Source of the DNA: Suttonella sp. R2A3
GTDB taxonomy: Bacteria > Pseudomonadota > Gammaproteobacteria > Cardiobacteriales > Cardiobacteriaceae
DNA length: 64,000 bases
Direction of reading: 5' to 3'
Assembly: GCF_021513215.1 (NCBI RefSeq)
Contig: NZ_CP090975.1
Span: 303,501 to 367,500, forward strand
Below are positions 1-64,000 of the stretch, in pieces; within the stretch, counting starts at the first letter, position 1; the number at the start of each line of letters is the position of its first letter. The translations under genes were made by a program, and so were the position numbers. Under the pieces are notes generated by a model. The model was not told where the DNA came from and made no database searches. It saw only the letters and a list, made by a program, of their open reading frames with translations.

Positions 1-327
1 ATTGACTACTCTGAGCGGGCGCGTCCACGGCTACTCAATGGCAAGCGTCATCACAATTTATTCCTTAGCGCACGGGGTCGAGCGATGAGCCGCCAGGCGT
101 TCTGGTATCGGATTAAACATTATGCATCGCTTGCCGGAATCAGTCAGAACATTTCGCCGCATACCTTGCGTCACGCTTTTGCCACCCATTTACTCAACCA
201 TGGTGCTGACTTAAGAGTGGTACAATTACTGCTTGGACATGCAGATTTATCAACCACACAGATTTATACTCATATTGCAGAAGCCCGTTTGGCTGCGATT
301 CATCAGGCGCACCATCCACGAGCTTAA
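1..327 (+). CDS. xerD: Tyrosine recombinase XerD, C-terminal part (5' end outside window)
   Basis: The reading frame is open from base 1, so this is the last 108 residues of a longer protein. XerD and XerC resolve chromosome dimers at dif by site-specific strand exchange. Visible catalytic-domain motifs are HTLRH (the H-x-x-R box), LLGH, and the Tyr in TQIYTHI that forms the covalent DNA intermediate. The stretch [17 protein letters not shown] and the C-terminal HHPRA are typical of XerD rather than XerC. The N-terminal SAM-like domain is not in the window. dsbC starts 95 bases downstream on the same strand, and xerD-dsbC adjacency is common in gammaproteobacteria. Confidence 0.9.
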
Positions 328-422
328 TGGTGATTTTTCTACACACATTGTCGGTTTGTCATGGTAAAGCTGGCGGCAATTAGTATCATGAGTAACCAAC
401 ACGATAGACAAGGATATGACAC

Positions 423-1136
423 ATGCATTTTTTTCGTATGAGCGCTGCTGCTTGTTTGCTAAGCGCAATGGGTTTAACTTACGCAGAACCTAATCTCAAC
501 CAGGTCAAAGAAGCGTTTAGTCGTTATGAGATTGGCGAAGTTAATACCACACCAGTTGATGGCTTATATCGCTTCAACGTCGGCACTGAAGTATATTATC
601 TCAGCGAAGACGGGAATTATTTATTCCAGGGTGAAATGATTGATTTAAATGCGCGCAAAAACTTAAGCGAAGCACACCGCGAATCGGCACGAAAAGCACT
701 GCTTGATTCTGCTGATCCCAAAGATATGATTATTTTTCCTGCGCAAGGAGAAAGCAAACATGTGGTCAATGTGTTTACCGATGTGGATTGCCCATACTGC
801 CGCTTATTACATAAGAACATCAGTGATTACACCGAACAAGGGATTGAAGTCCGCTATTTAGCTTTTCCAGGCGGCGGTCTTGGCTCTGATTCACACAGAA
901 AAGCAGTTAGCGTTTGGTGTGATAAAGACCGTCAAAAAGCAATCACCGACGCGATGGCTGGTGGTGAAGTTAAAACCAAGAGCTGTGATGCGCCAGTAGA
1001 AAAGCAATATAAGCTTGGCGTGGAAATGGGTGTGCGCGGCACACCGGCCTTTATTTTAGAAAATGGCGCCTTGGTTGGTGGGCTGGTCAAGCCTGAACTC
1101 TTGTTGCGTGACCTTGAAGCGATCGAACAAAATTAA
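423..1136 (+). CDS. dsbC: Thiol:disulfide interchange protein DsbC
   Basis: Periplasmic disulfide isomerase that reshuffles wrong disulfides and is normally kept reduced by DsbD. The 237-residue protein has a signal peptide (about residues 1-21, ending TYA), an N-terminal dimerisation domain, and a thioredoxin-fold domain with the active site C123-P-Y-C126. The cis-proline motif RGTPAF is near the C terminus. An AAGGA ribosome site at 410-414 lies 8 bases before the chosen ATG; an internal ATG (Met6) would shorten the signal peptide. The stop codon overlaps the dusA start by one base (TAATG), implying translational coupling. Confidence 0.93.
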   Translation: MHFFRMSAAACLLSAMGLTYAEPNLNQVKEAFSRYEIGEVNTTPVDGLYRFNVGTEVYYLSEDGNYLFQGEMIDLNARKNLSEAHRESARKALLDSADPKDMIIFPAQGESKHVVNVFTDVDCPYCRLLHKNISDYTEQGIEVRYLAFPGGGLGSDSHRKAVSVWCDKDRQKAITDAMAGGEVKTKSCDAPVEKQYKLGVEMGVRGTPAFILENGALVGGLVKPELLLRDLEAIEQN

Positions 1137-2101
1137 TGAGCGACAAGCGATGGACGTTCTGCGTGGCGCCAATGCTCGATTGGACCACGCGTGAATGTCG
1201 CTTATTACATCGACAGTTCAGCGCGCATGCCCGACTCTACACCGAAATGGTCACCACAGGTGCGATTATCTATGGGGATCAAGCGCGCCATTTACGCTTT
1301 TATGAGGACGAACACCCGGTTGCGTTGCAGCTTGGTGGTGGTGATCCGAATGATTTAGCTCGAGCAGTAAGTTTGGCCCAACCCTATGGTTATGATGAAA
1401 TCAACCTCAATGTCGGGTGTCCAAGCGATCGCGTGCAAAATAACCGTATTGGTGCTTGTTTGATGGACGATCCAGCGTTGGTCGCTCGTTGTTTAAGCGC
1501 CATGCAGCAAGAGAGTGATGTCCCTGTTACGGTTAAGCATCGCTTAGCGATCGATGAGCAAGATGAGCGGGATGTATTAGCATTTGTTGATCAAGTAGCT
1601 AGCGAAAGTGCGTGTCGGGTGTTTATCATCCATGCACGCAAAGCTTGGCTTGATGGACTCAGCCCGAAAGCGAACCGTGATATACCACCGCTTAATTATG
1701 AGTTGGTGTATGAATTGAAAGCGCGATTTCCCGAACTGACCATCATACTCAACGGCGGTATCAACTCAATCACCGACGCTAAAGAACATCTGCAATACTT
1801 AGATGGGGTGATGCTTGGTCGAGCAGCCTATCAACAGCCTGAGCTTTTACTCGATGTTGATACACTTTATGGCGCAAATGCCCATCAATTATCAGACGTT
1901 TTGCCTCGTCTGCGAAAACAAATGGTGGAAGGGCTGGCTAATCAACTTCCATTAACCTATTTCACCCGCCACATGCTTGGTCTATTTTCTGGGCGACCTG
2001 GTGCACGCCAATTCCGAAGAATTTTAAGCGAAGAAGCACGAGCGCACGATGCCGGTATAGAGGTATGGGATAGGGCGGTAGTTGCAATACGCAATCATTA
2101 G
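1136..2101 (+). CDS. dusA: tRNA-dihydrouridine synthase A
   Basis: FMN/NADPH enzyme that reduces uridines in the D-loop of tRNA (U20/U20a in the DusA family). The 321-residue TIM-barrel protein opens with the phosphate/FMN-binding motif APMLDWT and contains NLNVGCPS with the catalytic Cys95. VKHRLAID and NGGI motifs follow, and the helical tRNA-binding C-terminal domain contains TRHMLGL. The length and the ending ILSEEA... fit DusA better than DusB or DusC. It starts on the last base of the dsbC stop and so is probably expressed with it. Confidence 0.93.
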   Translation: MSDKRWTFCVAPMLDWTTRECRLLHRQFSAHARLYTEMVTTGAIIYGDQARHLRFYEDEHPVALQLGGGDPNDLARAVSLAQPYGYDEINLNVGCPSDRVQNNRIGACLMDDPALVARCLSAMQQESDVPVTVKHRLAIDEQDERDVLAFVDQVASESACRVFIIHARKAWLDGLSPKANRDIPPLNYELVYELKARFPELTIILNGGINSITDAKEHLQYLDGVMLGRAAYQQPELLLDVDTLYGANAHQLSDVLPRLRKQMVEGLANQLPLTYFTRHMLGLFSGRPGARQFRRILSEEARAHDAGIEVWDRAVVAIRNH

Positions 2102-2219
2102 GCAATATGATGATAAAACCCGGCTAAATTCCCGCATGATTGAGTTAAAGATGCTGCGCTGATAAGGTTTTTTTGTTACGATAATGTTTCCATCTTTACT
2201 CCGATTAAAAGGGAATGAA

Positions 2220-3815
2220 ATGACCTTATCTCGTCACACCATAGACTTATCACCTTATGGCATCAACACCATTGCGATGCGCAACCTTCCTCCAGCAAAA
2301 CTTTACAGAGAAGGGCTACGCAGTGGTGGTGAGTCAGTAATTTCTTCAACTGGCGCTTTAATTGCCTTCTCTGGTGAAAAAACCGGGCGTTCGCCGAATG
2401 ACAAACGTGTGGTTGAGTTAGCGCCTTCTAAAGACAATATCTGGTGGGGCGACATCAACATACCTTTCCCTCAAGCATCGCATCAGAGAAATCGTGAGAT
2501 TGCGGTCAAATTCTTAGATCAATCAGACCGTATGTATGTCTTTGATGGTTTTGCTGGTTGGGATAAAGCTCATCGAATCAAAGTTCGTGTGATCACCACC
2601 CGCGCCTACCATGCCTTATTCATGCACAATATGCTGATTCGCCCAACCGCAGAAGAGCTTGATCAATTTGGCGAGCCTGATTATGTGATCTACAACGCAG
2701 GGCAATGCCCAGCTGATACCAGCGTTGAAGGGGTGAACACAGAAACATCTGTTTCATTGTCTTTTGAAGATCAGGAAATGGTTATTTTGGGTACAGAATA
2801 CGCCGGGGAGATGAAAAAAGGCGTATTCACGATCATGAATTATCTAATGCCGCTAAAAGGTGAGCTTTCGATGCACTGTTCAGCGACCGCTGAAACGGGC
2901 GCGGCTCGCTCAGCCATCCTCTTTGGTTTATCCGGTACGGGTAAAACCACCTTATCAGCGGATCCTAATCGTGAGTTGATTGGTGATGATGAACACGTTT
3001 GGACCAACCAGGGCGTATTTAACATCGAAGGCGGCTGTTACGCTAAAGTCATCGATCTCTCTGAAGAAAAAGAACCGGATATTTTCCGCGCGTTGAAATT
3101 TAACGCCGTGCTGGAAAATGTGGTTTATGACGAAGAGCATGTGGTGGACTACACCGATATTTCGATCACCGAAAACACCCGTGGCAGTTATCCAATTGAG
3201 CATATTCCTAATGCGCGTATTCCTTGTGTAGCCGGACAGCCAAGCGATGTGATTTTCCTCACCTGTGACGCGTTTGGTGTGTTACCACCAGTGGCTAAAC
3301 TCACCCCAGCACAGGCGATGTTCCACTTTATCTCTGGTTACACCGCTAAAGTGGCCGGTACAGAAGTGGGCATTACCGAACCACAAGCAACATTCTCTGC
3401 GTGTTTTGGCGCACCATTTATGGTTTGGCATCCAACCAAATACGCGGAATTATTGGCTGAAAAAATCCAACAACATCAAGTGAATGTGTGGTTGGTGAAT
3501 ACCGGCTGGTCTGGTGGCGCTTATGGCGTCGGCTCACGTATCAAGCTTAAATATTCGCGCGCGATTATTGATGCGATTAACAAAGGTGAGCTCGCGCATG
3601 CACCAACCCAACAAGACCCGCGCTTTGGCTTCAGTATTGTCACGAAATGCAGCAATGTGCCAGATGAGATTTTAGATCCGCATAACGCCTGGGCTGATAA
3701 AGCGGCTTATGAGATGCAAGCCAACCAGCTTGCTGAAATGTTCAATCAGAACTTTGAGAAATATAGTGCGCAGGCTGCCGATGATATCAAAGCCGCTGCA
3801 CCAAAAATCTTGTAA
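2220..3815 (+). CDS. pckA: Phosphoenolpyruvate carboxykinase (ATP)
   Basis: Converts oxaloacetate plus ATP to PEP and CO2, the entry to gluconeogenesis from C4 acids; cytoplasmic. The protein has the PEPCK-specific P-loop GLSGTGKTTLS (about residues 236-246), the metal-binding motif ELIGDDEHVW, and substrate-site motifs TGRSPNDKR and NTGWSGG. The start at 2220 gives 531 residues, near the usual 540; it has AAGGGA at 2209-2214. A longer in-frame start at 2184 would add 12 residues without support. A strong terminator follows at once, so the gene is probably monocistronic. The dctPQM dicarboxylate importer at 58.7-61.8 kb would feed the same pathway. Confidence 0.96.
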   Translation: MTLSRHTIDLSPYGINTIAMRNLPPAKLYREGLRSGGESVISSTGALIAFSGEKTGRSPNDKRVVELAPSKDNIWWGDINIPFPQASHQRNREIAVKFLDQSDRMYVFDGFAGWDKAHRIKVRVITTRAYHALFMHNMLIRPTAEELDQFGEPDYVIYNAGQCPADTSVEGVNTETSVSLSFEDQEMVILGTEYAGEMKKGVFTIMNYLMPLKGELSMHCSATAETGAARSAILFGLSGTGKTTLSADPNRELIGDDEHVWTNQGVFNIEGGCYAKVIDLSEEKEPDIFRALKFNAVLENVVYDEEHVVDYTDISITENTRGSYPIEHIPNARIPCVAGQPSDVIFLTCDAFGVLPPVAKLTPAQAMFHFISGYTAKVAGTEVGITEPQATFSACFGAPFMVWHPTKYAELLAEKIQQHQVNVWLVNTGWSGGAYGVGSRIKLKYSRAIIDAINKGELAHAPTQQDPRFGFSIVTKCSNVPDEILDPHNAWADKAAYEMQANQLAEMFNQNFEKYSAQAADDIKAAAPKIL

Positions 3816-3834
3816 TGATATAAATCAAAACCTT

Positions 3835-3861
3835 AAAGCGCTGCTTGCAGCGCTTTTTTTT
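3835..3861 (+). terminator. Rho-independent terminator after pckA
   Basis: A perfect 9-bp stem (3835-3843 pairing with 3848-3856) with a 4-base loop runs directly into eight T residues. It lies 19 bases after the pckA stop. Confidence 0.92.
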
Positions 3862-3995
3862 ATGCCTACAGACCCATATATCAGCAATTAGTGATCCTGT
3901 TTTTTAGCGATATTATGCGTTTCTTAACAAAATTTTTTATTAACTCGACCACTAATTAAGCTACACTGGAAAATCCTTTTGACGGAGAGTGCATT

Positions 3996-5591
3996 ATGCG
4001 GATCCTACGTTTAGTATTGATGCTGAGTATCGGGTTATTATTCGGTAAAGAGCTGGTGGCCGCTACAGGTAAACAGGAATTGCTGCCGCATGATGCCGCA
4101 GCGCGGCTACAAGCCTTGCCAGAAGCGAACGAGATGCAAGGCTATTGGGATGAACGCAAGCCTACCTTAGTTAAATTTTGGGCAAGCTGGTGTCCGCTGT
4201 GTTTAGCAACGTTAGAAGAAACGCAAACCTGGCGACAAGATGGCAGTCTTGGTGCTGCGAATATTGTCAGTGTAGCTTCCCCAGATTATCTCTCTGAAAT
4301 GCCACCCGCAGAGTTTCGCACTTGGTATCAAGGTTTGTCTTATCCTGATTTGCCGGTGTTAATCGATGATGGTGGGGCGATTGCGCGTGAGCTTGGTATT
4401 GGTGTGTATCCTAGCTGGGCATTATTTGATGCTGATGGGGTTTTGTTGCGCGTGGTTAAAGGCAATATCACCCACACTCAAGCAAAAGTGTTATTGATTG
4501 ACCCAAATGCTGAGATTGGTTATAAAGACGAGTTCTACCAGCCCAGCAAACCCAAAGGAGAGCAAAAAGTCATGAATACCAAAACCATCTATCTTGCCGG
4601 CGGCTGTTTTTGGGGTTTAGAAGCCTATTTTGAGCGTATTCCTGGGGTTGTTGATGCCGTTTCTGGCTATGCAAACGGCGATACGGAGAACCCTAGTTAC
4701 GAAGATGTCGTGCGTCGCAATACAGGCCATGCGGAAACCGTTGCGGTAACTTACGATACCGATCGCCTCAATCTTTCAGAAATTTTGGCATATTATTTCC
4801 GCGTGATCGATCCGACCAGCTTAAATAAGCAGGGGAATGATCGGGGCACACAATACCGCACAGGGGTTTATTACACCGATGCGAGTGATGAATCCATCAT
4901 TGCACAGGCGATTAAACAAGAACAAAGTAAATACGAAAAGCCGATTGTGGTTGAAAATGAGCAGCTAGATGGGTTTTATGAAGCAGAAGCTTATCATCAA
5001 GATTATCTCGCAAAGAACCCTAATGGCTATTGTCATATCGATGTCAGTAAGGCCGATATTCCATTGAGCAAAGAAGAAAGTCATGCTGAAAAGGCTCAAG
5101 ATCACAATCAGTCAGTGAATGTTGATCCCACGCGTTATAAAAAACCAGATGAGGCTGAACTGCGTCAACGCTTAAGCGCGATGGCCTTTGATATCACCCA
5201 AAATAGCGCCACAGAACGTGCGTTTAGCCATGAATACGATGATCTGTTTGAGCCGGGTATTTATGTCGATGTCGTGAGTGGTGAACCTTTATTCAGCTCT
5301 GCCGATAAATATGATTCTGGCTGTGGCTGGCCCAGTTTCAGTCGCCCAATCGTCGGCGAAGTGGTCACGGAACATGAAGATAATTCTTATAATATGAAGC
5401 GCGTTGAAGTGCGTAGTCGGGTGGCTGATGCGCATTTAGGACATGTCTTTACCGATGGTCCTCAAGAAGCCGGTGGCTTACGCTATTGCATTAATGGCGC
5501 AAGCTTGCGTTTTGTGTCATTAGCAAACATGGATCAAGAAGGCTATGGGCATTTGAAAGCCGCAGTCGTGCGCGGTGAAGGCGTACACTAA
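3996..5591 (+). CDS. msrAB: Secreted thioredoxin-MsrA-MsrB fusion (PilB-type methionine sulfoxide reductase)
   Basis: Three enzymes in one 531-residue chain. An N-terminal signal or anchor (about residues 1-23) precedes a TlpA/thioredoxin-like domain with C66-P-L-C69 in FWASWCPLC. Then comes MsrA with GGCFWG (C204 catalytic; reduces Met-S-sulfoxide), and MsrB with the zinc/structural motif SGCGWPSF and catalytic C498 in RYCINGAS (reduces Met-R-sulfoxide). Length and domain order match Neisseria PilB, in which the thioredoxin domain recycles the Msr domains outside the cytoplasm. GGAG at 3984-3987 supports the start. The stop is followed directly by the GTG of the next gene. The pilB name is misleading, since this is not the pilus ATPase. 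Confidence 0.93.
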
Positions 5592-6566
5592 GTGTCAAAA
5601 CTGATCCAGTGGTTGGCCCACCATGGGCCAATCGTGATGGTAGCATGCTGTATCTTGGGTTTTATATTCCCAGATTTATCGCAAATGTTATTGCCAACAC
5701 TGCCGTATTTTCTCTTTTTCTTGATGTTTTTTACCTTACTTGGCATCAATCAACGTCAATTACTCAGACGGATGGCTTCACCCAGACCTTGGTTATTTGC
5801 GCTGCTGCAAACGGGATTAATGTGCGTTTTTTGTACGGGGCTTGCCTATCTATTGGGCGCACGTGGTGCATTACTGTTAGCAATTGCAGCAACAACCGCA
5901 ACCGCGCCGCTCTTTGCCACCAGTGCTTTGGTCAAATCGATTGGGTATGACGCGTTACAAGCGATGGCCTATACGATTGCAGCAACGATTATCATGCCAG
6001 TGATTCTGTTAGTCGTGCTCTGGCTGTTTGCCGCACCCGATAGCCGCATTGATTTTGGGGTTTACACGCAGCGGTTATTGATTTTCATCGGTGGGCCAAT
6101 CCTTCTCGCTGGGTTCATTCGTCAGTATGTTAATGAACATATCCTTGAACGCATTTACCCGAAAGTCTCACAGATTGCGGTAATCCTGGTGTTTACCTTT
6201 CCATTCGGACTGGTCGCTGGTTTTCGTCACTCCGTCAACACTGACTGGCAATATGGTTTGATCCTGTTGGCCATTGCTTCAGTGATCTGCTTTGGTACCT
6301 GTATTTTAGGGTTTTTTATCTATCGACGTGAAGGGCTGGATGAAGCGATTCCCGCAGCGATAGCGAGCGGCAGCCGTAATGTCTTGCTGACCCTTACCAT
6401 TGCAGGTACCTATCTCGACACGGTCTTTTTTGCCACTGATTGGTGCGCTGCAATTACCCACGTATATGATGCCGATTATTGCAAGGCTGTGGCGTCAATC
6501 TCAGGAAGGAAAAGCCGCGCCAGATTGATGATTGATGGTTACCGGATGATTGTCATCATCAAGTAA
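5592..6566 (+). CDS. Bile acid:sodium symporter-like (SBF/BASS) permease, 3' end frameshifted
   Basis: Integral membrane protein with about 8-9 hydrophobic segments. The features FFTLLGI near residue 50 and ASGSRNVLL near residue 260 resemble the SBF/BASS transporter fold; the substrate is unknown. A GTG start follows the msrAB stop directly, suggesting coupling. The literal frame runs on for 45 residues after TYLDTV in sequence unlike a transporter. Removing one T from the T6 run at 6426-6431 restores [19 protein letters not shown] and a stop at 6526-6528. So the gene either carries a one-base insertion or the sequence has a homopolymer error. The family call is moderate. Confidence 0.65.
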
Positions 6567-6884
6567 TACGACGTTGGGTTCGTGCGCTTTCGCCGCTTGT
6601 TCATCCATTTGCACATAAGCAATAATAATCACTTTATCGCCAGGACTGACTAATCGCGCCGCAGCACCATTAATCCCGATCACGCCGCTGCCTCGCTCAC
6701 CAGGAATGGTATAGGTGGTCAGGCGGTTGCCGTTATCAATATCGAGCACATCGACTTGTTCATGTACGAGAATGCCCGCCGCATCAAGTAAATCTTGATC
6801 GACAGTAATAGAGCCTTCGTAATGAAGGTCGGCTTGCGTCACCGTTGCGCGGTGGAGCTTGCCTTTCATCATGGTCAGTAACAT
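6501..6884 (-). CDS. panD: Aspartate 1-decarboxylase precursor
   Basis: Makes beta-alanine for pantothenate and CoA from L-aspartate. The 127-residue proenzyme has the self-cleavage site Gly24-Ser25 in LHYEGS; Ser25 becomes the pyruvoyl cofactor. [17 protein letters not shown] and GAAA follow the E. coli enzyme closely, and the length is normal. The gene is convergent with the permease and its 3' end overlaps that gene (by 28 bases if the permease frameshift is corrected). No clear ribosome site lies before the ATG at 6884. panB and panC are not in the window. Confidence 0.95.
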
Positions 6885-6907
6885 AGTTTGCTTGGTTATG
6901 ATTGTTC

Positions 6908-7378
6908 TTAAATCGTTGGTAGTGGGGCAGGTACGCCACTGGTGCGCTTCAAACGGAAGGCATCAGGCGAGTCGCTAGCAATCACTTGACCTTCTGGGGT
7001 GAGTAATTCCAGAGCATCACGCTGCACGCGAATGTAATCGATAATACCGGTTTTATCGCTATGGCTGAGGCGGATATGGCTATTATCTTCCATCCAGCTG
7101 AAGCGTCCTTCTTTGATGACGTCTTTAATATCTTGTCCCAGGCGGCGTGAGCGCAGAACATAGCGTTGATCCGGATATAAAACCAGCATCGTTGCTACGC
7201 CATCGCAATTAGCACCACAAGGTAAAACGCCTTGGTACGTACCAGGCCATTGAACTTGTGTTCTCGCTTGTGTAATCGGTGCGCGCTCTTGTGATTGGCT
7301 ATTGCCACCAAAGCTGATACAGGCGCTCAGCATCAATGGCAGGGCGATGATGGTCACGAGTTTTTGTGTTGATTTCAT
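6908..7378 (-). CDS. NlpE-like outer-membrane lipoprotein
   Basis: Putative lipoprotein of 156 residues. The start at 7378 places the signal peptide [20 protein letters not shown] directly at the N terminus, with a lipobox ending LSAC; a longer in-frame start at 7444 would put 22 unrelated residues in front. After the lipid-anchored Cys there is a short flexible linker, then a domain beginning [15 protein letters not shown], which resembles the NlpE N-terminal domain (copper/surface stress sensor in E. coli). The Cys pair here is C-x3-C rather than C-x2-C, so metal binding is uncertain. The fold assignment is inference. Confidence 0.7.
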
Positions 7379-7515
7379 AAATTCTGTCAGTCTGAAGACG
7401 TTGGAAACGTGCGCTATTTTGCGGTTTAGACACATAAAATGCAAGCTTCTCGGTTTATTTATTGGTCATGAAGTGAGATGATTTTCAAAAGATTTATGGG
7501 TTATCGGGCTTATGT

Positions 7516-9285
7516 CTATAGCTTGTTGTAATCTTTAAACAAATGTTTCATATATTGCCGATAATTATCGATTTCCAAGTCTTTACAGATCTCACGAAAC
7601 GCAATATAGGTACTTTCGTGTAGGTGTTTTTTTCCACCTAGGCGTTGCCAGTACGGGCTTTTACGTAATTTATTACGCACATGCGTTTTCAAGCCAATGA
7701 TATATAAATCACCACCGCGTTTTTGCAGTTTATTGCGTTCGTTAAGTAGCGCCTCAATACCTGCGATATCAATGATATTAACCCCTTCAGCCAAGATCAC
7801 CACATTGAGCCATCGTTGATTGGTTGATAACTCTGCCAAACGGGTTTGTACATGATCAACCGCGCCAAAAAATAACGAACCATCCAAGCGGATAACCGTA
7901 ACAGGGGGGTTACGGTGCACATCAGTTTGTTTTTCTTCACCTTCAAGTTCATAAACCGATGAAAAATCCACCAGGGTGACTTTTGGATGTGAGGTTTTCT
8001 GTAGATAGAGAATTAGCGACAAAATAACCCCGGCATAAATAGCAAATTCCAGATCGAGCAATAACGTTGATAAAAAAGTTACTGTAATGATGGTCAGCTC
8101 ATTTCGGCTAGTTTTGGCAATCAAGCCGATATGTTTGAAATCAAACAGGTTATAACCGGCTAGAATAATCGCACCAGCCATTGCTGGTAGGGGTAAGTAG
8201 TGGGTTACTTTAGGAATAAATAACAAAACCAAAATAACGATTAAGGAAGTCGCTAACAGCGAAAGCGGTGTTTTTGCCCCACTATCATAATTGAGCGCAC
8301 TGCGGCTAAAGGAACCTGAGCCGACATAGCATGAAAAACAGCTTCCCACCATATTAGCCAAGCCCTGACCAAAGAATTCCTGATTACCATCAATACGTTG
8401 GTGTGAACGTACAGAAATAGAGCGCGCAATCGAGACTGCTTCAATTAAGCCTAACAGCGCTAGGGCAAACGCAGAAGGGAGCAACTCGGAAAAAAGGTAA
8501 AAATTTATATCCGGGAATACCATTTGCGGCATCGAGGCCGGTAATGCACCAAGCATCTCCACGCCATTTTCCGGGGCTTTAAGAATCAGTCCCGCGAGCA
8601 TACCAGCCATCAAACCCAACAACATATGCGGCCATTTACGTCGATAACGACGCACCCAAATGGCTGTAATAACCGTCACAGCGGCAATAATCATGCTTGG
8701 GGTATGAAAAACAGCGCTTTTCTCGAAAATAATCGTCCATTTTTCAAAAAAGCTTAAACCCCTTGGCAGGGTAATCCCTAATATCGTTGGTAGTTGGCTA
8801 GAGATAATCAATGTTCCAGCGCCAGCGGTAAAGCCGATAATTACTGTATGAGAAATAAAATTAACCAAACCACCAAGACGGAATATCCCAAAGCCTAATT
8901 GAATGATGCCAACAATAAACATGAGTGTTAGCGTCATACCGATATATTGTGGACTGCCAATCACCGCATACGGGGCGACAATACTTGGAATGACGATCGA
9001 AAGCGCAACTGTAGGGCCTGTGACCATATGCCACGAAGAACCAAAAAATCCAGCAAGCAGCTGGACAACAATCGCACTGTATAAACCAAATTCAGGGGGA
9101 AGACCTGCAATAAGGGCAAAGGCAATACCTTGCGGTAACACCATCACAGCACCGGTTAATCCTGCCCAAAAATCGGCCTGAAGGTTGCTGGGATTGACAC
9201 GATTAATCCAAAAACGCATCGGAAACAGCAAGCTGATGATGCGCCAGAGATAAGTTAAAACAACCTCACGGACGGTGCTAAACAT
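7516..9285 (-). CDS. SulP family anion transporter with STAS domain
   Basis: 589-residue inner-membrane protein of the SLC26/SulP family, which carries sulfate, bicarbonate or dicarboxylates. The N-terminal 430 residues hold about 12-14 hydrophobic segments, including the family signature PQGIAFALIAGLPPEFGLYSA. The C-terminal STAS domain contains VVILAEGVNIIDIAGIEAL, the usual anti-sigma-factor-antagonist core. Substrate cannot be read from the sequence. It stands alone, with 137 bases to the NlpE-like lipoprotein gene, and diverges from ppk1. A second, less similar SulP gene is at 45.7 kb. Confidence 0.88.
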   Translation of the reverse strand: MFSTVREVVLTYLWRIISLLFPMRFWINRVNPSNLQADFWAGLTGAVMVLPQGIAFALIAGLPPEFGLYSAIVVQLLAGFFGSSWHMVTGPTVALSIVIPSIVAPYAVIGSPQYIGMTLTLMFIVGIIQLGFGIFRLGGLVNFISHTVIIGFTAGAGTLIISSQLPTILGITLPRGLSFFEKWTIIFEKSAVFHTPSMIIAAVTVITAIWVRRYRRKWPHMLLGLMAGMLAGLILKAPENGVEMLGALPASMPQMVFPDINFYLFSELLPSAFALALLGLIEAVSIARSISVRSHQRIDGNQEFFGQGLANMVGSCFSCYVGSGSFSRSALNYDSGAKTPLSLLATSLIVILVLLFIPKVTHYLPLPAMAGAIILAGYNLFDFKHIGLIAKTSRNELTIITVTFLSTLLLDLEFAIYAGVILSLILYLQKTSHPKVTLVDFSSVYELEGEEKQTDVHRNPPVTVIRLDGSLFFGAVDHVQTRLAELSTNQRWLNVVILAEGVNIIDIAGIEALLNERNKLQKRGGDLYIIGLKTHVRNKLRKSPYWQRLGGKKHLHESTYIAFREICKDLEIDNYRQYMKHLFKDYNKL

Positions 9286-9627
9286 GACAGGGCTTATTAT
9301 TAAGTTCGCTTAATATTATAGCGTAGCAAACAAAGGAGGTATAGAGGACCAGAAACAAAAATTCAGGCCTGGACGCAGATAAGTGAATATCTTCTATTTA
9401 ACATAATATACATTCTGCGATATTAGATATACCAGGTTAGCGGAGCTCTTTAATACCTACAAACAACAAATTATCGATAACAAGTCGGTATCCATGTTTA
9501 TAGACTCATATTCTTTATGTTGAACTTATCCTTAAGATTCATGTGTGTTTGTTAAAAGCGACCCACTGCCATAAAACGGTAACATTTTTTGCTAGAATAA
9601 ACGTATATCCCATTTATTGGAACCATC
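9286..9627. other. Intergenic region between divergent SulP gene and ppk1
   Basis: 342 bases without a supportable gene. The right end holds the Pho box and promoter of ppk1, listed separately. The remainder is AT-rich and presumably includes the promoter of the leftward SulP gene, but I see no confident -35/-10 pair for it. Confidence 0.6.
9566..9598 (+). promoter_or_regulatory. Candidate Pho box and -10 of ppk1
   Basis: 9566-9583 reads CTGCCATAAAACGGTAAC, which fits the 18-base PhoB consensus (two CTGTCAT-type repeats) at 16 of 18 positions. A -10-like TAGAAT at 9593-9598 follows 9 bases later, the geometry used when PhoB replaces a -35. There is no good -35 hexamer, consistent with an activated promoter. 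The start codon is about 30 bases further on. Binding is inferred, not shown. Confidence 0.75.
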
Positions 9628-11775
9628 ATGAATCAAACCAAGCCAATTGAGAACACACCTGACGTTGATCTAGCCAACGCTAACCCACGCGAGATTCTTC
9701 TCAATCGAGAGCTCACTTGGATTGCTTTTAATGAACGTGTGCTGCATGAATCGACGCGTGCTGAGATTCCACTGCTTGAACGACTGAAATTTATCGCGAT
9801 TGTTAGCGGTAATACCGATGAGTTCTTCATGAAACGTATTGGTGGTCTCAAACAGCAAGTTGGCGCTGGCATGGACAGCTTGAGCCCGGATGGCCGCACG
9901 CCTCAGGAACAAATTGATGAATGCTATGCAGCGATCCGACAAATGAACCAAACACTGCAAAAAAGCTGGAAGCAACTACAAACGGAATTACGCAAAGCTG
10001 GTATAGAAATTATTAAATATCAACAGCTTTCACGCACCAAGCAGGCGCAGATGCGTGAGTTCTTTATCACCAATATTTATCCTCTGATCACCCCTCAGGC
10101 GATGGATCCTGCGCACCCTTTCCCGTTTGTCTCTAATTTATCGTTGAATTTGTTGGTAAAAATGCACTATGCACAGACTAAGCGCAGCGCTCTGGCGCGT
10201 ATTAAAGTGCCCGTTGGACAAGGTAGCAAACGCTTTATCAACATTAATGATCCCAATGCTGAAAAATTCATCACTTTAGAAGATTTGATCATCAATAATC
10301 TCGATATGCTCTTTCCGGGCATGAACATTGATACCGTGGATATATTCCGCGTCACGCGCAACGCGGTCACTGAGCAAGACGAGGAAAAAGCTGAAGATTT
10401 ATTGGAATTGATTGAAGGTGAACTTCGTGAGCGCCGACTTGCGCCGATTGTGCGCATGCAATATGAATCCGGCATGAGCGCCATTCACAAAGGTATGCTT
10501 TCCGCTGAGCTGTCTTTGGTTGAAGACAAGGATACTTTTGCCAGCGACGGCTTCTTAGCTTTACGCGATTTGATGGAGTTGATGGCGATTAACCGTGGAG
10601 ATTTAAAAGATCCACCACACCAACCGGTCGATCATGAGCGTTTGGTTGGCGAGGATAATATCTTCCATGCGATTCGCCGTAACGGCCCTTTTTTGATCCA
10701 ACTGCCCTACGAGTCGTTTAATTCATCGGTTGAGCGCTTTTTGCGCGATGCCAGTCGTGATCCTAAAGTACTCGGGATCAAAATGACCTTATATCGCACC
10801 TCATCAGATTCTAAAATTATCGATTATCTGATTGACGCCTCACGTAACGGCAAGCAAGTGACGGTTGTGGTTGAAGTTAAAGCCCGTTTTGATGAATCAG
10901 CGAATATCCGCTGGGCTAATCACCTTGAAGAAGCCGGGATCCATGTGACCTACGGCATTGTGGGCTTAAAAACGCACGCTAAATTGATCTATGTGATTCG
11001 CCAAGATTATGATGGTCTGCGGCGCTATGCACATATCGGTACAGGGAACTACCACAGCGGTACAGCCAGACTTTATAGCGATCTAGGTATTCTGACAGCC
11101 GACCCTGATATTGGCACCGATTTAACTGAACTGTTTAACTACCTCACCACAGGCTACACGCCAAACCGTAAATACCATAAGCTGTTACCCGCACCAAAAC
11201 AGATGAAACCGGGACTAATGGCGTTTATTGACCGTGAAATCAACCACGCCAAAGCCGGTAAAAAAGGCCATATCCGATTAAAAACCAATGCCTTGGAAGA
11301 TGTTGATATTGCCCTTGCGCTTTATCGTGCTTCTCAAGCTGGCGTTAAGGTGGAACTCATCATTCGTGATACCTGCCGTGTCATTGCTGGTGTGCCGGGA
11401 TTATCAGAATCCATTAGTGTCACCAGTATCGTTGGTCGCTTTTTAGAACATACGCGTATTTATTATTTCTACAATAATGGCGAGGAAGAATATTACATTG
11501 GCTCGGCGGATTTGATGCACCGCAACCTTGAGAGCCGCGTTGAAGTGATTGTGCCGCTTGAAGCGCAAGATATCCGAGATAAACTCAATCACTTCTTAAA
11601 TACGCAGCTAAATGACTTGGAAAACGCCTGGCGGATGCAAGCAGATGGCAGTTATAAACGCCGACAAAACCCACAGGATAAACCAAGCGCACAGCAACAG
11701 TTTATCGAAGAAGCACAGGCGCGCTTTAAGGAAGCAAATCGATTGAAATTGCGCAAAACCAAGTCATTGATTTAA
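9628..11775 (+). CDS. ppk1: Polyphosphate kinase 1
   Basis: Polymerises the gamma-phosphate of ATP into polyphosphate, reversibly. The 715-residue protein shows the N-terminal domain (NRELTWIAFNERVLHE), the H domain, and two phospholipase-D-like C domains. The autophosphorylated histidine is His450 in LKTHAKL; the second essential histidine is His608 in RFLEHTR. The spacing of 158 matches the E. coli pair within one residue. The C-terminal tail is Lys/Gln-rich. A GGA ribosome site lies 6 bases before the ATG. No ppx partner adjoins it. The gene ends 10 bases from the convergent yadG-like gene. See the Pho box upstream. Confidence 0.97.
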   Translation: MNQTKPIENTPDVDLANANPREILLNRELTWIAFNERVLHESTRAEIPLLERLKFIAIVSGNTDEFFMKRIGGLKQQVGAGMDSLSPDGRTPQEQIDECYAAIRQMNQTLQKSWKQLQTELRKAGIEIIKYQQLSRTKQAQMREFFITNIYPLITPQAMDPAHPFPFVSNLSLNLLVKMHYAQTKRSALARIKVPVGQGSKRFININDPNAEKFITLEDLIINNLDMLFPGMNIDTVDIFRVTRNAVTEQDEEKAEDLLELIEGELRERRLAPIVRMQYESGMSAIHKGMLSAELSLVEDKDTFASDGFLALRDLMELMAINRGDLKDPPHQPVDHERLVGEDNIFHAIRRNGPFLIQLPYESFNSSVERFLRDASRDPKVLGIKMTLYRTSSDSKIIDYLIDASRNGKQVTVVVEVKARFDESANIRWANHLEEAGIHVTYGIVGLKTHAKLIYVIRQDYDGLRRYAHIGTGNYHSGTARLYSDLGILTADPDIGTDLTELFNYLTTGYTPNRKYHKLLPAPKQMKPGLMAFIDREINHAKAGKKGHIRLKTNALEDVDIALALYRASQAGVKVELIIRDTCRVIAGVPGLSESISVTSIVGRFLEHTRIYYFYNNGEEEYYIGSADLMHRNLESRVEVIVPLEAQDIRDKLNHFLNTQLNDLENAWRMQADGSYKRRQNPQDKPSAQQQFIEEAQARFKEANRLKLRKTKSLI

Positions 11776-11785
11776 AAGAAATTGC

Positions 11786-12706
11786 TCAATTTACTAAGCG
11801 CATAAAGAGCTCTTCTAAGCGATTAACCTTATTACGCATTGAGTGTACGCGCACGTTATGCGCGCTTAAGCGTTCGATTAATGTATTGATAGTTTGATTT
11901 GCACGATGCACACGTACTTCGATCGTCTCAAGGTCTATTTGGCGTAGCGAAAAATCGCTAAAGACTCTAGGATCCAAGGTTTGTGGCTCAATATTCAGCA
12001 CAAACGTTTCTTCATCCATTTGTGAAAGCAACTGCCCCATCGCGCCTTCATAGACCATCTCACCATGGTTTATCACGCCAATCCGTCGACACAGCTGTTC
12101 GGCTTCTTCTAAATAATGTGTGGTGAGAATGATGGTTGTTCCTTCAGCATTAATCTGCTGCAGGAATTGCCACATGCTGCGGCGAATTTCTATATCCACT
12201 CCTGCGGTGGGTTCATCGAGAATCAGCAACGAAGGTTCGTGCGCCATCGCGCGCGCAATCATCAGGCGACGTTTCATACCGCCAGAAAGCTCACGCACTT
12301 GGCTGTTTTTTTTATCTGTCAATCCTAATTTATCGAGATAATACTCAGCGCGCTCAAGCGCTACTTCAGGCGCTAAATTATAAAATCCCGCCTGATTACG
12401 CACCACATCGACTGCGCGCTCAAACACATTGAGGTTAAATTCCTGCGGTACCAAACCAATCTTTTTCTTTGCACGCGAAAAATCCTGATCAATATCATGG
12501 CCAAAAATCCGGATACTGCCGCTGGTTTTTCGCGTCAATGAGGTGAGCATACTGATTGTCGTCGATTTACCCGCACCATTAGGCCCAAGTAAGGCGTAAA
12601 AATCGCCTTGCTCAACGCGTAAATCGATACCCTTTACCGCCCTAAAACCATTACGATAGGTTTTAGTAAGTTGAGAGATTTCTAATGCCAGTGGTTGTTC
12701 AGACAC
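11786..12706 (-). CDS. ABC transporter ATP-binding protein, YadG-like
   Basis: 306-residue ABC ATPase. Walker A GPNGAGKST, Q-loop VPQEF, signature LSGGMKRR, Walker B LLILDEPTAG and switch TTHYLEEAE are all present and apparently intact. The C-terminal 80 residues form the extension seen in DrrA/YadG-type exporters, which work with a separate ABC-2 permease (YadH). No permease gene is next to it or anywhere in the window. Its start overlaps the patB stop by 8 bases, so it closes the murB-ubi-patB run. The export substrate is unknown. Confidence 0.85.
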   Translation of the reverse strand: MSEQPLALEISQLTKTYRNGFRAVKGIDLRVEQGDFYALLGPNGAGKSTTISMLTSLTRKTSGSIRIFGHDIDQDFSRAKKKIGLVPQEFNLNVFERAVDVVRNQAGFYNLAPEVALERAEYYLDKLGLTDKKNSQVRELSGGMKRRLMIARAMAHEPSLLILDEPTAGVDIEIRRSMWQFLQQINAEGTTIILTTHYLEEAEQLCRRIGVINHGEMVYEGAMGQLLSQMDEETFVLNIEPQTLDPRVFSDFSLRQIDLETIEVRVHRANQTINTLIERLSAHNVRVHSMRNKVNRLEELFMRLVN

Positions 12707-13829
12707 TAGCGATTGCCTTGGCCATCCGTTGTAACGCTACATCAAGCAGCTCACGGGAACAACCAAAGTTTAAACGCAGGAACCCTGGCGAGCCATAATC
12801 AGCGCCATCAGCTAAGCCAACACCGGCTTGTTCAAAAAAGCGCTGCGGATGCTCAACCGGTAATTCACGCGCATCAATCCACGCCAAATACGTCGCCGTC
12901 ATCGGCTTCATGCGCAAATGTTTCATCGCATTGATCGCTTCATAAACCCGTTCAGCATTATCACGGAAATGGGCAATCATTGCCTGATGCCAAGCTTCGC
13001 CTTCGTTTAACGCGGCCGTGGCAGCAGTCATCCCAAGAATATTTACGTCCCCCGCTAGCCCCGCACACGAGGTGCGGAATGAGGTTCGTAACGCGGGATC
13101 AGCAATAATCGCAAACGCGCAAGCTAAACCGGCAATATTATAAGTTTTACTTGGCGCCATTAAGGTGATCGTACGCGCGAGTGTATCGGCGTTAAGGGTG
13201 GCGAAAGGCGTATGTTTAGAGCCATCTATAACCAGATCACAGTGAATTTCATCGCTACAAACCAGCAAGTCGTGACGTTTGGCAAAATCAGCAAACGCGA
13301 CTAGCTCATCTACGCTATACGTCTTACCCAAAGGATTGTGCGGATGGCAGAGCAATAATAAGCCACTGTCTTTATCCACCGCGCGATCAAGGGCTGAAAA
13401 ATCAATCGCCCAATGATCATCTGCATCCACCGCATCAACGAATTGTTGGCGAAAATTCATTAGCGATGGGTTTTTGCGTAAATGGGGATAGGTTGGCGAG
13501 ATCGTTAATGCTGCGGATTTACCGCGCGCCAAGCTCACCGCACGCGACATATTCAGGCCTGGGACAACCCCCGGAATTGGCACAACCCATGAGCGATCAA
13601 TCGTCCAATTATAAAGAGCCTGACAATGATCAACCACCGCATCAATAAACGCATCGGTTGCCATGCCATAACCTAACACGCCATGGTCAATACGCTGGTG
13701 TAACGCGTTGAGTACCGCTTCTGGCGCACGATAATCCGTATCGGCAATCCACATCGGAATAATATCTTGTTCCGCGTATTTTGCCCATTTAACCGAATCA
13801 CTGCCCTTTCTATCTACGCTCTGAATCAT
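12699..13829 (-). CDS. patB: PatB/MalY-type PLP-dependent cystathionine beta-lyase
   Basis: Fold-type I PLP enzyme of 376 residues, similar to MalY/PatB C-S lyases that cleave cystathionine or cysteine conjugates to a thiol, pyruvate and ammonia. It begins with the family motif DSVKWAKY and PMWIADTDY. The cofactor lysine lies in APSKTYNIAGL, preceded by the PLP-contacting CSDEIHCDL; LCHPHNPLGK is also present. Annotated homologues are often called aminotransferases, but MalY/PatB lyase activity is the more likely. The start overlaps the ubiB stop by 4 bases, and the end overlaps the yadG-like gene. Confidence 0.86.
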   Translation of the reverse strand: MIQSVDRKGSDSVKWAKYAEQDIIPMWIADTDYRAPEAVLNALHQRIDHGVLGYGMATDAFIDAVVDHCQALYNWTIDRSWVVPIPGVVPGLNMSRAVSLARGKSAALTISPTYPHLRKNPSLMNFRQQFVDAVDADDHWAIDFSALDRAVDKDSGLLLLCHPHNPLGKTYSVDELVAFADFAKRHDLLVCSDEIHCDLVIDGSKHTPFATLNADTLARTITLMAPSKTYNIAGLACAFAIIADPALRTSFRTSCAGLAGDVNILGMTAATAALNEGEAWHQAMIAHFRDNAERVYEAINAMKHLRMKPMTATYLAWIDARELPVEHPQRFFEQAGVGLADGADYGSPGFLRLNFGCSRELLDVALQRMAKAIASV

Positions 13830-15439
13830 TCTTTTTCCTTACGCCAAATTTGCCACCCGCCAAATAAGCCCAGTAACCCAATTAATAGCCATTGCCAGCT
13901 TTGGTAGTCGCTATGTAATACCGCCAAAGCAATACTCGCGGAAAGCATCACAGCGCCCGACACGCCCCGCCGGCTATGGCGATGGCGTTGATGATCGCTT
14001 GGTGATTGATTCTGTCCGTCAACAACCGCTTGCAGTGCGCGAGCGCCCAATAACGGCAGTTGCGGTAAGATTTTCGCATAATCATGGGCGTTATAGCGCG
14101 TACGCTTGAGCATCGCTTTCGGGCCAACCTGGTCTTTCATCCAATCCTCAAGCACAGGTTTTGCGGTTGTCCATAAATCCAGGTCTGGATACAGTCGGCG
14201 CCCTAACCCTTCAACGTTAAAAAACGTTTTCTGCAGTAGCACCAATTGCGGCTGGACTTCCATATCAAAGCGGCGCGCGGTTTGAAACAAGCTCAACAAA
14301 AAGCTGCCAAAAGAAATATCTTTAATCGGTTTGCCAAAGATAGGTTCGGAAACTTTACGGATTGCTGCTTCAAAATCAGTCACCCGTGTATCACGCGGCA
14401 CCCAGCCTGATTCAACATGTAGCTCCGCCACCCGACGATAATCGCGATTAAAAAAGGCTAAAAAGTTTTCAGCCAGATAATGCTGGTCTTCCGGGGTCAG
14501 TGAACCCATGATGCCAAAATCAATCGCACAATATTTGGGTTTTTCTGGATCATCTAAATCAACAAAAATATTACCGGGATGCATATCGGCATGGAAAAAA
14601 CTGTCGCGAAAGACTTGGGTGAAGAAGATTTCTACACCCCGTTCCGCCAGCGCCTGCATATTGGTATTTTTCTCAGCAATCGTTTGATCATTGCTGATAT
14701 TTATCGCACGGATACGTTCCATGACCATCACTTGTTTACGGGTGTACGGCCAAAAGACTTCCGGCACATAAAGCAGTTCGGAATCGGTAAAATTCACCCG
14801 TAATTGACTGGCATTAGCAGCCTCAAACATTAAATCCAGCTCATTGCTGATCGTGTTTTCGAATTCATGGACCACTTCTACCGGGCGTAAACGGCGTCCA
14901 TCACGCGTTTTAGCGACCACACGTGCGAGCGCATACATCAAAGCGATATCTTTAGCGACCAAACGCTCAACGCCCGGCCGTAAGACTTTGACTACCACAT
15001 CTGAACCATCGCGCAACGTCGCCGCATGGACTTGTGCTACCGAGGCGGAAGCCAGCGCTTCATCTTCAAACTGTGAAAACACCGCATCAATCGATTGCCC
15101 GAGCGTCTTTTCAATAATCTCGCGCGCTTCTCTGCCAGAAAAAGGCGGCACACGGTCTTGTAAACGACTCAGCTCAATCACCATCTCTGGTGGGAGCAAA
15201 TCTGGACGCGTTGAAAGGGTCTGTCCGAGCTTGACAAAAATAGGGCCTAAGGTTTCTAACGCCAAACGCAAGCGCTCAGCAGCGCTCCCCACGTTACGAT
15301 CGTTGTGATAATAAGCTGGATGCAATCGTGAGGTTAGACGAAATAGACGAAACAGCCCCTGCCGTGGCAGATAATTATCGAGTCCAAAGCGCAGCATGAC
15401 GGCATAAATAGCGTGCGTACGCATGAGTGTTCGCCACAT
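13826..15439 (-). CDS. ubiB: Ubiquinone biosynthesis kinase-like protein UbiB
   Basis: 537-residue ADCK/UbiB family atypical kinase needed for ubiquinone synthesis, thought to act as an ATPase that helps prenyl-lipid intermediates reach the Ubi complex. The N-terminal KLGQTLSTRPDLLP motif is the UbiB-specific KxGQ extension. Other motifs are the A-rich ASVAQVHAA loop replacing the normal P-loop, HADMHPGNI, and the metal-binding AIDFGIMG. Two C-terminal membrane segments (about residues 490-530) anchor it. It shares one base with the ubiJ stop, in the standard ubiE-ubiJ-ubiB order. Confidence 0.96.
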   Translation of the reverse strand: MWRTLMRTHAIYAVMLRFGLDNYLPRQGLFRLFRLTSRLHPAYYHNDRNVGSAAERLRLALETLGPIFVKLGQTLSTRPDLLPPEMVIELSRLQDRVPPFSGREAREIIEKTLGQSIDAVFSQFEDEALASASVAQVHAATLRDGSDVVVKVLRPGVERLVAKDIALMYALARVVAKTRDGRRLRPVEVVHEFENTISNELDLMFEAANASQLRVNFTDSELLYVPEVFWPYTRKQVMVMERIRAINISNDQTIAEKNTNMQALAERGVEIFFTQVFRDSFFHADMHPGNIFVDLDDPEKPKYCAIDFGIMGSLTPEDQHYLAENFLAFFNRDYRRVAELHVESGWVPRDTRVTDFEAAIRKVSEPIFGKPIKDISFGSFLLSLFQTARRFDMEVQPQLVLLQKTFFNVEGLGRRLYPDLDLWTTAKPVLEDWMKDQVGPKAMLKRTRYNAHDYAKILPQLPLLGARALQAVVDGQNQSPSDHQRHRHSRRGVSGAVMLSASIALAVLHSDYQSWQWLLIGLLGLFGGWQIWRKEKE

Positions 15440-16044
15440 TATGCTTGCCCCAATTGTTTAACACGTGCTTCTAAGCGGTCTAAACGGCGACGCAATTCAC
15501 TGATACGATGCTGATGCGCCAATGCATCCGTACGGGTTAATACGCCATCGGTTTCATGATGTAAATAATCCGCTAATTTTTGCTCTAATACGTCGCGAGC
15601 TTTATCGCCCTGCTGACGTAATTCATGCATACCGTCGGCAATCAAACTGCCTAAACGATCACCAAAGCGCTGTTTGAATAGAGCATCAAAATCCGGACTG
15701 ATTTGTGCCATCACCCGCTGAAATTGCTGCGCACTGTGTAAATCGCCTTCGATATAAAGCTTGTCGTTAACGCCTTGTGCCTGAGCATTACTCCGAAACA
15801 GGCGTAAAAAACCGCTTAATGATCCGCTTAAGCGGACATCGGCTTGATCAGCCGTTGCTTCATCAAGGAGGTAAAAGCGTCCACCACTAACTTGGAGATA
15901 CCAAGGACGCTCACGCAAATTAAGTCGTATAGAAATCGTCTTACCTTCAAGTGGTGCTAATTTTTCAGCGAGCTCTGAGTCTAGGCTTAATGCTTGATTG
16001 AGCATCTTTTCTAACAGCGCGCCATCGAACAGCCGCTCAATCAT
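15439..16044 (-). CDS. ubiJ: Ubiquinone biosynthesis accessory factor UbiJ (SCP2 domain)
   Basis: 201-residue soluble protein that binds ubiquinone precursors through an SCP2 sterol-carrier domain and, with UbiK, holds the Ubi hydroxylation complex together. The SCP2-like part (about residues 20-110) includes RPWYLQVSGGRFYLL and ADVRLSGSLSGFLRL. The C-terminal end is an acidic/basic heptad region (SELRRRLDRLEARVKQL) likely to form a coiled coil. Identity rests partly on position: it overlaps ubiE by 4 bases and ubiB by 1. Confidence 0.9.
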   Translation of the reverse strand: MIERLFDGALLEKMLNQALSLDSELAEKLAPLEGKTISIRLNLRERPWYLQVSGGRFYLLDEATADQADVRLSGSLSGFLRLFRSNAQAQGVNDKLYIEGDLHSAQQFQRVMAQISPDFDALFKQRFGDRLGSLIADGMHELRQQGDKARDVLEQKLADYLHHETDGVLTRTDALAHQHRISELRRRLDRLEARVKQLGQA

Positions 16045-16805
16045 GCTTTGACTCCTTTATGAATCGCAACAATACCTTTATTGATATTTTGGTAGGCCAC
16101 TTTGGCAAAACCGGCTTCACTGAACATCGTTTGCAAGGTATCTTGATCGGGGTGCATACGAATCGATTCCGCTAAGTATTGATAACTCTCACGATCACCA
16201 GCAATCCACTGCCCCATTTGCGGTAAGAAATTAAACGAATACCAGTCATAAGCTTTACTGAGCAACGATGAAGTCGGTTTGGAAAATTCCAGCACCAATA
16301 CCCGACCGCCCGGCTTCAATACCCGATGCATTTCTTTGATCGCTTGCGCTTGATCGGTGACATTACGTAAACCAAAGGCCATGGTGATCAAATCGATGCT
16401 GTTATCAGCAAATGGCAACGCTTCGGCATTTGCTAGCACAAAATCCACATTGGCTAAAAACCCTTCATTGAGCAAACGTTCACGTCCACGCGCCAGCATT
16501 TCTGCATTAATATCAGAGACGATTAACTGTCCTGACACATCGCCACCATGACCTGGAGCACGCATCTTTTTGCCCAGACGTGCACTGATATCGCCTGTAC
16601 CGGCTGCCAAATCGAGTACCGTTTCGCCGGGTTTGACGTCTGTTTGCCACACATACCAGTCTTTCCACAAACGGTGTACGCCAAACGACATCACGTCGTT
16701 CATAATGTCATAGCGGCTCGCTACCGAATCAAATACTGCGCCAACACGAGCGTTCTTTTCGTCATAATCAATCGTTTGATAACCAAAATGGGTGGTTTCG
16801 TTCAT
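16041..16805 (-). CDS. ubiE: Ubiquinone/menaquinone biosynthesis C-methyltransferase UbiE
   Basis: SAM-dependent C-methylase acting on 2-octaprenyl-6-methoxybenzoquinol (and demethylmenaquinone where present). The 254-residue protein carries YDIMNDVMSFGVHRLWK near the N terminus, SAM motif I VLDLAAGTGD, MAFGLRNVTD, and the C-terminal GIVAIHKG. Length matches E. coli UbiE (251). Its start lies 22 bases after the DUF971 stop, within the same leftward operon. Confidence 0.97.
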   Translation of the reverse strand: MNETTHFGYQTIDYDEKNARVGAVFDSVASRYDIMNDVMSFGVHRLWKDWYVWQTDVKPGETVLDLAAGTGDISARLGKKMRAPGHGGDVSGQLIVSDINAEMLARGRERLLNEGFLANVDFVLANAEALPFADNSIDLITMAFGLRNVTDQAQAIKEMHRVLKPGGRVLVLEFSKPTSSLLSKAYDWYSFNFLPQMGQWIAGDRESYQYLAESIRMHPDQDTLQTMFSEAGFAKVAYQNINKGIVAIHKGVKA

Positions 16806-16827
16806 AGTTTCCTCGTGTTTAGGGCAA

Positions 16828-17178
16828 TTAGCGCGACGCGCCCTTTTCTTTAAGCGCAGTTAAATAGCGCTGCCAATAATGTTCTTGATTGGTTGCCAAA
16901 TCATGCAGCACAGGCCAGCTGTAAAGCCCGCTGTTGTGGCCGTCACTGAACATCAGGCGAACCGCATATTGGCCAACCGGTATGATAGCACGGATGACCA
17001 CTTCCTTTTTGCCGCCAATGGTCTTCCAATCCTCACCGTGACCGCGTACTTCAGCCGATGGTGAACATACGCGCAAATATTCGGCCGACATAGGATACGG
17101 GGTGTCGGCAAAGACCACCATTAACGTATCGCCTTTTTTACTGAGTCTTAATTCTTGAGGTGCTTCATTCATAGCCAT
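16828..17178 (-). CDS. DUF971 domain protein
   Basis: 116-residue cytoplasmic protein consisting of one DUF971 domain (related to the N-terminal domain of gamma-butyrobetaine hydroxylase). Recognisable parts are PQELRLSKKG, SAEYLRVCSPSAEVRGHG, VGQYAVRLMFSDGHNSGLYSW and HDLATNQEHYWQRYL. The conserved Cys and His residues suggest a metal or cofactor role, but the function is not established. DUF971 genes often sit beside ubiE in proteobacteria. Here it lies between a HAD phosphatase gene (10-base overlap) and ubiE (22-base gap). Confidence 0.88.
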   Translation of the reverse strand: MAMNEAPQELRLSKKGDTLMVVFADTPYPMSAEYLRVCSPSAEVRGHGEDWKTIGGKKEVVIRAIIPVGQYAVRLMFSDGHNSGLYSWPVLHDLATNQEHYWQRYLTALKEKGASR

Positions 17179-17819
17179 TGCAGTAATTCCTTTAAATTCT
17201 CCACACGACCGATCGCGCGCGATTCTATCTCGCTATCGCGCACACTACCACCACGCAACACAATTGGCGCACCCGCATCTAACGCCGCTTGTGCACCGTG
17301 AATGGAGTCTTCAACGGTTAGCATATGTTCTATCGGCACCCCTAAATAAGCGGCGGCTCGTTGATAAGGCTCCGGATCAGGTTTAGCGTGTGCAACATCA
17401 TCAACAGTCACAATCACTGAAAAGCATGGCAATAAATCAGCGTCTACGCGTGCGAAATCTTCCAGTGTGCCATCATAATCATCGGATGTAACGAGCGCGA
17501 GTGGATAGCCTTTCTCATAGCAGGCACGAATCGTCTGTGCTGCCCCATCAATCAAAGGAATACCTTGTTCAGCAATTAAGCGATCGCGGTTAGCCTGCCA
17601 AAGCGTGGTAAAACGTGCCACCTGGCTGGCATCGCCCAAAAAAGTTTCCAATTTAGCAAGAGAATAGGCGGCAGCCAAACCGGTAAACTCGCCAATCATC
17701 GCCTCATCAAAATCTACGTTCATGTCGGCAAATGCCGCGCGTAGCGTCATCGCATAGAGCTGTTCAGAATCAAACAATGTGCCATCTTTATCGAAAGCGA
17801 TCGCTTGAATATCAAGCAT
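17169..17819 (-). CDS. HAD-superfamily hydrolase (phosphoglycolate phosphatase-like)
   Basis: 216-residue HAD phosphatase. Motif I is FDKDGTLFDS with the nucleophile and acid Asp residues, motif II is LVTSDD, a conserved Lys lies in AHAKPDPEPY, and motif IV is TVEDSIHG. A small helical cap (about residues 15-80) makes it subclass I, like Gph and sugar-phosphate phosphatases. The substrate cannot be told from sequence. It overlaps murB by 8 bases and the DUF971 gene by 10, so it is translated within the murB-ubi operon. Confidence 0.85.
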   Translation of the reverse strand: MLDIQAIAFDKDGTLFDSEQLYAMTLRAAFADMNVDFDEAMIGEFTGLAAAYSLAKLETFLGDASQVARFTTLWQANRDRLIAEQGIPLIDGAAQTIRACYEKGYPLALVTSDDYDGTLEDFARVDADLLPCFSVIVTVDDVAHAKPDPEPYQRAAAYLGVPIEHMLTVEDSIHGAQAALDAGAPIVLRGGSVRDSEIESRAIGRVENLKELLQWL

Positions 17820-18807
17820 AGCGTTCTCCTACTATAGTCGGTTCAATATTGAGCGTTAAAGCAAAACGCTCGTGCACGGCGCGCTGTACATTCGCCGCAT
17901 AACGCAGGATGTCTTGGCCACTACCGCCTTGATTAACCAGCACCAAGGCATGTTTATGGTACATCCCCACCCCATTCTGGCTCTGTCCTTTAAAGCCGCA
18001 TTGTTCAATACACCAGGCAGCTGATACTTTAACAAAGCCGGCATGCGCGGCAAAGGCAGGCAAATCAGGATATTGTTTCTGTAAGGCTTTTAGCTCGTTC
18101 TCACGAATGACCGGGTTATGAAAAAAACTACCGGCATTAGGCAGCTCGCGAGGATCAGGCAGCTTGTTTTGCCGAATAGTGCTCACCGCCTCGCATACCT
18201 GTGCAGGATTAGTGAGTGGTCTCTTATATTGCGCAAGATCAGGGTAGTTAAGCTGTAGCTCGCCATGACGCGCTAAACGAAAGGTGACGGCAATAATAAT
18301 ATAACGATCACGCCAGCCTTCCTTAAATTGGCTATGGCGATAGGCAAAATTGCATGCGGCAGCGCTTAGCTTATGATGTGAATCATCATGGCGATCATAA
18401 ACATGCACACAATCAATAACTTCACCAACCTCACACCCATATGCACCAATATTTTGCACCGGTGCGGCGCCCACCGTGCCGGGAATTAGTGCTAAATTTT
18501 CTAATCCGTACCACCCGTGTTCGCTGGTTTCTTTTACCACATCATGCCAAAGCTCGCCCGCTTCAGCGCGGTAATAAATAAACTGCTCATCCTCAGCGAT
18601 GACTTGACGCCCTTTTAACTGTAAATGCGCTAAAGGACGCGCCACTTCACCACAAAAAATTACATTACTGCCACTACCGAGCATAAACACATCTGTGGGC
18701 AGTGCCGCTAGCTCGTCAGCTTGTTCAATCACATATAAAGATTGAGCCTGTGCACTGGCTTGTAAGGTATGCCAGCCTGATAGAGGTTCATGATGACGGA
18801 TTTGCAT
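17812..18807 (-). CDS. murB: UDP-N-acetylenolpyruvoylglucosamine reductase
   Basis: FAD enzyme that reduces UDP-GlcNAc-enolpyruvate to UDP-MurNAc with NADPH, the second committed step in peptidoglycan synthesis. The 331-residue type I MurB has the FAD-binding segment GSGSNVIF (usually GGGSN), ENLALIPGTVGAAPVQNIGAYG, RHSQFK, and the proton-donating Ser in LPNAGSFFHNP. The C-terminal part contains AAWCIEQCGFKG. It is the first gene of the leftward eight-gene run and lies just after the pilR terminator, so its promoter should lie at about 18810-18880. Confidence 0.95.
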   Translation of the reverse strand: MQIRHHEPLSGWHTLQASAQAQSLYVIEQADELAALPTDVFMLGSGSNVIFCGEVARPLAHLQLKGRQVIAEDEQFIYYRAEAGELWHDVVKETSEHGWYGLENLALIPGTVGAAPVQNIGAYGCEVGEVIDCVHVYDRHDDSHHKLSAAACNFAYRHSQFKEGWRDRYIIIAVTFRLARHGELQLNYPDLAQYKRPLTNPAQVCEAVSTIRQNKLPDPRELPNAGSFFHNPVIRENELKALQKQYPDLPAFAAHAGFVKVSAAWCIEQCGFKGQSQNGVGMYHKHALVLVNQGGSGQDILRYAANVQRAVHERFALTLNIEPTIVGERYA

Positions 18808-18830
18808 GCAAACCTCTATTTAACATCGTC

Positions 18831-18857
18831 AAAAAAAAGTACCGCGCCAAAGCGCGG
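18831..18857 (-). terminator. Terminator between pilR and murB
   Basis: Read on the minus strand, a 6-bp GC-only stem (18852-18857 with 18842-18847, 4-base loop) is followed by two bases and a run of eight T (18838-18831). It separates pilSR transcription from murB. Confidence 0.85.
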
Positions 18858-18880
18858 CTATTTTGCGTAACTCGCGGCAT

Positions 18881-20344
18881 TTAATCTACCCCGAGTTTTT
18901 TGAGTTTATAGCGCATTGCTCGGAAGCTGATCCCCAACCGTTCGGTAGCTTTGGTTTTGTTGTAATCACAGTCTTCGAGGGCTTTTAAGAGCACCTGCTT
19001 TTCAATGTCCTGCATATAGCCTTCTAAATCATCTGGAACGTCTTCATCAAGCAAAAACAACTCATCGGTTGTTCGCCCTTCCTTAGCCTCATGAGTCAGC
19101 TCAGAATTTTCTCTTGCGTTAGCAGTTGGTGAGGATGTGCGTTCTAAAGAAAGTTCATCAGCTTCAATGATATCGCTATCGGCAAAAGTAAGCGCACGTT
19201 CAAGAATATTTTCTAATTCACGCACATTGCCAGGAAACGCATAACTTTGCAGTTTATCTAAGGCTTTATCGCTTAACTGACGCGCATCAGATTCATGGCG
19301 TTTTGCTAAATGTTGCAGCAAGAACGCGGAAAGCTCCGGAATATCTTCTTGGCGATCTCGCAACGGTGGAATGTTTAACGAGATGACATTCAAGCGATAG
19401 TATAAATCTTCACGGAATTGCTTTTCCTGAACGCAATGCGCTAAATCTTGATGGGTCGCAGAAAGAATCCGTACATCGAAGAATTCTTCTTTTGCGCTAC
19501 CGATTGGACGCACGCTGCGTTCTTGAATGGCACGCAGCAATTTTACTTGCATATTTAACGGCAGGTCTGCAATTTCGTCCAGAAAGAGTGTGCCGCCATT
19601 CGCTGCGATAAATAAACCGTCTTGGTCATAGTTCGCACCGGTAAACGCGCCCTTTTTATAACCAAAAAACTCACTTTCAACGAGATTTTCAGGAATCGCA
19701 CCGCAGTTCACCGCAATAAATGGGCCATCGGCACGTGTACTCTTTTGATGAATAAGTCGTGCAACGACCTCTTTCCCCGTTCCAGATTCACCTTGGATAA
19801 ATACTGGCGCTTGCGAGCGCGCAACTCGGCCAATCATTTTCTTAACTTGTAGCATCCCCTCAGAGGAACCAACCAGTTTGACATTTAAATCATCAGCATC
19901 CGCTTCTGAAGACGATATTGTCGTGGTGGATTTGCCTTTTTTAGGTTTTTCGGCGCGCTGTTTCGCCGAGCGGTCATTGCGGGCTTGTTTTTCAGCTGCC
20001 TGGCACAAATCGCGCAACTGCTTCAGCTCAAAAGGTTTGTTAATAAAGTCAAACGCGCCGCGTTTTAGCGCGGTGATCGCCATATTCATATCGCCATGAG
20101 CCGTAATCATACTCACCGGCAACCCAGGATATTGTTTTTGAATATAGTTCAATAAATCCAGGCCGTCGCCGTCAGGCAATTTAACATCGCAGATTACAAA
20201 GCTATACTCGTTATTTTTGAGTTTGCGCAGGGCTTGGCGCACCGAAAAGGCGCTATCGCACTGGATGTTTTGCCCCATGAGGCTCATCTCAATCAACTCG
20301 CAAATATCGCGCTCATCATCAATGATCAATGCTTTACTGTTCAT
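18881..20344 (-). CDS. pilR: Type IV pilus response regulator PilR (sigma-54 activator)
   Basis: 487-residue NtrC-family activator. The receiver domain (about 1-120) has the phosphoacceptor Asp in ICDVKLPDGDG and switch residues TAHGD and KPFE. The AAA+ domain has Walker A GESGTGKE, GAFTGA for sigma-54 contact (intact), and LDEIADLPL. A Fis-type helix-turn-helix closes the protein (NKTKATERLGISFRAMRYKLKKLG). The linker is long and charged. The C-terminal segment closely resembles PilR, and pilS lies just upstream. By analogy it would activate pilin transcription; no pilin gene is in the window. Confidence 0.92.
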   Translation of the reverse strand: MNSKALIIDDERDICELIEMSLMGQNIQCDSAFSVRQALRKLKNNEYSFVICDVKLPDGDGLDLLNYIQKQYPGLPVSMITAHGDMNMAITALKRGAFDFINKPFELKQLRDLCQAAEKQARNDRSAKQRAEKPKKGKSTTTISSSEADADDLNVKLVGSSEGMLQVKKMIGRVARSQAPVFIQGESGTGKEVVARLIHQKSTRADGPFIAVNCGAIPENLVESEFFGYKKGAFTGANYDQDGLFIAANGGTLFLDEIADLPLNMQVKLLRAIQERSVRPIGSAKEEFFDVRILSATHQDLAHCVQEKQFREDLYYRLNVISLNIPPLRDRQEDIPELSAFLLQHLAKRHESDARQLSDKALDKLQSYAFPGNVRELENILERALTFADSDIIEADELSLERTSSPTANARENSELTHEAKEGRTTDELFLLDEDVPDDLEGYMQDIEKQVLLKALEDCDYNKTKATERLGISFRAMRYKLKKLGVD

Positions 20345-20404
20345 TTAAACCTGTAGGTTATTGTTCATCAAAAACCTATATTACCATTGTCTGCTGGATC
20401 ATAC

Positions 20405-22180
20405 CTACCTGTTTTCCATGGGCTGGTTGTTATTTTCATTATTGGCATAGCGTTCCATCGTAATCCGGAAATGCGCTCCCTTTTCGCCACGTAAATAAAC
20501 AATTTGCGCATTATTGGCAATGCACATTTCGCGCACCAAATAAAGGCCAAGCCCGGTACCACTGCGCTTTGAAAAAAACGGTTCGAAGATTTTTTCTTCA
20601 TCTTCTGCCTCAACCCCGGTTCCATTATCAATCACATCAAAGAAGAGATGGTGGCCATTTTTGCTGATACTGGTTCTAAAGGTTATCGTTAAATCAAGCT
20701 GGTCGGGGTTATGTTTTGCCGCATTCAACATCAAATTATATAAAATCTCATTAAGCGAACCTGGCGAAAAATACACGGCATAATCAACGGTTGCTGCGAT
20801 ATTGGCGATAATTTCTACCCCAAGCAGTTCTTCGTTTTCTTTAGCGTCCAACATCAAGCGATAAATAAAGGGGTTAAGATGGAACAACTTGGTTTCATGT
20901 GGCTTGTTATGGAATAAACGCATAATTTCGGAAATGATCGAGTTGATACGTTTGGTATTACGCAGCATTTTTCCAATCAAAAAACGGGTTTGTAAATCAT
21001 TATGCTGCTCGAGCAACAAATCAGCTGCATTTTGTACTGAGCCTAACGGATTGCGTATTTCATGAGCAATCCCTGCGGTTAAACGGCCAAGTGAAGCTAA
21101 ACGCGTTTCACGTACGCGCCGGTAATGGGCTTCAACATCTTCCAAGGTAATTAACGTCAAACCTGATGTGTTGCCACTCCCAATCGAGGCAAAATGGATG
21201 GTATAGCTGTTTGCGCCAACCGTAAGAATTTCAAAATCGAGCAGCTGCAAATGAATCCATTTCAGATAGCGTAAATTTAGGCGTTCGGAAAGTTCTGTCA
21301 GCTTAATCGGCGATAGATTTTGTTCTTCATAAATATGCTGAAAAATATGTTTCGCTTTTTTGTTGATGATCACGATCGTGCTGCGTGGATCAACCACAAT
21401 CAATCCACTATCCATTTCTTCAATGATAGAGTTATTGAGTTTATGAAGATTTTCAAGGAGATTACGGTTTAATTCTATTTGAATTCGGTTATCTTGCGCC
21501 TGCGCTGAGTAATAACCGATTAAGAACAGCACCAGAGCAAAAATACTGATTTGAAATAATGGCCAGAGCAAATCATACCCATTATCTAATTCCAGGATTC
21601 GCCTAACTGTTGAAGGAAATTGGTTAAAAAACCGCATGATATCCGAGTCAATTTGCTGACAGAACATCGCCAGCAACAGCAGCCCCATAATCATCAATAC
21701 ATTGAATATCGCAAAGACCGCTGATTGGCGCACCGACAAGCTCAACACGGATAGGAGAATGGAGGACAAATAGATCGCGATCAGCGTTTGGCTCCATTGC
21801 GTGTTGTGATAAGAAATCAACAGCAATAAAAGAAAAAATACATCGAGGACCGCATTGATTAACAAAAATATTGCGCGAGGATGCACGCGTTTTAATGCCG
21901 TATTGCACACCAGGAGCATTGCAACATAGCAAAAAGCAAAAATAACGCTCAAAATATGCTCTGGTTGCGGCGCATGAACCGCTATTTCTCGAATATTAAA
22001 CGACTGATCTGCGCTGACACTAATCGCCACGATAAACATCGCCACAGCAAGTAAGCGAAAATAGTTGCTAAAACGTGCAATACGGACACGGTATTGTAGA
22101 CTTTGCACTTTAACAATATTGCGCACGCGCCCAGGGGAAGAAAGATTAAAGTTGGGAATGAGGCTTTCATGATAGATCAT
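20405..22180 (-). CDS. pilS: Type IV pilus sensor histidine kinase PilS
   Basis: 591-residue membrane kinase. Six hydrophobic segments (about residues 40-225) precede a PAS-like domain (SGLIVVDPRSTIVIINKKA), then the H-box GIAHEIRNPLGSVQNAADLL with the phosphorylated His, an N-box YNLMLNAAKHN, and G-boxes DNGTGV and GTGLGLYLV. This layout is that of PilS, which senses pilin in the membrane and phosphorylates PilR. The start overlaps rsmE by 14 bases; pilR follows after 60 bases. Confidence 0.9.
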   Translation of the reverse strand: MIYHESLIPNFNLSSPGRVRNIVKVQSLQYRVRIARFSNYFRLLAVAMFIVAISVSADQSFNIREIAVHAPQPEHILSVIFAFCYVAMLLVCNTALKRVHPRAIFLLINAVLDVFFLLLLLISYHNTQWSQTLIAIYLSSILLSVLSLSVRQSAVFAIFNVLMIMGLLLLAMFCQQIDSDIMRFFNQFPSTVRRILELDNGYDLLWPLFQISIFALVLFLIGYYSAQAQDNRIQIELNRNLLENLHKLNNSIIEEMDSGLIVVDPRSTIVIINKKAKHIFQHIYEEQNLSPIKLTELSERLNLRYLKWIHLQLLDFEILTVGANSYTIHFASIGSGNTSGLTLITLEDVEAHYRRVRETRLASLGRLTAGIAHEIRNPLGSVQNAADLLLEQHNDLQTRFLIGKMLRNTKRINSIISEIMRLFHNKPHETKLFHLNPFIYRLMLDAKENEELLGVEIIANIAATVDYAVYFSPGSLNEILYNLMLNAAKHNPDQLDLTITFRTSISKNGHHLFFDVIDNGTGVEAEDEEKIFEPFFSKRSGTGLGLYLVREMCIANNAQIVYLRGEKGAHFRITMERYANNENNNQPMENR

Positions 22181-22910
22181 GTAAATCCCCCCAAATGTAT
22201 TGCAACCAGGTGAGACCGCTCACCACAGCTGTATCCGCACGTAAAATACGCGGCCCTAACACCTGTGGCTGCCAACCGGCAGCACAAGCTTGTGCCACTT
22301 CATCCTCACTAAATCCCCCTTCAGGCCCTACCAGTAAACTCGCTTCTTGTGGCGCCAGTTTGGTACTCAGTTTAGTCGGTGAGGCGTCATGTGGACTCAT
22401 AATAATCCGCATGCCCTCACTAGAGTTAACCGCCTCATCGAACATCATCGGCGAGCTTAGCTCAGGTAACTGGCTACGTCCGCACTGCTGCGCTGAAGCA
22501 ATCACAATATTGCGCCAATGGGTCATGCGTTTGGGCAAGCGTTGCGCATTAAGCTGTCGTTCACTACGCTCACTATCAATCGGGATAATACGTGAGACCC
22601 CTAACTCCACCGATTTCTGGATCGCAAAGTCCATCGCCTCACCTTTGAGCAAAGCGAGATACAAGCTGATCTTAAGGGGTGATTCATTCTCAACTGCCCG
22701 GCTTTCAAGCACACACACCTCAAGCTGGTTTTTGTCAGCTACTGTGATACGTGTTTGATACTCTTTTGCCTCGCCATTAAAAACGATCAATGCATCACCC
22801 ACACGCAAACGCAGCACCTTGACAACATGTCGGTGCACGTCATCGCTCAACTGGATCTGTTCACCAACAGATAACGGTTGTGGAGTATAAACTCGAATAC
22901 GACGCGCCAT
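22167..22910 (-). CDS. rsmE: 16S rRNA m3U1498 methyltransferase RsmE
   Basis: SPOUT-family enzyme that methylates N3 of U1498 in 16S rRNA. The start at 22910 gives 247 residues beginning MARRIRVYTPQPL, like E. coli RsmE (243). AAGGA lies just upstream, and this start avoids overlap with the divergent xth gene. An in-frame start at 23006 would add 32 residues that fit nothing. SPOUT knot motifs are LLVGPEGGFSEDE and LGPRILRADTA. The N-terminal PUA-like domain contains HVVKVLRLRVGD. It probably leads the rsmE-pilS-pilR transcript. Confidence 0.94.
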   Translation of the reverse strand: MARRIRVYTPQPLSVGEQIQLSDDVHRHVVKVLRLRVGDALIVFNGEAKEYQTRITVADKNQLEVCVLESRAVENESPLKISLYLALLKGEAMDFAIQKSVELGVSRIIPIDSERSERQLNAQRLPKRMTHWRNIVIASAQQCGRSQLPELSSPMMFDEAVNSSEGMRIIMSPHDASPTKLSTKLAPQEASLLVGPEGGFSEDEVAQACAAGWQPQVLGPRILRADTAVVSGLTWLQYIWGDLHDLS

Positions 22911-22989
22911 AGGGTCCTTGGGTTGAATTACTGATCGCCATAGTGGCATACTGCTGCCTATTCTAACCTGTTTTACCTCTCTTATCATT

Positions 22990-23766
22990 ATGAGCACAAC
23001 CACCATTTGTAGCTGGAATGTGAATTCCCTAAAAGTTCGCCAAAGCCATGTTTTAGATTATTTACGTGATGCCTCACCCGATGTTTTAGGCTTACAAGAA
23101 CTCAAACAAACCACCGAGGCCGTTGATTGTGCGGCGTTTCATGAGGCAGGTTGGCAAATTAGCGTCTATGGACAAAAAACGTATAACGGGGTCGCGTTAA
23201 TCAGTAAAGCCGCTCAAGAAGATGTCGTTTATGGCTTTCCAGGCGATAATGACCCACAGGCGCGTGCGATCGCCGCAACGATTAACGGTATTCGGGTGAT
23301 TAACCTCTATGTGCCGAATGGCAAGAAAGTCGGTGATGAAAAATACGAATACAAACTCAGCTGGTTAGCGCGCTTGCAGAGCTATGTTGAAGAAACGTTG
23401 CAAACCTATGACAAGGTGGTCGTGATCGGCGATTTTAATATTGCGCCTGCTGACCTTGATGTCCACGACCCCAAAGCATGGGAAGGCAAGATTTTATGCT
23501 CTGAGCCCGAACGTGACGCACTGAATAAACTGCTGTCGTTAGGGTTTTATGACGGATTCCGCCATATTCATCCCGAACGTGAACAATTTAGCTGGTGGGA
23601 TTATCGCATGGGCGGTTTGCGGCGCAACCTTGGGCTGCGTATTGACCTTAATTTGTGTAGTGACACGTTAAGCTGCAACGCTGCGGATATCGATATGGAA
23701 CCACGCCGTCTTGAACGCCCTTCTGATCATGCGCCAGCCTGGGTTAGTGTAACGCCAAGAGCTTAA
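22990..23766 (+). CDS. xth: Exodeoxyribonuclease III family AP endonuclease
   Basis: 258-residue endonuclease/exonuclease/phosphatase-fold enzyme of base excision repair. Motifs are CSWNVNSL, LGLQELK (metal-binding Glu), NLYVPNGK, GDFNIAPADLDVHDP, SWWDYR, RIDLNL and the catalytic SDHAP. This set is characteristic of ExoIII/XthA-type proteins. No clear ribosome site precedes the ATG. It diverges from rsmE and ends tail-to-tail with tadA with a 4-base overlap. Confidence 0.93.
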   Translation: MSTTTICSWNVNSLKVRQSHVLDYLRDASPDVLGLQELKQTTEAVDCAAFHEAGWQISVYGQKTYNGVALISKAAQEDVVYGFPGDNDPQARAIAATINGIRVINLYVPNGKKVGDEKYEYKLSWLARLQSYVEETLQTYDKVVVIGDFNIAPADLDVHDPKAWEGKILCSEPERDALNKLLSLGFYDGFRHIHPEREQFSWWDYRMGGLRRNLGLRIDLNLCSDTLSCNAADIDMEPRRLERPSDHAPAWVSVTPRA

Positions 23767-24218
23767 CGTCGCGCACGAAAAAACGCTTGTAACAGCGCGC
23801 GACATTCAGCTTCTAACACCCCGCCTTTCACTTCACTAAAGCGGTGATTATGCTCACGAGCAAAAGCGAGGTCAAAAGCGCTGCCACACGCGCCCGCGCG
23901 CAGATCATACGCACCAAAAATAATCCTTGCGACCCGTGCCTGAACGAGCGCTCCTAAGCACATCATGCAGGGTTCTAAAGTGACATAGACACTCACCCCA
24001 TTCATGCGATGGTTTACAAGATTTTCCCCTAAACTGCGTAGTGTGACGATCTCAGCATGTGCTGAGGGATCATGGTCCGTAATCGTTTGATTACACCCCA
24101 ACGCTAACAGTTGATCGTCTTTCACCGCCACGGCACCAATCGGTACTTCACCTGCCAATTCCGCGCGCTGCGCTTCTTCAAGTGCTCGCCGCATCCAATA
24201 TTCGTGGTTTTTTGTCAT
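23763..24218 (-). CDS. tadA: tRNA-specific adenosine deaminase TadA
   Basis: Converts A34 to inosine in tRNA-Arg(ACG), essential for decoding. The 151-residue protein begins HEYWMRRALEEA, and has the zinc/catalytic HAE (SAHAEIVTLRS) and PCMMCLGALVQARV motifs with the two zinc Cys. YDLRAGACGS and FRARR complete the usual TadA pattern. It lies 1 base after the DUF58 stop and is probably cotranscribed with it. Confidence 0.95.
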   Translation of the reverse strand: MTKNHEYWMRRALEEAQRAELAGEVPIGAVAVKDDQLLALGCNQTITDHDPSAHAEIVTLRSLGENLVNHRMNGVSVYVTLEPCMMCLGALVQARVARIIFGAYDLRAGACGSAFDLAFAREHNHRFSEVKGGVLEAECRALLQAFFRARR

Positions 24219-24219
24219 A

Positions 24220-25158
24220 TCAATACAGCGCTAATGCCCGCAAACAGGCGTGGTAATGCGCGTCTCCTCGATTATGGGGAAAATACTGTTCTCTCAAGCG
24301 TAAACTATAAAGCACACCTTGCGCCTCTGCATCCAGCACCCAGCGACAAAGTTGAGATAAACGCACTTCAAGTTCACCTGCCGTATCTGCCAGATCCAGA
24401 CTGACGCGCTCATTAGCTTGACCACTAAATTGTTTGATTAACATCTGCCCACGGCCCAGCTGTTTCCAAGCAATCCTTGATAACGGCGCACCATAATAAT
24501 AAGGTGCTAAATAATTAAATTCATCTTCGCCACGCGCGCCGCTCGCGATCTCACCCTGTTGTGCGCTGTGTTGATAAGGAAGCAGCTGGCAACCTTCAGG
24601 TTTAGGATACACCAGTACGGTTGATCGCATCTTCAGCCATTGCCAACAGACAAACCAACCTGCAGGATGGGTGGTTAGCACAGTCAGTGGCGCACAGCTT
24701 AGCTCACCGCGCGCAAAGGTTGGTTGGGCGACACTGACTTGCGTCTGCGCACCAGCAGCTAGTCCTGAAATCATCTGCTGCTGCCAATCATTGCTGATCT
24801 TAAATCCGCCACGCTCACGCCCGTCTTTCTCGCTGATAAGAAAAGAAAAGACTGCTCGCTCACCCACAAAGCTCGGCGCAGCAGGCAAACTTCGAACTTG
24901 CAATTTAGCCAACTGCCCTACACTAAGCCCAGCGCTTAACATCACCAGAGTGCTCAACAAAAATGTCAGCGCATAACCCAGGTTGAGCTGATGGTTCGCC
25001 GACCAGATAAACAGCAATATCATGACAAACGCGAGGGCTAAACCAAATCGCGTTGGTACAATCGGCATTTTTGCCGCCGTTGGCAGACGCACGAGTACAA
25101 CAGATTGCTTCCGCCGCAGCCAAAAGTTGCGCACCTTGTTAACCAAGCGGTTAGACAT
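24220..25158 (-). CDS. DUF58 domain protein
   Basis: 312-residue protein with two hydrophobic segments (about residues 35-80) followed by a large cytoplasmic or periplasmic part containing the DUF58 motif around RGEDEFNYLAPYYYGAPLSRIAWKQ (only the region is meant; key residues are D-x-N and the I-x-W-K core). The start at 25158 is the ATG two bases after the glgP stop; a TTG at 25182 would extend it. DUF58 proteins usually sit with a MoxR ATPase and a transglutaminase-like membrane protein; neither is here. Function unknown. Confidence 0.8.
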   Translation of the reverse strand: MSNRLVNKVRNFWLRRKQSVVLVRLPTAAKMPIVPTRFGLALAFVMILLFIWSANHQLNLGYALTFLLSTLVMLSAGLSVGQLAKLQVRSLPAAPSFVGERAVFSFLISEKDGRERGGFKISNDWQQQMISGLAAGAQTQVSVAQPTFARGELSCAPLTVLTTHPAGWFVCWQWLKMRSTVLVYPKPEGCQLLPYQHSAQQGEIASGARGEDEFNYLAPYYYGAPLSRIAWKQLGRGQMLIKQFSGQANERVSLDLADTAGELEVRLSQLCRWVLDAEAQGVLYSLRLREQYFPHNRGDAHYHACLRALALY

Positions 25159-25160
25159 AA

Positions 25161-27605
25161 CTACTGAGGCGTAACGTGCCAAATATCATCCGCGTAATCG
25201 CGGATCGATCGATCAGACGAGAAATAGCCCATCTGTGCAATGTTTGCCACCATCGACGCACGCCAAGCGCTTTGATCGCGATAATGCTGATCAACCAATG
25301 CTTGTGTATCAACATAGCTGCGGAAATCCGCCAGCGCCTGATAGTAATCGCCTTGAGCCGGGATTAAATGACCATAGCGCCCAGGTTCTTTCGGGCTAAA
25401 CGTGCCCTTATTGATGCTTTTCACCACTTCGCGCAGTTCACTATCGCGTTCTAAATAATCAAGCGGGAAATAGCCCTGCTCGCGAATTGCGCTCACTTCT
25501 TCCACGGTATGGCCAAAAATAAAGAGATGCTCATCACCGATCACTTCGCGCATCTCGACAGTCGCACCATCGAGCGTACCAATGGTCAGCGCGCCATTAA
25601 GCGCAAATTTCATATTGCTTGTTCCAGAGGCTTCTGTACCGGCTAAAGAAATTTGCTCGGATAAGTCGGCCGCGGGAATGATGAGTTGCGCCAAGCTAAC
25701 GCTGTAATTCGGCAAAAACACCACCTTAATCAAATCCCGAATGCGCAAATCATTATTAATCACTTCCGCTACATCGTTGATCAAATGAATGGTTTCTTTA
25801 GCGGTGTGGTAGGCAGAAGCGGCTTTGCCGGCAATCAGGAACACACGCGGCTGCCAATCAGCTTCAGGATCTTTCAAAATCTGCTGGTAGCGGTAGATAA
25901 TGTGCAGAACATTCATCGTTTGCCGCTTGTATTCGTGGATGCGTTTGATTTGCACATCAAATAACGCCTCAGGATTGACTGTAATCCCCAGCGATTGTTC
26001 AATATACGCTGCGAGTTCTCGCTTATTCTCAAGCTTTATCTCAGCGAGCGCTTGCTGAAATGCCTCGTCGTGCTGCCACTGCATCAGTGCATTGAGCTCA
26101 GCGAGATTTTTACGCCATCCACGACCGATCTTTTCATCTATCAATGCGGATAAGCCACGATTAGCCAGCGCCATCCAGCGTCTTGGCGTGACGCCGTTGG
26201 TAACGTTCGTAAAGCGTTCAGGAAAAATGCGTGCGAAATCGGCAAAAATTGATTGCACCATCAGCTGGGAATGAATTTTCGCCACCCCATTGATTTTATG
26301 CGAACCCACCACAGCCACCCACGCCATGCGTACATTACGCCCATTGTGCTCTTCAATTAACGACACACGGCGAACCAAATCCTCATCGTCGGGGAATTTC
26401 TGCCGAACTTCCTCTAAAAAGGCTTTATTCATTTTGAAAATCAAATTGAGATGGCGCGGCAGTAAATAGCCCAGCATGTCGACTGGCCACGTTTCCAGCG
26501 CTTCGCCCATCAAAGTATGGTTGGTATAAGAGAAAATGGCTTGCGCCATCGACCACGCGTCTTTAAACGCGTAGCCGTGCTCATCAATTAGCAAACGTAA
26601 TAGTTCAGGAATCGCTAAAGCTGGATGGGTATCATTTAAATGAATCGCCACTTTATCGGCTAAATTATCGAGCGTTTTATAGCTGGCCAGATGACGCACT
26701 AAAATGTCTTGCAGTGATGCTGAGCATAAAAAATACTCTTGCTTTAAGCGCAGCTCACGACCAATCGCGGTTGAATCATCGGGATAAAGCACGCGTGATA
26801 AATTTTCTGAGCTATTTTGCTTTTCAATCGCGGCAAAATAATCACCTTTATTAAATGACGCCAAATTAAAAATATCGCTGGCATGCGTTGACCATAGGCG
26901 CAGCGTATTGGCATAGCCATTATCATAGCCAGGAATAATTTCATCATAGCCTAAGGCAACGATTTCCTCGGCTTCACGCCATTTCTTTTGCCCGCCCTCT
27001 TCAATCACATGCCCACCAAAGCGAATTCGGTAGCGCTTGCTCGGGCGCACGAAATCCCAAGGGGTGCCTTGTTCGAGCCAGGTATCAGGTTGTTCCACCT
27101 GCTGACCATCAACGATCTCTTGGCGAAACATCCCGTATTCATAGCGGATACCATAGCCTACCGCCGGAATTTTCAGCGTTGCTAACGAATCGAGAAAACA
27201 CGCGGCCAATCGACCTAAGCCACCATTGCCCAATCCCGGATCAAGTTCTTCGGTGATAATTTGGTCAAAATCCAAATCGAGGCCAGCAAACGCTTCACGC
27301 ATTAAATCATAAACTTGTGAGGCGATCAGCGCATTCGATAAAGTTCGACCCATCAAATATTCCATCGATAAGTAATACACAAAGCGTTGTTTCTCATCGA
27401 ATTGTTCGCGACGGGTTTGTAACCAGTTCTCAGCGAGTAAATCGCGGACCACGTATTGTGCAGCGCTCATCCAGTTCTGAGGCCTGGCTTCACGAGGGTC
27501 ACAACCAAGCATAAAAATCATCTTATAGACCAAGGCATTCTTGATTGCTTCAACGCTGGCTAAGGGTTGTCGATAATTAAATTCTTTGCTTAAGAATGTA
27601 CTCAT
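25161..27605 (-). CDS. glgP: Glycogen/maltodextrin phosphorylase
   Basis: Releases glucose-1-phosphate from alpha-1,4-glucans using inorganic phosphate and PLP. The protein of 814 residues has [55 protein letters not shown], and the PLP-lysine motif [10 protein letters not shown]. Start: ATG at 27605 with GAGG 7 bases upstream; a GTG one codon earlier is possible. No glgA, glgB, glgC or malQ is nearby, so whether the substrate is glycogen or maltodextrin is open. DUF58 and tadA follow closely on the same strand. Confidence 0.94.
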
Positions 27606-27674
27606 CACGCTGCCTCATGTAAAACCTTATCCTACCACTGAGATAAAATATTCACCGGCTTAATTAAAAACCAT

Positions 27675-27715
27675 AAAAAAAACCGAGCCTTGCAAATGCA
27701 AAGCCCGGTCTTTTT
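27675..27715 (-). terminator. Terminator after the YiaD-like gene
   Basis: An imperfect hairpin of about 13 bp (27682-27694 with 27698-27710) sits 12 bases beyond the lipoprotein stop. On the minus strand it runs into eight T (27682-27675); T residues also follow it on the plus strand. Confidence 0.75.
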
Positions 27716-27726
27716 AGTCCCAGTGA

Positions 27727-28377
27727 TTAATAAACTGGACTATAAGCGGCTTGTGGGTTCGCTTCATCAATCGCTTTGATAAAGACTTCTACACGACGCT
27801 CTTGTGGGTTATTTTGCGCCGTCGCAAAGCGTTCACCGTAGCCTTGGACAACAAAGCGCTGTGAATTCACCCCTTGTGCGACCAAATATTGTGCAGCATT
27901 TTGCGCACGCTTCTGTGAGAGCTGTAAGTTATGCTGCTCGCTACCGCTACCATCGGTAAAGCCATAAACATGCACGATAGTATTCGGATATTGCTGCAAG
28001 GTTTGTGCAATTTGATTCAGCGTTGGGTAAAACGCCTGGGTGATTTGGCTTTGATCCACACCAAACAACACTTCGCTAGGAATGTTTAACTGCAATGTGC
28101 CCTGATCGACACGGTTCACACCAACACCACTGCCTTGCATTTGCTGCTGCAATTGTTGTTCCTGGCGATCCATATAATTACCAATCAAACCACCAGCTAA
28201 TGCGCCAACAGCCGCACCAACGTAACGACCATTATCATCATTAACCTGATGACCAGCAACGCCGCCAACTAAGGCGCCAATGCCTGTGCCAATTGCGGCA
28301 TTTTGGTTTTGTGAGAGCGTTTGGCATCCTGCCAACGTTAATGCTGCCGCACCTGCGACTAAAATGGGATAACGCAT
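27727..28377 (-). CDS. OmpA-family lipoprotein, YiaD-like
   Basis: 216-residue lipoprotein: signal peptide with lipobox ending LAGC (Cys18), a glycine-zipper segment (GTGIGALVGGVAGH and VGAAVGALAGGLIGN, about residues 30-68) that inserts in or packs against the outer membrane, a Gln-rich linker, and a C-terminal OmpA-like peptidoglycan-binding domain (about residues 95-205) with YGFTDGSGSEQHN, LSQKRAQNAAQYL and GYGERFA. Length and layout equal E. coli YiaD (219). It is flanked by a terminator and queA. Confidence 0.9.
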   Translation of the reverse strand: MRYPILVAGAAALTLAGCQTLSQNQNAAIGTGIGALVGGVAGHQVNDDNGRYVGAAVGALAGGLIGNYMDRQEQQLQQQMQGSGVGVNRVDQGTLQLNIPSEVLFGVDQSQITQAFYPTLNQIAQTLQQYPNTIVHVYGFTDGSGSEQHNLQLSQKRAQNAAQYLVAQGVNSQRFVVQGYGERFATAQNNPQERRVEVFIKAIDEANPQAAYSPVY

Positions 28378-28431
28378 AATTTTCTCCTACAGTGAAAAAT
28401 ATTAGGCTAGCATAACATACGCCTACAACGA

Positions 28432-29487
28432 TTAACTTTTCGCAACCACATCGCACCGATGATTGATAAACATGGCATCACCGTAGCTAAAAAATCGGTA
28501 TTGTGCGTCGATCGCATGCTGATATGCCTCTCTTATCGCGTTATAACCGGCAAAAGCGCTGACTAACATCAATAACGTCGACTCAGGCAGATGAAAATTA
28601 GTGAGCAAAGCATCCACGCAGTTAAACGAATAACCTGGGGTAATAAATAAATTGGTATCACCTTCAAAAGGCACTAATTCACCGTCTCGTGCGGCGCTTT
28701 CGAGCGCACGTAAACTCGTTGTACCAACCGCAATGACACGCCCACCACGCGCACGACACGCTTTAATGGCATCAACCGCGCTCTGATCAACGCTCAACCA
28801 TTCTTCATGCATCACATGCGCGCTTAAATCTTCCTCACGCACCGGCTGAAACGTACCCGCACCGACATGTAACGTCACTTGTGTGCAGGCAATACCACGT
28901 GCGGCAATCGTCTCGAGCATTGTTTGATCAATGTGTAGGCCTGCCGTTGGCGCGGCGACCGCCCCCGGATGTTGCGCATAAACGGTTTGATAGCGCTCAC
29001 TATCGAGCGCATCAGCGTCGCGTTCTAAATACGGCGGAATCGGCATCTCCCCATGAGCGGCCATTAACGCCTGCCATGGTTTTTCGCTGGTCAGCGTAAA
29101 TAACGTATTGTCGCGCCCGCTAACCGTAATCCGATCATCACCAATAAAAAGCTGACTCCCTTCTTTTGGTGATTTCGATGCGCGCAAATACGCACGCGCC
29201 TCATGGGCGGATTTAAGCCGCTCAATAAGGATCTCAACCTTACCACCGCTGGCTTTTTGCCCGTGTAGCCGTGCCGGCAAAACACGGGTGTTATTGAGTA
29301 CCAACAAATCATCATCGCCAATAGTGTCTAGCCAATCGCGCATGCCATGATCGCTAAGCTTTGCGTGTTCATCAGCTTGTGGCTCAACCACCAACAAACG
29401 GCTATCACTGCGATTATCCAGCGGATAACGCGCGATCAGGCCTTCAGGAAGATCAAAATGGAAGTCGGATTTTTTATACATTTTCAT
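28432..29487 (-). CDS. queA: tRNA preQ1(34) S-adenosylmethionine ribosyltransferase-isomerase QueA
   Basis: Transfers and isomerises the ribose of SAM onto preQ1 in tRNA to form epoxyqueuosine. The 351-residue protein has the family motifs FDLPEGLIARYP, VLNNTRVLPARLHG, GEMPIPPYL, VAAPTAGLH, and the C-terminal LLTNFHLPESTLLMLVSAF. Two starts (Met1 and Met3) are possible. tgt, its usual neighbour, is not in the window. It lies 53 bases after truB on the same strand, in the place where rpsO-pnp sit in E. coli. Confidence 0.96.
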   Translation of the reverse strand: MKMYKKSDFHFDLPEGLIARYPLDNRSDSRLLVVEPQADEHAKLSDHGMRDWLDTIGDDDLLVLNNTRVLPARLHGQKASGGKVEILIERLKSAHEARAYLRASKSPKEGSQLFIGDDRITVSGRDNTLFTLTSEKPWQALMAAHGEMPIPPYLERDADALDSERYQTVYAQHPGAVAAPTAGLHIDQTMLETIAARGIACTQVTLHVGAGTFQPVREEDLSAHVMHEEWLSVDQSAVDAIKACRARGGRVIAVGTTSLRALESAARDGELVPFEGDTNLFITPGYSFNCVDALLTNFHLPESTLLMLVSAFAGYNAIREAYQHAIDAQYRFFSYGDAMFINHRCDVVAKS

Positions 29488-29540
29488 GCGGTTACTTGCT
29501 GTTGTGACAATCTCTTGCCAAAGTTTTCGTGAGTGAGTAA

Positions 29541-30458
29541 TCAGTGATTATCGTTTAACCGGCACAGCCGCTCGGGATAAACGCGCCCTGCTGCAACGCG
29601 CCCGACGCCAAAAAAAGCATCATCATCGTAGAGCGCATACTCGCCTGCTGGATAATCAGCCAATAATTCAATATCGTTACCATGACGGATAAAACGTATC
29701 TTTTCCGCTGGGACGACCAGTTTTGGTAGCGTGGACACGCAGTCAGTTAAAGGCAACAAAAGTTCGTCCAAGGTCTCAAACGCTTTTTGATCGGTAAGAT
29801 CGCTGATTTGTTCTAGTGGGTGCATGCCTTCAGGCAAATGCCCGATTTGCACGCGTCGAAGCGCTATTGCATGCGCAGCGCTACCCAAATAAGCGCCAAT
29901 ATCACGCACTAAAGCGCGAATATACGTACCCTTGGAACAACGCACACGCAATCGTGCGCTCTCATGGTCGAAATCCAACACGCTTAGCTCAGAAACATTA
30001 ATGCTACGCGGGGCTAATTCAGGGTGCTCACCACGGCGTGCTAAATCATAAGCACGCTGGCCACCCACTTTTAGCGCTGAATAGATCGGTGGCATTTGCT
30101 GTTGCTCGCCAAGGAAAGCGTCACAGACCGCCTGCCAATTGTCACCATTAAGCTCAGGAATTGCTGCACGATGTAGCACAGCGCCTTCGATATCGTCGGT
30201 GTCGGTTTGCGCGCCTAAGCGCAGCGTCACCTCATAGCTTTTATCAGCATCGAGTAAATAGCTGCCAAATTTTGTTGCTTCACCAAAAAGTACCGGCAAT
30301 AACCCACTGGCAAAAGGATCGAGCGTACCGCCATGTCCGGCTTTTTGCGCTTGGTACATGCCGCGAACCCGCTGCAACGCCTGATTGCTACTGATTCCTA
30401 TCGGTTTATCAAGCAGCAGAATGCCATCTAACGCTCGCCCTTTTCGCCGACGCGCCAT
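29541..30458 (-). CDS. truB: tRNA pseudouridine(55) synthase TruB
   Basis: Makes pseudouridine 55 in the T-loop of tRNAs. The 305-residue protein shows LLLDKPIGISSNQAL, the catalytic Asp47 in HGGTLDPFASG, YEVTLRLGAQTDTDD, and RCSKGTYIRALVRD. The C-terminal PUA-like domain (about residues 245-305) ends with GVGRVAAGRVYPERL. It follows rbfA by 2 bases in the nusA-infB operon. Confidence 0.96.
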   Translation of the reverse strand: MARRRKGRALDGILLLDKPIGISSNQALQRVRGMYQAQKAGHGGTLDPFASGLLPVLFGEATKFGSYLLDADKSYEVTLRLGAQTDTDDIEGAVLHRAAIPELNGDNWQAVCDAFLGEQQQMPPIYSALKVGGQRAYDLARRGEHPELAPRSINVSELSVLDFDHESARLRVRCSKGTYIRALVRDIGAYLGSAAHAIALRRVQIGHLPEGMHPLEQISDLTDQKAFETLDELLLPLTDCVSTLPKLVVPAEKIRFIRHGNDIELLADYPAGEYALYDDDAFFGVGRVAAGRVYPERLCRLNDNH

Positions 30459-30460
30459 GA

Positions 30461-30844
30461 TTAGCTATCCTGAGCCTCGTCAGAATCGTCGATATCTTTG
30501 ACTAAATCTTCGAGCATATGCTCCATGCGCGCGCCATATTCGACCGATTCATCGTAATAAAACGTCAGCTCTGGCACTTTGCGAATGGTTAAGCGCTTAG
30601 CGAGATAATGGCGAAAACGCCCAGTATGCTCATTGAGCGCGTCAACCAATTCTGCACGCTCATGCGGATTATCGAGCACATGCGTGACATAGACCTTGGC
30701 AAACGCTAAATCGCGCGTCACACGCACATCGGTAAACGACAGCATGCTCGCATGCGGATGATCGAGCAGTTCGCTCACCGCTTGGGAGAGTTCGCGCCGC
30801 ATCTGTTCGCCGATGCGGCGTGTGCGATCAATTCCTTTTGGCAT
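30461..30844 (-). CDS. rbfA: 30S ribosome-binding factor RbfA
   Basis: Assembly and cold-shock factor for the 30S subunit. The 127-residue single KH-like domain protein begins RTRRIGEQMRRELSQ and includes VTRDLAFAKVYVTH, LAKRLTIRKVPELTFYYDESVEYG, then an acidic tail. It shares one base with the infB stop and lies 2 bases before truB. Confidence 0.96.
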   Translation of the reverse strand: MPKGIDRTRRIGEQMRRELSQAVSELLDHPHASMLSFTDVRVTRDLAFAKVYVTHVLDNPHERAELVDALNEHTGRFRHYLAKRLTIRKVPELTFYYDESVEYGARMEHMLEDLVKDIDDSDEAQDS

Positions 30845-33456
30845 TACAAGCTCCGCTCAACGCTCACGCGCTCGTAGCACTCGATCTGGTCGCCCACTTT
30901 GACATCGTTGTAGTTCTTAACCCCAAGACCACATTCAGTCCCAGCACGCACTTCATTGACGTCATCTTTAAAGCGACGCAACGATTCGAGCTCACCTTCG
31001 TAAATGACCACATTCTCGCGCAAAACACGGATCGGATTTGAGCGCTTGAGCAAACCGTCTTCAACGACACACCCAGCGATTGCGCCAAGTTTTGAAGAGC
31101 GGAACACATCGCGCACCATGGCAACCCCAATAATCTCTTCACGGATTTCTGGCGAGAGCATACCTTGCATCGCATCGCGCACCTGATCAATCGCTTCATA
31201 GATAATGCTGTAATAGCGCAGATCAATGCCTTCTTCTTCAATCAAGCGTTTTGCATTCGATTCCGCGCGCACGTTAAAGGCGATAATAATCGCTTCTGAG
31301 GCTATCGCTAACTGCGCATCAGATTCGGAAATCCCACCGATACCAGTTGAGACGATATTGACCTTAACTTCATCAGTCGACAGCTTCATCAGTGATTCAG
31401 ATAACGCTTCAACCGAGCCTTGAACGTCCGCTTTAATCATCAAGTTAACGGTATGCACTTTATCTTTATCCACGTTGCTGAAGAGATTCTCGAGCTTCGC
31501 TTTTTGCTGACGCGCAATCTTGATTTCTTTGAATTTACCTTGACGGAAATTCGCAATCTCACGTGCTTTACGTTCGTTTTCAACAATAACCACATCATCA
31601 CCAGCATTCGGCGTACCGGATAAACCAAGCACCTCAATTGGCGTTGATGGACCAGCTTCGGTGAGCTCGTTGCCTTGCTCATCCAGCATCGCACGAATAC
31701 GGCCGTATTCCATACCAGCCAACATGATCGCGCCTTTTTTCATCATCCCAGCTTGAACGAGTACCGTTGCGATGCTGCCTCGGCCGCGGTCTAGGCGTGA
31801 TTCAACGACCACACCTTTACCAACCCCGGTTGCAGGTGCTTGAAGTTCAAGCATTTCTGATTGAATCAATATTTGCTCAAGCAGCTCATCAATGCCATCG
31901 CCGCTTTTCGCAGAAACATGGGCAAAGAGATGCTCGCCGCCCCATTCCTCAGAAATCACGCCGTGTTGTGAAAGCTCAGATTTCACGCGCTCAGGATCAG
32001 CTTCTGGCTTATCCATTTTGTTAACCGCAACAATCAGCGGCACACCAGCGGCTTTCGCATGTTGGATCGCTTCAACCGTTTGTGGCATCACGCCATCATC
32101 AGCGGCCACCACCAAAATAACCACGTCTGTCACATCCGCACCACGCGCACGCATCGCAGTAAACGCCGCGTGACCTGGCGTGTCTAGGAAGGTAATCTGA
32201 CGGCCATTATCGGTAGTCACACGATACGCACCGATATGCTGGGTAATCCCACCAGCCTCACCAGCGGTAACTTTCGTTTTACGAATGTAATCTAGCAATG
32301 AGGTTTTACCATGGTCAACGTGACCCATAATCGTCACCACTGGTGCACGCTCACGCATCTCGCCCATGTTCTCATCAGCTTCGGCAAATACCTGCTCTTC
32401 GAGCTCATTCTCTTTGGTCAGAGTATATTCATGGCCCATTTCTTCAGCAACTAACGCAGCGGTTTCCTGATCGAGAATCTGGTTGATGGTCACCATCGAA
32501 CCCATCTTCATCATGATTTTAATCAGCTCACCGGCCTTAACGCTCATTTTCTGCGCTAATTCACCGACAGTGATCGTTTCAGGAATACGCACTTCCTTAC
32601 TCACTGGCGCTACCGGCTTCTCAAACTTACCGCCTTTACGCTCGCTATGGCGCTCATTGCCACGCTTGCTACCACGTGAACGGCGCTCGTCATCACCACT
32701 TTTTACCGCACGCTTACCGCTACGGTCATTTTTGCCATGGTATTGACGCTCTTTAGACTGAATATGGAAACGACTTTCCGCTTCTTCTTCATAGCCTTCA
32801 CGCTTGCGCACATCCGCCATAGCGGCCTGACGCTCACGCTCGAGCAACTCTTTTTCTTTTTTCGACTTGGCTTCGCGTTCTTTTTGCTTTTTCAGCTGCT
32901 CTTCAGCATTGGCTTTAGCCTCTTCAGCTTCACGCTTCACTCGCTCTTTTTCCTGCTCAGCAAGTTGTGCCTGCAGTTTTTCTTCAGCTTTTTGACGCTC
33001 AGCTTCTTCTTTTTTTGCCTGCTTTTCTTCTGCGGCCTTACGCTTTTTACGCTCAGCTTCATCAGCAACGCGCTGACGCTGACTTTCTTCAGCTTCACGA
33101 CGCTCGCGCTCTTCGTTATCACGCAGCGCGGCACCTTGCTCTTGGCGCTTTTGCTCAGCCATTTGCTGGGCAATTTCACGCGCGCTCGGCTTCTTAACAG
33201 CCGCTTTTGCGTTTTCACTCTTAGCTTTCGCTGGCTTTTTAGAAGCTGGCTCGCTTTTCTTCGCCGCCGGCTTACGTGTTTTCGACAAACCCAATTTAGA
33301 ATTTTTACGCGATTGCATGTGCTTGGTTAACGCCACTTTTTGCGCAGGAGTCATCGTCTCATCAGCGCTGCTAACGTTAATTTCCGCTTCTTTAATCAAG
33401 TCCAACAAGCGGTTAACTGGGATTTTTAATTGTTTGGCTAGTTCTGCTACGGTCAT
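30844..33456 (-). CDS. infB: Translation initiation factor IF-2
   Basis: GTPase that brings fMet-tRNA to the 30S subunit and promotes subunit joining. The 870-residue chain has an N-terminal IF2_N domain ([18 protein letters not shown]), a long Lys/Glu/Ala/Arg-rich region (about residues 50-280), a second IF2_N domain ([18 protein letters not shown]), then the G domain with G1 [10 protein letters not shown]3 DTPGHAAF, G4 NKMDKP, and the C-terminal domains II-IV. Length is close to E. coli IF2-alpha (890). Internal in-frame starts for shorter IF2 forms are possible but not assigned. It lies 15 bases after nusA. Confidence 0.97.
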
Positions 33457-33471
33457 TATTTTCCCCCTTAA

Positions 33472-34962
33472 TTACGATTGTCGGAACCATGGTTCGCGAG
33501 CTTGCAGAATAATCGCTGATGCTTGTTTCTCATCGAGCCCACTTAGCGTGGTCAGCTCATCAACAGCTAATTCAGCAACATCTTCTTGAATGCTTAACCC
33601 AGCAGCGGTTAACTGCTCTACCAAAGCCTCATCAAGGCCCATTTCTTCAATTGGTGTTTGCATTTCTTCTTCAGGATCATTATCAGCAACAAACGCCTGA
33701 GTGAGCAAGAAATCGGTCGCGCGTTCTAGTAACGCGTCAACCAAATCCTCATCAAAGGCTTCAATCGCTAATAAATCCTCACGGTCAGCATAAGCCACTG
33801 CATCGGCGCTGGTAAATCCAGCCGCATTCAGCTCAACCGCCACTTCTTCTTCAATATCCAGTTGGGTAGCCAGCGCTGCTTCTTGAGCATCTTGCTCGGC
33901 CTCAACCTGTGCATGGAACTCTTCTTCGCTGAGCACATTGATCTGCCAGCCGGTCAGCTCGCTCGCCAAACGCACGTTTTGACCGCCTTTGCCCACTGCT
34001 TGTGGTAATTTTTCTTCGACCACCGCGATATCGATCATCTTCTTATCCATATCAACCCGCGAATGGGTGATATTTGCTGGCGCCATTGCTTTACAGACAT
34101 AAGTCTGCGGATCTTCGTCCCACAACACAATATCAATGCTTTCGCCGTTGAGCTCATTCATCACCGCCTGCACACGTGAACCACGCATACCCACACAAGC
34201 GCCAACCGGATCGATACGCGGATCAAAGGTGCGCACCGCGATTTTCGAACGAATGCCTGGAGCACGCGCCGCACCCATAATCTCAATATTCCCCATATTG
34301 ATTTCTGGCACTTCAAGGGTAAAGAGTTCAGTCAGCAGCTCTGGAGCAACACGGCTGATTTGTAACTGTGGGCCTTTAAGCTCACGGTTTACTTTCGCCA
34401 AATAACCACGAATACGATCGCCGCTACGCAGAGGCTCACGAGGAATCATATCCTCACGCAAAATCGTCCCTTCCACGCCGCCGATATCAACAATCGCATT
34501 ACGACGCTCATGACGGCGCACAATCCCATGCACCAATTCACCTTCTTTATCGATGAACTGCTGATAGACTTTTTCCCGCTCCGCTTCGCGTAATTTCTGG
34601 ATAATGATTTGCTTGGCCTGCATCGCGCTGATACGCCCAAACGGCTCATTATCGATTTTAATTTCATACACATCGCCGGCTTTTAAGTTCTCTTCCGGCC
34701 ATTCAATCTCAGCCACACTTTCGCGAATCTCAGCATCCGGGTTTTCTAAAATCGCTTCATCATCAACGATTTGCCACACACGATACGTTTCGTATTCACC
34801 GGTACGGGTGTTGATGCTCACGCGCGCTTCGATATCCTCATCATGGTGGCGTTTGCGCGTTGCTGCAGCAAGCGCTGCCTCGAGGGCTGAAAAGATCACC
34901 GAACGATCAACGTCTTTCTCATTCGCTACTACTTCGACAATTGCTAAAAGTTCCTTAGCCAT
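33472..34962 (-). CDS. nusA: Transcription termination/antitermination factor NusA
   Basis: RNA polymerase-binding factor controlling pausing, termination and antitermination. The start at 34962 gives 496 residues (E. coli 495), with AAGGAG at ideal spacing; an upstream in-frame start at 35010 would run into rimP. Domains in order are the N-terminal domain (KELLAIVEVV), S1 (VHGIVRRHERRNAIVDIG), KH1/KH2 (GACVGMRGSRVQAVMNEL, AVGKGGQNVRLAS), and two C-terminal acidic helix-hairpin repeats (about residues 365-415 and 440-490), typical of gammaproteobacteria. Confidence 0.97.
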   Translation of the reverse strand: MAKELLAIVEVVANEKDVDRSVIFSALEAALAAATRKRHHDEDIEARVSINTRTGEYETYRVWQIVDDEAILENPDAEIRESVAEIEWPEENLKAGDVYEIKIDNEPFGRISAMQAKQIIIQKLREAEREKVYQQFIDKEGELVHGIVRRHERRNAIVDIGGVEGTILREDMIPREPLRSGDRIRGYLAKVNRELKGPQLQISRVAPELLTELFTLEVPEINMGNIEIMGAARAPGIRSKIAVRTFDPRIDPVGACVGMRGSRVQAVMNELNGESIDIVLWDEDPQTYVCKAMAPANITHSRVDMDKKMIDIAVVEEKLPQAVGKGGQNVRLASELTGWQINVLSEEEFHAQVEAEQDAQEAALATQLDIEEEVAVELNAAGFTSADAVAYADREDLLAIEAFDEDLVDALLERATDFLLTQAFVADNDPEEEMQTPIEEMGLDEALVEQLTAAGLSIQEDVAELAVDELTTLSGLDEKQASAIILQAREPWFRQS

Positions 34963-34972
34963 GATAACTCCT

Positions 34973-35452
34973 TCAGTCCTCAAAAATCGGCACCAAACGC
35001 GCCTTATCAATATTCTCGTAATCCAACACGATAACCGTTTGCTCTTTGCTGTCAGGCAATAATAAGCTCACTTGCCCTGCCTCTTGATCTACCGATTCAA
35101 TCACACCAGTAAATTTGCGCTGATTACCCACAGCGCGACGCGTCATCAGCTTCACTTCAGCGCCGACAAACTGCGCAAAATGCGCCAACTCAAACAACGG
35201 ACGATCCATACCCGGCGAAGACACTTCCAGCGTATACTCCGCGCTAATCGGGTCTTCCACATCAAGCAAAGGATTAATCTGTTCGGTCACCTCGACAATA
35301 TCGTCAATCCCGATACCACCTTCAGGCTTGTCCACATAAATGCGCAGGATAGCATTGCGTGTGTTGTGATGATATTCAACACCCACCCATTCGTAGCCCA
35401 TCGATTCCACCAATGGACGACACAATTCGCTCACTTTCTCTTCACGCGACAT
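34973..35452 (-). CDS. rimP: Ribosome maturation factor RimP
   Basis: Small protein needed for 30S maturation. The start at 35452 gives 159 residues beginning MSREEKVSELCRPLVE, with a strong GAGGAGG site; the longer frame upstream (from 35545) crosses the tRNA and a hairpin and is not real. Motifs are GYEWVGVEY, LRIYVDKPEGGIGIDD and the core EVSSPGMDRPL. It opens the protein-coding part of the operon, with nusA 10 bases on. Confidence 0.95.
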   Translation of the reverse strand: MSREEKVSELCRPLVESMGYEWVGVEYHHNTRNAILRIYVDKPEGGIGIDDIVEVTEQINPLLDVEDPISAEYTLEVSSPGMDRPLFELAHFAQFVGAEVKLMTRRAVGNQRKFTGVIESVDQEAGQVSLLLPDSKEQTVIVLDYENIDKARLVPIFED

Positions 35453-35484
35453 ACTGCCTCCTCGCAAGCCATATTTCAGACAAG

Positions 35485-35506
35485 AAAAAAGCCCTATAAA
35501 AGGGCC
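35485..35506 (-). terminator. Hairpin terminator/attenuator between initiator tRNA and rimP
   Basis: On the minus strand a 4- to 6-bp stem (35505-35502 with 35494-35491, AT-rich loop) is followed by six T residues (35490-35485). It lies just after the tRNA 3' end and before rimP. As in E. coli metY-rimP, it may end most tRNA transcripts while allowing partial read-through into nusA-infB. Confidence 0.7.
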
Positions 35507-35518
35507 TCTTTCAAAATT

Positions 35519-35595
<77 letters not shown>

Positions 35596-35610
35596 CTAAC
35601 TAGGTGGCTT

Positions 35611-35638
35611 ATTATAGGGATTCTCGCTGACAATGCAA
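35611..35638 (-). promoter_or_regulatory. Sigma-70 promoter of the initiator tRNA/nusA operon
   Basis: On the minus strand: -35 TTGCAT (35638-35633), 16-base spacer, and a perfect -10 TATAAT (35616-35611). The predicted start leaves a leader of only about 8 bases before the tRNA, with GC-rich bases after the -10, as in stringently controlled stable-RNA promoters. Confidence 0.85.
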
Positions 35639-35702
35639 GCTCTTTTCGTATGAATTTAAATTTAACCTTCGCCTTATCAACAAACCTTATTGATTATACG
35701 CT

Positions 35703-35801
35703 GTTTTTGCCCAATAAATGTGTGCAAAAAATCAGATTTCCATCAAATATGAGCACTGAGAGCCCGAAAACCTTACTTTCGACCACAGTTTTTGCCCAAT
35801 A
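35703..35801. repeat. Pair of 14-base direct repeats
   Basis: The sequence GTTTTTGCCCAATA occurs at 35703-35716 and again at 35788-35801, start-to-start 85 bases, in the gap between the initiator tRNA promoter and the SH3-like gene. Function unknown; it lies outside both genes. Confidence 0.6.
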
Positions 35802-35854
35802 GATACCACTTCAGCCAGTTGATGATGTGAACCGCACTTGAGTTAAGCTTTCTC

Positions 35855-37246
35855 TTATTGACGTCCCGGCCGAAAAACATTCAACTCCTGCCATTGTGGT
35901 GTGAGATCAGGCATGATCTGAGTCTGCAGCCAAGTTTCAGAGATAGCGTCGTCCATTAGTCCCTGTCTTTGCAGCAGTCCGTACATGTTGCTGTCCTGTC
36001 CCTGCACGTCTCGCGAGATCAGTATCGTTATGTCTGGGCGCTCGAATGATGTAGATTCACTCGTTTGTTGGTTTTCTGATGAGCCGGTCGCCTGTGTGTA
36101 AAGTAGGTCAGCCAGTCGTGCAGGCCCAGGTGCCCAGTCATAATCGGGCTCGCGATAAACGGCTTCTGAGGCCTGCGCAGCCAGTATATCTTGCCAGTTG
36201 CCGCTAGGTCCATTAGCTTCTTCAAGCGCCAAGCAAGACTGACCAAAGCAATCCTCGGCTGCTGCCATTTCATCGCTGATGACGCGACGGCTGGCTTGGC
36301 GTACGTCAGCGTACTTGCCCTGCACCGGCCCCATAGCCAGACGCCAGCTCACGTGTGGACCACTACCAAAAATCTCACGCGGTGGCCAGTTTTCGCGCGC
36401 CACGTATTGGGTGACGTCCTCCCAGTGTGCGTTGCCTAGGTTATAGCGTGTGATTTCAACGTAGGCGGTGTCAATGGTATCGCAAGCATCAAAAACCTGC
36501 CGCTGGTAGTAAGTGATGTAGTATCGTGCGTGTGGGAGCACACCTTCCATAGCGTCGAAGAGCAACATCGCTCTGGTCACCGTGCCCAGATCAGCATCTG
36601 GCATCATGACAGACTGACCTGCCCCAGGAAAACGTGCGGTTGTGTAGAACTGATCCCAGTCCATTTCCGCCTCCAAATCCAGCGACTGATAGCCTGGAGC
36701 ACCAGTGAATTGGTCGGTATCAAGCTGAACTTGATCATAAAGCTGATCAGAGGTGGCTTCTTTTCCTCCACTGATGGTTATCACACCACATTCGGAACTG
36801 CCTGATGCAACCGTAGTGGCTGATGCAGGTGTAACTTCGGTGGATATGGAAGAAGCTGTATGCTCGCCACTGCTATCCTCGCGCAAATAGCGCTGCGCCA
36901 CCCAGCCGGTACGGGATGAATCGGCGCTATGCATCAGGCACCAGCTTTGAGGTAAATCGCTACGCTGCTGCTCGGTCATTTGCATCCAGTAGGCTTGAGT
37001 GACAAGAGGGACGCAGGTGACTTGCTGTAAGCCCCGCTCATTAGGCATAAAGGTGTTAATAACAGAATAATTCGTGCCGGGTCCCATGCGGGCATTTAAT
37101 ACATCATCTGCAGAAACACCACTTACACGCCAAGCATCAGGACCATGACCGTCTAGATCAGCCCACGCACTGGAACAAAGCAATATAAGCGCTGTACCAG
37201 TAAGAATGTCATACTGTCTACGACCAAAATTTGTCTTGATTCTCAT
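35855..37246 (-). CDS. Exported SH3-like domain protein of unknown function
   Basis: 463-residue exported protein. The start at 37246 places the signal peptide (about residues 1-29, ending SAWA) first; a GTG at 37273 is possible. Residues about 40-120 look like a bacterial SH3 domain (VLNARMGPGTNYSVI ... GWVAQRYL), often a cell-wall or ligand-binding module. The rest is not recognised: a Ser/Thr-rich linker, then a domain with several Trp, Tyr and Cys residues (DWDQFYTTARFPGAG, YYITYYQRQVFDAC). It is the third gene of the VWA-DUF2799-SH3 set, 72 bases after the lipoprotein gene. Confidence 0.75.
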   Translation of the reverse strand: MRIKTNFGRRQYDILTGTALILLCSSAWADLDGHGPDAWRVSGVSADDVLNARMGPGTNYSVINTFMPNERGLQQVTCVPLVTQAYWMQMTEQQRSDLPQSWCLMHSADSSRTGWVAQRYLREDSSGEHTASSISTEVTPASATTVASGSSECGVITISGGKEATSDQLYDQVQLDTDQFTGAPGYQSLDLEAEMDWDQFYTTARFPGAGQSVMMPDADLGTVTRAMLLFDAMEGVLPHARYYITYYQRQVFDACDTIDTAYVEITRYNLGNAHWEDVTQYVARENWPPREIFGSGPHVSWRLAMGPVQGKYADVRQASRRVISDEMAAAEDCFGQSCLALEEANGPSGNWQDILAAQASEAVYREPDYDWAPGPARLADLLYTQATGSSENQQTSESTSFERPDITILISRDVQGQDSNMYGLLQRQGLMDDAISETWLQTQIMPDLTPQWQELNVFRPGRQ

Positions 37247-37318
37247 AGTTATGTTATCTCTATACAGTGCCACGCAAGCGTAACGTGGTTCTTAGTGTCA
37301 TATCATTGTCATTGGTGC

Positions 37319-37849
37319 TTACATCGACCGCCGCTCAGCCCATGCCAAATCATCACGGGCTCGGCGCAGCTGATACCAAGTGTCCTCTAGTTCACGCCGC
37401 AAATGGCGTCTTACGCGATCATCACTTTCATTGTGAAGCTGATATTGGAGTTGCTCAACCTCGCGGTTTAGATCATCCACGCGACGCTGTGCGTCATACA
37501 CAGCCTTACCCTGTTGATACCAGTAAACAAAATCGCCTTCTAGCTGCGGTGGACAGACATTGCGGTAGGGGCTGCCAGCACGCCCTTGCGCCACGCCATT
37601 GGCCGGTGTGCAATATTGCAGCACACCAGCATCCCAGCCTTGGCGATAGCGCATAGCATCAGGAGCCATGCCTGCCTTGGCGCAGGCTTTACGGTGTTCT
37701 ATGATGCGAGTGGGTGCGTAGCCGTTACGGCCGTCTTTATAGCCCTGTTCGTTCCAGTTAGCCACCATACACTCTTCAACAGACATACTGGCGCAACCAA
37801 CCAAAGTTAGTACTGCAGCTATAGCCACACCTAATTGGCGATAACTCAT
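37319..37849 (-). CDS. DUF2799 lipoprotein
   Basis: 176-residue putative lipoprotein. The signal peptide has a lipobox ending LVGC (Cys19). The DUF2799 region carries EECMVANWNEQGYKDGRNG, HRKACAKAG, RYRQGWDAGVLQYC and a final Cys pair. The C-terminal 60 residues (DAQRRVDDLNREVEQLQYQL onward) are a charged helix likely to form a coiled coil. Function unknown. Its start overlaps the VWA gene stop by 4 bases (ATGA), so the two are translationally coupled. Confidence 0.82.
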   Translation of the reverse strand: MSYRQLGVAIAAVLTLVGCASMSVEECMVANWNEQGYKDGRNGYAPTRIIEHRKACAKAGMAPDAMRYRQGWDAGVLQYCTPANGVAQGRAGSPYRNVCPPQLEGDFVYWYQQGKAVYDAQRRVDDLNREVEQLQYQLHNESDDRVRRHLRRELEDTWYQLRRARDDLAWAERRSM

Positions 37850-39852
37850 GGTGTCACCTCGATGATGGAACGCCCCAACACAGCGGTATTACCTAAGTCT
37901 GAATAGCGAACTTCATAGCGACCTGGTGTATCTGGTAATGTGAATTCTTGGGAGGCATTGCCCGATACTTGGTGTGCCTCTAACCAGGTAAAATCCGCTG
38001 CGCTGGCCTCTGCTATGGCAATGCGATGATTAGCGCCTTCTGAATTTACGCTCCAGCTGACGGAAACACTCTCACCGACCTTGCCCTGAGTTGGAACGTT
38101 CAACCCAGCACCCGAATCTAGCGCAGCATCCGCATTAACCACTTCTACTGGTGTGTGAGCCAACGTGCGCAACCCTTCATTGAGTACATAACGTAGCTCG
38201 TACAACCCAGAATTGCCCGGAGCATTGAGACTGCTCTGGTGTTTATCGTACACGCGGATATACGCATGTCGCGTGCCTTCTTTAGCATCGGCTGGGACAA
38301 TAGTGATGAAATCCTGAGGGTTGATCGTAACGTCCCATTCAAAATCGAATACGGCACCATTAACAACCTGATCTGGGCCCTTGAGCGTCACCTCGCTATC
38401 GACCACCTCCACTGGTACGCGAGCCAACGTGCGCAACCCTTCATTGAGTACATAACGTAGCTCGTACAACCCAGGATTGCCCGGGGCATTGAGACTGCTC
38501 TGGTGTTTATCGTACACGCGGATATACGCATGTCGCGTGCCTTCTTTAGCATCGGCTGGGACAATAGTGATGAAATCCTGAGGGTCGACCACATTATCCC
38601 ATTCAAAATCGAATACTGAACCCATGGTGACCTCTGTTGGAGCAGAGATGTTCACCTCAACTCCAGTCACCTCTATCATGCGAGTCGCAAGATCTCGGCG
38701 GGAGTTGTGTAGAATATAGCGGATTTCATACGTGCCCGCTTCCGCAGGTAATTTGAGGTTGGCAGGGTTACCTACCCGCGTATAGAAGTTATGGATGTCG
38801 GCCTTGTTGTCGCTATTAGGCTTGAACACGCCAATGTAGTCATCCTTTTCATCGGGCCCACTCCAGATAACGCGCACGTGAGACCCAGCAGCAGCGCTGT
38901 TAGGCGCATCCAAAGATGCCTTCAGCTCAACCACTATGGGGATCGTTAGTTTAGTGTCGTTAGATTTCATCACCAGTTCAGACTCAGCGACAGCACCATC
39001 GACATAGCGCTCCACTGTCACATCATGAACACCAGGTGACAACTTAGCAGAGGCAACACCAGCTTCATCAGCCTCAAAGAGGATTTCACCAGTCACACCA
39101 TGGCGTACTGTCCAGTGCAATCCACTCTTGATGATGGGGCCGCCATCCTGATCAGTCGCCGTCAGAGTGACCTCGGCTTTGGTGACTTCCTTGGGCTCTG
39201 GCTCGGGCACTTTTTGTTCAACCTTTGCCTGCACTTGTTGCAACGCACCTTTGAGCTCTGTCGCGTTGCTGGCTGGCACGAAGATGCCGCCAGTGTTATC
39301 TGCAATACACGCCAACGCTTGGTTGCTCACTTCGTCCAGATCAAATCCGACCACATGTGCGGTAAAATCAACGCCTTTGGATTCCAGCTCTGCAGCCACA
39401 GCACAAGGGTCACCCTGACAAGATTCCAACCCGTCGGAGATAAGCACTACGGTAGCGTTGTTATCACGATATTTAAGCACATCAGCAGCATGCTTTAGTG
39501 AATCAGCAATGGGTGTTTTGCCTTTTGGATTGATGGCGTTGACGGTGGCGATAAACTGCTCGTGGTCCACCGGCTGCGGCGTGATCAGCGTTTCAATATC
39601 TCTGCAATCACCAGCGCTACGGTGCCCATAGGCGATCAATCCTAGATTAGTTTCTACTGGCCAACTTCGCACCAGATCGGCCATAACCTCACGAGCGGTA
39701 ACAATCTTGTTGACCCCATCGATCTGTCCCCACATGGACCCTGAAGCATCGTAAACGATGAGTACATCCTCAGCAGCTTGCACGGCAGATAGTGATGAAC
39801 ATAGTGCAAGCGTTAGAGATAGCGTTCCAGTTTGTTGAAAGCGTTTTTTCAT
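37846..39852 (-). CDS. Exported von Willebrand factor A protein with four tandem beta repeats
   Basis: 668-residue exported protein: signal peptide (1-26), then a VWA domain (about 27-215) with a complete metal site, D35-A-S-G-S39, the Thr in GKTPIADSL and the Asp in LISDGLESC, so Mg-dependent ligand binding is plausible. A carboxypeptidase-regulatory-like beta domain follows (about 225-310), then four repeats of about 88-105 residues, each ending in an EIRY/ELRY/EVRY strand. The two middle repeats are nearly identical in DNA and protein. GAGGGA lies upstream of the start. Likely role: surface or periplasmic binding scaffold; ligand unknown. Confidence 0.82.
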   Translation of the reverse strand: MKKRFQQTGTLSLTLALCSSLSAVQAAEDVLIVYDASGSMWGQIDGVNKIVTAREVMADLVRSWPVETNLGLIAYGHRSAGDCRDIETLITPQPVDHEQFIATVNAINPKGKTPIADSLKHAADVLKYRDNNATVVLISDGLESCQGDPCAVAAELESKGVDFTAHVVGFDLDEVSNQALACIADNTGGIFVPASNATELKGALQQVQAKVEQKVPEPEPKEVTKAEVTLTATDQDGGPIIKSGLHWTVRHGVTGEILFEADEAGVASAKLSPGVHDVTVERYVDGAVAESELVMKSNDTKLTIPIVVELKASLDAPNSAAAGSHVRVIWSGPDEKDDYIGVFKPNSDNKADIHNFYTRVGNPANLKLPAEAGTYEIRYILHNSRRDLATRMIEVTGVEVNISAPTEVTMGSVFDFEWDNVVDPQDFITIVPADAKEGTRHAYIRVYDKHQSSLNAPGNPGLYELRYVLNEGLRTLARVPVEVVDSEVTLKGPDQVVNGAVFDFEWDVTINPQDFITIVPADAKEGTRHAYIRVYDKHQSSLNAPGNSGLYELRYVLNEGLRTLAHTPVEVVNADAALDSGAGLNVPTQGKVGESVSVSWSVNSEGANHRIAIAEASAADFTWLEAHQVSGNASQEFTLPDTPGRYEVRYSDLGNTAVLGRSIIEVTP
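38157..38584. repeat. Near-identical tandem repeat inside the VWA gene
   Basis: 38157-38320 and 38421-38584 match over 164 bases with about two differences; the period is 264 bases (88 codons). Similarity continues more weakly on both sides. The repeats are in frame and encode the two middle beta repeats of the VWA protein. Confidence 0.9.
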
Positions 39853-40165
39853 ATCCTATCCCTCGTGCATATTTATTTGTTATTACTCGTATTTATTTGG
39901 GAAAGTCAGAGATCATTTACCCCCTGATTAAAATTATATTATATACTCTACTTATTACCATATTAACATACTAATGCGTATATATGGCAAAGGAAGAACA
40001 CGTATTGCGTTTACTGATATGAGCTGTTCATACAATTAGCCGTTGCTGGTAGTCTTTATTTTGTATGTTTCAAGGAGCAACACCCTCTTTTCACGGTTAA
40101 GTCAGTGTATAGTCCGCTACTTTATTTTGAATACAACACTGCGGAAATCCGCATTTAGAGCTTCT
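39853..40165. other. AT-rich intergenic region between divergent genes
   Basis: 313 bases upstream of both the leftward VWA gene and the rightward small membrane ORFs. It is strikingly AT-rich around 39935-39965, with several TATAAT-like hexamers on the minus strand, so it probably holds promoters. No -35/-10 pair stands out enough to assign. No gene seen. Confidence 0.5.
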
Positions 40166-40324
40166 ATGCATACCGAGCAACAATCACACAATCGTAGCAC
40201 TATCAACTCACCCGTTTTTTACACATCCGCACTACTTATTATTAGCCTAGTGGTATTTGTAGGCATTTTTCCGTGGATAAAATCACCTCATTGGTGGCAT
40301 TGGTCATCTATTTTCGGGTTTTAA
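40166..40324 (+). CDS. Small membrane protein (possible transporter N-terminal fragment)
   Basis: 52 residues with one clear hydrophobic segment (SALLIISLVVFVGIFPWI). The start at 40166 is chosen because the hydrophilic N-terminus and segment follow it directly, with TAGAG 5 bases upstream. The motif INSPVFYTSALLI resembles the N-terminal helix of BCCT (betaine/carnitine/choline) transporters, so this may be a remnant of a longer gene. It could equally be a genuine small protein or chance. Function unknown. Confidence 0.35.
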   Translation: MHTEQQSHNRSTINSPVFYTSALLIISLVVFVGIFPWIKSPHWWHWSSIFGF

Positions 40325-40325
40325 A

Positions 40326-40508
40326 GTGGGTATTCTTTGGGGCCTCGCAGTCTTATTTATTTTGCCTGCAGGAATTATCCATTTGATTATTTACTGGGAA
40401 GACGCCAAAGGCCCTTTCAAGATGCAGCTCTTAGGCATTTTAATTATTGCGCTTTATGCCATTACAAATGACGGGCTATCGTCTATCGCAGAAGCCATCC
40501 AAATATGA
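40326..40508 (+). CDS. Small two-segment membrane protein
   Basis: 60 residues starting with GTG one base after the previous small ORF stop. Two hydrophobic segments (GLAVLFILPAGIIHLIIY and LLGILIIALYAI) flank a short charged stretch, EDAKGPFK. No family recognised. The tight spacing suggests either a coupled pair of small membrane proteins or two pieces of one broken gene; they are in different frames. Low certainty that it is expressed. Confidence 0.35.
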   Translation: MGILWGLAVLFILPAGIIHLIIYWEDAKGPFKMQLLGILIIALYAITNDGLSSIAEAIQI

Positions 40509-40623
40509 CGAGAAAACGTATTACTTACAAATGACACCTAGCCTTCTTTTATAACTTACAATACTCCTTACAGATAAATAACGCTCAACTGCTCTGATGA
40601 TTTAACCAAGGCCTTAGACACTT

Positions 40624-41640
40624 ATGAACGTTAAAAAACTTACACTTTTAGTCAGTTTCATTTTCTCAACTGCCTTTAGCTCAGCCGCCTTTAGTCAGGT
40701 TGTATACCAGATTAGCGATTTCTCTGATCTTTACAGAGGTGAGTTAACCATCCCTGATGATTACGCGGATTTGAACGCTAAACAAGGTATTATCAACATT
40801 TATGAAAAGCGGTTTAACCAAAAAATAATAAGCACCCCATTTGATGGCTTGGTATATCTACCTAACAACGAAGGAACGTTTGATTTACATTCGTTATGGC
40901 ATTATTACTTAGATCAGCCCATTGTTATCTACGATGACCTCAACTTTGATGGCAAAAAAGATATAGCAATCATGCAAAGCGACCCAGCATGTAGCGACAA
41001 ATTAGCGTATTTGGTGTATTTGGAAACAGGTAACGGCCTTAAGCTCCATGAAGAACTTTCAAACCTCACAAAAGAATACTGCATGATGTTTGAGCGAGAC
41101 TTCGATACTCAAACGATAAAAGTAGCCACACCTGAGTACAGCTACCAAGGTAAATCTGCCGAGTACAAGGTTAGTGGCGACAAGCTTATCCTCTTAAAAC
41201 TTATTGAATACACACAAAATAAAGACTTTGTTATCAACAATTTTACCGCCAAAATCAAAAAAGGCGATGGTTTTGAAATCGAAACTTACGCCTATATAAA
41301 CCAGTGGGCTGATGTACAAGACGTACATATTTTAAACTTTAAAGACGGCAGAGTTATGCGCTTAATTAAGGTCTTTTCCGGCAGGGATTACATCATGTTT
41401 ACTCATACAGAGGCCGACGGTAAAGTGATAACAACCTACTCAGGCCCTTTTATTTACGATACGAAGCGAGACGTAATTACTTTTAGTCAGGACGGTAAAG
41501 ATTATCAACTCTTTAAAGACACTGTTCTTGTTACCACTAATAATGAACAACAACGCCTGGAAGCCTTGCCATCAGAGGATGCTGACTTAACCTACTTAAA
41601 AGCCATGCGAGATGATTTTGCAAATCTCGAATTTAGGTAA
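40624..41640 (+). CDS. Exported protein of unknown function with a calcium-loop-like motif
   Basis: 338-residue protein with a signal peptide (about 1-24, ending AFS). Residues 105-113 read DLNFDGKKD, a canonical DxNxDGxxD loop like those that bind calcium in EF-hand, FG-GAP and XAC2610-type exported proteins. The remainder appears beta-rich with repeated GDGFEIET/TYSGPFIYD strands. Two Cys near residues 120 and 160 could form a disulfide. No enzyme motif seen. A long 18-bp terminator stem follows. Confidence 0.7.
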   Translation: MNVKKLTLLVSFIFSTAFSSAAFSQVVYQISDFSDLYRGELTIPDDYADLNAKQGIINIYEKRFNQKIISTPFDGLVYLPNNEGTFDLHSLWHYYLDQPIVIYDDLNFDGKKDIAIMQSDPACSDKLAYLVYLETGNGLKLHEELSNLTKEYCMMFERDFDTQTIKVATPEYSYQGKSAEYKVSGDKLILLKLIEYTQNKDFVINNFTAKIKKGDGFEIETYAYINQWADVQDVHILNFKDGRVMRLIKVFSGRDYIMFTHTEADGKVITTYSGPFIYDTKRDVITFSQDGKDYQLFKDTVLVTTNNEQQRLEALPSEDADLTYLKAMRDDFANLEFR

Positions 41641-41650
41641 GCCCATGCTG

Positions 41651-41694
41651 AATAAACAAAGGCTAACCGTTCTGGTTAGCCTTTGTTTATTTTA
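41651..41694. terminator. Bidirectional terminator, 18-bp perfect stem
   Basis: 41651-41668 pairs perfectly with 41674-41691 across a 5-base loop. The outer part of the stem is A/T-rich on each side, giving T-rich tails in both directions. It lies between the convergent exported-protein gene (+) and tsdA (-). Confidence 0.9.
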
Positions 41695-41702
41695 GCTTCG
41701 GA

Positions 41703-42695
41703 TTATTCCGCGCCAAAGGTTCGAGGTCCTAACATTTCAGGCATCCTAATCGGTTTTTCACCAAAGTTTTCATGATCACCTAGCACTACACCATTAACCG
41801 TTAAACCATAATTGGTGTGTTTATGGAATGATGATTCAAATTCAGTGCGAGTTGATGCCACATCACCTAGGAAGCGTGGATCCTGTGGGCGCTCCTGGCT
41901 ATTGATAAATTCAGCCAAATCCCAAGACTGCTGAACAGACATTGAGTTCGGCTGCCCAAGCGGCATATTATGGCGGATAAAGCTTGCGAGCGTATATTTA
42001 CGCACAATCCCTGCGCCCCAGTTATAAGACGTATCGCCCCATAGCGCTGGGAAGACCACTTCTTCATTTTGCACCAAACCAGCACCATTATCACCGTGAC
42101 AAATGCTGCAGTTTTCCATAAAGGTCTGCTTGCCGCGTTTGTAGTCAGGCGTTTGCTCTGGATCTGGCAATTTAGGATAACCGCGTCCATAGATCTTTTG
42201 ATCCGGATAAACCGGTGAGCCTTTGGCGAGCCACTGAATATAGCTGCTAATCGCTAACATGTTATCGCTACCGTATTCTGGCGGAATGCCGTTCATCGAA
42301 AATGCGAAACAGCCCGCAATACGCTCTTCTAAGCTATTTACATGTTTGTTTTTACCACGGTAATCAGGGAGCGTAGTCGCTGCAGGCCAGATAGGACCAG
42401 CAAACGGCATACGACCTTCGCCCATGTGACAGCTTTGACAATTCATGCTGTTAAACACAAATTCACCACGCAGCTGCTGGGTGTTCATAAATAAATCATA
42501 GCCACGACGGATAACCTGCTTTAATTCAGGTCTAATATTGGCTGCTTCCAAATCTTCCATCGTTGGCGGAATATGCACCAATTCATTCTCTTGCGGATCA
42601 AGATTACCAACCGGATTCGTATAGTCCGCGGCGTTTGCCCATGACACAGAGCCGAATGCGACCACTAACGCACTAAAAATTGATTGTTTCATCAT
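41703..42695 (-). CDS. tsdA: Diheme cytochrome c thiosulfate dehydrogenase TsdA
   Basis: Periplasmic enzyme that oxidises two thiosulfates to tetrathionate, or the reverse in some bacteria. The start at 42695 has AGGAG 7 bases upstream and gives 330 residues with a signal peptide ending ANA. Heme sites are C86-Q-S-C-H90 and C196-S-I-C-H200. Cys129 in ERIAGCFAFSMNG is the expected unusual axial Cys ligand of the first heme that marks the TsdA family; NMPLG supplies a candidate Met for the second. It follows tsdB by 11 bases. Confidence 0.88.
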   Translation of the reverse strand: MMKQSIFSALVVAFGSVSWANAADYTNPVGNLDPQENELVHIPPTMEDLEAANIRPELKQVIRRGYDLFMNTQQLRGEFVFNSMNCQSCHMGEGRMPFAGPIWPAATTLPDYRGKNKHVNSLEERIAGCFAFSMNGIPPEYGSDNMLAISSYIQWLAKGSPVYPDQKIYGRGYPKLPDPEQTPDYKRGKQTFMENCSICHGDNGAGLVQNEEVVFPALWGDTSYNWGAGIVRKYTLASFIRHNMPLGQPNSMSVQQSWDLAEFINSQERPQDPRFLGDVASTRTEFESSFHKHTNYGLTVNGVVLGDHENFGEKPIRMPEMLGPRTFGAE

Positions 42696-42706
42696 AATTA
42701 TTCTCC

Positions 42707-43342
42707 TTAGTGCGAGTTTTGCGTTGAGAGCCACAGAGCAACAGCATGAATTTCTTCATCATTCATGCGCTTTGCAATCGTGCTCATGAGATTTTGCGGA
42801 TCATTATAGCGAACACCCTCTTGGAAGGCTTTGAGCTCTTGCTCAATATAGCCCGCATGTTGTCCAGCAATCGCAGGGAAATGTGTGCCAGCACCTTGAT
42901 TATCCGGCCCATGGCAGCTCTGACAAGAAACAATATATTTATCCCAGTTGCCTCGCTCAGCCAATTTTTGACCTAACGCCAACTGCTCTTCGCTCGCCTC
43001 TTCACCACCTTGTCCCGGCAGTTTTGGTAATTCACTATAATAAACAGCGAGGTTTTTCATTTGCTCATCGCTTAATGGCAGCACAATCGCTGCCATAGTG
43101 GGGTTTTCGCGCGCACCCTCTTTAAAATCCTGCAACTGTTTATAGAGATATTCAGCGTTCATCCCAGCCAATTTTGGCCATGACTCACCGCCAGGTATAT
43201 TTTGCCCACTACCATCTTCGTGGTGACAAGCCGAGCAGACAATGGCCGATTTATGTCCTTCTTCAGCATTGCCTTCTAAGGCTAAAGCGTTTAATGAGAA
43301 TACGCTCATACCGAGGCAGCTCATCGCAAGCGAAAGCTTCAT
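42707..43342 (-). CDS. tsdB: Diheme cytochrome c4-like electron partner TsdB
   Basis: 211-residue periplasmic protein with a signal peptide (about 1-22) and two class I cytochrome c domains: heme motifs C36-S-A-C-H40 and C140-Q-S-C-H144, with MAAIVLPLSDEQM and LMSTIAKRMNDEEI carrying candidate Met ligands. This is the cytochrome c4 fold. Placed directly before tsdA, it most likely takes electrons from TsdA, as TsdB does where studied. GAGGAA precedes the start. A general c4 role is the alternative. Confidence 0.85.
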   Translation of the reverse strand: MKLSLAMSCLGMSVFSLNALALEGNAEEGHKSAIVCSACHHEDGSGQNIPGGESWPKLAGMNAEYLYKQLQDFKEGARENPTMAAIVLPLSDEQMKNLAVYYSELPKLPGQGGEEASEEQLALGQKLAERGNWDKYIVSCQSCHGPDNQGAGTHFPAIAGQHAGYIEQELKAFQEGVRYNDPQNLMSTIAKRMNDEEIHAVALWLSTQNSH

Positions 43343-43549
43343 AATTCATTCCTCATGTGATTTTTAGATTATTTATGCGTCATGTTATACCACAAATAAA
43401 TGACTTTGTAGACTGGAAAAATAATCAATACTGACTATAACTAAAACCCAATATTGCTTATACAGTATTTTTTATGCTTTATTCGTACAAAATAAGCCCT
43501 TTCCTTAACCGCTTAATTATAGTGCTGCTTTAGATTCCCTAATCACAGA

Positions 43550-43577
43550 TTGAGTGATATTATTCATGGGCTATAGA
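43550..43577 (+). promoter_or_regulatory. Possible sigma-70 promoter of ggt
   Basis: TTGAGT (43550-43555), 16-base spacer and TATAGA (43572-43577), about 45 bases before the ggt start. Hexamer matches are moderate. Confidence 0.4.
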
Positions 43578-43622
43578 TAACAGTTATTAAAGACCTTAAC
43601 TAAACCACTCAAGGAGAATAGT

Positions 43623-45359
43623 ATGAATCTACCACTAAAAAAATCACTCTCTGTAATTAGCGTCAGCATTATGCTGAGCGTAAGCACCCAGTCGCTAGCG
43701 CTACAGCAAACCGCTATTTATTCATCCGTTGATCGCCACCACCCTGTTTGGGCAGCTAATGGTATGGTCGCCACTCAAGAAGCATACGCCACCGAAGTTG
43801 GCGTGCAAATTCTCGAGAAAGGCGGCAACGCAGTTGATGCAGCGGTTGCTGTCGGCTTCACTCTGGCAGTTACCCTACCGCGCGCTGGTAACCTTGGTGG
43901 CGGTGGCTTTATGCTCTATTTCGATAACGACGACGATAAAGGCGTGGCTATCGATTATCGGGAAAAAGCCCCGGCGAATGCAACGCGTGATCAATTCTTA
44001 GATGCCAATGGCGATGCGGATAGTAATTTATCGCAATTTCATGGCCTATCTGTTGGTGTACCAGGCACAGTTGCAGGCCTGTTAAAAGCACACGAAGAAC
44101 ACGGCAGCTTACCGTTAGAAGACTTAATCACCCCAGCCATTGAGTTGGCAGAAAATGGCATTGTTGTCAGCCCTGATTTAGCGGATTCACTTGCTGATCT
44201 AAAAGAGCGGATTGGCAAATGGCCAAGCAGTGAAAAAATCTTCTACAAAGCTGATGGCTCAAACTATGAACCCGGCGATATTTTGGTGCAAAAAGATTTA
44301 GCCAACACCCTGCGTTTAATCCTTGAAAAAGGTGCGGCTGGATTCTATGAAGGGCCAGTTGCTAAAAGCATTGTCAAAGCGGTTAAAGAAGCTGATGGCA
44401 ATATGGAAATGAGCGACTTTGCGAACTACCAAGCGGTCAATCGTCAGCCAGTCGCTGGGGATTATCGTGGCTATAAAGTGATCTCCATGCCGCCACCATC
44501 TTCCGGTGGAATCCACATTATTCAAATTTTAAACATGTTAGAGCATTATCCGATTGCTGAAATGGGCGTGAATAATGCCGATACGATGCATGTGATGGCT
44601 GAGGCGATGAAATTAGCCTACGCTGATCGTTCAGAATATTTAGGCGATGCGGATTTTGTGGATGTACCTGTTGAAGGCTTGACCAGTAAAGAATACGCGA
44701 AGAGTCTGGTTGAAGGCATCGATTTAGATCATGCTCGCCCTGCCAGCGAAATCAAACCAAACAACCCGATTCCTTATGAAAGCAATCAAACCACGCATTA
44801 TTCGATTGTCGATAAAGAAGGCAATGCGGTCGCCAACACCTATACTCTGAACTTTTCTTACGGCACAGGCTTAGTTGCTGAAGGAACAGGCGTGTTGCTC
44901 AATAATGAAATGGATGATTTCTCAGCAAAACCGGGGGTACCTAACGGCTATGGCTTGATTGGTGGCGATGCGAATGCGGTTGAAGCCAATAAACGACCGC
45001 TGAGTTCAATGAGCCCAACAATTGTCTTAAAAGACAACGATCCATATTTGGTTACCGGTAGCCCAGGTGGTAGCCGAATCATCACCACTACCTTGCAGAT
45101 GATTCTCAACGTGGTTGATCATGACATGAACGTGGCCCAAGCCACCCACGCACCGCGCATGCATCACCAATGGTTACCGGATGAAATCCGTATCGAAGAA
45201 GGCTTCAGTAAAGACACCATTGGCCTACTCGAAGCCAAGGGCCATACCGTGATTGAAAAAGACGCCATGGGCAGCACCCAATCGATTATGATTGAAGAAG
45301 GCGGCCTCTACGGCTCTTCAGACCCACGTCAACAAAATGCCTTAACCAAGGGGTATTGA
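43623..45359 (+). CDS. ggt: Gamma-glutamyltranspeptidase
   Basis: Periplasmic N-terminal nucleophile enzyme that cleaves the gamma-glutamyl bond of glutathione and related compounds. The 578-residue proenzyme has a signal peptide (about 1-26). It self-cleaves before Thr390 in SNQTTHYS, giving the large and small subunits; this matches Thr391 in E. coli. Other motifs are the substrate-binding YREKAPANA, LLNNEMDDFS, PLSSMSPTIV and TGSPGGSRI. AAGGAG lies at ideal spacing. It diverges from tsdBA. A hairpin terminator follows. Confidence 0.96.
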   Translation: MNLPLKKSLSVISVSIMLSVSTQSLALQQTAIYSSVDRHHPVWAANGMVATQEAYATEVGVQILEKGGNAVDAAVAVGFTLAVTLPRAGNLGGGGFMLYFDNDDDKGVAIDYREKAPANATRDQFLDANGDADSNLSQFHGLSVGVPGTVAGLLKAHEEHGSLPLEDLITPAIELAENGIVVSPDLADSLADLKERIGKWPSSEKIFYKADGSNYEPGDILVQKDLANTLRLILEKGAAGFYEGPVAKSIVKAVKEADGNMEMSDFANYQAVNRQPVAGDYRGYKVISMPPPSSGGIHIIQILNMLEHYPIAEMGVNNADTMHVMAEAMKLAYADRSEYLGDADFVDVPVEGLTSKEYAKSLVEGIDLDHARPASEIKPNNPIPYESNQTTHYSIVDKEGNAVANTYTLNFSYGTGLVAEGTGVLLNNEMDDFSAKPGVPNGYGLIGGDANAVEANKRPLSSMSPTIVLKDNDPYLVTGSPGGSRIITTTLQMILNVVDHDMNVAQATHAPRMHHQWLPDEIRIEEGFSKDTIGLLEAKGHTVIEKDAMGSTQSIMIEEGGLYGSSDPRQQNALTKGY

Positions 45360-45419
45360 CAAACTTTGAGTTTAATGTCGTTAACAAGGTGATGTCCTTG
45401 TGACTAAATCCAAAAAATT

Positions 45420-45450
45420 AAGCGGCTCACTATCGGTGAGCCGTTTCACT
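45420..45450 (+). terminator. Terminator after ggt
   Basis: An 8-bp stem (45423-45430 with 45436-45443), extendable by three weaker pairs, with a 5-base loop and a T-rich tail. Confidence 0.7.
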
Positions 45451-45505
45451 TTCTACTTTTCTTTACGGCTACCTATCTATTTTTTTGTGCTGACTAAACC
45501 CATTT

Positions 45506-45534
45506 TTGCCGAGCGCTATCGCTTGTGGTAAGAT
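45506..45534 (+). promoter_or_regulatory. Possible promoter of the SulP-Usp pair
   Basis: TTGCCG (45506-45511), 17-base spacer and TAAGAT (45529-45534). It lies in the 340-base gap between ggt and the SulP start at 45700. The rest of that gap holds the ggt terminator (45420-45450), two GCGCGC blocks at about 45536-45576, and no supportable gene. Confidence 0.45.
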
Positions 45535-45699
45535 TGCGCGCTTTTTTGGGTTCTAGCTCTTGCGCGCTCTGGCATTTTATATGCACTCGCTTTAGCGATG
45601 TTTTTTGCGGTTGACCGACAAACAACCCTTCTTTTTTTAACGCTTGTATGCGCCTTACACCGACTGTGTGTACAGGGTTATATTGCCTTAGGATTTGTG

Positions 45700-47187
45700 A
45701 TGCTTTACTCCTTAAAACAAACTTGGTTTTCAAACGTTCGTGGCGATGTGTTAGCCGGGATCGTGGTCGCGCTTGCTTTAGTGCCCGAAGCGATCGCTTT
45801 TTCGATTATTGCTGGCGTTGATCCTGAAGTCGCGCTTTATGCTTCTTTTTGTATTGCGGTCGTGATCGCTTTTGTTGGCGGCCGCCCGGGGATGATCTCA
45901 GCAGCAACCGGTGCAATGGCGCTACTGATGGTCAATCTGGTTGAAGATCATGGTTTGCAGTATCTGCTCGCTGCCACTTTATTATGCGGTGTGCTACAAA
46001 TTATTGCGGGTTATCTCAAGCTTGGCGCACTAATGCGTTTTGTATCGCGTTCTGTGGTCACTGGCTTTGTTAATGCGTTAGCGATTTTGATTTTTATGGC
46101 GCAGCTTCCAGAGCTAACCAATGTTACTTGGCATGTCTATGCGATGACGGCCGCCGGCCTTAGCATTATTTATTTGTTCCCCTACCTGCCGAAGGTTGGC
46201 AAAATCATTCCCTCACCATTGGTGTGTATTCTTGTGCTAAGTGCGGTTGCTATGGCGTTAGACTTAGACATTCGTACGGTAGGCAATATGGGCAAGTTGC
46301 CAGACACCCTACCGGTGTTTTTATGGCCTGAGGTGCCGCTTAATTTTGAAACGCTGAAGATTATCTTTCCTTATTCTGCAGCGCTCGCGGTTGTTGGCTT
46401 GTTAGAGTCGATGATGACAGCGACGATTGTTGATGATTTGACCGATACACCCAGCGATAAGAACCGCGAATGTAAAGGCCAAGGGATCGCCAACATTTCT
46501 TCTGGGCTGATTGGCGGTATGGCAGGTTGTGCGATGATTGGTCAATCGGTAATCAACGTTAAATCAGGCGGTCGTACGCGCCTTTCAACGCTCACCGCTG
46601 GTGTTTTTTTGCTGATCTTAGTGGTCTTTCTCGGCGATTGGCTAAAAGAAATCCCGATGGCGGCGTTGGTTGCGGTAATGATTATGGTCTCAATTGGTAC
46701 ATTCAGCTGGGAATCGCTACGTGATCTGAAAAAACACCCTCTTTCAACCAACCTAGTGATGCTTGTCACCGTGGTTGTGGTGGTCTTTACCCATAACCTA
46801 GCATTTGGTGTGCTCGCTGGCGTCCTGCTTGCTGCGATGTTCTTCGCTAATAAAGTCAGCCATTATATGGCGATTGACTCAACGCTCGATGAAGCTGGCG
46901 AACACCGCACTTACGAAGTCACAGGTCAGGTGTTTTTCAGCTCTGCGGATAAGTTTATTGCCGCTTTTGACTACAAAGAAGTGTTGAACAAGGTTACCAT
47001 TGATTTGAGTCGTGCTCATTTTTGGGACATTACTGCCGTTTCTGCGTTAGATAAAGCGGTGATCAAATTTCGCCGTGAAGGAACAGAAGTTGACGTTCAA
47101 GGGCTTAACCAGGCGAGCGCGACAATTGTTGACCGATTTGGGGTTCACGACAAACCCGATGCCATTGATGGTCTAATGGGACATTAA
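45700..47187 (+). CDS. SulP family anion transporter with STAS domain
   Basis: The start at 45700 (TAGGA upstream) gives 495 residues beginning [21 protein letters not shown], the normal SulP N terminus; a frame from 45598 adds 34 unsupported residues. About 10-12 membrane segments include [21 protein letters not shown] and the conserved [20 protein letters not shown] short STAS domain ends the protein ([24 protein letters not shown]). It is shorter than, and distinct from, the SulP at 7.5 kb. The following gene is a tandem Usp, a recurrent pairing. Substrate (bicarbonate or sulfate) not determinable. Confidence 0.88.
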
Positions 47188-47199
47188 GAGGAAAATACG

Positions 47200-48051
47200 A
47201 TGACTTATGTAACTGCTTGTATCGACGGATCAGTTTCCGCACCAGCTGTTTGTGACTATGCCTCTTGGGCGACACTTCGTTTAGATGCCCCACTGCGTTT
47301 TTTACACGTATTAGACCAACGCCAATACCCAACTGAAACCGATTTAAGTGGCAATATTGGGCTAGGCAGCCGCGAACATCTGCTCGAAGAGCTCGCCTCA
47401 CTCGATGAGCAGCGTGGCAAACTGGCTTTAGAACAAGGCCGTGTGTTATTGAGTGCTGCCAAAGAGCGTGCGGTTGCTGATGGCATTAGCACACCTGAAG
47501 GCAAGCAGCGCCACGGTAGTTTGCTCGAAAGCTTACAAGCTATGGAATCAGAAATTCGCCTGCTAGTCATTGGTCGGCAAGGTGAAACCAGCAGTGGCTC
47601 TGAGTTGCACGTTGGCAGCCAGCTTGAAAGCGTTATTCGCTTAATGCACCGCCCTGTATTAGCGACCCCAGCTGAGTTTACGCCACCAAAAAGTGCCATG
47701 CTTGCTTTTGATGGTAGCGAGAGCACTAAAAAAGGCGTAAAGCTGCTTGCAAATAGTCCATTATTCAAAGGCTTACCGATTCATTTAGTGATGATTGGTG
47801 AGGAAAACGCGAAAAACCAGGCGCAATTAGATGAAGCTGCGGCGACCCTGAATGCAAAAGGACACACGGTGCAAACAGCGCTACGCCAAGGTGACGTTGA
47901 GCAAACACTACATGATTATCAAAACGAACAACAGATTGATTTGCTGATTATGGGTGCGTATGGGCATTCACGAATTCGTCAGTTTTTCGTTGGCAGCACA
48001 ACCACCAACATGCTAGAAACCGCCATTACCCCAATATTATTACTGCGTTAA
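47200..48051 (+). CDS. Tandem universal stress protein
   Basis: 283-residue cytoplasmic protein with two UspA domains (about 1-140 and 155-283). Each starts with an Asp-containing strand (TACIDGS; AMLAFDGS). The second has the ATP-binding signature GAYGHSRIRQFFVGSTT (G-2x-G-9x-G-S/T), whereas the first has a degenerate GRQGETSSGSELHVGSQ. It begins 12 bases after the SulP gene and is probably cotranscribed; it may regulate that transporter, which is inference. Confidence 0.9.
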   Translation: MTYVTACIDGSVSAPAVCDYASWATLRLDAPLRFLHVLDQRQYPTETDLSGNIGLGSREHLLEELASLDEQRGKLALEQGRVLLSAAKERAVADGISTPEGKQRHGSLLESLQAMESEIRLLVIGRQGETSSGSELHVGSQLESVIRLMHRPVLATPAEFTPPKSAMLAFDGSESTKKGVKLLANSPLFKGLPIHLVMIGEENAKNQAQLDEAAATLNAKGHTVQTALRQGDVEQTLHDYQNEQQIDLLIMGAYGHSRIRQFFVGSTTTNMLETAITPILLLR

Positions 48052-48075
48052 TTTTTAAGCATTAAATCAACGAAT

Positions 48076-48100
48076 AAAAGCCCATACGTAATGGGCTTTT
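48076..48100. terminator. Terminator after the SulP-Usp pair
   Basis: A perfect 10-bp stem (48076-48085 with 48091-48100) with a 5-base loop. Four T end the right arm and four A begin the left, so it could serve both directions, including the convergent WG-repeat gene. Confidence 0.8.
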
Positions 48101-48153
48101 GAGCATTTGTATTGTTACTTACCCAATATTGATAGTTATCTATTCTCAATGGC

Positions 48154-49509
48154 TTAAGGTCGTTTCAGTCTGACCCATTCACGAGGAATCTGATAATCCT
48201 TACAGGCTTCGCAAAGAAGCCCATCTTGTGTTTTTACAAAATCCAGCGTTGTGTTGATTTTTTCGTCGTCAAATCTCGAAATGCCTTCTATAGTTATCTG
48301 AAAACCATTATCCAATAGGCTAATTGTCTGCGTATCCTCGAAATCACCTAAACTCAATTCACTACGTTCAAAAAAAACAAATGGTACTTCTGCTTGGTTA
48401 TCCCTTACTAACATAACCGGGATCAGCATGCGCTTTAGCCTTTGCTCATGTATGCCAAAATAAGCCTGCTTCATATTCGAGAATTCTTTGGGAACATAAG
48501 CGCCATCAGGATAAGCAGACTTTAAGAAATCCTGTGTGAATGCTACAGAGTAAAGATTAGGCACCGCTTTTTCATCAATCAATTCACCTTGTTTATAGGC
48601 GACTTGTTTAACGCTATCGCCATCAACAACCAAAAAGTAAGTCTTACCATCAGCGTTATCCAAACCTGACTTAACTAAGTTTTCCGGATCTAGCATGATG
48701 TGCTCATACACAAAGGGAACGACAACCTGCCCATCTAAATTAAGCGCACCCCATCGACCATTGAATTTTGCTGTGCTGAGATTTGGTTGGAAATTAACCT
48801 CATCATACTCCAGACCTAAGACTTCATATTTTGCCTCAAAAACCAATTCACCAGTCTTTATGTCTAGCAGTCCGTATAAATTATTTTTCATCACTTTTAA
48901 AAAAAACCGATCGTTCCAGACAGTCGGCGCCCTTTCTATCGTATCGAAAGAACCCTGAGCAACTCTTTGTCCTGCTTCATCGATGATAAAAAGACCCGTG
49001 TCTTCAGTGCAGCTTTGTGTGATAAATCGCTCATGGTCGCCTAGAGATTCTAAAAAACGATATTCGACTGGGATGACCGTGTTGGCGTGATTATCCAAAA
49101 CACCAAAACAATAGGCTTCATCTGATTCAGAAAGCAGCCGACCAACCAAAAAGTAACTTTCCTCACGATCACTTTTTGAATCCAGTCGATAAAAATTTAT
49201 GTGATCATATTGACCCACAGGAATGACTTCTTTACCTTCTTTATCTAGGACATGGATAAAGTACTCAGAACCTTCTCGCCATTCTCCAATCGTGTGCTGT
49301 CCATCAGATAACAGTCGTTCGTACTGAAAAGTTGTTTTGTAAGGACCTGCTTGACAGCTATATTCATCCACACGAGTGTTATCTTCGAGATTGAATACGC
49401 TAGATGTAAACACGCATGAATCGGTTCTCGGTGCTTGAGCTAGTACTTGCACACCTACAAGCAACAGAGCAATAACAGTAAAGGGATTGATGAGTCGTTT
49501 AAGCGTCAT
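48154..49509 (-). CDS. Exported WG-repeat-like protein
   Basis: 451-residue protein with a signal peptide (about 1-25, ending LAQA). The middle (about residues 75-300) has repeated beta units of the WG/KWG type: YCFGVLDNHANTVIPVEYRF, NNLYGLLDIKTGELVFEAKY and GRWGALNLDGQVVVPFVYEH, about 60-90 residues apart. WG repeats are found in many exported proteins of unknown role. The C-terminal third is not recognised and ends with a CEAC pair. It stands alone between two convergent or spaced genes. Confidence 0.75.
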   Translation of the reverse strand: MTLKRLINPFTVIALLLVGVQVLAQAPRTDSCVFTSSVFNLEDNTRVDEYSCQAGPYKTTFQYERLLSDGQHTIGEWREGSEYFIHVLDKEGKEVIPVGQYDHINFYRLDSKSDREESYFLVGRLLSESDEAYCFGVLDNHANTVIPVEYRFLESLGDHERFITQSCTEDTGLFIIDEAGQRVAQGSFDTIERAPTVWNDRFFLKVMKNNLYGLLDIKTGELVFEAKYEVLGLEYDEVNFQPNLSTAKFNGRWGALNLDGQVVVPFVYEHIMLDPENLVKSGLDNADGKTYFLVVDGDSVKQVAYKQGELIDEKAVPNLYSVAFTQDFLKSAYPDGAYVPKEFSNMKQAYFGIHEQRLKRMLIPVMLVRDNQAEVPFVFFERSELSLGDFEDTQTISLLDNGFQITIEGISRFDDEKINTTLDFVKTQDGLLCEACKDYQIPREWVRLKRP

Positions 49510-49666
49510 TTAATTTAGCCTTAATCAGATTCAAGGGTATGGCTTTCTAGCTTACCGATTTTTTAACCCACTGATCAAGATAATAAACTAACCACAGGCC
49601 TTAACACCCTAAATTGGCTAAATTTACTTAGCCTGTAGATAGGTGTTGCAGCTCTATAATTAAATT

Positions 49667-50668
<1,002 letters not shown>

Positions 50669-50731
50669 CTAACTATCCTATACGTGATTGTGCTAGCCAT
50701 ATTTTGCGCGTTTGGCGGTCTTTATCAAACC

Positions 50732-50770
50732 AAAAACTATAACGGCATCACTTATAAGTGACGCCGTTAT
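50732..50770 (-). terminator. Terminator after guaA
   Basis: On the minus strand a 15-bp stem with a single mismatch (50756-50770 with 50739-50753) is followed by a T-rich tail (50736-50732). It lies 31 bases after the guaA stop and before hemF. Confidence 0.8.
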
Positions 50771-50800
50771 CATTTCAAGGTTAAGCGACTGTGTGGCTGA

Positions 50801-52369
50801 CTATTCCCACTCAATGGTGGCTGGTGGTTTACCCGAGATATCATAGACCACGCGAGAGATACCGTTGATTTCGTTAATGATCGCGCGCGACACATCGTCA
50901 AGAAAATCATAGGGCAGGTGCGCCCAACGCGCGGTCATAAAATCAATCGTTTCCACCGCGCGTAACGCAATCACATAATCATAACGACGACCGTCGCCCA
51001 TGACGCCTACTGAGCGCACTGGCAAGAACACCGCAAATGCCTGACTGGTTTTATCGTATAAGCCGTGTTCGCGCAGTGCCGCGATAAAGATCGCATCGGC
51101 TTTTTGCAGCAAACGGACGTATTCTTCTTTGACTTCACCTAACACACGAACGCCTAAACCCGGGCCTGGGAACGGATGACGGTAAAGCATTTCAGCAGGC
51201 AGACCTAGGGCCACACCAAGCTCGCGCACTTCGTCTTTAAAGAGTTCACGCAGTGGCTCGAGGAGTTTAAGCTTCATATCTTCAGGCAAGCCACCCACAT
51301 TGTGATGCGATTTGATCACATGCGCTTTACCGGTTGCGCTACCAGCTGATTCGATCACATCCGGATAAATGGTGCCTTGTGCCAACCAGTGAACGCCATC
51401 AATTTTTGCCGCTTCTTCATCAAAAATCTCAACGAATAACCGGCCGATAATTTTGCGCTTTTCTTCTGGGTCTGTAATTCCTGCCAAGGCATCAAAATAG
51501 CGCTGCTGCGCATTCACGCGGATGACGTTTACGCCCATATTTTGTGCAAACACAGCCATCACTTCATCGCCTTCATTAAGGCGCAATAAACCGGTATCCA
51601 CAAACACACAAGTGAGTTGTTCACCAATTGCTTCATGTAATAATGCGGCAACCACTGACGAATCTACGCCACCAGAAAGTCCTAAGACGACATGATCATC
51701 GCCAACTTGCTGACGAATCGCACTCGTATTTTCTTCGATAAATTGCCCAGTAGTCCATTGTCCACGGCAGCCGCACACTTTGTGAACAAACGCACTAAGC
51801 ATGGCAGTGCCTTGCGGTGTATGGGTGACTTCCGGATGAAACTGCAGACCAAAATACGGCTTGCTATTATGGGCAATCGCAGCAATCGGCGCATTATCAG
51901 AGCCAGCCACCACGTGCATATCTTCGGGTAAAGCCACCACATGATCGCCATGGCTCATCCACACATCAAAGCCAGCGCTGGAGTCAAGCGCGGCAAATAA
52001 ATCGGTTTCCCCTTGTACAGTGATATGTGCGTAGCCAAACTCTTGTTTAGCAGCAGTTTCCACCTTGCCACCAAGCTGCACAGCGAGTGTTTGCATGCCG
52101 TAGCAAATACCCAATACCGGTACACCCAGCTCAAACACAACCTCCGGCGCACGAGGGCCATCATCAATGGTGGTAGATTCTGGGCCACCGGATAAAATAA
52201 TCCCTTGTGGGTTAAACTCGCGAATTGCTTGTGGATCGGCGTCCCAAGCATAAATTTCGCTATACACATTCGCTTCGCGTACCCGTCGGGCGATCAGCTG
52301 GGTGTATTGTGAGCCAAAATCTAAAATCAGGATTTTCTCGGCATGAATGCCGTGCTGCTTACTCGTCAT
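50801..52369 (-). CDS. guaA: GMP synthase (glutamine-hydrolysing)
   Basis: Aminates XMP to GMP. The 522-residue protein has an N-terminal class I glutamine amidotransferase domain ([17 protein letters not shown], nucleophile Cys in [16 protein letters not shown]), the ATP-pyrophosphatase domain with PP-loop [10 protein letters not shown], and the C-terminal dimerisation domain ending KPPATIEWE. It starts 2 bases after the guaB stop in the usual guaBA operon. Confidence 0.98.
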
Positions 52370-52371
52370 AA

Positions 52372-53862
<1,491 letters not shown>

Positions 53863-53872
53863 TTACCCGATT

Positions 53873-54496
53873 TTACGGCTTAATCAAAGCACCAACCTTA
53901 TCATGCCACGTATTCACAATATGGCAGAAAATCTTGGCGGTGAGCTCAGTGTCGTATTTCGCGCCATGCGCTTGCTTGCTGTCGTATTCAAATCCAGCAT
54001 ATTGTGCGATGCGCGCGAGCACGGTTTGTCCATAAGCGAGTGCGCCAAGTGATACCGTATCTAAAGCGCTAAATGGATGAAACGGGTTACGTTGATAATT
54101 CGTGCGCTCAGCGAGGGCATTGATAAAACCGAGATCAAATTGTGCGTTATGCCCGACCAAGATGGTACGCGAACAGCCCTGCTGTTTTTGATAGGTACGA
54201 ATCGCACCAAAGAGTTTCTCAGCCACTTTTGCCTCATCCCAGGCTGGGCGCAGCGGGTGATAAGGGTCAATACCGGTAATTTTCAGCGATTCAGGGTCGA
54301 TATTGGCATCAGCAAACGGCTTAACGTGGTAATGCAAGGTATCAACCAAGTGCAAGTGACCATGTTCATCGTAGTTGACAAAAGTCGCCGCAACTTCAAG
54401 CAAAGCATCTTTTGCCGAGTTGAAGCCGCCGGTTTCCACATCGACCACAACAGGCAAAAAATTACGAAAGCGCTGGCTAATTAACGTATCGCTCAT
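53873..54496 (-). CDS. rnt: Ribonuclease T
   Basis: 3'-5' exonuclease that trims tRNA CCA ends and matures other stable RNAs. The 207-residue DEDD-family protein has Exo I VVDVETGGFNSAKDALLEV (Asp, Glu), Exo II VGHNAQFDLGF (Asp), and Exo III ending HGAKYDTELTA (His, Asp). Basic/aromatic YQRNPFHPFSALDT fits RNase T. Length equals family (about 215). Confidence 0.95.
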   Translation of the reverse strand: MSDTLISQRFRNFLPVVVDVETGGFNSAKDALLEVAATFVNYDEHGHLHLVDTLHYHVKPFADANIDPESLKITGIDPYHPLRPAWDEAKVAEKLFGAIRTYQKQQGCSRTILVGHNAQFDLGFINALAERTNYQRNPFHPFSALDTVSLGALAYGQTVLARIAQYAGFEYDSKQAHGAKYDTELTAKIFCHIVNTWHDKVGALIKP

Positions 54497-54572
54497 GAAG
54501 ACTCAAAAATAAAATGAATGGGCTATTGTAACGTGAAAGCGCTTGCCTGTGGGGAATATCGCCAGATCGGTT

Positions 54573-55517
54573 TTAGCGTTTAGGGTATTCATGCGGTGCA
54601 CCATCAGCGGTATGTTTAAAACGACGATGTAACCAATAATATTGCGCAGGATAACGACGGATTTCTTGCTCATAGGCCGCGTTAACCCGTGTCATTACCG
54701 CCTCATCGGTGTCGTTGTCTTGGGGCTTGATTTCTTCGGCGACTCGCACGCTATAATTGCCGTCATCTTCTCGCCACATGAATACCGGAATCCAGTGCGC
54801 CCCACTACGCTCACGAAGCTTCGGCAAAATATTCACACTGGCCGTATTAATACCAAAAAATGGTGCGTAAACGCTTACCCGTGGCCCCATATCCTGATCA
54901 AGCGCATACCAGATATTGCCACCGTTTTTTAAGAGTTTTAAGGTCAGGCGCATGTCTTGATAATGCACCATATCGGTTGCCGAACTGGCGCGGTGTTCTT
55001 TCAGCCAATAATTGAAAAAATCATCGTGCAGCGGTTTATACATCCCGGCGGCGTCTATATGAAGCCCAAGCAAACGCAGCCCCAGTTCAAGCATGGTGCT
55101 ATGAATACCGACTAAGATAACCGGCACATCAGGGTTATTAATGAGCGCTAGTGAATCAGGGTCCGCGCTAAAAGTCGTGCGTTTTTCTAATTGTTCATCG
55201 CTGGAAAACCACGCCATCGCACTTTCAATCACTCCTCGCCCCATATTTTCACTAAAGCTTTTGAGCAGCGCCTTGCGCTCCTGCTCGCTATATTCGGGAA
55301 AGGCTTTAGCAATATTGATCGCGCTGATTTCGCGGCGATACTTAAGCAGTCCAAGCACGCCACGGCCAAGCCAACCACCTACGCGCAAACGCAAATGATG
55401 CGGCAACAGGGTCAATAATCGCAGCACACCGAGTAATAACCAATGCCCCCAATAACGAGGGTATAAGTAACCGCGTCGATTCTCAGAATGATTTGTTGTT
55501 TGTTGTTTGTTTGTCAT
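54573..55517 (-). CDS. LpxL/HtrB-type lipid A acyltransferase
   Basis: Inner-membrane-associated late acyltransferase of about 314 residues. A hydrophobic N-terminal segment (about 25-40) precedes the catalytic HX4E motif, His139-STML-Glu144, with NIAKAFPEYSEQER, LKNGGNIWYALDQD and the C-terminal QYYWLHRRFK typical of HtrB/LpxL/LpxM. It should add a secondary fatty acid to lipid A; which one is not clear. The start at 55517 is preferred over 55553, which would overlap the divergent maf gene. Only 30 bases separate the two starts. Confidence 0.88.
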   Translation of the reverse strand: MTNKQQTTNHSENRRGYLYPRYWGHWLLLGVLRLLTLLPHHLRLRVGGWLGRGVLGLLKYRREISAINIAKAFPEYSEQERKALLKSFSENMGRGVIESAMAWFSSDEQLEKRTTFSADPDSLALINNPDVPVILVGIHSTMLELGLRLLGLHIDAAGMYKPLHDDFFNYWLKEHRASSATDMVHYQDMRLTLKLLKNGGNIWYALDQDMGPRVSVYAPFFGINTASVNILPKLRERSGAHWIPVFMWREDDGNYSVRVAEEIKPQDNDTDEAVMTRVNAAYEQEIRRYPAQYYWLHRRFKHTADGAPHEYPKR

Positions 55518-55547
55518 AATACGCGTGTTCTCAAACGGATCTTGCTT

Positions 55548-56126
55548 ATGCACATTATTTTAGCCTCCACCTCGCCCTATCGCCGCCACATTTTACACAA
55601 TTTGCGCTTAAACGTGCGCACAGCAGCGCCAAACATCGATGAAACCCCATTAGAAGATGAACCCCCACAAGCTTTAGTGGCTCGTCTGGCAGCGTTAAAG
55701 GCACAAGCTATTGAGGCACCCGAGTCAGCGTTTGTGATCGGCTCCGACCAAGTCGCGACCCTTGATAATGCCATCCTCGGTAAACCACACACCGTAGAAC
55801 GCGCCCAAGCGCAGCTACAGAAATTCAGTGGCCGAGAAGTGGTGTTTTATACCGGGCTCTGTGTGCGCCAGGGCACCACGATTCGCACCATTGTTGAGCC
55901 TTTTTCTGTGCAGTTTCGCGAGCTTGATCAGGCAACGATTGAGCGTTATATCGCCCTCGAAAAACCGCTAGATTGCGCTGGCAGCTTCAAATCAGAAGGC
56001 CTTGGCATTCATCTTTTTTCTGCACTCAATGGACGCGATCCCAATGCGCTGATTGGCCTGCCGACGATCGCCCTTGGCGAACTATTTCGTGAGTACGGCG
56101 TTGATCTGCTCGCCCTTGCCGAATAA
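55548..56126 (+). CDS. yceF: Maf family nucleotide pyrophosphatase, YceF-type
   Basis: House-cleaning enzyme that hydrolyses modified nucleotides; YceF prefers m7GTP. The start at 55548 gives 192 residues beginning MHIILASTSPYRR; an upstream in-frame start at 55488 overlaps the divergent gene and is rejected. Motifs are ASTSPYRR, NIDET, VIGSDQVA with the conserved Asp, GKP, and DCAGSFKSEGLGIHLF, whose wording is that of YceF rather than YhdE. It is embedded among leftward genes (sppA, rluC) and its 3' end overlaps sppA by 45 bases. Confidence 0.92.
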   Translation: MHIILASTSPYRRHILHNLRLNVRTAAPNIDETPLEDEPPQALVARLAALKAQAIEAPESAFVIGSDQVATLDNAILGKPHTVERAQAQLQKFSGREVVFYTGLCVRQGTTIRTIVEPFSVQFRELDQATIERYIALEKPLDCAGSFKSEGLGIHLFSALNGRDPNALIGLPTIALGELFREYGVDLLALAE

Positions 56127-57038
56127 TGTATTAATCTGCTGGGTCACACTGCTTTTTAGATCACGCGTCAATTGCTGCCAAGGCGTGAGATCCGGCGAAT
56201 ACACCACTACAGGCATCTCTTGGCCATAGCGCTCATCAACCAATTCACGAAGTGAAGCTAAACCATCAACCAAGCCAAGTTCTTCAGCCTGCGCGCCGCT
56301 CCAAAACAGCCCACTAAAGAGTTGATTGCTTTCAGGATCTACCAGGCGATCGCCGCGCCCGGCTTCGACCGCATCGATAAACTGCTGATGTACGTCATTA
56401 AGCACTTGGTTCATATGCGCGACTTCATCGCTTTTTAGTGGCGCAGCCGGGCTTAGGAAGTCTTTGTGCTCACCGGAAGTAAAGGTACGCGACTCTACAC
56501 CAATATTGTCTAATAAATCTTGCACGCCTATCGATTGCGAAATGACGCCGATAGAGCCAACAATACTCGCCGGATCAGCATAAATCTCATCAGCGACTGC
56601 GGCAATATAATACGCGCCCGATGCGCCAACATCATTAATCACGGCATAAAGCGGTTTATCGTTATCAGCTTTTAGCGCCTGTATATGGCGGTAAACCTGC
56701 CCTGATTGAACCGGTGAGCCGCCAGGAGAATTAATGTCAAGCACCACAGCTTTGGCATCAACCGCTGCAAACGCACGATCGAGCACTTCGTTAATATCCT
56801 CAGCGTTCGCTTCCATGCCAGCGCTAATCACCCCATCAATCTCAACCACCGCGACATGCGCATTAGCAAAAGGTGAGGCATCTTCACCTTTATTGGGTAC
56901 AAAAAGACGCACAGCAATGGCGATAAAGATCAACAGCCAGATCAGGCGGAAAAAGATCTTCCAGCGCCGGCGGCGACGCAGCTCAGTTATCGCTTCTTGC
57001 GCAACTTGTGCGAGCGCATGTTCTTCATCATAGGTCAC
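56082..57038 (-). CDS. sppA: Signal peptide peptidase SppA, short form (S49)
   Basis: Membrane-anchored serine protease that degrades cleaved signal peptides. The 318-residue protein has an Arg-rich cytoplasmic start, one membrane segment (about 30-47), and a single S49 domain: INSPGGSP, catalytic Ser in DVGASGAYYIA, VGSIGV, and the catalytic Lys region TSGEHKDFLSP. This is the short, single-domain type, unlike the 618-residue E. coli enzyme. It overlaps rluC by 4 bases and maf by 45. Confidence 0.93.
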   Translation of the reverse strand: MTYDEEHALAQVAQEAITELRRRRRWKIFFRLIWLLIFIAIAVRLFVPNKGEDASPFANAHVAVVEIDGVISAGMEANAEDINEVLDRAFAAVDAKAVVLDINSPGGSPVQSGQVYRHIQALKADNDKPLYAVINDVGASGAYYIAAVADEIYADPASIVGSIGVISQSIGVQDLLDNIGVESRTFTSGEHKDFLSPAAPLKSDEVAHMNQVLNDVHQQFIDAVEAGRGDRLVDPESNQLFSGLFWSGAQAEELGLVDGLASLRELVDERYGQEMPVVVYSPDLTPWQQLTRDLKSSVTQQINTLFGKGEQINAVLTK

Positions 57039-57961
57039 GATTTTTTCTCCAGTTGTTCGAGTAGGTCCTTAGCGGCTTGCGGCAATGCTGCCTGCACATG
57101 AATGAGTGTGTCTTGATAAGTAAAACGGATTGAGCGTGCATGTAAAAACATCCCGCGATAGCCGCGCTCGCAAATCGATTGATTAAATGACCAATCCCCA
57201 TATTTATCATCACCGGCTATCGGATGATTAAGATGACTGGTGGTAACCCGTATTTGATGGGTGCGACCGGTTTCGAGCATCGCTTCAATAAGTGTCATCT
57301 CAGAGAATTCTCGTGAGATATGAAAATAGGTTTTGGCGGTCTTACCGCCTTCTCGCACCACTATTTTTTCGGCTTCTTTATGTAACTGCAAAGTTACTTC
57401 CGTACAGTGCGCGTCCCACTGACCTCGAACCAGCGCCCAATAACGCTTTTCCACCGCACCATCATTCATTAATTGCTGAAAGGCACTCAATGCTTGACGA
57501 TGCTTACCGAGCACCAAACAGCCTGATGTGTCCCGGTCTAAACGGTGCGCGAGTTCAGCATAATGCTCACCCCACTCGGCGCGCACAATATCAATCATCC
57601 CATATTGCTGTGCACTGCCGCCATGCACCGGTAATCCTGCCGGTTTATTGAGGATTAAGAAATTATCGTCTTCATAAAGCACGCTTTCTGCGACCGTCTT
57701 TTGCCATTGCGGCGGAATCCATTGCGCCACGCGCTCGCCTTCAGGGATTGGCGGTAAACGTAGCTGATCGCCAGCAGCTATCCTGCTGGTTGGCTTCAAA
57801 CGTTTCTTATTTAGTCGCGCCTCACCTTTACGCAACATCTGGTAGATGCGGCTTTTAGGCAAGTTTGGATAACGCTTGCGGATAAAGTTATCCACGCGTT
57901 GCCCATCATCTTCAGCACTAATTGTTAGATAATGTACACGACTGGTGTCAATTTCGCTCAT
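57035..57961 (-). CDS. rluC: 23S rRNA pseudouridine synthase RluC
   Basis: Makes pseudouridines at 955, 2504 and 2580 of 23S rRNA in E. coli. About 308 residues: an N-terminal S4 RNA-binding domain (QRVDNFIRKRYPNLPKSRIY), then the RluA-type catalytic domain with Asp142 in AHRLDRDTSG, NKPAGLPVHGG and TGRTHQIRV. The start at 57961 has GGA at usable spacing; 57967 is the alternative. sppA overlaps its end by 4 bases, an arrangement seen in pseudomonads and relatives. Confidence 0.93.
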   Translation of the reverse strand: MSEIDTSRVHYLTISAEDDGQRVDNFIRKRYPNLPKSRIYQMLRKGEARLNKKRLKPTSRIAAGDQLRLPPIPEGERVAQWIPPQWQKTVAESVLYEDDNFLILNKPAGLPVHGGSAQQYGMIDIVRAEWGEHYAELAHRLDRDTSGCLVLGKHRQALSAFQQLMNDGAVEKRYWALVRGQWDAHCTEVTLQLHKEAEKIVVREGGKTAKTYFHISREFSEMTLIEAMLETGRTHQIRVTTSHLNHPIAGDDKYGDWSFNQSICERGYRGMFLHARSIRFTYQDTLIHVQAALPQAAKDLLEQLEKKS

Positions 57962-58046
57962 AAACATCCAAATAATAAAAACGGCATTTTAACCTAATAA
58001 ACCTAGCATAGCGTGCACAATAAGATAAATAAAATACCGCGTGCGC

Positions 58047-58075
58047 TTGCGCAAAAATGACGGATTTGTGATAAT
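58047..58075 (+). promoter_or_regulatory. Extended -10 promoter of the cytochrome c5 gene
   Basis: TTGCGC (58047-58052), 17-base spacer, TGT immediately before the -10, and GATAAT (58070-58075). The -10 region is embedded in a 13-base palindrome TGTGAT-A-ATCACA (58067-58079), which might also be an operator. Confidence 0.7.
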
Positions 58076-58123
58076 CACAGATTACAAATTGTATAAAAAA
58101 GCTTAAATCAGGAGCGCATCATC

Positions 58124-58654
58124 ATGACAGCAACTCAAGAAAAAAACGGTATTCCACGTTTCGTTAAATGGATTATCTTTGTCGCCTTTATTTTTATGCC
58201 AATCTTTTTGGTTTTACCTTTCTTCTTTTGGGGAAATACGGATCCTACCATCACAATCGCAGAAGAGAATATGATTGCTACACGCACAGCGCCAGTGGGT
58301 AGCGTGAATGTAGCAAGTGAACAACAAAGCACAGCAGAAAGCGCTCCAGAATCAAGCACTCAATCTGATAGCCCAAGCACAGAAACTGCCGCTGCTTCAT
58401 TCGATCCACAAGCCACTTACGATAGTATCTGCGCAGTTTGCCACGCGAATGATATGTTAGGTGCACCAGTATTTGGTGAAGCTGCGGATTGGCAAGCGCG
58501 TTTGGACAACGCAGGCTCATTAGATGCTTTAGTACAGTCAGGGATTACTGGCGTCGCTGCTATGCCACCTAAAGGCGGCGCAGCAATCAGTGATGAACAA
58601 TTCCATGATATGGTTGTCTTTATGCTTGATCATTCTGGTGTCTCAGTACAATAG
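58124..58654 (+). CDS. Membrane-anchored cytochrome c5
   Basis: 176 residues: a cytoplasmic N-terminus, one membrane anchor (about 15-36), a Ser/Thr/Glu-rich linker (about 55-92), and a C-terminal monoheme domain with C103-A-V-C-H107 and Met147 in MPPKGG as axial ligands. GAPVFGEAADW fits cytochrome c5. It probably carries electrons between the bc1 complex or quinol-linked enzymes and terminal oxidases or reductases. AGGAG lies 9 bases upstream. Transcribed alone; dctP has its own promoter just after. Confidence 0.9.
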   Translation: MTATQEKNGIPRFVKWIIFVAFIFMPIFLVLPFFFWGNTDPTITIAEENMIATRTAPVGSVNVASEQQSTAESAPESSTQSDSPSTETAAASFDPQATYDSICAVCHANDMLGAPVFGEAADWQARLDNAGSLDALVQSGITGVAAMPPKGGAAISDEQFHDMVVFMLDHSGVSVQ

Positions 58655-58683
58655 TTGACGCCATCGCGCCATTGGCGCATAAT
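58655..58683 (+). promoter_or_regulatory. Sigma-70 promoter of dctPQM with an embedded inverted repeat
   Basis: TTGACG (58655-58660), 17-base spacer and CATAAT (58678-58683), starting directly after the cytochrome c5 stop. A perfect inverted repeat GCGCCA-T-TGGCGC (58666-58678) fills the spacer and touches the -10, a placement expected for a repressor operator. Confidence 0.8.
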
Positions 58684-58724
58684 TATTAAGGTTACGTTAC
58701 TTTTCAACCAGGAGATAATAGACG

Positions 58725-59696
58725 ATGAAAAAGCTACTGTTAAGTGCCGCCATTATGGCAATCAGCGCCTCAGCACTCGCGCAAACCACGATTAAATATT
58801 CTCATGTGGTTGCCAATGACACACCAAAAGGACAATCCGCGCTAAAGTTTAAAGAGCTGCTCGAAGAGCGTTCAAATGGTGAATTTTTGGTGGAAGTTTT
58901 CCCAAATTCACAGCTCTATAATGATGATAAAGTTTTAGAAGCACTGCTTCTAGGCGACGTACAGATCGCTGCCCCATCAGTATCTAAACTCAATCGTTTA
59001 ACCAAAAAATTGCAGCTCTTTGATCTGCCATTCTTGTTTAAAGATATGGACGCGGTTACCTGCTTCCAGGAAAGCGATGCTGGGCAAGAATTACTGCACA
59101 GTATTGATGGTAAAGGCTTGATGGGTTTGGGTTATATCCACAACGGTCTCAAGCAGTTCTCAGCGAGTGTTCCGGTACGTGTTCCTGCTGATGTTGACGG
59201 TAAGAAGTTCCGCATCATGTCTTCAGATGTACTCGCGGCGCAATACCAGGCAGTTAATGCGATCCCGGTGAAAAAGCCATTCTCTGAAGTCTTTACCCTG
59301 TTGCAGACCAAAGCGATTGATGGCCAGGAAAGCCCATGGTCAAATACGTTCTCGCAGAAGTTCTACGAAGTTCAGCCGTATATCACCGTCTCTAACCACG
59401 GTCTACTCGACTATATGGTGATCACTTCAAACGAATTCTGGGGTTCTTTATCTGAAGAAGATCAGAAGATGGTTAGCGAAGCGATGAGCGAAGCCATTGC
59501 CTACGGTAATGACTTAGCTGCTGAGATTAACGAACGCGACCGTAAAACGATTGCTGAAAGTGGTCGTAGCGAAATTATCGAGCTGACTCCTGAAGAGCGC
59601 CAGCAATGGGTTGACGCCATGCGTCCGGTGTGGGCACAGTTTGAAGAAGAAATTGGCGCAGAGCTTATTTCTACCGCTGAAGCCTGCAATAAATAA
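58725..59696 (+). CDS. dctP: TRAP transporter substrate-binding protein DctP
   Basis: 323-residue periplasmic binding protein with a signal peptide (about 1-19, ending ALA). DctP-family features are KYSHVVANDTPKGQSA, VEVFPNSQLYNDDKV, the ligand-binding Arg in KKFRIMSSD, and AIDGQESPWSN. The family binds C4-dicarboxylates (succinate, malate, fumarate); the residues agree but do not prove the ligand. AGGAG precedes the start. A terminator-like hairpin separates it from dctQ. Confidence 0.92.
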   Translation: MKKLLLSAAIMAISASALAQTTIKYSHVVANDTPKGQSALKFKELLEERSNGEFLVEVFPNSQLYNDDKVLEALLLGDVQIAAPSVSKLNRLTKKLQLFDLPFLFKDMDAVTCFQESDAGQELLHSIDGKGLMGLGYIHNGLKQFSASVPVRVPADVDGKKFRIMSSDVLAAQYQAVNAIPVKKPFSEVFTLLQTKAIDGQESPWSNTFSQKFYEVQPYITVSNHGLLDYMVITSNEFWGSLSEEDQKMVSEAMSEAIAYGNDLAAEINERDRKTIAESGRSEIIELTPEERQQWVDAMRPVWAQFEEEIGAELISTAEACNK

Positions 59697-59726
59697 GCAT
59701 TTTCTCAATTTGTTATTAGCTTTAAC

Positions 59727-59754
59727 ACACCGGCTTCCCTAAGCCGGTGTTTTT
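59727..59754 (+). terminator. Attenuator-type terminator between dctP and dctQ
   Basis: A perfect 10-bp stem (59727-59736 with 59741-59750), 4-base loop and T-run to 59754. It lies 30 bases after the dctP stop and 80 before dctQ, so it likely makes more binding protein than membrane subunits. Confidence 0.88.
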
Positions 59755-59834
59755 GTAAGAGTATCTAGCGAATCATTACCCGATACCTAATGATAAGCCA
59801 AGATCTCCCTAGATGATAATTAGGAGACTAACCG

Positions 59835-60377
59835 GTGATTAAATTTCTTCACCGCAGCGAGGAAGCGCTGCTTTGTTTATTGCTCGCCAGCCTGACCATC
59901 CTTGGTTGTTGTGATGCCATTTTCCGCCAAACTGGCACCACTGCTTTGTGGATGGAAGAGGCGCTGAAATGGAACGCGGCATGGTTTGTGTTATTTGGTG
60001 CATCTTTTGGCGTGCGTACTGGATCACATATCGGTTTGACCGTTCTGACTGATCGCATCAGCCACCCCAACATCAAAAAAATCATCGGTTTGATTGCAGT
60101 TGCTGTGTGTATCGCCTATACGGCGATTTTCTTAACCAGTTCATGGGAATACGTGCAACGTCAATACAAAATCGGTTTTGACATTGTCGATATTCCAGTC
60201 AAACAATGGATTCCTTATACCGGTCTTCTCGTGGGCTTTGCCTTACTGTTTTGGCGATTTTTAGTGCTCGGGATCAATATCCTGCTGGGTCGGACTTCTG
60301 GCTTCGCCTACGCTGATGAAGCAAAAGAAAGCGTTGAGCACCTTGCGCAACCTAATTCCACGGAGCAACAAGTATGA
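59835..60377 (+). CDS. dctQ: TRAP transporter small permease DctQ
   Basis: 180-residue inner-membrane protein with four hydrophobic segments. DctQ motifs are CDAIFRQTG, LWMEEALKWNAAWFVLFGASFGVRTGSHIG (key Glu, Arg, Gly and His) and MYVP-like KQWIPYTGLLVGF. GTG start with AGGAG 8 bases upstream. Its stop overlaps the dctM start by 4 bases, typical of the Q-M pair, which together form the sodium-driven membrane part. Confidence 0.92.
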   Translation: MIKFLHRSEEALLCLLLASLTILGCCDAIFRQTGTTALWMEEALKWNAAWFVLFGASFGVRTGSHIGLTVLTDRISHPNIKKIIGLIAVAVCIAYTAIFLTSSWEYVQRQYKIGFDIVDIPVKQWIPYTGLLVGFALLFWRFLVLGINILLGRTSGFAYADEAKESVEHLAQPNSTEQQV

Positions 60378-61774
60378 CCACAATTTTCCTATTTACCTTG
60401 TTATTTACCGGGATGCTGCTCGGCATGCCCGTCGCCGTGGCGTTAGGTTTTTCATCCGTATTAACCCTGCTCTTTTTTACCAACGATTCATTGGCGAGCA
60501 TCTCGCAGCAATTCTATAGTGCCACCAGTGAGCATTACACCTTACTCGCGATTCCATTTTTCATCCTCTCTTCAGCATTTTTGACTACCGGCGGTGTCGC
60601 TCGGCGAATTATCAATTTTGCCAACGATAGCGTGGGGCATATTCGTGGTGGTTTAGCGATGGCTTCCGTGTTGGCGTGTATGATTTTTGCTGCAGTTTCG
60701 GGTTCATCGCCTGCGACGGTCGCAGCAATCGGCTCAATTGTGATTGTTGGCATGGTCCAAGCAGGCTACCCGGAAAAGCTCGCAGCGGGGGTCATTACCA
60801 CCGCCGGCACCTTGGGTATTTTGATTCCGCCATCGATCGTTATGCTCGTTTATGCAGCTGCTACACAGGAATCCGCTTCTAAACTCTTTGAAGCCGGATT
60901 GGTTCCAGGATTGCTGATGGGTAGCGTATTGATGGTCGCGATTTATATCGTTGCACGGATCAAGAAACTCCCTTCTCTGCCTTTTCCAGGAGTAAAGCAG
61001 TGGTTTAACAGTGGCGCTAAAGCTGCTGGTGGCTTAATGCTCATTTTTATCGTGCTCGGCACAATTTATATGGGTATTGCCAGCCCTACAGAAGCCGCGG
61101 CCATTTCTGCGGTTTATGCCTTCTTCATTGCGGTATGGGGCTATCGTGATATTGGGCCATTAAAAAATGTGCCCTGGCGTAAAGAAGATGAAGCGATTGG
61201 CGCTGCAGTAATACGAAATCTCGGCATTTCGTTACTCGCGATCCCGAAAACCTTCACCAACCATGAAGTGCGCGATAGTATTCTCGATGCCGCAAAAGTG
61301 AGCATCATGCTGCTGTTCATTATCGCAAACGCCATGTTATTTGCGCATGTGCTGACCAGCGAGCGGATTCCGCACCATCTCGCTGAAGGGATTGTGAATA
61401 TGAACCTCCAGCCTTGGATGTTCCTGATTATCGTCAATATCCTGCTGTTGATTGCGGGTGCATTTATGGAGCCTTCAGCGATCATCCTGATTATGGCGCC
61501 GATCTTATTCCCAATCGCGGTTAAGTTAGGCATTGATCCTATTCACTTAGGGATTATCATGGTGGTTAATATGGAGCTCGGCATGCTCTCACCACCAATC
61601 GGGTTGAACCTGTTTGTGACTTCTTCGATTACCGGACGTGATTTAGGTTGGGTGATCAAGGCTGTGGTGCCGTGGTTCTTGCTGTTGATTTTCTTCCTCG
61701 GCTTAATCACTTATGTGCCGGAAATCACCTTGGCGTTCCCGAACTACTTAGACCAACTACGTAGTGGTGGATAA
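60374..61774 (+). CDS. dctM: TRAP transporter large permease DctM
   Basis: 466-residue membrane protein with about 12 hydrophobic segments. Family motifs are GMPVAVALGFSS, AIPFFILSSAFLTTGG, ISGSSPATVAAIGSI-type FAAVSGSSPATVAAIGS, TLGILIPPSIVML, ASPTEAAAISAVYAF and ELGMLSPPIGLNLFV. A charged cytoplasmic loop (about 255-305) makes it longer than Rhodobacter DctM (440). It would carry dicarboxylates delivered by DctP with Na+. Confidence 0.94.
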   Translation: MTTIFLFTLLFTGMLLGMPVAVALGFSSVLTLLFFTNDSLASISQQFYSATSEHYTLLAIPFFILSSAFLTTGGVARRIINFANDSVGHIRGGLAMASVLACMIFAAVSGSSPATVAAIGSIVIVGMVQAGYPEKLAAGVITTAGTLGILIPPSIVMLVYAAATQESASKLFEAGLVPGLLMGSVLMVAIYIVARIKKLPSLPFPGVKQWFNSGAKAAGGLMLIFIVLGTIYMGIASPTEAAAISAVYAFFIAVWGYRDIGPLKNVPWRKEDEAIGAAVIRNLGISLLAIPKTFTNHEVRDSILDAAKVSIMLLFIIANAMLFAHVLTSERIPHHLAEGIVNMNLQPWMFLIIVNILLLIAGAFMEPSAIILIMAPILFPIAVKLGIDPIHLGIIMVVNMELGMLSPPIGLNLFVTSSITGRDLGWVIKAVVPWFLLLIFFLGLITYVPEITLAFPNYLDQLRSGG

Positions 61775-61786
61775 CACAACTTTTGC

Positions 61787-61815
61787 TTAACAAAAGGCGG
61801 CAAATCAAGTATGAT
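61787..61815 (+). promoter_or_regulatory. Promoter of tRNA-Ile2 overlapping a hairpin
   Basis: TTAACA (61787-61792), exact 17-base spacer and TATGAT (61810-61815), each one base from consensus. Predicted start about 61822, 9 bases before the tRNA. GC-rich bases follow the -10, as in stable-RNA promoters. The whole element coincides with the hairpin at 61794-61824. Confidence 0.75.
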
Positions 61816-61829
61816 TGCCGCCTTCTTTG
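61792..61829. terminator. Hairpin after dctM, possibly bidirectional
   Basis: 61794-61803 pairs with 61815-61824 (10 bp, extendable past a bulge). The tail on the plus strand is only moderately T-rich; on the minus strand four T follow. It could end dctPQM transcripts and those of the convergent rnr-rlmB. Confidence 0.6.
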
Positions 61830-61830
61830 T

Positions 61831-61907
61831 GGGCCTGTAGCTCAGTTGGTTAGAGCAGGCGACTCATAATCGCTTGGTCGGGGGTTCAAGTCCCTCCGGG
61901 CCCACCA
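61831..61907 (+). tRNA. ileX: tRNA-Ile2 (CAU anticodon, lysidine-modified)
   Basis: 77 bases with encoded CCA; acceptor GGGCCTG/CGGGCCC. The anticodon arm GGCGACTCATAATCGCT equals that of E. coli tRNA-Ile2, not elongator tRNA-Met. C4-G69 and C5-G68, pairs used by TilS to recognise its substrate, are present. After C34 is changed to lysidine it reads AUA. It ends one base before the convergent rlmB stop. Confidence 0.88.
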
Positions 61908-61908
61908 T

Positions 61909-62643
61909 TTACCTAAAGTATCTTTGTCGGCGTGCTTCAAAAAGCATCAGCGCACACGCCACCGATACATTCAGGCTTTCCATGCGTTCGTCCATCGGAA
62001 TCGCGGCTAGATAATCGCATTGCTGGCGAATACCATAATGAATCCCATCACCTTCATTACCCACCACAATCGCAAGCGGAAGGTTTAAATCGACCTCATA
62101 AAGCGTCTGTTCTGTTTCACCCGCGCCACCAACGACCCAAATACCCTGCTGCTGCATCTGTTGAATTTCACGACGTAGATTCGCGACGCTAAATACCGGC
62201 ACAATATCCGCGCCACCACAGGCGACTTTCTTCACCGTGGCGTTCACTTCCGCCGCACGGCTGTTAGGAATCAACACCGCATCAACGCCAGCAGCGGCAG
62301 CGCTGCGTAAGCATGCGCCCAAGTTATGCGGGTCTTGGATGCTGTCGAGAATCAAGATCAACGGGTTTTCAACGCCAGCGATCGCACTCTGCCAATCGTG
62401 TGCCTGACCTGATTCTTGGCGAACAGCGGCAATCACCCCTTGATGTTTGACTCCGGGAAGCGTCATATCTATGGCATAAGCAGGCACTGTTTCCACCGAG
62501 ACACCGGCAGCTTGGGCGGCCTCAATTAGCGCTAATACCTTTTTCGAGCGCTTATTATCAGCAACCTGAATGCGCAGTATTTGTCCTTTTTCTAATGCCT
62601 GAGTGAGGGCATGCACACCCCCAATCCACTGCTGTGTTTTCAT
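61909..62643 (-). CDS. rlmB: 23S rRNA Gm2251 2'-O-methyltransferase RlmB
   Basis: SPOUT-family SpoU-type enzyme that methylates G2251 in the P-loop of 23S rRNA. About 244 residues: an N-terminal substrate-binding domain (IGGVHALTQAL), then motif 1 LDSIQDPHNLGACLRSA, motif 2 VVGNEGDGI and motif 3 IPMDERMESLNVSVA. The ATG at 62643 overlaps the last base of the rnr stop (TGATG) and has AAGGA 5 bases upstream. The rnr-rlmB pair is conserved in gammaproteobacteria. Confidence 0.95.
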   Translation of the reverse strand: MKTQQWIGGVHALTQALEKGQILRIQVADNKRSKKVLALIEAAQAAGVSVETVPAYAIDMTLPGVKHQGVIAAVRQESGQAHDWQSAIAGVENPLILILDSIQDPHNLGACLRSAAAAGVDAVLIPNSRAAEVNATVKKVACGGADIVPVFSVANLRREIQQMQQQGIWVVGGAGETEQTLYEVDLNLPLAIVVGNEGDGIHYGIRQQCDYLAAIPMDERMESLNVSVACALMLFEARRQRYFR

Positions 62644-64000
62644 CACTGTCCTTTTTTCTTAGCTTTATTTTTGGCTTTGCCTTTAGGCGGCTTTTTGCCT
62701 TTTTTGGCCCCATTATGGCGGCCTTTCTTTTCTTTTTTAACAACTCGGTCGTCTTTATCCCCACGCTTAGACTTACGTTTAGGATTTTTCCCGTTCACTG
62801 GCCCTTTCACGGCAGGAACCCCTTCATGACTAATCAACTCGAAGTCAATCTTCTTGCCTTCCATATCCACTTTAGCCACGCGAATCTCAACCTTATCCAT
62901 CATATGGAATTCACGGCCGCTGCGCTCACCAGTTAAGCTAACGCTGTTCGCATCATAATGGTAATAATCGCTGGTTAGCGTTGAAACATGCACCAGGCCA
63001 TCAATAAAAAACTCGTCTAAGGTGACAAAAAAGCCAAAGCTGGTAACGTTTGAGATTTGTCCGTGATACTGCTCACCTAAACGATGACTCATGAATTCAC
63101 ATTTCAGATAGTCCATCGCATCGCGCGTGGCATCATCAGCGCGGCGCTCAACCATGGAACAATGTTTACCCATCTCAATCATCGTCTCAGGCGAATAACG
63201 GTAATCGCTGGCTTTACCGCCGCGCAATACGTGACGAATCGCTCGGTGCACCAATACATCCGGATAACGGCGAATCGGTGAGGTGAAATGCGCATAATGA
63301 TCAAGCGCCAAGCCGAAATGGCCACGATTTTCTGGGGTATAAATCGCTTGCGACATTGAGCGCAGCACCATCTTTTCCAGCAGCACCCGATCATCGCGTT
63401 CGCTAGCTTTCTCGAGCAACCAAGCAAAATGTTTTGGCTCGATGTTATCCGTGCCCGAACCGCGCCACACCAGCCCTAATTTACCGACGTATTCTAGCAG
63501 CTGCTCCAAACGCTCAGTGCTCGGGTCATCGTGCACGCGGTATAACGCCGGCATCTTATGTTTTTCTAAAAACTTTGCCGCGGTGACGTTGGCAATAATC
63601 ATGCACTCTTCGATCAACTTATGAGCATCAAGACGCTCACGTGCCGCAATCGTCGCAATTTTACCTTCACTGTCGTATTCAAACTCAGCTTCTTTGAAGT
63701 TGAACTCAATGGTATGACGCGCAGTACGTGCTGCAGCCAAAATTTCATACACCGCTTTCAAATGCTCTAAAGGTTCAAGCAAGGCGCTGAAGCTCTCGCG
63801 CATCATAGGGTCACGTTCAAATAAGATCTTTTCAACCGTCTCATAAGTAAAGCGCGCATGCGAGTGAATCACCGCCTCATGGAATTTAGAACGTCGCACA
63901 TACCCATCTGGGCCAATCGTCATCTCACATACCATCACCAGGCGATCAACATTCGGATTGAGTGAACATAAGCCATTAGAGAGCTTCTCAGGCAGCATCG
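62643..64000 (-). CDS. rnr: Ribonuclease R, C-terminal part (5' end outside window)
   Basis: Processive 3'-5' exoribonuclease for structured RNA. The frame is open to the end of the window, so the cold-shock domains and the first catalytic part are missing. Seen here are the RNB domain from MLPEKLSNGLCSLNP on, with HYAHFTSPIRRYPDVLVHR, then an S1 domain (about GEQYHGQISNVTSFGFFVTL to VEIRVAKVD) and a Lys/Arg/Gly-rich tail of about 45 residues. The Met at 63998 is internal, not the start. It overlaps rlmB by one base. Confidence 0.95.
   Translation of the reverse strand, partial: MLPEKLSNGLCSLNPNVDRLVMVCEMTIGPDGYVRRSKFHEAVIHSHARFTYETVEKILFERDPMMRESFSALLEPLEHLKAVYEILAAARTARHTIEFNFKEAEFEYDSEGKIATIAARERLDAHKLIEECMIIANVTAAKFLEKHKMPALYRVHDDPSTERLEQLLEYVGKLGLVWRGSGTDNIEPKHFAWLLEKASERDDRVLLEKMVLRSMSQAIYTPENRGHFGLALDHYAHFTSPIRRYPDVLVHRAIRHVLRGGKASDYRYSPETMIEMGKHCSMVERRADDATRDAMDYLKCEFMSHRLGEQYHGQISNVTSFGFFVTLDEFFIDGLVHVSTLTSDYYHYDANSVSLTGERSGREFHMMDKVEIRVAKVDMEGKKIDFELISHEGVPAVKGPVNGKNPKRKSKRGDKDDRVVKKEKKGRHNGAKKGKKPPKGKAKNKAKKKGQ

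Follow-up and report, generated by a model that had tools for sequence, protein, structure and literature searches.

Linked genes for a VWA protein, a DUF2799 lipoprotein and an SH3-X protein in Suttonella sp. R2A3, and their apparent counterparts in distantly related bacteria and on plasmids

Described VWA systems and the Suttonella locus

VWA adhesins are known in bacteria, among them CglB, the gliding adhesin of Myxococcus, which is exported and bears a metal site (PMC12282271). Against the NCBIfam CglB equivalog NF033757, the VWA protein encoded in the window, the 64,000-nucleotide stretch of the Suttonella sp. R2A3 genome analysed here, scores only 18.2 bits (E 0.001) where the curated cutoff is 200, which places it outside the CglB family. 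CglB is itself a lipoprotein and has other partners. The Bat aerotolerance and MoxR-VWA systems likewise contain bacterial VWA proteins, and the model of the window's protein superposes on BatB with a Z score of 21.1 (rmsd 2.2 over 175 residues); unlike theirs, however, the VWA protein examined here is exported and carries Ig-like repeats, and a MoxR ATPase is not among the recurrent cluster genes. No known system was recognised with PADLOC, PHROGs or NCBIfam; among the PADLOC anti-phage defence profiles, the VWA and SH3-X proteins had no match and the DUF2799 lipoprotein had one at chance level (0.045). In line with the first-pass annotation, which knew of no described system with this set of genes, a literature search on the gene set and locus that covered few subscription papers returned no relevant paper.

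Comparable loci are found in Alphaproteobacteria, where a membrane protein that we call MWDF, a VWA protein and an SH3 protein are encoded together with a molybdopterin-domain (MoCo) protein, a histidine kinase (HK) and a response regulator (RR), as in Paracoccus aminophilus pAMI8 (L198), Sulfitobacter dubius (L196) and Devosia faecipullorum (L078). They resemble the window in having a VWA protein with a metal-binding MIDAS site and Ig-like repeats, the same kind of SH3 module, closely coupled genes and exported products, and the VWA protein of L078 falls in the same clade as the window's. They differ in that, in the window, one gene, encoding the DUF2799 lipoprotein, intervenes between the VWA and SH3 genes, and an SH3-X protein stands where theirs is an SH3 protein with another C-terminus. 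Moreover, neither MWDF (searched with a single sequence and with profile A2) nor the MoCo protein (by single-sequence search) was detected in the window's genome, and no MoCo, HK or RR gene is adjacent to the trio. The plasmid-borne loci of this type are annotated merely as hypothetical or VWA domain-containing.

A further counterpart occurs in Allopusillimonas ginsengisoli (L088), where the genes for VWA, X and DUF2799 all fall inside 6 kb and each product ranks as the nearest, or nearly the nearest, relative found of its window counterpart. Unlike in the window, its X lacks the SH3 module, MWDF comes first, followed by X, two other genes and VWA, and DUF2799 lies on the opposite strand.

The three genes and their products

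Three leftward genes for exported proteins had been proposed, and all three were confirmed as open reading frames on the minus strand, with export signals in every product (signal peptides and lipobox judged by eye). The features are as follows.

37846..39852, minus strand: VWA protein gene, 668 aa; signal peptide, MIDAS-bearing VWA head, one beta domain, four Ig-like repeats
37319..37849, minus strand: DUF2799 lipoprotein gene, 176 aa; lipobox LVGC
35855..37246, minus strand: SH3-X protein gene, 463 aa from ATG 37246; signal peptide, SH3b-like module, domain X
35855..36690, minus strand: domain X, approximate extent (about residue 186 to the end); conserved C-terminal part also present in L088, L083, L080 and L190
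39938..39966, minus strand: promoter-like site TTAATA-17-TATAAT upstream of the VWA gene; sigma-70-like consensus match only

The first two genes do overlap by ATGA (37846-37849), as first reported, and the second and third are spaced by 72 nt, given a start of the SH3-X gene at ATG 37246. No minus-strand terminator-like site was found between the three genes, and the layout would be compatible with a single operon; shuffled sequence contains promoter-like sites at least as often as the region does.

The VWA protein matches Pfam VWA_2 (1.4e-12) and VWA (5.6e-11). Its metal site, described from the outset as intact, is complete (D35-S37-S39...T113...D140) and invariant in 28 of 28 aligned sequences, as are cysteines C83, C145, C150 and C182. 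Fold and DxSxS...T...D site together place it among the MIDAS-bearing VWA domain proteins. The AF2 model (mean pLDDT 86.4) aligns with solved VWA domains at Z 23, and with the VWA domain of the pilus-tip protein Mfa5 of Porphyromonas at Z 22.4 (rmsd 2.3 over 178 residues). The four beta repeats that had been noticed proved to be Ig-like, beginning at about residue 309 and sharing 25-28% identity except for repeats 2 and 3, which are 80% identical; a further beta domain (residues 226-306) precedes them. When the whole model was searched with Foldseek, immunoglobulin and complement chains came up as well; these matches were set aside because they reflect no more than strings of beta domains.

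The lipoprotein belongs to DUF2799 (Pfam PF10973; 4.3e-23, 82 bits against a curated cutoff of 25) and has the lipobox and charged helical tail expected from the first reading. DUF2799 is a widespread lipoprotein family that is also present in E. coli, and VWA is not the usual neighbour of its genes. A solved relative was not found by sequence, nor did the literature search, covering few subscription papers, find a paper naming DUF2799.

For the third gene, the GTG start first chosen (37273) is probably 27 nt too early, because it places nine additional residues ahead of a good signal peptide (MRIKTNFGRRQYDILTGTALILLCSSAWA followed by DLDGHGPDAWRV); ATG 37246 appears the better start, and the same EIDGHGPDAWRV motif is found at the corresponding position in homologues. 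The description of its product as SH3-like draws support from the profile of the family, which matches the SH3b structures 2krs (1e-4) and 8b2h (6e-3); in Pfam, the match of the single protein to SH3_3 (PF08239) is below the curated cutoff (E 0.036; 14.7 bits against 27). The SH3-module profile hits the window protein at 5e-60, a value to be read knowing that this protein is one of the profile's eight rows; independent support comes from phmmer against the L078 protein (2.5e-43). The C-terminal domain, called unrecognised before and X here, indeed has no match in Pfam or NCBIfam, and Foldseek with the poor SH3-X model (mean pLDDT 53.7) gave no match below 0.001.

Recurrence of the gene set across genomes

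Within the host's own family (12 genomes) the trio is not conserved: a congener lacks a VWA gene of this kind, has DUF2799 beside ilvC and encodes its SH3 protein elsewhere. From the family and the order (32 genomes), the linkage first looked like a one-off, an impression overturned by a collection-wide scan with the VWA protein, which yielded 80 other VWA loci. In 12 of these, all alphaproteobacterial and six of them plasmid records, the gene directly downstream of VWA encodes the same kind of SH3 protein, with a gap of -4 to +2 nt (L075, L076, L077, L078, L107, L131, L191, L192, L195, L196, L197, L198); in L234 the SH3 module follows a frameshifted VWA gene. Since strong SH3/X relatives (E<1e-30) occur in only 5 of 396 genomes of the phylum, far fewer than one such neighbour would be expected by chance among the 80 loci.

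Domain X, alone or fused to SH3, lies beside VWA genes at four other loci: in Roseovarius sp. A-2 (L083) it is part of an SH3-X fusion encoded 0 nt past VWA, in Nitratireductor L080 and L190 it stands by itself, 8 nt downstream of VWA by ORF calls, and in Allopusillimonas L088 it lies close to VWA. That X exists both alone and fused to SH3 makes a Rosetta-stone link between the two. A contig scan with the SH3-X protein alone as query yielded no confirmed match; the search peptides probably lay in fast-changing parts.

In the VWA tree, the window, L074 and L088 group together (support 0.999) inside an 18-member clade (support 1.0), most members of which have SH3, X or MWDF adjoining. Three members (L074, L082, L087) have none of the named partners in the flanks examined. 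The VWA protein can thus function in their absence or with partners encoded elsewhere. The DUF2799 tree (FastTree) likewise joins window and L088 (0.999), apart from the congener's protein, and the X domains of the two are 40% identical; the set thus stayed together despite a shuffled order and, as judged from these sequences, has a shared ancestry.

The earlier suggestion that the linkage is meaningful, offered for checking by a search for co-occurrence, is supported for VWA with SH3 and with X and, in Allopusillimonas, for VWA, X and DUF2799 together; the linkage is thus not peculiar to the host genome by accident. It fares less well for DUF2799, which adjoins VWA in 2 of the 80 loci (three known linked cases in all), and for the exact three-gene order, which the scan found nowhere else. 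Most DUF2799 and most VWA-repeat genes are unlinked; in the class sample only the window's genome has both on one contig, while two further genomes have them on different contigs, and on plasmids of Rhizobium sp. CB3060 and Tistrella the DUF2799 genes have no VWA gene nearby.

The larger locus with MWDF and the MoCo/HK/RR unit, a frequent form of the wider VWA locus, lies beyond the view of a single-sequence reading. MWDF has no match in Pfam or NCBIfam and no solved relative by sequence.

A possible envelope module and its alternatives

We tentatively favour, as close to evenly balanced, the reading that the trio is a reduced VWA-centred envelope module forming a metal-dependent complex anchored at the outer membrane and peptidoglycan, and would regard it as horizontally acquired. 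The VWA protein would be a rod-like scaffold, its MIDAS head using a divalent metal to bind either a partner or a surface ligand and its Ig-like repeats giving reach. SH3-X may tether it to peptidoglycan through the SH3b module, although such modules can have other ligands, while X would bind the VWA protein or its ligand and the lipoprotein would fix or cap the assembly at the outer membrane. Where the alphaproteobacterial locus is fuller, MWDF may supply an inner-membrane part and the MoCo/HK/RR unit may control or sense the module. That all these parts, partly spread by plasmids across Proteobacteria, build one trans-envelope machine for metal-gated adhesion or envelope sensing, with the MoCo protein and kinase as its sensor, is conceivable but rather unlikely.

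It is unlikely, too, that the genes form a periplasmic unit against envelope or redox stress, neither adhesive nor tethering, in which the MoCo/kinase pair senses redox and switches on MWDF, VWA and SH3 to protect or remodel the envelope, the window keeping an orphan effector part under other control. The pair does occur in 13 of the 80 VWA loci and in plasmid loci, MWDF accompanies the kinase unit even without VWA, and VWA-repeat relatives lie beside msrP/msrQ-looking genes in L027 and L031. Yet those relatives are remote ones whose MIDAS is degraded, the window's genome yielded no MoCo protein, and the redox unit is not essential, because in some loci a LuxR/HTH regulator adjoins the cluster instead. 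An adhesin displayed on the surface and directed at other cells or at surfaces, its export or display helped by SH3-X and DUF2799, seems improbable: the MIDAS head with Ig-like repeats is an adhesin-like build with precedent in CglB, and the carriers include many plasmids from marine bacteria that are associated with surfaces or algae, but the clusters contain no recognised outer-membrane export machinery and the SH3 protein is predicted to be periplasmic, extracellular placement of VWA being an assumption of this explanation. Three independent exported proteins that are neighbours by chance would accord with their separation in the congener and family, the mostly unlinked DUF2799 and the unique order, but this is very improbable overall, and strongly disfavoured for VWA and SH3-X, given the recurrent tight coupling of VWA with SH3, its linkage with X and the same set, with matching trees, in Allopusillimonas.

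Returning to the envelope module, its parts probably cooperate in the cell envelope, and the VWA-centred gene set is apparently undescribed and turns up again on plasmids and in bacteria that are only distantly related. Several of them (MWDF, X and accessory exported proteins) have no family model, and DUF2799 gains what is, to our knowledge, its first recurrent genetic partner. Three genes that were 'hypothetical' would thus be placed in a conserved and mobile module whose parts are defined, and the non-pathogenic hosts of the full locus named here, such as Paracoccus aminophilus pAMI8, allow its function to be tested directly.

The three genes and their products

At the positions set out in the first-pass annotation, three open reading frames run leftward, the first two overlapping by ATGA as it had described:

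37846-39852, minus strand, open reading frame of the VWA gene
37319-37849, minus strand, open reading frame of the DUF2799 gene

The third encodes SH3-X, an SH3b-like module fused to a conserved C-terminal domain that we call X; the start of this gene, earlier placed at a GTG (37273), is most likely the ATG at 37246 instead. Export of all three products is predicted from signal peptides on the VWA and SH3 proteins and a lipobox (LVGC) on the DUF2799 protein, all judged by eye. Pfam matches agree with the identities given to the lipoprotein (DUF2799, 4.3e-23) and to the VWA protein (1.4e-12). For the SH3-like call, the family profile matches SH3b structures, whereas the window protein as sole query stays below the Pfam cutoff for SH3_3. 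Its C-terminal domain had been termed unrecognised, and neither Pfam nor NCBIfam gave a match for X proteins.

The metal site of the VWA head (MIDAS) is intact, as had been claimed, with its residues and four cysteines invariant across 28 aligned sequences. Structure comparison of the head with solved VWA domains gave Z about 23, and a confident AF2 model (mean pLDDT 86.4) shows the beta repeats as Ig-like. Repeats 2 and 3 (window 38140-38664) share 80% identity at the protein level and 85% at the DNA level, and their almost identical core of ~160 nt would reflect recent duplication or gene conversion.

Linkage, domain X and shared history

A VWA-protein profile scan of species genomes yielded more loci than the best 80 used here, among which an SH3 module or X was found in 12, the uncharacterised membrane protein MWDF in 17, and a molybdopterin-domain (MoCo-domain) protein with a histidine kinase in 13. 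In six of these loci, and likewise in six plasmid records retrieved with the SH3 protein as query, SH3 lies directly 3' of VWA, the intervals being -4 to +2 nt. Within the plasmid collection, VWA stands directly upstream of an SH3 or X gene in 8 of the 10 matching records (one, H4, judged from its VWA match coordinates), the exceptions being those of Croceibacterium and Qingshengfaniella. Since only 5 of 396 genomes sampled from the phylum hold a strong SH3/X relative, this adjacency is not chance. In one otherwise full cluster (L234, genome G693), the VWA gene is split into two overlapping frames (1498-3346), apparently by a frameshift.

X itself behaves as a separable unit. It occurs alone in Allopusillimonas (L088) and, in Nitratireductor (L080, L190), alone just 3' of VWA; Roseovarius sp. 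A-2 (L083) has it fused to SH3 directly 3' of VWA, and G693 (L233) has it beside MWDF and the kinase unit in a locus that lacks VWA.

In the VWA tree, the window protein clusters with its Alcaligenaceae CGII-64 and Allopusillimonas counterparts (support 0.999), inside an 18-member clade (support 1.0) most of whose members have cluster genes. The window and Allopusillimonas DUF2799 proteins are likewise sisters (0.999; 53% identity over 135 columns), apart from that of the congener, the single further species sampled from the genus, and their X domains are 40% identical. Gene order is VWA-DUF2799-SH3X on one strand in the window and MWDF-X-two genes-VWA with DUF2799 convergent in Allopusillimonas; the relatedness of all three parts therefore indicates that they were retained together despite rearrangement. 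In Lysobacter sp. A03, DUF2799 lies directly upstream of VWA, its DUF2799 being no close relative of the window protein in the tree. About 0.01 adjacent VWA-DUF2799 pairs would be expected against the 2 seen in the best 80 loci, a figure indicative only, as the survey had not been set up as such a test and the estimate is rough (DUF2799 in about 10% of class genomes, four neighbouring places, some 3,500 genes). The co-occurrence proposed from the sequence is thus upheld for VWA with SH3/X, which recurs, and for VWA, X and DUF2799 in Allopusillimonas, but order and strand differ, DUF2799 is present in only 2 of the best 80 VWA loci, and VWA in 1 of 12 family genomes, the host (one 1.99-Mb contig).

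The trio adjoins tRNA-Met-rimP-nusA-infB, a position held by a guaA-like gene in the congener and in one further relative (G011), which, together with the VWA and DUF2799 trees, suggests that the cluster was acquired by the host. In the congener, DUF2799 adjoins an ilvC-like gene and a distant SH3 protein is encoded elsewhere. GC3 of the trio (0.49-0.51) falls in the top part of the range seen over 17 window genes, taken alone no proof of transfer. The divergent neighbour (40624-41640) encodes an XAC2610-family protein and is AT-rich (GC 0.38).

The wider locus

MWDF (about 325 aa, with many hydrophobic stretches) is strongly conserved, with a mean column identity of 78% over ten sequences; no family model covers it, and sequence comparison gave no relative of solved structure. 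Its gene lies upstream of VWA and often runs divergently from a triad of genes for an Oxidored_molyb-domain protein, a sensor kinase and a response regulator. This MoCo-kinase unit underlies one of the two main rival readings, a redox or envelope-stress role. Neither MWDF, sought with a single sequence and with a profile, nor the MoCo protein, sought with a single sequence, was found in the host genome, where the two single-sequence searches lacked a positive control; the window would therefore hold a reduced form of the locus or use unlinked replacements. Several large genomes of family f221 carry MWDF and VWA on different contigs; MWDF is therefore not confined to this system. A Roseibium aggregatum plasmid (L202) carries MWDF and the MoCo-domain/kinase/regulator unit without VWA, adjoining polysaccharide biosynthesis genes.

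Other VWA-repeat genes, encoding a degraded MIDAS, stand directly 5' of msrP-like and msrQ-like genes (L027, L031); a partial locus (L028) has the same arrangement. Plasmid loci L193 and L194 encode an SH3 protein without VWA, then an exported protein of ~185 aa and a large one (two overlapping frames in L194) that matches Big_5 and contains a metallopeptidase-like HEFGH stretch. The ~185-aa proteins look like one family, without a Pfam match for the L190 and L191 copies searched:

L190, 5837-6382, ~185-aa exported protein
L191, 9798-10349, ~185-aa exported protein
L193, 9769-10359, ~185-aa exported protein
L194, 9828-10388, ~185-aa exported protein

Proposed function and known systems

On genetic grounds, a joint function of VWA with SH3-X is highly probable, and one that includes DUF2799 as well is rather likely. 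The favoured reading is an envelope complex, with a specific topology as a more tentative proposal, in which the MIDAS head would bind a partner through a divalent metal, the Ig-like repeats would act as spacer, SH3-X would serve as holder on the peptidoglycan side and the lipoprotein would be the outer-membrane anchor. The other main rival is a display-adhesin role. Among proteins studied by experiment, the closest analogue in kind is the Myxococcus gliding protein CglB, an exported VWA adhesin (PMC12282271), but the window VWA protein, scoring 18 bits where the cutoff is 200, falls outside the CglB family. In keeping with the first-pass annotation, no system with this gene set was found in the literature searched, from which many subscription papers were absent. 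Although VWA-based envelope proteins are already known, this conserved locus, made up of multiple parts and including several families without a model, appears to be undescribed.
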